27,000 nucleotides of DNA from a virus, in the IMG/VR virus record IMGVR_UViG_3300008111_000458, positions 4,488 through 31,487 of that record. The stretch is one strand, 5' to 3'. A program made the translations under genes and the position numbers. Each line of letters starts with the position of its first letter. Position 1 is the stretch's first letter. Below, one piece after another: positions 1 to 27,000 of the stretch. A model generated the notes under the pieces. The model was given only the letters and a program-made list of their open reading frames with translations. It was not told the DNA's origin and searched no databases.

Positions 1-47
1 GAGCCAACAGGAACCACGAAGAGCGTAGTTAATGAAAAATCGGCCAT
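1..47 (-). CDS. Start of a further structural (neck/tail) gene, cut by the window edge
   Basis: Only the first 15 codons are inside the window; the protein begins MADFSLTTLFVVPVG. The ATG lies in an AT-rich leader (AAAATAAAACAAAATGG) like those of the other leftward genes, 26 nt after the stop of the upstream connector-like gene. Its position, directly after the connector candidates in a head/neck operon, suggests a tail or ring protein, but too little is visible to assign a family. Start and orientation are reasonably clear; the function is inferred from context only. Confidence 0.6.
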   Translation of the reverse strand, partial: MADFSLTTLFVVPVG

Positions 48-73
48 TTTGTTTTATTTTAAATGTTAAAAAA

Positions 74-805
74 TTATTCGTTTGTCTGAATTCTTAGTAT
101 GGAGCTTTGTACAGCAGATTGATTCTCAGTGTACATAGCTAAGTTCTGTACTGTCAAATCTAGTAGTTCATCTTCTAGATATAGTTCAAGCTCACAGTCT
201 TCATCAAATGATGGTTGGCCATCTAGCATTACATATCCTGTCTTATTGATATACTTAGGATATCTCATGTAAGACATATATATCTTGCTCGGAGTGAATG
301 TACCATCTGTAAAGATGGATATTTCATCTGTCGAAAGGAAGTTGAATGTCTCTTGATATTCAAAAGAAGGCTTGTAATGGTCGTTATTCAGGATGAACTG
401 AAGGTCACCATGTTTAGCCAAGTCTCTGTTAATCCAGATCTTTCTGTCCTTACACACCCCTTTGTCAGCTAGTATATAACTATCAATATAGAACATATAC
501 TTAGGAACAAGTAGGTGCAGATTAGCAAACCATTGATTTAGTTCAGCGTTCTTGAGAGTGAGATCAAGAGGTTGGTTATTATAAGTGACAACCAAACTTT
601 GGAGGTCCTCATAACGCTTCTTAAAGGAATCTAGTCCTAACCCACTAACCACACTTATTCCATCAACCTTCTGCTTTATCAGCTTGATCTGTGCCTCATT
701 AAGAGCCAAGATCTTGTCTTCGAGGTTGATTTGCTGATGAACGTTGGTTGATAGTTTATTTAGTCGTTGATCAATTTTATATAATAAACTATCTACAGGT
801 ATCAT
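74..805 (-). CDS. Connector/ring-like structural protein (crAss-like neck candidate)
   Basis: 243 residues. The N-terminal ~60 residues are helical and polar (KIDQRLNKLS, then LALNEAQIKLIKQK). The C-terminal half has beta-rich segments followed by YMRYPKYI, a GYVMLDGQPS turn and an acidic helix (ELYLEDELLDLTVQNLAMYT). This resembles the layout of head-tail connector/adaptor proteins of podoviruses, where a beta segment with an RYP-like motif precedes a helix packing on the portal. It overlaps the upstream 322-residue gene by 4 nt (ATGA), so translation is probably coupled. The place after the major capsid protein fits a ring or adaptor protein of the crAss-like neck. Family memory and context support this; no catalytic motif exists to confirm it. 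Confidence 0.6.
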   Translation of the reverse strand: MIPVDSLLYKIDQRLNKLSTNVHQQINLEDKILALNEAQIKLIKQKVDGISVVSGLGLDSFKKRYEDLQSLVVTYNNQPLDLTLKNAELNQWFANLHLLVPKYMFYIDSYILADKGVCKDRKIWINRDLAKHGDLQFILNNDHYKPSFEYQETFNFLSTDEISIFTDGTFTPSKIYMSYMRYPKYINKTGYVMLDGQPSFDEDCELELYLEDELLDLTVQNLAMYTENQSAVQSSILRIQTNE

Positions 806-1770
806 ACTGAGGCCAGTTTCTTAGTTTTTAGCTTGCCTTCGAGAGTCAGAAGCATGTCCTGATTATCATCGTCAGCTAGCAATTTAATTAAATCATCTTC
901 ATCCTTGGCCACTTCAAACTCTCCCTCATAAATCTTTCCACTAGGTTTGAGTCTATATATTGAGTGAGTGAGAGCTTGTTTAACCAAGTCTTTAATATGG
1001 AGTAAGTTTTCTCTCATGTCTGCATATCTGTTAAAAACTTCCACAGGAGAGAGTCCTTGGTATTTACCAGCCTTGAACTCTGTCTGTTTCAACAAGTTAT
1101 CAACTTGGTTATAGACAGCTTCTTCTGTTGTGTTATCTGTAACAGGCAGTCCCAACAAACGTGCAACCTTCTTCTTCTTATCAGGAGTCATACTGTCAAA
1201 CTTGACAATAGCCTTGTTGATGAGTTGTTTCTTCTTGAACAGTACAGCATTCTCGATTTCATCATCAGCCACATAGAACTGTGTGTCAGCAGGAAATTCA
1301 CCACGCTCCCACGCTTGATAAGAACTTGCAATGGTAGGGTGAACACGGAGCCAAGAGAAGGCTAATTCTTGTAAAGGAATAGAAAGGTCAAAATAGTTGT
1401 CACCATCTACGAGCTTTACAGGTTGTACGTGTAATGTATCATTTGAAGAAGTGGATAATCCATAGTTCCAGAAACTAGAACGAGGACCTAGATCAATATC
1501 TCCCAGAGCAGACTCTAATTTCTTTCTTAATTCTGTTACACGTTCAGTTTCCATTTCTCTTTCCAGAGGATCTTGGATTCTACGGATGTAAGCAGCATTA
1601 GGATCAAGTCCTGTTCTATACTGTCCATCGAGCTCCTTGTAGGGATATTTGAAAACCCCTGTACCAGGAATACGTGTTAGGCCTTTAAGTGAAAGACCAC
1701 CTTGCATTGTCTGCAACTGAGAATTATTATAATCCTTCTTTAATGTTGAGATTTTTCCAATCTTACCCAT
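802..1770 (-). CDS. Conserved structural protein of the head/neck module
   Basis: 322 residues, no signal peptide or membrane segment. The N-terminus is glycine-rich and basic (MGKIGKISTLKKDY, then GGLSLKGLTRIPGTG). The middle contains long charged helices and an aromatic segment (SFWNYGLSTSS); the C-terminus is acidic (KDEDDLIKLLADDDNQDM) ending in a basic tail. It lies between the major capsid gene and the connector-like gene and overlaps the latter by 4 nt. The leader before the ATG (AACAACTACATATGG) nearly repeats that of the scaffold-like gene. I do not recognise a named fold. A virion protein of the capsid surface or neck is the likeliest role, by position only. Confidence 0.6.
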   Translation of the reverse strand: MGKIGKISTLKKDYNNSQLQTMQGGLSLKGLTRIPGTGVFKYPYKELDGQYRTGLDPNAAYIRRIQDPLEREMETERVTELRKKLESALGDIDLGPRSSFWNYGLSTSSNDTLHVQPVKLVDGDNYFDLSIPLQELAFSWLRVHPTIASSYQAWERGEFPADTQFYVADDEIENAVLFKKKQLINKAIVKFDSMTPDKKKKVARLLGLPVTDNTTEEAVYNQVDNLLKQTEFKAGKYQGLSPVEVFNRYADMRENLLHIKDLVKQALTHSIYRLKPSGKIYEGEFEVAKDEDDLIKLLADDDNQDMLLTLEGKLKTKKLASV

Positions 1771-1798
1771 ATGTAGTTGTTTTATTTGGTTTTATTTG

Positions 1799-1905
1799 CA
1801 GAGATGTGAGGACCGAACCTCTAAGCAAATGGGAAATAGCCCCATTTCTCATCTCTGTAGTTTGAGAAGGCTCCCCCACTCTGAAAGTGGGGGGCATTCC
1901 TTCTC
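1799..1905 (-). other. Strongly structured intercistronic RNA downstream of the capsid gene
   Basis: Two consecutive folds fill the gap after the capsid stop. Fold A (1864-1905): outer stem GAGAAGG/CCTTCTC enclosing a 7-bp hairpin CCCCCAC/GTGGGGG with a 7-nt loop. Fold B (1799-1857): outer 8-bp stem CAGAGATG/CATCTCTG enclosing two hairpins, AAATGGG/CCCATTT with a 7-nt loop and GAGG/CCTC around TTCGGT. Fold B looks like a three-way junction and carries a GGTTCGGTCC string that recalls a tRNA T-arm, but the T-loop is one base short and no proper D-arm/anticodon arm combination forms. There is no U-tract, so a simple intrinsic terminator is unlikely. It could be a processing or mRNA-stability element, a degraded tRNA pair, or a regulatory RNA. 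Confidence 0.55.
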
Positions 1906-1940
1906 GGTAGGTTATAAGAACAGCCTTAGCTGTAGTCTTA

Positions 1941-3494
1941 TTAGAATTGTGGGATTTCTTCAATCAACACTGTACGAGACAGGTCTTCAATGAATACATC
2001 ACAACGATCCTTCATCCAGATTTCGTATCCTGGGAATTTGTTCGCAGAGCTCATACCCTGAGACTTAGCAAAGCCTAAGTGGTGGCGAGTTCCATCGATA
2101 TATCCCCAAGTCATAGAAGGAGCACCCTTCATACGCACCTCACGGATGTTGTTAACCAAAGAACCGTCAGACATTGGAGACACATCAAATACCATAAATA
2201 CTGGTGTGCTCTTCTTGTTCTGTCCAAATTCTAGGTTAGATTGAGGAAGGTCAAGTTCTTTCAAGTGAATAAGTTCAACACGACCAGTTTCACGTGTAAC
2301 CATTGCATCGAATGCAAAGTTGTAAGTGATGTGTTGTCCTTCTCCTTGCATGTAACGGTTTCCGCTATCAGCCATGAATGTCAAACCACTGTTCAAAGCG
2401 TCTGTCTTCAAAGCTTGTTGGAATACGTCAAATCCAGCCTCATTAGTGTACATTTTAACACGACGATCTTTAACATCCACACGACGATAGAACAGGTCAC
2501 CAAACACAGAACGAATCAGGTTGGCAGAAAACTCACCACGGTTGTATTGAACCAGGTTACCGTTGTTACGCATACGATGATAAACACCAGCAGATGTACG
2601 CTTTAATTCTTGCTTGCTACCGTTAGTTTTAACAGTACCAGGACGAGACCAAATCATACGCTTCACCTTAAGCTCTAACATGCTCTTACGCATCCAGAAC
2701 TCAATAAATGGCTCCCACTTAACATCATTACGTGTAAGAGGAAGCTGATTTCTACGCTGAGGCGCATACACTAGAATGTCCAAAGGACGACCAGCGCTAT
2801 CACGCATCATTTTGTCATCAGCCCATTCAGTGATCTTGTGCTCAAATCCATATGCAGAACCTAAAGATTCAAACATAGTGATTTGCTCTCCCAAACGAGG
2901 AAGACCTAATAAATCCTGATCGAATTCACCGATTGCAGCATCTACTAGTTCAAGCTCAATACCATACTGAAGGAATGTAGAACTTACAAAGTCTACAGTG
3001 GGGTTGTCACTCACAAGAGTGAAGCTGTACAAGAATCCCATGTTCCAAGGAACTGGATCTTTTACAACATAGAAACGAGGACCATACTGGCGAGAACCAA
3101 CAGAAACGATTGCGTTCTTAGAGAACTCGTTTGTGTCGAGTACCAATTGGAACTCTTGTCCATCGATACCAGGCTTAGTCAACTCTTGAGTTGATGTAGG
3201 TACATCGATGATTTTGGGGAATTTGTAGGGAACAGCTACTTGCCATTTCCAAGCATCGCTATTATTATCAATGTAATAAGGCGTGCTTTTGTTGATCATG
3301 TCCAGGAAGTCATTGCTGTACAAAGAACTCTGCGTGTAAAGACTGATGATCTTCTTATCATAGTCAGCAGGCTCTGTAGAGTGGAATGATTCCAGGTGGT
3401 TTGCGTCTGTCAATTTACCCACTGCACGCTTGTCCATAGAGGCCACACGAGCGTAGGTAAAGCCAGTTAAACCTGGGATTGTTTGAATTGCCAT
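1941..3494 (-). CDS. Major capsid protein (crAss-like, HK97 fold expected)
   Basis: 517 residues. This is the main shell protein of the icosahedral head. The sequence has the crAss-like capsid pattern: an N-terminal arm, then SSLYSNDFLDMINKSTPYYI and WKWQVAVPYKFPKI near residues 55-95, and many aromatic/Gly/Asn-rich beta segments through to a C-terminal FIEDLSRTVLIEEIPQF. Length matches crAss-like capsid proteins. Order is portal, small genes, scaffold-like gene, then this gene, as in many tailed phages. The leader AAAAGGATAACAAAATGG holds AAGGA seven bases before the ATG, the clearest Shine-Dalgarno-like site in the operon, consistent with high expression. The gene ends in tandem TAA TAA stops. 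Identification rests on recognised family sequence and gene order. Confidence 0.9.
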   Translation of the reverse strand: MAIQTIPGLTGFTYARVASMDKRAVGKLTDANHLESFHSTEPADYDKKIISLYTQSSLYSNDFLDMINKSTPYYIDNNSDAWKWQVAVPYKFPKIIDVPTSTQELTKPGIDGQEFQLVLDTNEFSKNAIVSVGSRQYGPRFYVVKDPVPWNMGFLYSFTLVSDNPTVDFVSSTFLQYGIELELVDAAIGEFDQDLLGLPRLGEQITMFESLGSAYGFEHKITEWADDKMMRDSAGRPLDILVYAPQRRNQLPLTRNDVKWEPFIEFWMRKSMLELKVKRMIWSRPGTVKTNGSKQELKRTSAGVYHRMRNNGNLVQYNRGEFSANLIRSVFGDLFYRRVDVKDRRVKMYTNEAGFDVFQQALKTDALNSGLTFMADSGNRYMQGEGQHITYNFAFDAMVTRETGRVELIHLKELDLPQSNLEFGQNKKSTPVFMVFDVSPMSDGSLVNNIREVRMKGAPSMTWGYIDGTRHHLGFAKSQGMSSANKFPGYEIWMKDRCDVFIEDLSRTVLIEEIPQF

Positions 3495-3521
3495 TTTGTT
3501 ATCCTTTTATTTTGTGAAAAT

Positions 3522-4796
3522 TTATAAGAACCATGAATTTGTCTTGGGCTGTTGAGCAGATGTTGTGCTCTTAGCCTTTGTCACTTGTCTAGCTACCTCC
3601 CCAAACAGTTCGTTAGATTTCTTTGTAACGCCTGTTCTTTGAATGGTGGAAAGCGTGGGGTCTTTCTCTAGGATTTTAAGGAGGAGAGCAACCTTCACTT
3701 TAGTTGCATGGTTCTCAGGCCTCTTCAATTCCAGGATGGTACGATCAAAGTCTGTGAGGGTTTCTCCAGACGCTGTCTTGTACTTATCCACCAGTAGGAA
3801 GTCTTGTAGTTCGCTAGCTAGTTTGGGATTGATGGGGATACCATCGAACTCCTTTGATTTTAGCTTATCCTGTAGGACTTGCTGAACGTTGTTAATGTAT
3901 TGATTTTTAATAGCTTGTTTCTGTTGTAGCTCTTGCTCAGCCTTTTGCTCCATTTGAGCTAGCTTCTGAGCTTCTTTCTTTACTAACACCTTGTGGTGCT
4001 TTGTAGCCACATTTTCCAGATCTCCGTAGTTTTTGAGCCTTTCCACTTCTGTATTAATATCATCAGGCTCAAATCCTTGGTCAGCTAACGCTTGCTTAAT
4101 CACTGCCACTTGATTGTTCTCTTGTGACAGATCCATTTCAGCAAAGCTCACTACATTATTATAAGTTCCGAAATACTCTTTTGGGTTAACACCCTTTACG
4201 AATATAGCATCGAATGCTTGTTGATAGTCTTCACCAAATTGACCGATGAAGCTGTTTACCATCTCAATAGCTCCCTTTTTCTTTTCATTCTGGAATCTTT
4301 CCAGAAAAGCTTCAGGGGTGTCAATAGCAACATCTTCTTCATCTTCATCTTTGGAAAACACACCCAGTTTAAACAGGTCTCTTGAAAGAGCTGTAAACTG
4401 GCTCACTTGTTCTTCTACTCCCTCCTCTGTTTGTTCTTCAGCAGCAGGGGCTTGTTCAAGTTTAGCAGCTTTCTTAGGTTTTGCAACTTCTTGAGGTTCA
4501 GCCTCTTGTGTCTCTTCTTCCGTATTATCGCCTAGGAAGCTAGAGATGAGGTCTTGGCCTGTAAGTTGTTCACCATCTGCTTTTGGGACAATCTCTTTAC
4601 CCTTTGGCACATCTGGTGCCTTAGGAGGTTCAAGGGGTGCAGCTTCTTTTACAATCTCCTGAATATCATCAGGATTGCTTGTAGAGGTTTCAGGACCCAT
4701 TAAATCATTCATCAGCTCCTGGCTACCCAGTCCCATTTCCATTGTGTCTTGGATACTAAAATTTCCAAATGACGGACTATCTAAGTTCTCAGCCAT
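3522..4796 (-). CDS. Scaffold-like / head assembly protein
   Basis: 424 residues, very acidic and low-complexity in the first ~140 residues (runs of E, P, A and K such as EEETQEAEPQEVAKPKKAAK). A predicted helical, Gln/Lys/Glu-rich coiled coil follows near residues 265-310 (KKEAQKLAQMEQKAEQELQQ), then a compact basic C-terminus. This composition, and the position immediately upstream of the major capsid gene and downstream of the portal, are typical of phage scaffolding proteins, which guide procapsid assembly and bind the shell with a basic C-terminal helix. No protease domain is fused to it. An inner-capsid or cargo protein is the main alternative. A 129-nt AT-rich gap precedes it, so it may start its own transcript together with the capsid gene. 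Confidence 0.65.
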   Translation of the reverse strand: MAENLDSPSFGNFSIQDTMEMGLGSQELMNDLMGPETSTSNPDDIQEIVKEAAPLEPPKAPDVPKGKEIVPKADGEQLTGQDLISSFLGDNTEEETQEAEPQEVAKPKKAAKLEQAPAAEEQTEEGVEEQVSQFTALSRDLFKLGVFSKDEDEEDVAIDTPEAFLERFQNEKKKGAIEMVNSFIGQFGEDYQQAFDAIFVKGVNPKEYFGTYNNVVSFAEMDLSQENNQVAVIKQALADQGFEPDDINTEVERLKNYGDLENVATKHHKVLVKKEAQKLAQMEQKAEQELQQKQAIKNQYINNVQQVLQDKLKSKEFDGIPINPKLASELQDFLLVDKYKTASGETLTDFDRTILELKRPENHATKVKVALLLKILEKDPTLSTIQRTGVTKKSNELFGEVARQVTKAKSTTSAQQPKTNSWFL

Positions 4797-4892
4797 ATGT
4801 AGTTGTTTTTGATTGGTTTATGAAACGTAAAAGTATATAAAGTGTATTGAATAGCAAAGAGTTATGTAGCTATATAAACAATTTTTGCAAAT

Positions 4893-4904
4893 AATATAGC
4901 ATTA
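4893..4904. promoter_or_regulatory. Intergenic 12-mer AATATAGCATTA (copy 1 of 3)
   Basis: The gap 4797-4925 is AT-rich and gene-free, between the metallopeptidase-like gene and the scaffold-like gene. It holds the 12-mer AATATAGCATTA, repeated exactly at 12809-12820 and, in inverse orientation, at 11981-11992, both also between genes. A promoter or regulator site for scaffold/capsid expression is inferred; I could not place a convincing -33/-7 pair here. Confidence 0.4.
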
Positions 4905-4925
4905 AATTATTTTACTCTAATCAAC

Positions 4926-5195
4926 TTACTTTAATTCTACCCACCTAAACCCCATTTTCCATAGAAATCTGGCTGTGAGAGAGGACTCTTTTCTCACCTT
5001 TGTCTCACTCCAGTCAGGGTGTTTTAGGTGGAAATGCTCATGAAGGAGATAGAGAAGATACCTATATCCCTTTAAACTTGGGTCTATACTTATCTTATTT
5101 TGCTCCATCCAGGCAATTCCCCACGCTCTTTCTTTCCCTAGCTTTCTGTGTTCTACCTTATGTGGGTTGGTTATTTCCATATTGACTACCCTCAA
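4926..5195 (-). CDS. Minimal HExxH zinc-metallopeptidase-like protein
   Basis: 89 residues. The core LLYLLHEHFHLKHPDWSE (motif HEHFH at residues 52-56, followed by H59 and E64) is a zincin-type metal-binding helix, and the ending FLWKMGFRWVEL matches the short C-terminal helix of small phage and bacterial proteins with the pattern IHE.LH..FPD.SE...LW..G.R. A third zinc ligand could be H59, E64 or E70; the sequence alone does not decide. It overlaps the upstream 77-residue gene by 38 nt from this ATG, or 23 nt if the second Met (5180) is used. It sits between portal and scaffold, the place where many phages keep the prohead protease, so a role in head maturation is possible but unproven. Confidence 0.7.
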   Translation of the reverse strand: MRVVNMEITNPHKVEHRKLGKERAWGIAWMEQNKISIDPSLKGYRYLLYLLHEHFHLKHPDWSETKVRKESSLTARFLWKMGFRWVELK

Positions 5196-5391
5196 ATATC
5201 TCTTTAAGAGCCTGATAAGTAATTAGTAACGACATTCTTCTTATTCCATTCACCATTTCCACTTCCTCATCAGACATAAGAACAGTGTCCATATCCTCAA
5301 TCACACCCATAGCCTGTATACAGGCTGTGATGTCTTCATGAGGGATGGGATCAAAAGGGAAAATCTCGTCAACCGTGGTTTCTTTATCCAT
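5158..5391 (-). CDS. Small acidic unknown protein after the portal
   Basis: 77 residues, acidic, no membrane segment. It starts in a TAATG junction with the portal stop (1-nt overlap), so translation is almost certainly coupled, and it overlaps the metallopeptidase-like gene downstream. Visible features are an acidic N-terminus (KETTVDEIFPFDPIPHED) and an amphipathic C-terminal helix (RRMSLLITYQALKEIFEG). A 16-bp perfect palindrome lies inside its coding sequence at 5311-5326. I do not recognise the family; a small head-assembly accessory is the guess from its neighbours. Confidence 0.6.
   Translation of the reverse strand: MDKETTVDEIFPFDPIPHEDITACIQAMGVIEDMDTVLMSDEEVEMVNGIRRMSLLITYQALKEIFEGSQYGNNQPT
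5311..5326. repeat. 16-bp perfect palindrome AGCCTGTATACAGGCT
   Basis: A perfect dyad inside the 77-residue gene. Its core CTGT-AT-ACAG recurs in two intergenic dyads of the rightward early region (12833-12846 and 13153-13164). It could be a regulator site or a coding coincidence. Confidence 0.45.
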
Positions 5392-7904
5392 TATTCTTTC
5401 TTAGGTTTCTTTGCTCTTCCTTTTGCGTTCTCTTTAGCTATGGCTAGATCGTTTGCTTGATTCTCCCTAGCCACCTGTAGTTTCTCTTTCTCAACAGCTA
5501 GTTTCTCAGCAGCCAGTCTATTCTTGGCATTTATGTCAGCCATTCTAGCCTGGAAGTCCTTGCTAGCTTTGTCTTGTTCTGTAGCTAACTTGCTGATTTC
5601 CAACACATCAGGAACACCTGATGTATCTACATCTGCAAGTCCCATACCCATAGACTTAGCTTCAGCGTTTATTAGGGCTATCTCTTTTTTGTTAATTCTA
5701 TCTAGCTCGTTTTGGTAGTTCTCATTTGCAATATCCTGTTCTTTCTGAATTTGAGCTTGTTGCATTTGAGCCTGTGCAATCTGACCTTGTTGCTCCACTT
5801 GTTGCTGTTGAATCTGAAGCTGTTGCTCTTGCATAGCCTGTTGTCTGTCACGAAGCTCTTTGAACACCTTCTTCATTTGTCTCATGGACTTAGTGCTGTA
5901 CAGCTCAATTACATCGTACAAGCTTCCACCATTCTGCATCAGAGGCTGAGCAAGCTGACGAAGCTCTTCAAACATTCTAGTGTCATCAGGACGATTGGTG
6001 AGGAACACCTTCAAATCACGGAATCTAAGGTCTGTACCATTCACCGTAACAAAAGCTGATTCACCCTCGTTAGTAATATAGCTTAGGGTGGACTGAGGCT
6101 TCTTGCTTTCTACATATAGGGCAGCATCAATAATTGCTTGATAGAGCTGACCCATTACATATTCATGTGCTACAAACAGAGGTTCTGTTTGAGAATAAGA
6201 TTGTTGTACAGCTGTGTTTACACCTGTAGCAGATTCACTAGCAGATATAGATCCAAGTCTTTGTCTACTCATACCCACCAGTTCCCAACATTCATTCTTC
6301 ACTTGTTGAGCTAGTGTATAACGAGATTGTATCTCTTGTGTACGTGTGAGGTCAATATCTCTAAACTGGTTGAAGCTTGAAGGACTCTTTAAGTTCTCAG
6401 GACTGTCATCAATAAACACAACACCACGATTACGTGCTTCCATTTCCCAGATGTCAAGAGCATCTTGTGCATCACCATCCTTAGGAACAGGAATGTGCCT
6501 AATAGATGTCAAATACACCTTACCCACTTCCTTCTCTAGCAACTTGTAGAGCTGGTTCATACAAACATTGTATATCACCTGGAAGGGCTTCATAAGATCA
6601 ACAAGAGACTTAGCCTCTGTGTTCTTCACCTCGAATGTTGTGCCTATGATGGGGCAATAGTTGAGAAGTTTGTAGGGCTTGATATGATAGATGTCTGGAC
6701 CAATCTTGATTCCTTGATACCACTGATTCACCCATCCCCATTCTAAACTCTGTTGTGTAGGAATTGTTCCACTCTTATAGTTTTCATCTACAAGAATGGA
6801 CTGCTCATTACCAAGCTCATCTAAATAGATGAGTTTACCAATCTTCTTCTTACTTATCCAATAGCAACGTACAACAACGTATTTATAACCAAAAGAGCTT
6901 ACATTAGATGTAAGGCCCAAGAAGTCTTTTAGTCCATCATTGTTCTCCTTCATCTCTGATTCAATAATCATACGTGTCTGAAGAACAAGAGGATCATATG
7001 TATCATATGTTACGGAATCAATACCAGGTGTAACGTTAGGATTGCCCAGATTAGACTCACGTACATTGATAAGTCCATAGTCTTGTAATGAGCTCCTGAG
7101 GTGATCAATCTCTTCTTTAGTGAGATCAGGAATGCTTTCAATGATTTCTGAAAGCTCCATAACTTGCACTGTACCAGCGGCATAAGCACCTTGTGCTCTA
7201 CCTGTAGGGTCAGAAATATACTTCCTATCAGGAGTTGTAAGAAACCATGTATTCTTGGGGTTAGCCACCTCAATATTAAATCCAAGCTTTGAGTTGTCTT
7301 CATATATGTGATAGAATTCTCTGCCAGAAATTAGCATATCGCGAAATGCATCTTCTGATTTCTCTTTCAGATTGAATTCAGCTTTCATTGCATCAAGCTC
7401 TTCTTCATCCATGTCCTCTCCTACAATAGCAGCTTTCTCTAAGATTTTTCTCTTAGCTTGTGCAATAACGTATTGCTGAAGAATGCCTGTTTTAAATTCT
7501 AGCTCTTCAGCCTGACTATCATCATCAAATGCCTTTACACGAAAAGTGTCTGGGCGTTTTGTGATTTCACCTACCAGCTCGTTTACAGGTGTGGTGATGA
7601 TGGAATACATCTTTACATATGCAGGTAGCTGTAAATCAGCTGTTAGCACATCTGTAAAACTTCTCACTTGTGGCTCTTGATAGAAGTCCTCCATGCGAAG
7701 AATACCCTTCATCAGGTCATAGTTTTTAACAAATGTGTCACGGTTCTTTACATACTCAGCATATGCCTTGTTTGCAAAGTAGTCCATGGTGTTCTTTATC
7801 CAACTCTCATCCTGCTTTTCCTTGTCTGTCTTAAACTGGTCAGGGAATATGTTGAGATAGGCATACCTAATGGTAGCATCTTTCGTATATCTAATAATTG
7901 CCAT
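5391..7904 (-). CDS. Portal protein
   Basis: 837 residues. It forms the dodecameric ring at the packaging vertex through which DNA enters and leaves the head. The order TerL then portal, joined by a TAATG stop/start overlap at 7904, is diagnostic. The N-terminal two thirds show portal-type features: long helices, a basic segment around EITKRPDTFRVKAF, repeated aromatic beta stretches and the conserved-looking MSRQRLGSISASESATGVNTA region followed by helices. The last ~190 residues are Gln-rich coiled coil (QQAMQEQQLQIQQQQVEQQG), then alternating charged helix to a Lys-rich end, as in the barrel/C-terminal extension of crAss-like and P22-like portals. Size fits crAss-like portals. The assignment rests on position, length and architecture. 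Confidence 0.85.
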   Translation of the reverse strand: MAIIRYTKDATIRYAYLNIFPDQFKTDKEKQDESWIKNTMDYFANKAYAEYVKNRDTFVKNYDLMKGILRMEDFYQEPQVRSFTDVLTADLQLPAYVKMYSIITTPVNELVGEITKRPDTFRVKAFDDDSQAEELEFKTGILQQYVIAQAKRKILEKAAIVGEDMDEEELDAMKAEFNLKEKSEDAFRDMLISGREFYHIYEDNSKLGFNIEVANPKNTWFLTTPDRKYISDPTGRAQGAYAAGTVQVMELSEIIESIPDLTKEEIDHLRSSLQDYGLINVRESNLGNPNVTPGIDSVTYDTYDPLVLQTRMIIESEMKENNDGLKDFLGLTSNVSSFGYKYVVVRCYWISKKKIGKLIYLDELGNEQSILVDENYKSGTIPTQQSLEWGWVNQWYQGIKIGPDIYHIKPYKLLNYCPIIGTTFEVKNTEAKSLVDLMKPFQVIYNVCMNQLYKLLEKEVGKVYLTSIRHIPVPKDGDAQDALDIWEMEARNRGVVFIDDSPENLKSPSSFNQFRDIDLTRTQEIQSRYTLAQQVKNECWELVGMSRQRLGSISASESATGVNTAVQQSYSQTEPLFVAHEYVMGQLYQAIIDAALYVESKKPQSTLSYITNEGESAFVTVNGTDLRFRDLKVFLTNRPDDTRMFEELRQLAQPLMQNGGSLYDVIELYSTKSMRQMKKVFKELRDRQQAMQEQQLQIQQQQVEQQGQIAQAQMQQAQIQKEQDIANENYQNELDRINKKEIALINAEAKSMGMGLADVDTSGVPDVLEISKLATEQDKASKDFQARMADINAKNRLAAEKLAVEKEKLQVARENQANDLAIAKENAKGRAKKPKKE

Positions 7905-9928
7905 TATATGAACAATTTACTTTTTTTTCTTTGAAATAGTCCTCTTGATTCTGTAAACAGTTGGTTATTTCTGTTTGGCTTGAAGAAAGCTTTGAGCCTC
8001 TCATCGCCTGATCCACCCACCTTGCCTAGAATGGGGTCCATCTTTAAAGCCTGTGCAATAGCTAGTTCTGCAGCTACAATACGGTCAAAGTTACCCTGAT
8101 CATTGTATTGTATAATCTCCTCTAACAGCACAGGATCTAGAATTTTACTCACACCTAGGATTTCTTTTATTACATCTCCATTCTCATCTGTCTCTTTGTA
8201 CACAGATTCTTCCATGTATTTCTTTAGACAGTTGTGAAGATAGTCAATTATCTTCTGAGATGAACGGTGCACCCCATATTCACGTTTCACTGTTGTACCA
8301 GGCACAATCTCTTTTAACCACTCAGGTTGCTTCTCTAAATAGTGAGCATCCCCCTTAGCTTTCATGTATTCTATAAAGGAGATGTCATCATTTTCACACA
8401 GTGTCCTAGCATTGTAGTATTTAATTAGTAGTCTAGCTTGTTCTTCCCAAGTTTCTTTCTTATCAGGGCGAGCACAATAGCTAGCTACAAACATATCTTG
8501 ATATTTCTCTCCTGTTATGTCGTGCATTCTTTTATAAACATACACAGAGCCAAGAGAGGAAGAATATGCAGATTGTCCTTGTCTATAAGGGTCCACACCT
8601 GCTACATATAGGCCATAAGGAGGGTTTTCTATAGGAAACTCATATATGACAACAGGAGCATCTTTTAAATCACTGTTCTTAAGAGGGAAGTTGGTGATGG
8701 GTTGTTTGTCTGTAAACTCATGCGCTATCTTCTCCCCATCATGAAATAAAACAACAGGAATACCTGTGCGCTCTTGTTGTAATATCCTGAACTTCTGACG
8801 TTTAGCTGCTTCTATGTCAAATATGTTAGTGTCCTCATTTAAGAAGATGTCATCCACCTCAATGGGATAGTACATCTTCTCTTTTAGATAGGCCACCCTA
8901 TCTCCTGCTTTCTTTAAACGTTCTAAGTTGGTTTCTGTAATCTCTTTAGCTTTCTCTTCATTGCTCACCAGCATAGGCACCTCATTAAGAGGACTATCTT
9001 CTGGTTGTTTTAGAAAAGCTCCAAGTGTAGAAGGCTCTTTAGCCTCCATTCTGTATTTATACGAAATAAACAAACCATGAACACGCTTTTCATCTTTCTC
9101 ATTGTTGTATGTAAGAAAGTTAAAATTGTCTACATCAAACATTAGACTCTTCGCATCCATGAACCTTTTCATATCACCACCAGTACCTGTAAGAATGGGA
9201 GAACAACCCCATCCGTAAGGAGTGGTGAAACCTGGTACAGCAGCTTGGAAGCCTCTGAGGAAATTGCCTTTACCAATCTCATCTATAATTAGTTTACGTG
9301 GTTTTGTACCAGCAATAGCTTCCTCATTGTTTCCCTCATCTAGGTTACGTATGAGAATTTGGGAGAATGGTATACGTTCTCCTGATTTGGTTTTAATACC
9401 AAGCGTCACTTGGTTTTTCCAGTTGTCTTCCACCCTTTGCCATCTCCAGGCTTCTGGTAGGAAGTTGAGGCCCTTGTCCAGCTTATCTGTGATCAGCTTG
9501 ATATCTGGAGCATTCAACCCAGCGATCACATTCTGGGAATTCTCGTCAAATGTTGCGCCCCATCCGATATAACTGGCCTCAATGACAGACTTGGCAAAAC
9601 GTCTGATGCCTAATATCACCAAACCTTTCTTCTCATATTGAGCTCTGTCTATTTCGTTTGTCACCACCCACTCGTTATCACGTAGCAGGGGGTTTGCATA
9701 TTTCTGATATATTCTACCTCTTTCATCTACAACATCCACTTCTGTGTGCCAGATGTTGAGGTGCCAATAGAGGAATGGGTTAATGTATGTCCCATTCATC
9801 ATGCACCCGTTTAAGCATAGCTCTTTATGGAAGTCAAAGAATGGTTTGTATTCAGCTGACTCACGGTCAGGAATACGTGGTTGGTTAATGTACCAATCTT
9901 TGTAGTCTATGCTTTGTATATCACTCAT
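7904..9928 (-). CDS. terL: Terminase large subunit (ATPase-nuclease)
   Basis: 674 residues. TerL drives DNA into the prohead with an N-terminal ATPase and cuts it with a C-terminal RNase H-fold nuclease. The Walker A region is the atypical GIRRFAKS at residues 107-114. Walker B is KLIIDE at 212-217 with the catalytic Glu next to the Asp. The likely coupling motif is ILTGTGG near 246-251. In the nuclease, D446 (YVAGVDPYRQG), an acidic CENDD patch at 511-515 and D615 (NFDRIVAAELA) are the likely metal ligands. The deviant P-loop with RR and KS is like other large terminases, where a classic GKT is often lost. The start overlaps the upstream 112-residue gene by 4 nt. Confidence 0.93.
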   Translation of the reverse strand: MSDIQSIDYKDWYINQPRIPDRESAEYKPFFDFHKELCLNGCMMNGTYINPFLYWHLNIWHTEVDVVDERGRIYQKYANPLLRDNEWVVTNEIDRAQYEKKGLVILGIRRFAKSVIEASYIGWGATFDENSQNVIAGLNAPDIKLITDKLDKGLNFLPEAWRWQRVEDNWKNQVTLGIKTKSGERIPFSQILIRNLDEGNNEEAIAGTKPRKLIIDEIGKGNFLRGFQAAVPGFTTPYGWGCSPILTGTGGDMKRFMDAKSLMFDVDNFNFLTYNNEKDEKRVHGLFISYKYRMEAKEPSTLGAFLKQPEDSPLNEVPMLVSNEEKAKEITETNLERLKKAGDRVAYLKEKMYYPIEVDDIFLNEDTNIFDIEAAKRQKFRILQQERTGIPVVLFHDGEKIAHEFTDKQPITNFPLKNSDLKDAPVVIYEFPIENPPYGLYVAGVDPYRQGQSAYSSSLGSVYVYKRMHDITGEKYQDMFVASYCARPDKKETWEEQARLLIKYYNARTLCENDDISFIEYMKAKGDAHYLEKQPEWLKEIVPGTTVKREYGVHRSSQKIIDYLHNCLKKYMEESVYKETDENGDVIKEILGVSKILDPVLLEEIIQYNDQGNFDRIVAAELAIAQALKMDPILGKVGGSGDERLKAFFKPNRNNQLFTESRGLFQRKKSKLFI

Positions 9929-10263
9929 CGTCTGCTTCTAAGAAAGTCTTCAGCCATAGAGCTCAACTCACCATTTCCCCTCACCTCCACCTTGGCTTCC
10001 TCTTTCTCACGCAGCTTTTCCACCACTTCTAAAAGGGCTAGGTAGTTTTTCATCGTTTCCTGTATAAACTTACCTTGAGCCTCGATGGAAGCAATTACCA
10101 TGGGTATCATGCCTCCTTTAGATGTTGGTTTCCACTCCACTCTATCCTTTAGCTCATGAAGAGGATTGGCATCTACATAAGCCTTCCAGCTTTGTAGCTG
10201 CTGTTCAGCCCAGTCAAGCTCAGCGTTTATGTATGTAGTTTTTTTAATAGTCTTCGCCATCAT
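9925..10263 (-). CDS. Protein in the small-terminase position
   Basis: 112 residues, largely helical. It contains LDWAEQQLQSWKAYVDANPL, then SKGGMIPMVIASIEAQGKFIQETM and a charged coiled coil (EVVEKLREKEEAKVEV), ending in a basic SMAEDFLRSRR. It overlaps TerL by 4 nt (ATGA) and is the last gene before it. Small terminases, which recognise DNA for packaging, are normally in this place and have this length and helix-plus-coil layout. They diverge fast, and no annotated TerS is generally recognised in crAss-like phages. TerS is therefore an inference from position and architecture, not from a motif. A second Met directly follows the first. Confidence 0.6.
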   Translation of the reverse strand: MMAKTIKKTTYINAELDWAEQQLQSWKAYVDANPLHELKDRVEWKPTSKGGMIPMVIASIEAQGKFIQETMKNYLALLEVVEKLREKEEAKVEVRGNGELSSMAEDFLRSRR

Positions 10264-10525
10264 CTTCTTTTAAAATGTCATCTAGGTTCATCCCGTCCTT
10301 GATTATCTGATCTAGCTCATTATCATCTGTATGAGGGATGTCCATTTCTAGCTGAGCCTTATACTTCTCTAAGGCAAACAGCATTTCTCTATCTGAAATT
10401 CCCCAGAGGTCTCCATATTCATCTAACGCTGTGGCCAGATGTCTACCCATATTATAGGCTGGGTAGTTTGAATTCAGGGTGTCAAGCACCTGAAGAATTT
10501 GTTGATAATAGCTTGATTTTTTCAT
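10244..10525 (-). CDS. Small unknown protein with acidic tail
   Basis: 93 residues from the ATG at 10525 (an in-frame TTG two codons upstream is possible but less likely). It begins MKKSSYYQQILQVLDTLNSN, has a central helical part (HLATALDEYGDLWGISDREMLFALEKYKAQL) and a strongly acidic end (ILKEDDGEDY). It overlaps the TerS-position gene by 20 nt and follows the 59-residue gene by a few bases, so it belongs to the packaging operon. The family is unknown to me. The size and acidic tail would suit a small accessory of packaging or DNA-binding partners, but nothing visible proves this. Confidence 0.65.
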   Translation of the reverse strand: MKKSSYYQQILQVLDTLNSNYPAYNMGRHLATALDEYGDLWGISDREMLFALEKYKAQLEMDIPHTDDNELDQIIKDGMNLDDILKEDDGEDY

Positions 10526-10536
10526 AATCAATTAGT

Positions 10537-10716
10537 TTACAGCACAATGCCTGAACTTGCTGCTGTAAACTTAGAAAGACTAGGCTTAACAACAGAGATG
10601 AGCAGTTTCTCTATCTCTTCGTTAGCTAGTTTCTTCACCTCCTCACTTACATCAGGGGTGGCAATTAATGCAGCTAGTTTTTCAATTACAAGCCATGCTT
10701 CCACTATAGGGTTCAT
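10537..10716 (-). CDS. 59-residue unknown protein
   Basis: A short frame that is easily missed. It begins MNPIVEAWLVIEKLAALIAT and continues as amphipathic helix (SEEVKKLANEEIEKLLISVV) to a Ser/Ala-rich end. Its ATG overlaps the stop of the upstream 78-residue gene in an ATGA junction (10713-10716), the strongest sign that it is translated. No motif is visible. It fills an otherwise unexplained gap in a fully packed operon. Confidence 0.65.
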   Translation of the reverse strand: MNPIVEAWLVIEKLAALIATPDVSEEVKKLANEEIEKLLISVVKPSLSKFTAASSGIVL

Positions 10717-10949
10717 ATTAGTTGGTTTAAATCACTATCAGAGAGGGAATTATCATCATTGTCATCATCTTCCTCTTCCTCTTTGGCAAAATATTCTTCC
10801 TTTACAGAAATGCCTATGGAGTCTTGTTCTTCTCCTGGCACTCCTATAATATCTACATAATCTACACCTCTTTCATAGATGTCTGTTAGAGCCTCTAAGA
10901 ACATACGTAGGGGTATCTTCTTAAGGCGCACTTCGTTATTCCTTTCCAT
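10713..10949 (-). CDS. Small unknown protein with very acidic C-terminus
   Basis: 78 residues. The N-terminal half is a compact mixed fold (EVRLKKIPLRMFLEALTDIY, then GVDYVDIIGVPGEEQDSIGI), with Ile/Val beta strands around VDYVDIIG. From about residue 55 it becomes a run of Glu and Asp (KEEEEDDDNDDN) ending in SDSDLNQLI. The VDIIG...EEQDSIGISV stretch looks like a conserved domain seen in other Bacteroidales phages, but I know no function for it. It overlaps the zinc-ribbon gene upstream by 14 nt and the 59-residue gene downstream by 4 nt. Confidence 0.7.
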   Translation of the reverse strand: MERNNEVRLKKIPLRMFLEALTDIYERGVDYVDIIGVPGEEQDSIGISVKEEYFAKEEEEDDDNDDNSLSDSDLNQLI

Positions 10950-11229
10950 CAGGCGGTATCATTTCGTCTTCTTGTTCAGGTGTCACCAGCGCTTCCCATT
11001 TATCAATGGGGCACTTACAGGAGAGACACCTTGTCTTGGCTGAGAGCGTACACCCACAATAGGTGCAATGCTCATCTGGTCTGATGGTTTTATGGCGCTT
11101 GGAATGATGGGGACATTTGTCACATATGTCTAGTCTTTCCTTGCTTGTATTTTCAATTACGAGCTTCAGATCCTTGGGAGGCAGGAGTTTGTTTCTCCAT
11201 CCCTCATATATCTGTGACAACTGACTCAT
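10936..11229 (-). CDS. Zinc-ribbon protein
   Basis: 97 residues. Seven cysteines occur in the pattern CDKC...HCTYCGC...CLSCKC between residues 36 and 73, which is enough for two zinc sites. The HCTYCGC and RCLSCKCPIDKW segments resemble a treble-clef/zinc-ribbon type often found in Bacteroidetes phage small proteins. The N-terminal 30 residues form a helix with a Trp (IYEGWRNKLLPP). It overlaps the IHF-like gene by 26 nt and the 78-residue gene by 14 nt. Zinc binding is well supported; the partner (DNA, RNA or protein) is not visible. Confidence 0.75.
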   Translation of the reverse strand: MSQLSQIYEGWRNKLLPPKDLKLVIENTSKERLDICDKCPHHSKRHKTIRPDEHCTYCGCTLSAKTRCLSCKCPIDKWEALVTPEQEDEMIPPDGKE

Positions 11230-11572
11230 TTGTAATTTTTGGTTTTAGAGCGTTTATGGCTTCTGTTATGCTTTGTAGCTTCAGCTCTGTGACACGCCTC
11301 TTATTCTCGCTAAGCTCTGGGTTTTCCAGGTGCCTTTGATAGGCTCTTTGTATGTCCTTGTATTTGGACATCTTCTTCAAAGCCTTTTTGTCGTTAAATA
11401 TAAACTTCCCAAACCCACTAATCTCAATCGTCTTATTATTTAACAGCGCCTCGTTAGCACTCTGAAACTGGTGGTTAATAACCGTCTCAATTGTCTTTTC
11501 ACTGGTCATGAGCTTTACAGCCAGTCTTCTAATCAGATAGTCCTTCATGGACAGGCTAATAGGCTTATCCAT
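11204..11572 (-). CDS. IHF/HU-like DNA-bending protein
   Basis: 122 residues. HU/IHF proteins are small dimers that bend DNA. Residues 5-60 show the family helix pair (YLIRRLAVKLMTSEKTIETVINHQFQSANEALL), followed by the signature turn IEISGFGKFIF, equivalent to the GFGKF of IHF/HU. The usual RxxRxGrNPqTG arm motif is altered to NDKKALKKMSKYKD, and a ~45-residue helical extension follows. IHF-like genes near the terminase are a known trait of crAss-like phages. A role in packaging, in the divergent promoter region next door, or in genome organisation is possible. It overlaps the upstream winged-helix gene by 8 nt. Confidence 0.85.
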   Translation of the reverse strand: MDKPISLSMKDYLIRRLAVKLMTSEKTIETVINHQFQSANEALLNNKTIEISGFGKFIFNDKKALKKMSKYKDIQRAYQRHLENPELSENKRRVTELKLQSITEAINALKPKITNESVVTDI

Positions 11573-11921
11573 GTGTCAGCTTTATTTCTAGGGAAATGGC
11601 TTTGTTAAAATCTAGAAGAATAATAGGATTCACCTTCACCTTTGTTCCGTCTTTAACCAGAATGCCCATCTTCTTCAGCTTAGAAATGAGGTTGTTTATC
11701 GTAGCCCCACTACTACCATATTTAGCACAAAACTCCTCCCTATTATTAGCATAGGAAATATTCCCCTTAATAGCTGTAAAGGCTATAAGCTCCATTTCTC
11801 TTTTTGTCAGCTTTAGATCATTCACAGCTGATAGTATATTGTAATACCTCTCAGCTATAGCATACCCATCTGCTTCTGACTTCTTAAGCCTTTGTAATAT
11901 CCCTTTAGCTATTGGTTCCAT
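11565..11921 (-). CDS. Winged helix-turn-helix DNA-binding protein
   Basis: 118 residues from the ATG at 11921. A TTG start five codons upstream would lie inside the promoter and is unlikely. The centre reads LTKREMELIAFTAIKGNISYANNREEF then SSGATINNLISKLKKMGILV and ends KVNPIILLDF. Helix, recognition helix (ATINNLISKLKK) and a beta wing are visible, as in Rep/MarR-like winged helices. It is the first gene of the leftward operon and faces the divergent control region, so autoregulation or control of the late/early switch is plausible. A replication or packaging role is the alternative. DNA binding is moderately sure; the target is not known. Confidence 0.75.
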   Translation of the reverse strand: MEPIAKGILQRLKKSEADGYAIAERYYNILSAVNDLKLTKREMELIAFTAIKGNISYANNREEFCAKYGSSGATINNLISKLKKMGILVKDGTKVKVNPIILLDFNKAISLEIKLTHG

Positions 11922-11933
11922 AATTAGTTGGTA

Positions 11934-11965
11934 CAAAGATAAGGGAATGTTCTAACATATTCAAA
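11934..11965 (-). promoter_or_regulatory. Bacteroides-type promoter of the leftward operon
   Basis: Read leftward, TTTG (11962-11965) is followed after 20 nt by TATCTTTG (11934-11941), matching the Bacteroides housekeeping consensus TTTG - about 19-21 nt - TAnnTTTG. Transcription would start within about 10 bases of the -7 box, so the ATG at 11921 would have a very short leader. This implies that the host RNA polymerase can read the packaging/head operon. Confidence 0.65.
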
Positions 11966-12248
11966 TACAATCTTTTAACGTAATGCTATATTATGCACCA
12001 TTTCTCCTATTATAAAGCCCTGTGAATGCCTCTTGGCTCAACTATTCATAACCCACCCTCCACCCCAAAGCAAATACTCCCCCCTTATGTAAATAACTTG
12101 TTGCACATCCCCCCTACATAACTATCTGGTAGTCAAAAACTTATTGTGTGCATGGGGGAGGAGCCTACTTCCAACAGCAACCCCTCCACATTTTGGCAGG
12201 TCGGGGATATCCCCCGTTTAATACAACTGCTAACCAAAAAAATCCATT
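11966..12248. other. Divergent control region between the two operons
   Basis: This is the gene-free stretch between the leftward and rightward operons. It contains the 12-mer TAATGCTATATT (11981-11992, the inverse of AATATAGCATTA) and C-runs on the + strand at 12052-12058, 12063-12066, 12079-12084 and 12109-12114, so the minus strand is G-rich. A GC-rich segment follows (GGGGGAGGAGCC, near 12151) up to the palindrome at 12203-12214. An open frame on the minus strand (12165-12479) is only the shadow of the first rightward gene. I found no clear Bacteroides promoter for the rightward gene here, so a phage RNA polymerase or an altered promoter may be used. Confidence 0.55.
12203..12214. promoter_or_regulatory. 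Perfect palindrome GGGGATATCCCC, candidate operator
   Basis: A 12-bp perfect dyad 34 bp before the first rightward ATG, within CGGGGATATCCCCCG. It is conspicuous because the surrounding DNA is AT-rich. It could be an operator for a dimeric repressor or the stem of a small leader hairpin. Confidence 0.45.
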
Positions 12249-12632
12249 ATGGAACTGAAAGCAAGACAAGTCCTGAAGATTAAGCAAATTTCTGCAGGCA
12301 ACAAGTACAATGTTGAAGAAGGCCACCCATTTCATGGCCAAGAGTACAATGTTTACCAGTACAATGGTATTGCCTTTACGGTGAACGCAAACGATGAGTT
12401 TGTTAATTGGCGTAATGCTGGTAAATTGTTTAGCGTAGACTTTACTGAAGGTACACGCCAAAGAGAAGTGGATGGCCAAATGGTTGATGTGCCAACACTA
12501 CAACTTGTAGGCTGCACTAGCATTGACCAAGAGGTTGCTATGGCAAGAACAGAGAGTGTGCTTGCAAAGATTTACCGCGATGCTGAGACCACAGAGGTTA
12601 CTGATGAGGTGATTGCAGACTTGCTGAAGTGA
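12249..12632 (+). CDS. First rightward gene, conserved-looking unknown
   Basis: 127 residues, predicted mostly beta (QVLKIKQISAGNKYN, YNVYQYNGIAFTVNA, FSVDFTEGT, PTLQLVGCTS), then helix to a short C-terminus with acidic residues (VTDEVIADLLK). A small beta-barrel followed by a tail would suit an OB-fold/single-strand DNA-binding protein, but I see no decisive motif and do not claim one. It has its own terminator directly after tandem stops (TGA TAA) and its own long leader with a palindrome, so it is a single-gene transcript placed first in the early direction. That suggests abundant, separately controlled expression. Confidence 0.75.
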   Translation: MELKARQVLKIKQISAGNKYNVEEGHPFHGQEYNVYQYNGIAFTVNANDEFVNWRNAGKLFSVDFTEGTRQREVDGQMVDVPTLQLVGCTSIDQEVAMARTESVLAKIYRDAETTEVTDEVIADLLK

Positions 12633-12635
12633 TAA

Positions 12636-12658
12636 AGGGGGCCTTGTGCCCTCTTTTT
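12636..12658 (+). terminator. Intrinsic terminator after the first rightward gene
   Basis: Stem AGGGGGC/GCCCTCT (one G-T pair) with a 5-nt loop CTTGT, followed by a T-run, a few bases after the stop codon. Confidence 0.85.
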
Positions 12659-12667
12659 CATATATAA

Positions 12668-12687
12668 GGGTGGGATTAATGGGTGGG
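12668..12687 (+). other. Canonical G-quadruplex motif
   Basis: Four GGG tracts with loops of 1, 6 and 1 nt (GGG-T-GGG-ATTAAT-GGG-T-GGG), a duplicated GGGTGGGA, 9 nt after the terminator in an intergenic region of AT-rich DNA. Confidence 0.6.
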
Positions 12688-12708
12688 AATAGAAATCCAT
12701 TCATATAA

Positions 12709-12727
12709 CTCATTGATAATCAGTGAG
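12709..12727. promoter_or_regulatory. Imperfect dyad CTCATTGATAATCAGTGAG
   Basis: Eight base pairs (one T-G) around a TAA centre, between the G-quadruplex motif and the next gene. It could be an operator or a weak hairpin. Confidence 0.3.
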
Positions 12728-12767
12728 AAAGAGAGTGGGTGTGTCACTAATAACCACTTTTACCCAC

Positions 12768-12779
12768 TTTTCACCACAT
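12768..12779 (+). repeat. Intergenic 12-mer TTTTCACCACAT (copy 1)
   Basis: Exactly repeated at 18678-18689. Both copies stand after a terminator and before a rightward gene on the same strand, as expected of a promoter element. This copy lies 79 bp before the next ATG. Confidence 0.4.
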
Positions 12780-12808
12780 AAGCCAAATATATAGGTCATT
12801 ACGAGATA

Positions 12809-12820
12809 AATATAGCATTA
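12809..12820. promoter_or_regulatory. Intergenic 12-mer AATATAGCATTA (copy 3 of 3)
   Basis: Same 12-mer as at 4893-4904 and, inverted, 11981-11992. Here it ends 38 bp before the ATG at 12858 and is read in the gene's direction. Confidence 0.4.
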
Positions 12821-12832
12821 ATTAACCAAAAA

Positions 12833-12846
12833 GCCTGTACACAGGC
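12833..12846. promoter_or_regulatory. Inverted repeat GCCTGT-AC-ACAGGC
   Basis: Six-bp arms around a 2-bp centre, 11 bp before the ATG at 12858. It shares the CTGT-NN-ACAG core with dyads at 13153-13164 and 5311-5326. It is a candidate operator overlapping the leader of the next gene. Confidence 0.45.
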
Positions 12847-12857
12847 AACCAATTGTT

Positions 12858-13124
12858 ATGACAATAACTATTACTAAGCAGATGATTGCAGAGGAGATAT
12901 GTGGTCACCTGTGTGCAATGGCTGAGTCTTGTCAGGATAGTTCTTATGAGCTAGATGATAAGTTTGTGCTTATTAAGAATTGGAGTGATAGAGGACCTTT
13001 GCGTATTACATGGCAGCTCATCCTTCAAGGCTATCACTGTTATGGGACAGATTGTATTCCTCCTTTTATTTCAAGGGATTGGAACCTGTCTCTCAAGATA
13101 TATAAGAAATTAAAGAGCCTGTAA
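12858..13124 (+). CDS. Small unknown early protein
   Basis: 88 residues beginning MTITITKQMIAEEICGHLCA. It has five cysteines, no CxxC pair, several Trp residues and a basic C-terminal helix (SLKIYKKLKSL). There is no membrane segment or recognisable domain. It stands alone between the elements described upstream and a strong terminator that overlaps its own stop codon, so it is a monocistronic gene. The compact size, isolated transcript and candidate operator in its leader suggest a host-directed early protein. Function not recognised. Confidence 0.65.
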   Translation: MTITITKQMIAEEICGHLCAMAESCQDSSYELDDKFVLIKNWSDRGPLRITWQLILQGYHCYGTDCIPPFISRDWNLSLKIYKKLKSL

Positions 13125-13140
13125 CAGGGCTCTTTTCTTT
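13112..13140 (+). terminator. Intrinsic terminator overlapping the gene end
   Basis: Perfect 8-bp stem AAAGAGCC/GGCTCTTT with an 8-nt loop TGTAACAG and a T-rich tail. The stop codon of the 88-residue gene lies in the loop. Confidence 0.88.
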
Positions 13141-13152
13141 TAACTTAAAATG

Positions 13153-13164
13153 GCTGTATACAGC
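13153..13164. repeat. Perfect palindrome GCTGTATACAGC
   Basis: 12-bp perfect dyad flanked by CTTAA and TTAAG, just after the terminator. It belongs to the CTGT-NN-ACAG set. Confidence 0.45.
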
Positions 13165-13271
13165 TTAAGAACAGAGAGTCTTTATAACCCATTGCGTTGG
13201 TTGTAATTAATAGGGCATATATAGTTTGATCAGCTTGTATGTTTTAGCTTTCTGTTTATGTAATGCACCAT

Positions 13272-13388
13272 CCTAGCTTCCCAAGGGCTAGCGGTTGTAA
13301 TAGATAGTGACCACCAACTTCAGGTAATGCTGCGTTGGAATCAGCAATGGACAGTATAATACTGTAGTACTACTGGCTATCTATTACA
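13272..13388 (+). ncRNA. Candidate structured non-coding RNA (or folded origin)
   Basis: The gene-free stretch 13125-13511 contains a dense nest of complementary segments. CTAGC/GCTAG forms a first hairpin (13273-13291). A perfect 12-bp long-range stem pairs TGTAATAGATAG (13296-13307) with CTATCTATTACA (13377-13388). Inside it, CCAAC (13314-13318) pairs with GTTGG (13334-13338), while TGCTG (13328-13332) in that loop can pair with CAGCA (13342-13346), a possible H-type pseudoknot. ACAGTA/TACTGT (13351-13365) closes a 6-bp hairpin, and GTAGTACTAC is a palindrome. A weak promoter-like TATAGTTTG lies near 13220. No reading frame of note exists. It matches no RNA family that I recognise. A replication origin or recombination site is the alternative. 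The strand is assumed from the flanking genes. Confidence 0.5.
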
Positions 13389-13480
13389 GCTGAGTGCAGA
13401 GGGATATGTACAGGTGTTCATCTGTTCTACTTCATAGAATGGAGGCTTTTTGGTGATGCAAAACCATATATTTTTATCTA

Positions 13481-13514
13481 AATCCTTATTAATCAATTAA
13501 ATACGATTGCTATG
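13481..13514 (+). repeat. Leader repeat unit 1
   Basis: AATCCTTATTAATCAAT followed by ACGATTGCTATG at the start codon. The same leader recurs before the next two genes (13776-13813 and 14294-14332). Confidence 0.6.
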
Positions 13515-13784
13515 TCAAAATTTACTAGAATTAAGGCACCTAAATACAGAATAGGTAGGTATGTCCTTAATGAATATGAGCTTAGATGCTTACAAGTTGA
13601 AGTGGCTAGAGGGCTTAAACAGCCTGGTATCAAGGTGAAAGATGATGCTGGTCAGATAGCCACCATCCAAGCTGATGGCACTATGGACATTAATATTGCA
13701 GGTTATGGTATAGCCACTAGATATACACTAGATCTGATTGCTCTCAGACGAGAAAGAGAACTAAAATTGAAAACAAATCCTTAA
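13512..13784 (+). CDS. Small basic unknown protein
   Basis: 90 residues, basic, no membrane segment. It begins MSKFTRIKAPKYRIGRYVLN, followed by a short helix (YELRCLQVEVARGL), beta-like VKDDAGQIATIQADGTMDIN and a basic Arg/Lys-rich C-terminal helix (LIALRRERELKLKTNP). Its charge would suit nucleic-acid binding, but no known motif is present. It is the first gene downstream of the structured region and starts inside the first copy of the leader repeat. Its last codons (Asn-Pro-stop) form part of the second copy. Confidence 0.65.
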   Translation: MSKFTRIKAPKYRIGRYVLNEYELRCLQVEVARGLKQPGIKVKDDAGQIATIQADGTMDINIAGYGIATRYTLDLIALRRERELKLKTNP

Positions 13785-13813
13785 TAACCAACAATTTAAA
13801 ACGATTCGCTATG
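13776..13813 (+). repeat. Leader repeat unit 2
   Basis: AAATCCTTAATAACCAACAA followed by TTTAAAACGATTCGCTATG. It spans the stop of one gene and the start of the next. Confidence 0.6.
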
Positions 13814-14305
13814 GAAAACATTGATTTTCAAGAAGATGCTATGGAAACCATTCAGTTTCCAGAAAATGCTAAAGAAAAAATCTTCTATGCTGAACCTCTT
13901 CACGCATTTGATGAAGAAGGTAATCTCACTTATGACCTACCAGAACATGTTGTTAGAGCTAATTATTTCTATCTGCATGGGAAAGCAGAAGAACTTAATG
14001 GGTATGACATATGTAGTGCTAATGCTCCAGCTTTAAGCTATTGTCTTTTAAAAGGGGCTTTTCTGTGTATGGTGCAATTCTTAGATGGTAAACAAAGAGA
14101 GGCTATATGCTTTTCAGTGTTTGAACATCATCGTATGAAGGGTTTAATATGCCTATTAGAAGATTTAGATGGCATTTTAAGCTGTTTTCCCTATTTCAAT
14201 ATAGACAGAATGCCTATGCTCTTTGATCATGAAGAAAAGTATTTGGACAGTATAGGCATATATGAGCCTATGAAACAATATGTTCGTTCAATAAATCCTT
14301 ATTAA
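13811..14305 (+). CDS. Unknown acidic protein
   Basis: 164 residues. It begins MENIDFQEDAMETIQFPENA; the FQEDAMETI/FPENAKEKI pair looks like a short internal repeat. Later parts are mixed helix and strand with several cysteines (YDICSANAPALSYCLLKGAF). A hydrophobic stretch around residues 75-90 is too short and polar for a confident membrane segment. It lies between two copies of the leader repeat, and its final Asn-Pro-Tyr-stop codons form part of the third copy. No family recognised. Confidence 0.65.
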   Translation: MENIDFQEDAMETIQFPENAKEKIFYAEPLHAFDEEGNLTYDLPEHVVRANYFYLHGKAEELNGYDICSANAPALSYCLLKGAFLCMVQFLDGKQREAICFSVFEHHRMKGLICLLEDLDGILSCFPYFNIDRMPMLFDHEEKYLDSIGIYEPMKQYVRSINPY

Positions 14306-14332
14306 TCAATCATTTAAAACGATTTTGCTATG
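14294..14332 (+). repeat. Leader repeat unit 3
   Basis: AAATCCTTATTAATCAATCA followed by TTTAAAACGATTTTGCTATG. Nearly identical to units 1 and 2 in both halves. Confidence 0.6.
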
Positions 14333-14791
14333 AAAAAGCTTATTTTAATCTTAGGTTTATTGTCTGCACCCTTTATTGCTGTGTGGACCATTTGGCTGCT
14401 CACATTTTTTAATTTTAGCCCATTTGCTGTCTTTGATAATAGTATGTTTTGGGGAGTTTGTCTTCTCTGGTGGTTCCTTTGTTCTGTATTAGTTCCTATG
14501 GTGATAGATATGAAGGACCAACCAGAGCCTTCAAAAACACAGCAGCTTCATCTAGACTCATTTGAATACATCAGAAGAGCTGTTGATTGTAACGAAAAAG
14601 AAATTAAAGCCTATATTGACAGAACCTATCCTGGAGGAGCAGATACACAAACAGTTCTGTTTATACAGCACTCGTTAAGAGTTAGATTAGTAGAATATCT
14701 AGAAACACACCTCAAATCACATGAAATGTCTGTAGCTGACAGAGTTTTAGGTGCAATACAGGATGTTAAAAGATCATATAACAAATCTTAA
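14330..14791 (+). CDS. Two-helix inner-membrane protein
   Basis: 153 residues. Two hydrophobic segments open the protein (about residues 4-28, LILILGLLSAPFIAVWTIWL, and 38-62, FWGVCLLWWFLCSVLVPMVI), followed by a ~90-residue soluble helical domain rich in charge (ECNEKEIKAYID-like and LVEYLETHLKSHEMS). There is no lipobox or cleavable-signal pattern. A membrane-anchored early phage protein is a fair description. Superinfection exclusion or host membrane control are typical jobs for such genes, but nothing here shows it. It starts in the third leader repeat. Confidence 0.7.
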   Translation: MKKLILILGLLSAPFIAVWTIWLLTFFNFSPFAVFDNSMFWGVCLLWWFLCSVLVPMVIDMKDQPEPSKTQQLHLDSFEYIRRAVDCNEKEIKAYIDRTYPGGADTQTVLFIQHSLRVRLVEYLETHLKSHEMSVADRVLGAIQDVKRSYNKS

Positions 14792-14810
14792 TCACTAAAA
14801 TACACACACA

Positions 14811-14987
14811 ATGGCAAATTATTTATTACAGCCTTCTGATTATGACGAAGGACCAATTGTCTATCCTCTTCCAATAGAAAAGGATGGCAATAAAAAGCTC
14901 TGGATTATACAAGGAGCTCAAATATGGGCTGAAGACTTCCAACAAGCTTTGGAAATAGCAGCTCTTATTAGTGCATCGTTAGAATAA
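14811..14987 (+). CDS. 58-residue unknown protein
   Basis: Begins MANYLLQPSDYDEGPIVYPL and ends QALEIAALISASLE; acidic, with two Trp and a C-terminal amphipathic helix. The ATG follows a CACACACA leader like those of several nearby genes (AATACACACACAATGG), and a strong terminator follows 26 bp after the stop. Both support it as a real gene below the usual length cut-off. No known family. Confidence 0.7.
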   Translation: MANYLLQPSDYDEGPIVYPLPIEKDGNKKLWIIQGAQIWAEDFQQALEIAALISASLE

Positions 14988-15012
14988 GAATTTCATATGG
15001 CAAGCAATCGTT

Positions 15013-15047
15013 CGGGCCTGTATATCTATACTGGGCCCTTTTTTTTC
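15013..15047 (+). terminator. Intrinsic terminator
   Basis: Stem GGGCC/GGCCC with an inner GTAT/ATAC pairing, followed by a run of eight T. It ends the transcript with the small membrane and unknown genes and precedes the MoxR/VWA unit. Confidence 0.88.
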
Positions 15048-15072
15048 TTAACTAATTAAAAATCAATTCCTT

Positions 15073-15222
15073 ATGGAAAGAGTTGCAAAAATAGCTTTAA
15101 TTGTCATCCTAATGATAGCAATTATTAGCGGTCTTATGTCTTGTGCTACAAATGGATATGGATGTAAGGGTAGGGCTAAAGAACCTACAGGTACAATAGG
15201 TAAACGTTGGAAAGCATTGTAA
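15073..15222 (+). CDS. Small lipoprotein
   Basis: 49 residues. A hydrophobic signal segment (IALIVILMIAIISG) is followed by the lipobox LMSC, so signal peptidase II would cleave before the Cys at about residue 24. This leaves a 26-residue lipidated peptide (CATNGYGCKGRAK...KRWKAL) with one further Cys. Bacteroidales phages often encode such tiny Cys-containing lipopeptides of unknown role. Small phage lipoproteins elsewhere block receptors against superinfection, which is an analogy only. It begins right after a terminator, at the head of the unit leading to the MoxR/VWA pair. Confidence 0.75.
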   Translation: MERVAKIALIVILMIAIISGLMSCATNGYGCKGRAKEPTGTIGKRWKAL

Positions 15223-15253
15223 ATCAATTATTTAACCAATAAAACACACACGT

Positions 15254-15697
15254 ATGGCAATTAAGTTTGACCACTCACAAGACTCACTTCATCTAGCTAT
15301 TGGCATAGATGATGAGCGCAGTGATGAATTAGATGCTATTGTATTCTTTAGCATCATTGATCAGTCTGTTCTAACAGAAAGCCTTTTTGACAATCCTGAT
15401 GACGCACCTATAAATATGCGTACAAAGACAGGAATGATGGAAAGGATGTTTGAAAAAGGCTCTACAGAAGCAGAACGCATCTATCTAGCTATGCAGTTTA
15501 GCAAGATAGATAGAGATATGGATTTTGAATCCAGCGGGGTGCATGGATTTCTTGCAGGACTCACCATGATGTATGAGGCTGTAGATGGTGATTGTGACAA
15601 GTTTGTAAGGAAGTTTATTAAATACAAGGAGAAAGCTAAAGCAGAATATGAAAAAGGGCTTTGTGATGATTGCAGAGATGGTGATGACGAGGATTAA
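15254..15697 (+). CDS. Paralogous unknown protein A
   Basis: 147 residues, acidic, ending in a Cys/Asp-rich tail (CDDCRDGDDED). It shares an ordered set of blocks with the next gene: IKF.H near the start, GID.ER..EL.AIV (residues 17-30), LFDNP.DAP.N..TK.G (44-60) and T.AE.IYL (70-77). The two are tandem paralogs. No enzymatic motif is visible; the fold is probably helical. Leader: AACACACACGTATGG. The gene lies just upstream of an AAA+ ATPase and a VWA protein, so it may supply an adaptor or substrate for them. That is inference from linkage. Confidence 0.75.
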   Translation: MAIKFDHSQDSLHLAIGIDDERSDELDAIVFFSIIDQSVLTESLFDNPDDAPINMRTKTGMMERMFEKGSTEAERIYLAMQFSKIDRDMDFESSGVHGFLAGLTMMYEAVDGDCDKFVRKFIKYKEKAKAEYEKGLCDDCRDGDDED

Positions 15698-15718
15698 TTC
15701 ACATAAATACACGCACAA

Positions 15719-16117
15719 ATGGAAAGAATTAAATTCAACCACGAAGGTAAAACCCTAGCTGAGTCTATGGGTATTGACCTTGAAAGAAGATATGAGCTAG
15801 AGGCTATTGTTGTCTACAATATGCTTATTGTAGAAATTATGGCTAGAAAGCTGTTTGACAATCCAAAAGATGCTCCTCGCAACCTCACCACTAAATCTGG
15901 TGTGCTTGAGAAAGTTCTTGATTATGCAGATACAGATGCTGAAGCCATCTATCTTACATACGAGTATTGCATATTAGACAAGAAAACAGATGGATTGAAA
16001 GGTCAGATGTTTGCTACAGCAATTGCTGTAAAGATTAAACAGCTTGACCTGGACGAGGAGAAATTTATTGAATGGTTTGTTAAAAAGCGCCAAGAAGCTC
16101 CTACAGAGACAGAATAA
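15719..16117 (+). CDS. Paralogous unknown protein B
   Basis: 132 residues, tandem paralog of the preceding protein with the same block order (IKFNH, GIDLERRYELEAIV, LFDNPKDAPRNLTTKSG, TDAEAIYL). It lacks the Cys/Asp tail and ends EAPTETE. The sequences are clearly diverged, so the duplication is old, and both copies are intact. Its leader AATACACGCACAAATGG resembles that of copy A. It is 30 bp from the AAA+ gene, probably on the same transcript. Confidence 0.75.
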   Translation: MERIKFNHEGKTLAESMGIDLERRYELEAIVVYNMLIVEIMARKLFDNPKDAPRNLTTKSGVLEKVLDYADTDAEAIYLTYEYCILDKKTDGLKGQMFATAIAVKIKQLDLDEEKFIEWFVKKRQEAPTETE

Positions 16118-16147
16118 ACGATTTTATTAACCAAAATCCCATGTAAA

Positions 16148-17209
16148 ATGGAAAAAACACACACAACAATCACAGAAGAAGCTCTAAAGCGTAAGCTTAG
16201 AGAAAGAATGGAAGCACTCACCGCTCCTAGCAAGACAAGAATCACCACTAAGAAGGCTGAAGCAGCTCCTCCTACAGCTGATGATATGAAAAAGCTGATA
16301 GAGGCTAGCAGTCCTTCAGCAGATGGAAAACCTGAGGTGAAACCAGCCTTTAATAGCACTAGATACATAAAGCTAAATGGCTATTTCAGGGTGAGTGAGG
16401 GTGTATATGCTATTCTAAAGCGTAACATTGTACGCAGTGTAAATACACTTCTCCTAGGCCCTACAGGTGTAGGTAAGACAGAACTTGTTAGCAACATTGC
16501 TAAAGACCTGAATGTACCACTCACCATATTTGACATGGGCACTATGACAGACCCAATTATGTCTCTTGTAGGTAATCACGTTATCAAGATGCAAGATGGT
16601 GTAACTACCAGTACATTTGTAAAGAGCAGGTTTTCTGATGTAATACAGCAACCAGGCATTGTTATGCTTGACGAGATAAGTCGTGCTGTTGTAACATCTA
16701 ACAACCTCCTATTTCCTTGTCTGGATTTTCGTAGGGAACTGCCTATGGAATACTGTTTTGATGATGTAGCACCAATTAAAGTGCATCCTCAATGTGTATT
16801 CATTGCTACAGCCAATCTAGGTGGCCAGTATACAGGTACACACAAGCTTGACAGAGCGCTGCTAGACAGGTTTATGATTGTTGAAATTGATCCTCTCAGT
16901 AGTACAGAAGTGAGAAAGGCTATACACACACATTGTCCTTCTATTGATACAGAAAGACTAAAGAAGATGGTATCTGTATATACAGGGATTAATAAGGCTC
17001 ATAATGAGTTTACAGTGAGTTTTAATCTGTCTATTCGCCATTTAAAGATGATTGGTGAGCTTGTAGAGGATGGATTTACGCTCTATGATGCGTTCTACAT
17101 CATCTGCAAGGGTATAGGTGGCACAGAAGGTGCAAAGTTTCTCGAAACCTTATTTGACACATCTAAAACCAAATCAGATGAAACTAGCGAAGAAGATGAT
17201 GAAGACTAG
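16148..17209 (+). CDS. MoxR-type AAA+ ATPase
   Basis: 353 residues. A charged, flexible N-terminus of about 70 residues precedes a single AAA+ module. Walker A is GPTGVGKT (104-111) and Walker B is IVMLDE (171-176). Sensor 1 is FIATANLGG with N223, and LDRALLDRF (234-242) carries the likely arginine finger. The sequence SRAVVTSNN...LDFRRELPM after Walker B is of the MoxR/CobS kind. MoxR ATPases work with VWA-domain partners to remodel or insert metal into protein complexes, and the next gene encodes one. The stop is TAG, overlapping the next gene. Phage copies are often annotated as cobalt chelatase subunit CobS; no cobalamin genes are nearby, so a chaperone role is more likely. Confidence 0.88.
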   Translation: MEKTHTTITEEALKRKLRERMEALTAPSKTRITTKKAEAAPPTADDMKKLIEASSPSADGKPEVKPAFNSTRYIKLNGYFRVSEGVYAILKRNIVRSVNTLLLGPTGVGKTELVSNIAKDLNVPLTIFDMGTMTDPIMSLVGNHVIKMQDGVTTSTFVKSRFSDVIQQPGIVMLDEISRAVVTSNNLLFPCLDFRRELPMEYCFDDVAPIKVHPQCVFIATANLGGQYTGTHKLDRALLDRFMIVEIDPLSSTEVRKAIHTHCPSIDTERLKKMVSVYTGINKAHNEFTVSFNLSIRHLKMIGELVEDGFTLYDAFYIICKGIGGTEGAKFLETLFDTSKTKSDETSEEDDED

Positions 17210-18530
17210 TCTGTTTGGATGGGAGGATAGTTATTTCGGTGGTTATGAAAGGGTGATTTATGATCATCCTTTCATTGAAATTCCTCCATCTATTGGCTAT
17301 GATTTCAAAATATCAGCAGGCCTTACATGGTATACAGCAGATAAGCTCTGTAAAATGTTCTTATTGAAGCTCTGTAAAATGGGTTATCTCACTAAGTTTC
17401 TAACAGGGCTTATTAAAGAAGAGAAAACTACACTTACAGGTGAGGTGGTTACAATTTTTAATGTAGACAAAACAAGTCAAGCCTCTTGTATAAAATTTGT
17501 TATGGATGATGATGATGAACTAGGTAATCTATTTCAACATTACAGAGACTTCCTAAAAAAGGTGGATTTCTTCTTTACAATATCTGGTGAAGACGAAAAA
17601 CAAGGAAAAGGAGGTAAACCTGGTGATAGTGAAGAAATGGATGAAGCACAGGTTCAGAAGATGGGTGTGGATCTATTTAAAGAAATAGAAAGCACTACAC
17701 CCTCTTGGCTAAAACCACCTAGTGCTCTATCAGGCAGACTAAAGGAAAACACCAAGTTTGTAGTGATGGACAAGAAAACTAGTCCTGTTAGGTATACATC
17801 TGACAATATAAGAATGGGTAACTCTCTAGTTTCTATGCTTGACATATCCTTTGAGCCTAAAGATGACATAGTACAAAACCTAATATGCGGTAAGATGAGC
17901 CCTCACAAGGTGGCTGAAATACCAGCAGGCAATACACACGTTTATCACAAGGTGGAGCAGGATATATCTACAAGACCATTTAGTATTTGTGTACTGGGTG
18001 ATGAGAGTGGCTCTATGAGGGGCAGCAGACAAGAAATGCAACACCAGCTCTTCAAAACGCTCTATTATGCATTTTCACAAATACTTCCTCCACAAAAGAT
18101 GTTCTTCTATGGCCACAGTGGATGTGACACTCCAGAGGTGAGAGTGTATCACGAGCTCTACAACCCCAATTTTGAGTACACTATTGAGCGTCAGATGCGT
18201 AACAGCTATAGAGAGAACTATGATGGTCCTGTAATAGAGAACATATATGATCGTGTCAGACAGCAAACCTCTGATAACATCATATTCATCTCTATTAGCG
18301 ATGGTCAGCCATCAGGTCATGGATATGGTGGTGAAAAGGCTATTAAAGATCTCAAGAGGGTGATAGAAAAATGCAAACGAGATGGATTTGTTACAGTGGG
18401 TGTTGGACTGTATTATGGACAGGTGAAGGACATCTACAGCTATTATACAATAGTGAATGATATGGATGTTCTTGTAAAGAACGTAAGCAGTCTCATCAAC
18501 CGTGTTGTAAAAACAGAATTTAAGGATTGA
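17196..18530 (+). CDS. VWA-domain protein, partner of the MoxR ATPase
   Basis: 444 residues from the ATG at 17196, 14 nt inside the ATPase gene; an upstream in-frame start at 17118 would give an improbable 92-nt overlap. The C-terminal third is a von Willebrand A domain with a complete metal site (MIDAS): DESGSM at about residues 269-274, then a later FISISDGQPSG strand-loop and VTVGVGLYY. The N-terminal two thirds are a mixed domain with an acidic linker (DEKQGKGGKPGDSEEMDE), as in CobT/CoxE-type partners. Such proteins present substrates to MoxR rings. The pair is bounded downstream by two hairpins. Clients are unknown. Confidence 0.87.
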   Translation: MMKTSLFGWEDSYFGGYERVIYDHPFIEIPPSIGYDFKISAGLTWYTADKLCKMFLLKLCKMGYLTKFLTGLIKEEKTTLTGEVVTIFNVDKTSQASCIKFVMDDDDELGNLFQHYRDFLKKVDFFFTISGEDEKQGKGGKPGDSEEMDEAQVQKMGVDLFKEIESTTPSWLKPPSALSGRLKENTKFVVMDKKTSPVRYTSDNIRMGNSLVSMLDISFEPKDDIVQNLICGKMSPHKVAEIPAGNTHVYHKVEQDISTRPFSICVLGDESGSMRGSRQEMQHQLFKTLYYAFSQILPPQKMFFYGHSGCDTPEVRVYHELYNPNFEYTIERQMRNSYRENYDGPVIENIYDRVRQQTSDNIIFISISDGQPSGHGYGGEKAIKDLKRVIEKCKRDGFVTVGVGLYYGQVKDIYSYYTIVNDMDVLVKNVSSLINRVVKTEFKD

Positions 18531-18543
18531 TTTGTGTGTGTGA

Positions 18544-18579
18544 GACAGGAAAGGGAACGAAAGTTCCCTCTCTCCTGTC
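18544..18579 (+). terminator. Long GAAA-tetraloop hairpin after the VWA gene
   Basis: GACAGGA pairs with TCCTGTC and, inside, AGGGAAC with GTTCCCT, capped by a GAAA tetraloop, with only A opposite CTC unpaired. There is no T-run after it, so it may stabilise the mRNA 3' end or pause polymerase rather than terminate. A second, T-tailed hairpin follows. Confidence 0.6.
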
Positions 18580-18619
18580 AATTTAAAAACGTAGATGTGT
18601 ATGGATTAATAAGGACAGA

Positions 18620-18654
18620 AAGGACAGCTCTTTTCAGGGCTGCTCCTTTTTTAG
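18620..18654 (+). terminator. Intrinsic terminator closing the MoxR/VWA unit
   Basis: Stem AGGACAGCTC with GGGCTGCTCCT (one bulge, one G-T pair), loop TTTTCA, then a run of six T. Confidence 0.82.
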
Positions 18655-18677
18655 TAATTTTATGCACAAAGTAGCGT

Positions 18678-18689
18678 TTTTCACCACAT
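18678..18689 (+). repeat. Intergenic 12-mer TTTTCACCACAT (copy 2)
   Basis: Identical to 12768-12779, again after a terminator and before a rightward gene (20 bp before its ATG). It is a candidate phage promoter element for the next operon. Confidence 0.4.
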
Positions 18690-18708
18690 TTCGCAAAAAA
18701 TTACAATT

Positions 18709-18918
18709 ATGGCACAGCAAACAGTAAATATTCTAATTGCTTATTGGGTAATTACTACTGTAATAGGGATATATTGGATGATAAAAAATCCACGACCTTC
18801 AGATGATAAAGAATATTTTGATTTGGCAGAGGTTGTTGCTAAAATATTTCCTTGTATGTGTTTAGCTTGGTTTCTTGCACCATTTATGGTACTAGCATCA
18901 ATTAAATTTAAAAGATAA
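18709..18918 (+). CDS. Small two-helix membrane protein
   Basis: 69 residues. Two hydrophobic segments (NILIAYWVITTVIGIYWMI, residues 7-25, and IFPCMCLAWFLAPFMVLASI, about 46-65) flank a short polar loop, and the protein ends in a basic KFKR. Its first five residues, MAQQT, are identical to those of the next gene, as is the surrounding ATGGCACA context. It starts an operon after a double terminator. Probably an inner-membrane early protein; the role is not visible. Confidence 0.7.
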   Translation: MAQQTVNILIAYWVITTVIGIYWMIKNPRPSDDKEYFDLAEVVAKIFPCMCLAWFLAPFMVLASIKFKR

Positions 18919-18920
18919 CT

Positions 18921-19145
18921 ATGGCACAACAAACAGCAGTAGAATGGTTGGAAGAACAACTAAATAAATGGTCAGATGGAAGGTTTTATTTACCACCACA
19001 TTTATTTGAACAAGCCAAACAAATGGAGAAGGAGCAGCGTATACAAGACTATAATGTAGGGTATACTGATGCTCAGTGTAACCATATCAATGATGCAGAG
19101 AACTATGTTAATGAAATTAACTACATTAATTCTAAAGAAAAATAG
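18921..19145 (+). CDS. Small conserved phage protein
   Basis: 74 residues starting MAQQTAVEWLEEQLNKWSDG, then HLFEQAKQMEKEQRIQDYNVGYTDA. The TAVEWL.EQL...FEQAK.MEK.QI pattern is common among small proteins of Bacteroidetes phages and prophages, where function is unknown. It is helical and amphipathic, likely a protein-protein partner. It lies 2 nt after the membrane-protein stop and 2 nt before the next gene, within one operon. Confidence 0.75.
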   Translation: MAQQTAVEWLEEQLNKWSDGRFYLPPHLFEQAKQMEKEQRIQDYNVGYTDAQCNHINDAENYVNEINYINSKEK

Positions 19146-19147
19146 CC

Positions 19148-19648
19148 ATGCGTATACTCGCAGAACTGGGATTCAAATCCTACATTCCTTCTCGTGGGCT
19201 GGAGAAAGGAATGCTGTTCACTTATAAGCTCAATCATGGGCACAGAATAAAGGAACAAGTGGGTGTGCGTAAACTAGAACTGCTGCCCGCAAATCAAGAA
19301 CAATTCATACAAGACAACGGTTATCCTGTCTATCCTGTTCTCACCATTGATGATGAAATAGTGGCTGAAGAAGCTGAAATAGGATGGTTTGATGCTGGTC
19401 CAGAGTCTGAAGATCTGGAAGACATCACCATCGAACAACTAAATGTCATTATAGACATATATGAAGGAGAGGTGGCTATTGAGGTGGATGAAGAAACAGA
19501 AGAGCCTTTATTCATGGAGGGTCCTGATGGCATTAAAAAGGTGATAATCAGCTATCCTGAAGAATGGGAAGAAGAATATGATGATGAAGAGGATGATCCA
19601 GATGGTGATTGGGATGATATGGATGATGACACTTGGAAGGAAATCTAA
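19148..19648 (+). CDS. Unknown protein with extremely acidic C-terminus
   Basis: 166 residues. The first ~80 residues are ordinary (MRILAELGFKSYIPSRGLEK, then VRKLELLPANQEQF). The remainder is increasingly acidic and ends in an Asp/Glu run interleaved with Trp (EEWEEEYDDEEDDPDGDW, then DDMDDDTWKEI). Such tails occur in DNA mimics, SSB-like proteins and chaperone clients; no specific family is visible. It is translated in the same operon as the two preceding genes, with only a 2-nt gap. Confidence 0.7.
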   Translation: MRILAELGFKSYIPSRGLEKGMLFTYKLNHGHRIKEQVGVRKLELLPANQEQFIQDNGYPVYPVLTIDDEIVAEEAEIGWFDAGPESEDLEDITIEQLNVIIDIYEGEVAIEVDEETEEPLFMEGPDGIKKVIISYPEEWEEEYDDEEDDPDGDWDDMDDDTWKEI

Positions 19649-19659
19649 AACACACACAT

Positions 19660-19833
19660 ATGCTAAAATTTATCAAAGAGCTGCTATTTGGCAGACGTGC
19701 AACACCCGTTTGCAAAATCAAAACTAGTCTTCGCACAGTACAACCAACCACACACGCTAAAAGCTTTGGAGACTGGTGTGAAGAGTTCAATGTCAGTATG
19801 TTACATGGACGTAAACCTTTACATTTAAACTAA
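19660..19833 (+). CDS. 57-residue basic unknown protein
   Basis: Starts MLKFIKELLFGRRATPVCKI; basic, with two Cys and one Trp (FGDWCEEF). The ATG at 19660 follows an AAAACACACACAT leader shared with other genes here. An in-frame ATG at 19633 lies inside the previous gene and is unlikely. The N-terminal amphipathic helix could touch membrane or nucleic acid. No family recognised. Confidence 0.65.
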   Translation: MLKFIKELLFGRRATPVCKIKTSLRTVQPTTHAKSFGDWCEEFNVSMLHGRKPLHLN

Positions 19834-19839
19834 TTAATT

Positions 19840-20337
19840 ATGGGAATGGATGTTTATGGCTTAAACCCACAGCTTGTGGGTGAAAAGCCCGTTGCTCCTG
19901 ATTGGAAAACAGCAACAGAAGAGCAAAAAGATGTTTATTTTAAGGCACAAGACGCTTTTGAAGAAGCTAATCCAGGCTATTATTTTAGAGCTAATGTGTG
20001 GGCTTGGAGGCCTATACATGTGCTATGTGACTTAGCTATCAACGTAGCAGGTGCTCCTCTATCCACTGAAGGGTGGGGAGATAATAGCGGTAATGGCCTA
20101 GATACACAGCTAAAATGTGATATACTGGCTGATGCACTAGATTTGTTTCTTATTCTCAATAACGCTAATGCCAAAGATGATGATGACAGCGTTTATATAT
20201 GCTTTGGTATGTGGGTGTATGGGAATGGTCAGTTTGTAAATGAAGACAAATCTAAAAAGCTTAGTGAAGAACACCCTGTAGGCACTATTATGTACAATGG
20301 TGTAGTGGATGAGGATGGACAACTGTGGAGGATTTGA
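19840..20337 (+). CDS. Conserved phage protein (MGMDVYG family)
   Basis: 165 residues. The start MGMDVYGLNP, the central YYFRANVWAWRPIHVLCDLA and the EGWGDNSGNGLD motif are recognisable from a widespread phage family whose members all begin MGMDVYG and carry a YFR.NVW.WRP block. To my knowledge the function is not established. An Asp-rich loop (NAKDDDDSVYICF) and an aromatic strand follow. It sits 6 nt after the previous gene in the same operon. The family call is fairly sure; the role is unknown. Confidence 0.78.
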   Translation: MGMDVYGLNPQLVGEKPVAPDWKTATEEQKDVYFKAQDAFEEANPGYYFRANVWAWRPIHVLCDLAINVAGAPLSTEGWGDNSGNGLDTQLKCDILADALDLFLILNNANAKDDDDSVYICFGMWVYGNGQFVNEDKSKKLSEEHPVGTIMYNGVVDEDGQLWRI

Positions 20338-20349
20338 AATCTGTTAATT

Positions 20350-20916
20350 ATGTCTACCTATGCAAAAACAATAGTGCATAGTCCAGACAGAAAAAGAAAG
20401 AAGGAGGTCAGAGACTTCCTTTTTTCTTTTTTCACTGATATGCAGCTAAACAAGGTGGTGGGTCTAGCAGGTCCACACATTGAAGACTACATAAGTTATT
20501 GTAAATCAAAGGGCTATACAGAGTTTGAAATCTATGAGAAAGATGGGCTAACAGCTCTACATCAACTGTCAAGTTTGTCACATACAGGTGTCAATCTAAA
20601 ACTAAAAGATGTATCCACTGCTGACCCAGAAGAAGTAAATACACTCTACGATTTGGACTATTGTGGCACCATCAAGCACTTAAAAGATCATGTAGCTAAG
20701 TTTAAGGATAGGTTCATCATGACCTTTTGTATCAGGAAGTTTTCTACACAAGACACTGTAGAAACATTCTTTAGTACAAGAGGTGAAACTATTCTTGACC
20801 AGCAGCAAAACAAAAAACCAATGAAGTACACAGAGTATTTCACGGATAAGGGTATATACATATATCTCACCTACCGTGATACAATGCCCATGTGTTGCTT
20901 TGCTAAAATCGCTTAA
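20350..20916 (+). CDS. Unknown protein, possible Rossmann/methyltransferase-like fold
   Basis: 188 residues. After a basic start, KVVGLAGPHIEDYISYCKSKGYTEFEIYEKD resembles a nucleotide/SAM-binding beta-alpha-beta (Gly-rich loop, then an acidic end of strand two). VNTLYDLDYCGTIKHL looks like a motif IV-type DLDYCGT strand, and RFIMTFCIRKFS a later strand. This pattern suggests a degenerate class I methyltransferase fold, but the glycine motif is weak (GLAGP) and no target-specific motif such as DPPY is present. It could be a DNA-related Rossmann protein or something unrelated. Context: within the rightward operon upstream of the replication genes. Confidence 0.65.
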   Translation: MSTYAKTIVHSPDRKRKKEVRDFLFSFFTDMQLNKVVGLAGPHIEDYISYCKSKGYTEFEIYEKDGLTALHQLSSLSHTGVNLKLKDVSTADPEEVNTLYDLDYCGTIKHLKDHVAKFKDRFIMTFCIRKFSTQDTVETFFSTRGETILDQQQNKKPMKYTEYFTDKGIYIYLTYRDTMPMCCFAKIA

Positions 20917-20948
20917 TAATCAATTGTTAACCTTTAAAATTCACAGAC

Positions 20949-21287
20949 ATGAAAAATGCGTTCTTTTACAACACGCAAGATGTTCAGAAGATGAAAGACC
21001 TTATTCGTACAGGTCAACCTTTGTTACAAATTGCTAGAAATGAGCATGCCAACTTTAATGCTCCTCTTCAGGGCTTCTATTTAAAGCTCCAGAAACTGGC
21101 TAAATCTACAAGAAAGGTGAGAACCTGGGAAGGTCCCAAGAAACTTCGTAGAACCAAGAGGGAACTGTTTCAAGCAAGAGAGCAAGAGCAAGTTGCTAAA
21201 GGCTTTGTTGTTCCTCAAGGCACTACATTCGAGGGTACACCTAAAAAGGTGGAAATTTATGCTGATCACTTCCGTATTTATTTCTAA
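20949..21287 (+). CDS. Basic protein with helix-turn-helix-like N-terminus
   Basis: 112 residues, strongly basic in the middle (KSTRKVRTWEGPKKLRRTKR). The first 50 residues (FYNTQDVQKMKDLIRTGQPLLQIARNEHANFN) look like a helix-turn-helix as in small phage transcription factors that read 'QDVQKMKDLI..G.PL.QIA', followed by a basic arm. DNA binding is a reasonable inference; the target is unknown. It is preceded by its own 32-nt AT-rich leader. Confidence 0.68.
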   Translation: MKNAFFYNTQDVQKMKDLIRTGQPLLQIARNEHANFNAPLQGFYLKLQKLAKSTRKVRTWEGPKKLRRTKRELFQAREQEQVAKGFVVPQGTTFEGTPKKVEIYADHFRIYF

Positions 21288-21307
21288 TCTCTAAATCCTA
21301 CATCCTT

Positions 21308-21532
21308 ATGCGTCCCACAACATCTATTCTAGTGTATCGCTCCATATGGAGCCCAGTCAAACCCTTAGTTTATTCAGATGACTCTCAAGACAGTGCTGTA
21401 AATTCTTTTATGGACACGCTGCTTAGAGTGAAACTACACACAAAACGTCTGACGATCACTGCTAATAAATACTTTTATCAGCCGTCAGATGATTACAAAA
21501 CTTTCGTTGTTCGTATGCGAAAAATTAAGTAG
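21308..21532 (+). CDS. Small basic unknown protein
   Basis: 74 residues, basic (MRPTTSILVYRSIWSPVKPL, ending FVVRMRKIK), predicted beta-rich. No motif recognised. It is the last gene before a terminator. Confidence 0.62.
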   Translation: MRPTTSILVYRSIWSPVKPLVYSDDSQDSAVNSFMDTLLRVKLHTKRLTITANKYFYQPSDDYKTFVVRMRKIK

Positions 21533-21549
21533 GTTTGTCTTTCTTCATC

Positions 21550-21587
21550 AATTCCTGCCCTCTGAAATATGGGGGTGGGAATTTTTT
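21550..21587 (+). terminator. Intrinsic terminator
   Basis: AATTCCTGCCC pairs with GGGGTGGGAATT (G-T pairs in the middle) around an AT-rich loop, followed by TTTTTT. Confidence 0.8.
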
Positions 21588-21609
21588 AACACACTAAAAT
21601 ACATTTATT

Positions 21610-21954
21610 ATGGAACCTTACACATGTTCCTATTGTGGAAAAGACACTTCAGGTGTAGATTATGATTATTTATCGGGGTACGATCACCTTTCTTGTGCCC
21701 TTGAAGCAGAAATGAAAGAAAAAGGTGAGTATGACACCTGCGTACTATGTGGTGTAGAAACACCCTACAAGCGTAATGTACATATTGATTTACGCACAGG
21801 ATATATAGAAGGAGCTGGACAGCTCTGTAAAGCGTGCTATGATAGAGGCACAGAACGCAGGCAAATTCTCATCCCTGCAGACATAATTTACAACACTCCT
21901 AATGATATGGAACTAGGAGCAAAGGTGAGAATGATTTACAATCAAACTATGTAA
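21610..21954 (+). CDS. Zinc-finger protein with two Cys clusters
   Basis: 114 residues. The first cluster is CSYCG (6-10) with a further H/C pair in DHLSC; the second is CVLCG (about 44-48) with CKACYD (about 75-80). This is enough for two zinc sites of the ribbon/treble-clef type. The C-terminal 30 residues are soluble and mixed. Likely a nucleic-acid or protein adaptor; the specific family is not known to me. It is the first gene after the terminator at 21587 and starts the transcript that leads to the polymerase. Confidence 0.75.
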   Translation: MEPYTCSYCGKDTSGVDYDYLSGYDHLSCALEAEMKEKGEYDTCVLCGVETPYKRNVHIDLRTGYIEGAGQLCKACYDRGTERRQILIPADIIYNTPNDMELGAKVRMIYNQTM

Positions 21955-21955
21955 T

Positions 21956-22111
21956 ATGATACATTTATTTAAATGGGCAGCAACAGGATTAGGTATTGTA
22001 TGCTCTTTCCCTCTTATTGCTTTTGGGGCACTGTGCTCTCTTGTAGCATGGGATTCCAAATATTTTGATCAAGTTAATGACTGTGTATTCAACGTCATAG
22101 GTGATCTCTAA
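21956..22111 (+). CDS. 51-residue membrane peptide
   Basis: Begins MIHLFKWAATGLGIVCSFPL, with one hydrophobic segment at about residues 5-31 (IVCSFPLIAFGALCSLVAW) and a short acidic tail (VNDCVFNVIGDL). The ATG is 2 nt after the stop of the zinc-finger gene, so the two are coupled. Too short for common gene finders. It probably spans the membrane once; the role is unknown. Confidence 0.65.
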   Translation: MIHLFKWAATGLGIVCSFPLIAFGALCSLVAWDSKYFDQVNDCVFNVIGDL

Positions 22112-22129
22112 CAATTAAAATAACACATT

Positions 22130-22351
22130 ATGGCTCGCAAAAGAATAGATGCAGAAGAAACTGCTAGACTAGAAATAGTTTGTAACGATGCTCACGAGTG
22201 CTCTGTTAAATTCACAGGAGACAAAGTGGCTATGATGGCAGCATTTGCAGGACTTTTGGAAGATGAGAGTGAAGATAATCTAGTGCACGATTTTATAGAA
22301 TCTGCAATATCTTTAGTTGAAATGGTAAAAAAAGAACGCGATAAAGAATGA
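22130..22351 (+). CDS. Small unknown protein coupled to the polymerase
   Basis: 73 residues, acidic, helical (LVHDFIESAISLVEMVKKER). Its stop overlaps the DNA polymerase start in an ATGA junction, so its translation is coupled to it. No motif is recognised. A small accessory of the replisome is possible by position. Confidence 0.7.
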   Translation: MARKRIDAEETARLEIVCNDAHECSVKFTGDKVAMMAAFAGLLEDESEDNLVHDFIESAISLVEMVKKERDKE

Positions 22352-24303
22352 ACGTAGTTATATACGATATAGAAACTCTCAAAGAATATTTCCTAGTGGT
22401 TGCTCTTATTCCTGGAGAGCCATACAGGGTGTTTAAAGTGAACAAGGATGTAAACATGCTAGATGCATTTATCAAGTTCACTGAAGAGCACAAAGACCAC
22501 TATTGGGTGGGCTATAACAACCTACGCTTTGACTCTCAAGTGGTAGAATGGATAATACGCAACCATGAGAATTGGTACGAGCTTTCTAGCATAGAAATAT
22601 GTGCCAAGATAGCTCAAAAGGCAGCTGATGTTATTCATGACGCTAACTATGATGTGTTCCCAGAATACAAAGAATCAGATTTATCCCTGCGCCAAATAGA
22701 TCTTTTCAAGATTCACCACTTCGATAATAAAAATCGGAGGGTGAGTCTGAAAAGACTAGAGTTTGAGATGGATCTTGAGAACATTGAAGAGATGCCTATA
22801 CAGCATGATAAAGATGGTATGACAAATGAGGACATTGTGCTCACAACAGAATACTGTCTTAATGATGTATGGGCCACTTATCAGTTCTATCTGGTCACTA
22901 TAGGCCAGACAGACCATCCTCTCTATAAAGGTGATAACAGGATAGAACTCAGACAGGATATACAGGAGGAGTTTGGCATTCCATGTCTCAATTACTCTGA
23001 CAGTAAGATTGGTGATGAAATGATTAAGAAGTACTACTGCCAGGAAAAGGGAATGGATTACAAAGACCTGCCTAAAAAGGGATTCTTCACAAAATACACA
23101 GCTGTAAAGGAGTGTATTGCACCCTATGTAGCATTCCAAACGCCTGAGCTACAGCACTTTCTAGAACGTATTAGAAAGATAAAGCTAGGTGCACAGGATG
23201 ACTTTAAGGAAGAGCTGCATTTCTATGGGAATGTCTATTCATTCATGAAAGGTGGTTTACATACAGAGAACACACCCAGAATATTTGAAGCAGATGAGGA
23301 GTATGAAATAATAGACTGGGATGTAAGTTCGTATTATCCAGCCATCATCATCAATAATGGACGCTATCCAAGGCATTTGGGTAAAGAATTCCTACAGGGC
23401 TATAAGACAATGTTTGAGAAGAGGTTGGAACTCAAGCCTTTAGCTAAGAAGGACAAGAAAATCAAGGGCATTGTAGGGGCTCTAAAGCTCGCTGTAAACT
23501 CTGTTTATGGTAAGAGCTCTGATATGCAGTCCTGGATTTATGACAGGCAGCTCACCATGTTCACCACTATTACAGGTGAACTGAGCCTAATGATGCTTAT
23601 TGAGGCTTATGAACTAGCTGGTATCAATGTGATAAGTGCAAACACTGATGGTGTCACTATTAGGATTAAAAAGACCCTAATAGCCAAGATGCATGAGATA
23701 AATGCATGGTGGAGCGAGCTTACAGGCTATGAGCTAGAAAGAGCTGACTACCAGAAGATTATCTTTTCCACTGTAAATGACTATCTTGCAATAAAAACTG
23801 ATGGAGAAGTTAAGAAGAAAGGTGATTTTCTCACGGATTTCGAGCTTCATAAGAACAAGTCAGCACGCATTGTACCACTGGCTCTTGAGCAATATTTTGT
23901 TCATAATATACCTGTTAGTGATACTATTCGCGGTCATAGTGTTATCTATGACTTCTGCCTCAGGCAAAAAGCTAGTAAAGACTTCCATTATGAAGGTATC
24001 AACCGCTCTACAGGCGAAAAAACTGTCTATCACAAGCTCATCCGTTACTACATATCTAACACGGGTGAGAAACTTCTTAAAGTGAAAAATGAGCATTCTG
24101 ATAGTGGTGCTGCTGATATATCACAGGTGGAGGCTGGTGAGTGGGTGGCTACAGTGTGTAACCATCTACCTAAAGACACCCCTTTAGATAACATCAACTA
24201 CACCTATTACATAGAGCGTGCTGAGAAACTCATTAGGAAAATACAAACAGAAGGAAAGGGTAAACAGATAGTTGTTGATCCTAATCAATTAACATTGTTC
24301 TGA
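22348..24303 (+). CDS. Family B DNA polymerase with 3'-5' exonuclease
   Basis: 651 residues; replicates the phage genome. Exonuclease motifs: Exo I YDIET with D7 and E9, Exo II GYNNLRFD (55-62) with D62, Exo III YCLNDV with D173. Polymerase motifs: A is DWDVSSYYP with catalytic D325, B is LKLAVNSVYG (K380, N384, Y387), C is ANTDGV with D434. In motif C the usual first Asp of DTDS is Asn and the final Ser is Gly. The catalytically essential second Asp remains, so the enzyme should be active. Exo and Pol sites are intact. It is shorter than T4 or RB69 polymerase, in the range of compact phage family B enzymes. It overlaps both neighbours by 1-4 nt. Confidence 0.92.
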   Translation: MNVVIYDIETLKEYFLVVALIPGEPYRVFKVNKDVNMLDAFIKFTEEHKDHYWVGYNNLRFDSQVVEWIIRNHENWYELSSIEICAKIAQKAADVIHDANYDVFPEYKESDLSLRQIDLFKIHHFDNKNRRVSLKRLEFEMDLENIEEMPIQHDKDGMTNEDIVLTTEYCLNDVWATYQFYLVTIGQTDHPLYKGDNRIELRQDIQEEFGIPCLNYSDSKIGDEMIKKYYCQEKGMDYKDLPKKGFFTKYTAVKECIAPYVAFQTPELQHFLERIRKIKLGAQDDFKEELHFYGNVYSFMKGGLHTENTPRIFEADEEYEIIDWDVSSYYPAIIINNGRYPRHLGKEFLQGYKTMFEKRLELKPLAKKDKKIKGIVGALKLAVNSVYGKSSDMQSWIYDRQLTMFTTITGELSLMMLIEAYELAGINVISANTDGVTIRIKKTLIAKMHEINAWWSELTGYELERADYQKIIFSTVNDYLAIKTDGEVKKKGDFLTDFELHKNKSARIVPLALEQYFVHNIPVSDTIRGHSVIYDFCLRQKASKDFHYEGINRSTGEKTVYHKLIRYYISNTGEKLLKVKNEHSDSGAADISQVEAGEWVATVCNHLPKDTPLDNINYTYYIERAEKLIRKIQTEGKGKQIVVDPNQLTLF

Positions 24304-24758
24304 TGGAAAAGAAAAAACCAAAAGGCCTCAGACCAAACATGGGTGATAAATACAAAAACCTACGCTCTGAGCTGTGTTTTGTAAACTACAAGGATAAGGA
24401 GATAATAAAACTGTGCTACATATGTGACAGTTCCTACACAGAAGTGTGGGATAGAAAGGAATTCATTGAAGAAGTGAAGAAATTTCACTTCTTCCTTGTT
24501 CCTAAAGAGAAAATTACAAGACTAAACATTGCAGATCATCTACTTGAATACCAACTAAATATGATTGGTAAAACTATGGCTGAAGCTAGAAAAGATGATA
24601 TGTGGTATCACAATTGGACATTCACACAAAAGCAATATGAGCTTTTTAGAGCGTATGCTATACCGCTCATCAAGAAAACATTTAGATGTAACACCAAGAA
24701 GGCCACACAAACATTTGACTGGTTCAATCTGCAGTTTGGTCTTCGCCTTAAAGACTAA
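24303..24758 (+). CDS. Unknown protein following the polymerase
   Basis: 151 residues, basic, predicted helical C-terminal half (AYAIPLIKKTFRCNTKKATQ then TFDWFNLQFGLRLKD) after a beta-like N-terminal part (RSELCFVNYKDKEIIKLCYI). It starts inside the polymerase stop (TGATGG, 1-nt overlap), so translation is coupled and a replication role is likely. No motif seen; a processivity or primase accessory is conceivable but unsupported. Confidence 0.7.
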   Translation: MEKKKPKGLRPNMGDKYKNLRSELCFVNYKDKEIIKLCYICDSSYTEVWDRKEFIEEVKKFHFFLVPKEKITRLNIADHLLEYQLNMIGKTMAEARKDDMWYHNWTFTQKQYELFRAYAIPLIKKTFRCNTKKATQTFDWFNLQFGLRLKD

Positions 24759-24763
24759 CACCC

Positions 24764-24922
24764 ATGTTCTGGATTATTTTAATTGCAGCTCTACTATTTG
24801 TAGGCTGGATAACATATGAACTTCATCGTGCTCCTTTAATGGAGGATGAGAATGATACACTTTATGACCCAACCACTACATGTTGGGATGATGACAAGAA
24901 TCACACAGAAGGAAGCTTTTAA
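24764..24922 (+). CDS. 52-residue membrane protein
   Basis: N-terminal hydrophobic helix (WIILIAALLFVGWITYEL, residues 3-20) followed by an acidic, soluble tail (MEDENDTLYDPTTTCWDDDK). Type III/N-in single-span topology is plausible. The ATG is 5 nt after the previous stop and there is no other gene in this gap. Function unknown. Confidence 0.68.
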   Translation: MFWIILIAALLFVGWITYELHRAPLMEDENDTLYDPTTTCWDDDKNHTEGSF

Positions 24923-24932
24923 AAAATTACAT

Positions 24933-25022
24933 ATGGACAGATTTGAATACTCCCAAAGAGCGGTATTTTGGGGATGCATTTGCATTGCCCTTCTTTTATT
25001 AATTGCTAAAATTATAAGCTAA
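24933..25022 (+). CDS. 29-residue membrane peptide
   Basis: A very short frame in operon phase: MDRFEYSQRAVFWGCICIAL then LLLIAKIIS. It has a polar start and one hydrophobic helix to the end. ATG context (TTACATATGG) matches other starts here, and the stop is 1 nt before the next ATG. The packing supports translation, but at this length it could be chance. Confidence 0.5.
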   Translation: MDRFEYSQRAVFWGCICIALLLLIAKIIS

Positions 25023-25023
25023 T

Positions 25024-25278
25024 ATGAATAGAGAAGATGATTGTTTGTATCAATTAACAGATGAAACAGGTGATGCATATTACAATTACATTGTTCTATG
25101 TGGAGAACCTTGGGCTCATAGAGAAGTGAGAAAACATGAAGCTGCTTTATACACGTATGGAGAGATGCTTACAGCAAAAGCTTATTTTTCTAGAAAAAAA
25201 ATAAGAACATATGAGCAAAAAGTTGACAAACCTGGATACAAAAAGAAAACAAATGACAAACCAACAGAAATTTCCTGA
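25024..25278 (+). CDS. Small unknown protein
   Basis: 84 residues. It begins with an acidic, aromatic segment (DDCLYQLTDETGDAYYNYIV) followed by a basic C-terminus (KAYFSRKKIRTYEQKVDKPG). No known motif. It starts 1 nt after the preceding peptide's stop and overlaps the next gene. Confidence 0.65.
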   Translation: MNREDDCLYQLTDETGDAYYNYIVLCGEPWAHREVRKHEAALYTYGEMLTAKAYFSRKKIRTYEQKVDKPGYKKKTNDKPTEIS

Positions 25279-25456
25279 GGACTTTGAACGCGAAGCATTC
25301 AAAGATGCTATATATTTGCAAGAGGAGCAGGAGATGATTATGAGAGAGATTAATGAAGAAGAACATCGTCTTCCTGCCACCATCACTATAATAGGACCTC
25401 TACCAGAAAAAAAGAAGGAAGAAAATGAAGTTGAATGTAACACTCTACCATTTTGA
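25253..25456 (+). CDS. Small charged helical protein
   Basis: 67 residues from the ATG at 25253 (an upstream in-frame ATG at 25211 would overlap the previous gene by 68 nt). It begins MTNQQKFPEDFEREAFKDAI and is rich in Glu (LQEEQEMIMREINEEEH), ending KKKEENEVECNTLPF. It overlaps the next gene by 32 nt. No function recognised; a coiled helix suggests a binding partner for replication proteins. Confidence 0.62.
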   Translation: MTNQQKFPEDFEREAFKDAIYLQEEQEMIMREINEEEHRLPATITIIGPLPEKKKEENEVECNTLPF

Positions 25457-26048
25457 AGAGCTAATCAAAAAGACCTACTCACTGGATTTGATTTTCTTGC
25501 TCAAGATGCTTGAAGAAGGAATAGACACTACAGAGCTCTGTGCAAACAGTGTAAGAGTGTGCAACCTATTTCAAACGCTTGAACGCAAAGGACTCATTGG
25601 AACAGATCAAAAGCTCACATTACAAGGCAAAGAACTTCTCTCATTTATGGAATCAGAAGGAGAAGTGAAAATAGCTAAGAAGAAAGCTGGTCCATCAGAA
25701 TTTGAAGAGTGGTGGAAAGCCTATCCTGGTACAGATACATTCACACACAAGGGTAAAAGATTTACAGGATCTAGAAGCCTTAGACAGAACAAGGATGAAT
25801 GTAGGCTGAGGTTTGAAAAGATACTACTGGAGGGTGAATATACACTGGCTGATATGCTTGCAGCTCTCAAATTTGATGTGGAGCAGAAGAAAGAAAACTC
25901 TGTTAAAACAGGGGCTAACAAACTTACATACATGCAAAATAGTCTCACCTATCTCAACCAGCGTAGCTTTGAACCTTATATAGAGCTTGTTAGAGAAGGT
26001 GCACAAGTGGAAGAGGCTAATAAACCAACAGGAGGAACAGATATATGA
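25425..26048 (+). CDS. Helicase-loader / replisome organiser-like protein
   Basis: 207 residues. The N-terminal ~75 residues look like a small winged-helix domain (LFQTLERKGLIGTDQKLTLQ). The C-terminal part opens with SEFEEWWKAYPG and continues through KDECRLRFEKILLEGEYTLA and LTYMQNSLTYLNQRSFEPYI. The 'F..WW.AYP' opening followed by 'W/RF.K....' helices is the common C-terminal domain of phage replication initiators and DnaT/helicase-loader-like proteins. Its place two genes before a DnaB-like helicase supports loader function. It overlaps both neighbours. No ATPase motif, so it is not of the DnaC type. Confidence 0.65.
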   Translation: MKLNVTLYHFEELIKKTYSLDLIFLLKMLEEGIDTTELCANSVRVCNLFQTLERKGLIGTDQKLTLQGKELLSFMESEGEVKIAKKKAGPSEFEEWWKAYPGTDTFTHKGKRFTGSRSLRQNKDECRLRFEKILLEGEYTLADMLAALKFDVEQKKENSVKTGANKLTYMQNSLTYLNQRSFEPYIELVREGAQVEEANKPTGGTDI

Positions 26049-26227
26049 AAAACTATAAAATTGAAATTAGCAGAACAGACTATAGAGTTAAAACTTTTGA
26101 GGTTTCTGCAGAAAACCAGGATGCAGCAATTGATGTTGCGATGCAACAAGCATATGATTACGACTGGCATGATTCTCCTACAGGAGGATCAGATTATGAA
26201 GTTGAAGAAGTTATATCAGCTGAATAA
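26045..26227 (+). CDS. Small DpnD/PcfM-like protein
   Basis: 60 residues: MKNYKIEISRTDYRVKTFEV, then ENQDAAIDVAMQQAYDYDWH and an acidic end. A strand-strand-helix pattern with an 'ENQDAAIDVA' helix resembles the short DpnD/PcfM-type C-terminal domain found in phage and plasmid proteins, whose function is not established. It overlaps the loader-like gene by 4 nt (ATGA) and precedes the helicase by 12 nt. Confidence 0.65.
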   Translation: MKNYKIEISRTDYRVKTFEVSAENQDAAIDVAMQQAYDYDWHDSPTGGSDYEVEEVISAE

Positions 26228-26239
26228 AAAACAAATAGA

Positions 26240-27000
26240 ATGAGTTTTGAGCAGTTAAAACAGGAGGTGCAGCAGGGCCTTGATGGTAGAAATGGGGGTA
26301 TTCCCATGGGATTTGACAGGCTGAATAGATATATTGGTATACGTAAGAGTATGTATTTCCTTGTGGGTGGTTTGACAGGTTCAGGCAAAACTAGCTTTAT
26401 AGATGATGCTTTTGTGCTCAATCCATTTGACTGGTATATCAGTCATAGCGACCCAAAAATCAAGCTACGCATCATATATCGTTCAATGGAGCGTACAAGA
26501 GTGTATAAGCTAGCTAAATGGGTGAGTAGAAAGATATTTCTAGACCATGGCATCATCATTCCTGTTACAAAGCTCCTAGGCTGGACAGACAGAATGAACC
26601 ATGATGAGCATGATTTATTCCTCATGTATGAAGACTATATGGGAAGGATGGATGAGGTGATCACCATCATTGATGGACCAGAAAACCCCGTAGGTATTGC
26701 TAAAGAACTCAAGGCTCATGCACTACAGCATGGCAGAATAGAACAAGTGGATGAGTATAATAAGCGATATTTCCCAAATAATGAGCGAGAAATCACCCTT
26801 GTTATAATTGACCATATAGGCCTTTTAAAGACCACCAAGGACCAAACCACTAAAAAGCAGGCTATTGACAAGATGAGTGATGAGCTAAGATTTGCTCGTG
26901 ACTTCTATGGGTATACACCTGTTGTTGTTAGCCAGTTCAATCGTGACATCAGCAATCCTATTAGGATAAAGAACGGTGATGTAGAGCCTCAGCTAGAAGA
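26240..27000 (+). CDS. DnaB-like replicative helicase (3' end outside the window)
   Basis: The first 253 codons are visible. The protein begins almost directly with the RecA-type core: GIPMGFDRLNRYIG (20-33), Walker A GLTGSGKTS (44-52), Walker B LVIIDHIGLL, then a VVVSQFNRDIS segment (the DnaB H3-type motif). The usual ~150-residue N-terminal domain of DnaB, which contacts primase and loader, is missing, so this is a compact helicase core. It unwinds DNA at the phage fork and works with the nearby polymerase and loader-like protein. The opening pattern resembles replicative helicases of crAss-like phages. Confidence 0.88.
   Translation, partial: MSFEQLKQEVQQGLDGRNGGIPMGFDRLNRYIGIRKSMYFLVGGLTGSGKTSFIDDAFVLNPFDWYISHSDPKIKLRIIYRSMERTRVYKLAKWVSRKIFLDHGIIIPVTKLLGWTDRMNHDEHDLFLMYEDYMGRMDEVITIIDGPENPVGIAKELKAHALQHGRIEQVDEYNKRYFPNNEREITLVIIDHIGLLKTTKDQTTKKQAIDKMSDELRFARDFYGYTPVVVSQFNRDISNPIRIKNGDVEPQLE

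Follow-up and report, generated by a model that had tools for sequence, protein, structure and literature searches.

The stretch of DNA analysed here (the window, 27 kb) is part of a 31.5-kb virus record. Genes for the terminase, portal, and major head protein lie on the minus strand in its left part, and genes for an AAA ATPase and a family B-type DNA polymerase lie on the plus strand in its right part; judged by these genes, the layout is that of a crAss-like phage. The nearest named terminase is that of Leptolyngbya phage Lbo-JY46 (40% identity), and we found no DNA similarity of the window to named phages. Within the plus-strand module, a gene of 88 aa ends at 13124 and the next, of 90 aa, begins at 13512. 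The stretch between them (13125-13511) has no open reading frame of at least 50 aa, in agreement with the original prediction, which had proposed a novel structured RNA or an origin in this gene-free stretch.

The perfect 12-bp stem at the heart of that prediction, TGTAATAGATAG (13296-13307) paired with CTATCTATTACA (13377-13388), is present, and the sequence around it (13290-13395) folds at -37.3 kcal/mol (z -4.0), better than all 200 of 200 shuffled versions; over the whole 387 nt the z-score is -2.5, with 2 of 100 shuffles folding equally well. The strong upstream terminator and the CTAGC hairpin are also real. At about 13153-13164, outside the conserved element, the GCTGTATACAGC dyad does not exceed chance expectation (z -0.9). 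The observation is therefore confirmed, although the signal extends further and is centred away from the 12-bp stem: a three-stem, double-pseudoknot RNA spans about 13256-13408 of the plus strand. The 12-bp stem is part of one arm, P5, and the CTAGC hairpin is P4, the catalytic stem. The conserved part had been overlooked; it consists of UAAUGCACC (13261-13269) and GAGUGCAGAGGG (13392-13403). The further pairings described (CCAAC/GTTGG, TGCTG/CAGCA, ACAGTA/TACTGT, and GTAGTACTAC) are present, all within the variable P5 arm. This is also the location of the pseudoknot proposed for TGCTG/CAGCA against CCAAC/GTTGG; the conserved pseudoknots are T1 and T2. The features of the window copy, all on the plus strand, are the following:

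About 13111-13140, plus strand: intrinsic terminator of the upstream gene (fold against shuffles, z -4.2)
13256-13260, plus strand: P1 5' side, TTATG; pairs poorly in the canonical register and well when shifted by one; P1 covaries family-wide
13261-13263, plus strand: predicted cleavage site U13261^A13262 and conserved UAA, aligned to the Rfam twister-P1 consensus; invariant in alignment A1
13264-13267, plus strand: P2 5' strand UGCA, partner 13395-13398; compensatory UGUA/UACA, UGCG/CGCA, and UGUG/CACA
13268-13269, plus strand: T2 5' strand CC, partner GG 13285-13286; CC/GG, UC/GG, and one UC/GA
13273-13277, plus strand: P4 5' strand CUAGC, partner 13287-13291; five of five pairs with compensatory changes
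13278-13286, plus strand: loop L4, UUCCCAAGG, holding the T1 5' strand CCC (13280-13282) and the T2 3' strand GG (13285-13286)
13287-13291, plus strand: P4 3' strand GCUAG; compensatory changes in P4
13292-13392, plus strand: P5 arm, a long closed hairpin holding the 12-bp stem, apparently an exchangeable cassette (fold; covariation at its base; unrelated in near-identical neighbours)
13395-13398, plus strand: P2 3' strand UGCA; P2 compensatory variants
13399-13400, plus strand: conserved GA, invariant in A1; in known twisters the G of a sheared A-G pair and the A of an A-A pair (PMC7026644)
13401-13403, plus strand: T1 3' strand GGG, partner CCC 13280-13282; T1 covariation
13404-13408, plus strand: P1 3' side, ATATG; P1 covariation family-wide
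13512-13784, plus strand: first downstream gene, 90 aa, no known family; its mRNA would start with the ribozyme after cleavage

Between terminator and element lies an AT-rich spacer of ~110 nt (13141-13255) that may hold a promoter. The spacer is missing from the related locus L002; there, as in L031 and L033, the same terminator as the window's directly abuts the ribozyme at its predicted cleavage site. We also note a motif, CCTTAWTAAYCA...ACGATT...CTATG, that is repeated just before three consecutive genes (13484, 13779, and 14297) and is possibly a promoter or translation signal.

Covariation among relatives

Relatives were first found through the neighbouring proteins of the window element. 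They keep UAAUGCACCAU-CUAGC-UUCCCAAGG-GCUAG ahead and GAGUGCAGAGGG behind, and the hairpins between the two are unrelated. A pattern built on the 5' half matched at least 119 viral stretches, and our collection from IMG/VR phages came to 171 distinct copies, almost all in crAss-like phages, many of them from fresh water; no relative found among these shares the P5 arm of the window. Among 106 of the matches listed, bases 1-5 before the UAA pair with bases 1-5 after the GAGGG, on the diagonal only (z against shuffled of 5.4, 5.2, 4.8, 2.3, and 2.1 for offsets 1-5). By this measure P1 covaries exactly in the twister register, at offsets 1-5 as in known twisters.

A descriptor that fixes neither P2 nor T1 recovers compensatory variants of P2, T1, and T2; on shuffled sequence it gives four matches, none with the loop of the variant. 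As a predictive test, two further scans used variant 5' halves and asked whether the 3' strand follows. For T1, CAC occurs with GTG in 36 of 39 cases and CCA with TGG in 11 of 12; for P2, TGCG occurs with CGCA in 18 of 18, and TGTA is followed by its 3' strand in four of four. Across 134 model matches (118 distinct), 93.9% of cells pair versus 77.9% in shuffles, all slid versions drop to 29-45% paired, and compensatory changes occur in 25 of 27 pairs, counts being of sequences and not of independent events. The alignment was fitted to P1, P2, P4, and P5, leaving out T1 and T2. P2, P4, and P1 have 99.6%, 99.0%, and 72% of cells paired, each with compensatory changes, and the base of P5 is 98.6% paired, with seven of eight pairs compensatory. 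T1, to which the alignment was not fitted, is 98.6% paired, with three of three pairs changed on both sides (CCC/GGG, CAC/GTG, CCA/TGG, and TCC/GGA). T2 is 99.1% paired, mostly as CC/GG and UC/GG; its lone compensatory case is UC/GA, so that it is weaker than T1. Model R1, trained without the window, scores the window at 70.6 bits (E 3e-18). With compensatory changes in homologs present in P2, P4, P5, and T1, the structured RNA of the original prediction is strongly supported.

Comparison with twister ribozymes

The core has the same order, spacing, and register as the Rfam twister-P1 consensus, UAA-P2(4)-2 nt-...-UCCCAA-2 nt-...-P2'-GA-GGG. The two conserved ends fit a type-P1 twister, since the scissile U^A, P2, the T2 nucleotides, P4 with its loop, P2', the GA, and the T1 strand follow one another in order. 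With this class (Rfam RF03160 twister-P1; Oryza sativa Osa-1-4, PDB 4OJI) the element shares the arrangement P1-UAA-P2-T2-P4-L4-P2'-GA-T1'-P1', the four-bp P2, both T1 and T2, the L4 UCCCAA, the 3' GAGGG, and the UA cleavage step (PMC5408937, PMC7026644). Stems P1, P2, and P4 occur in twister order (the window's P1 only in a shifted register), T1 joins L4 with the 3' side of L1, T2 joins the two nucleotides after P2 with two in L4, and the U-A step and the nucleotides of the non-canonical pairs are near invariant in A1. On what we take to be the Osa-1-4 sequence, with which the Rfam consensus agrees, the pairs A2-G39, A22-A40, and U18-A23 (Osa-1-4 fragment numbering) have as counterparts A13263/G13399, A13283/A13400, and U13279/A13284.

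Three identities differ from those of known twisters. L4 has nine nucleotides (UUNNNAAGG), with one extra U; the near-invariant G-C that closes an eight-nt L4 is not found, the last P4 pair being CG, UA, AU, or GC; and the conserved GC in L2 with its GC partner in L4 is replaced by CC or UC with GG (once UC/GA), the pairing being kept and its identity changed. For these reasons we label the element a divergent twister variant and not a standard member. There is no P3, and P5 is long; a P5 arm is reported in about 1% of annotated twisters (PMC6154101). Searches of the window and the variant loci with Rfam at gathering and relaxed thresholds gave no match to the variant, and neither the window nor the variant copies reach the gathering score of RF03160. 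The longer loop, the altered T2, and the long P5 would explain why Rfam misses it. The proposal of a novel RNA class thus finds no support: the element has the anatomy of a type-P1 twister in a divergent form below detection by the Rfam model, and the original interpretation stands in part.

Two of 50 carrier records, both of crAss-like phages, also contain a twister-P1 that Rfam recognises (L127, 3715-3779; L364, about 1501-1569), at 57 and 48.5 bits (cut-off 67.2; E 2e-14 and 3e-11); the same relaxed threshold gave no twister-P1 match in 14 control genomes. In L364 about 100 nt separate the recognised twister from the variant downstream of it, and P2 is UGCA/UGCA in both. We found no literature linking twisters to crAss-like phages, and some of the environmental sequences in the original twister survey might belong to this family.

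The element also has features in common with other self-cleaving RNAs. Twister-sister has a similar P4 terminal loop (PMC6154101) but is without pseudoknots and cleaves the opposite strand (PMC5408937); we reject this identity, as both pseudoknots covary here. The env9 and env22 twisters, with an optional P3 and used as scaffolds for synthetic switches, have the same core, whereas here a natural P5 is nearly always present and is swapped between phages as a unit. Bacterial twister and hammerhead ribozymes near Mu-like phage genes are likewise self-cleaving and associated with phage genes (PMC10085705); the present family differs in its crAss-like phages, defined genomic place, tandem copies, and exchangeable arms.

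The P1 of the window calls for separate consideration, since it pairs at only one of five positions in the canonical register. A once-active ribozyme that has degenerated through a broken P1 in the window phage, with relatives still active, would account for this. We nevertheless consider it unlikely: every core position is intact in a copy scored at 70.6 bits by R1, and P1 shifted by one pairs at five of five positions with four more pairs, although this consumes the scissile U. Because P1 is reported to be dispensable in twister, with activity in its absence (PMC5408937), the poor canonical P1 lowers our confidence in an active twister only a little.

Genomic setting and exchange of the P5 arm

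The crAss-like terminase family is present in 37 of 48 carrier records; the rest are mostly fragments or chance pattern matches. We examined the 44 nearest terminase loci with 6 kb or more of upstream sequence. The RNA is present in 24, on the strand opposite to the terminase and some 3 to 5 kb away from it, and missing from 20. A second, more distant terminase group has the RNA in three of 33 loci, many with short flanks. Copies share their strand with the next gene in 99 of 101 cases and with the preceding gene in 91 of 98; going by these neighbours, the preferred place is between co-directional genes a few kb from the terminase. Copies often lie 30-40 nt ahead of a gene, in 5' leaders. Two or more copies occur in 31 of 98 loci, always on one strand, and no locus has copies on both. 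A terminator hairpin as constant upstream partner was rejected, its enrichment being modest (36% vs 14% shuffled, and 23-25% in nearby controls).

No significant copy was found in the named crAss-like phages Lbo-JY46, phi17:2, Fpv3, crAss001, ProJPt-Bp1, and csAssE-Sib. Bacterial genomes gave four pattern matches, near chance; one of these, on a short Lake Lanier MAG contig (L136), is a real but truncated copy. L011 and L012, found by a P5 stem pattern, were discarded as coding sequence and chance matches.

This distribution bears on whether the signal belongs to the DNA, as a replication origin, an attC-like folded recombination site, or a transposon end. The stretch is gene-free, has inverted repeats and tandem copies with exchanged centres, and lies near a strand switch in the phage genome, as such an element might. 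DNA hairpin models, however, do not predict covarying loop-to-strand pseudoknots such as T1 and T2, copies are consistently sense to the next gene, and their number and place differ among close relatives, 20 of 44 being without the element. The conserved features are RNA features, and the occurrence of tandem copies also speaks against an origin; the origin suggested earlier is unsupported, an attC-like site is likewise rejected, and a DNA-level element of any kind is hardly credible.

In many phages, tandem ribozymes lie 159-400 nt apart, and small RNAs bearing a 5'-OH and a cyclic phosphate could be released from them. Examples are the following:

L166, 6165-6477, minus strand: tandem ribozymes
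L123, 9876-10475, minus strand: tandem ribozymes
L147, 9833-10870: tandem ribozymes
L102, 421-2604: tandem ribozymes

We compared P5 arms among the 171 distinct copies, taking pairs with at least 85% identity over 100 nt or more of downstream flank. Of the 27 such pairs, 26 have unrelated arms. P5 is unrelated between the window and L002, although the two match in the core and at 241 of 250 flank positions. In L151 and L161 the matches number 249 of 249 positions upstream and 247 of 250 downstream. Similar arms, in turn, sit between unrelated flanks in 44 of 49 pairs. Near-identical flanks with unrelated arms, together with similar arms in unrelated contexts, indicate that P5 acts as a cassette that can be exchanged, probably by recombination via the conserved core. 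In L142, with flanks near-identical to those of L163, a 54-nt copy has almost no arm. Several P5 arms are also found again away from ribozymes, as closed hairpin modules standing alone; in four of the six below (L331, L269, L127, and L142), the next open reading frame of at least 50 aa begins 51-104 nt downstream.

L269, 6615-6685, minus strand: stand-alone P5-like module
L331, 3226-3326, minus strand: stand-alone P5-like module
L342, 3444-3516, minus strand: stand-alone P5-like module
L127, 204-270: stand-alone P5-like module
L142, 411-466: stand-alone P5-like module
L168, 4916-4986: stand-alone P5-like module

A second conserved domain is inserted in L4 at the extra U, as in L174 (about 7150-7300, minus strand), and also occurs in L040, L072, L123, L175, L183, L218, L261, L269, and L271 (ten copies in total). 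It reads GUGG-AUAURAAGACUU...AUGURAAA-CCAC followed by CUGAUUA...UAAUCAG and looks like an aptamer or docking domain. It has no Rfam match, and none was found outside this ribozyme among the loci examined. Low-scoring copies are not generally broken ones: most of those inspected carry an inserted domain in L4 instead.

Probable self-cleavage and possible roles of the arm

As read from the sequences, the three-stem double-pseudoknot anatomy in the twister register, the covariation in 171 copies, the sense orientation, the preferred genomic place, and the exchange of P5 are established. We conclude with high confidence that this is a self-cleaving ribozyme of the type-P1 twister class in divergent form, with a long P5 arm, and that it is transcribed rightwards together with the surrounding genes of a crAss-like phage. 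By analogy with known twisters, the RNA very probably cuts itself between U13261 and A13262.

The position of copies in 5' leaders, often 30-40 nt before a gene, the resemblance of the hypervariable structured arm and its related stand-alone modules to aptamers, and the three departures from the twister consensus could also suggest a new non-cleaving regulatory RNA, a riboswitch or protein-binding leader that shares the twister fold by chance. Such a coincidence seems very unlikely to us, however, since the invariant nucleotides (UAA, U..AA, and GA) are exactly those of the twister active site and non-canonical pairs, and since a ligand binder should conserve the binding site while its platform varies, the reverse of what we see.

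For a twister ribozyme, transcription through the element would let the RNA fold and then cleave in cis at U13261^A13262. As in known twisters, the upstream RNA would then end in a 2',3'-cyclic phosphate and the downstream mRNA begin with a 5'-OH. The cut might thereby separate a read-through transcript from the downstream message, which would then start with the compact folded core and P5, and the exchangeable arm could tune the cut or act through the folded 5' end. P5 may gate the cut, protect the end, or bind a partner under diversifying selection. Optional twister arms attach at P1, P3, and P5; P5 has been proposed as a natural regulatory site that gates the cut in natural twisters, and whether optional arms act as sensors has been asked before (PMC5052635). 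Tentatively, and with the odds against it, the family could be a large natural modular collection of regulated ribozymes, a fixed twister chassis for interchangeable P5 cassettes (some with the L4 domain) that sense a ligand or partner and gate the cut. As a weaker alternative, tandem ribozymes may set free small RNAs whose ends would suit circularisation by ligation.

Twister ribozymes are widespread, and we know of no established natural role for them. The present copies form a large, patchily distributed family in one phage group and in a defined transcriptional setting, and they indicate that divergent phage ribozymes escape curated models. The family also offers natural experiments, since some near-identical phages differ in the P5 arm alone and some copies (such as the 54-nt one in L142) have hardly any arm; what the arm and the cut do can thus be tested directly.
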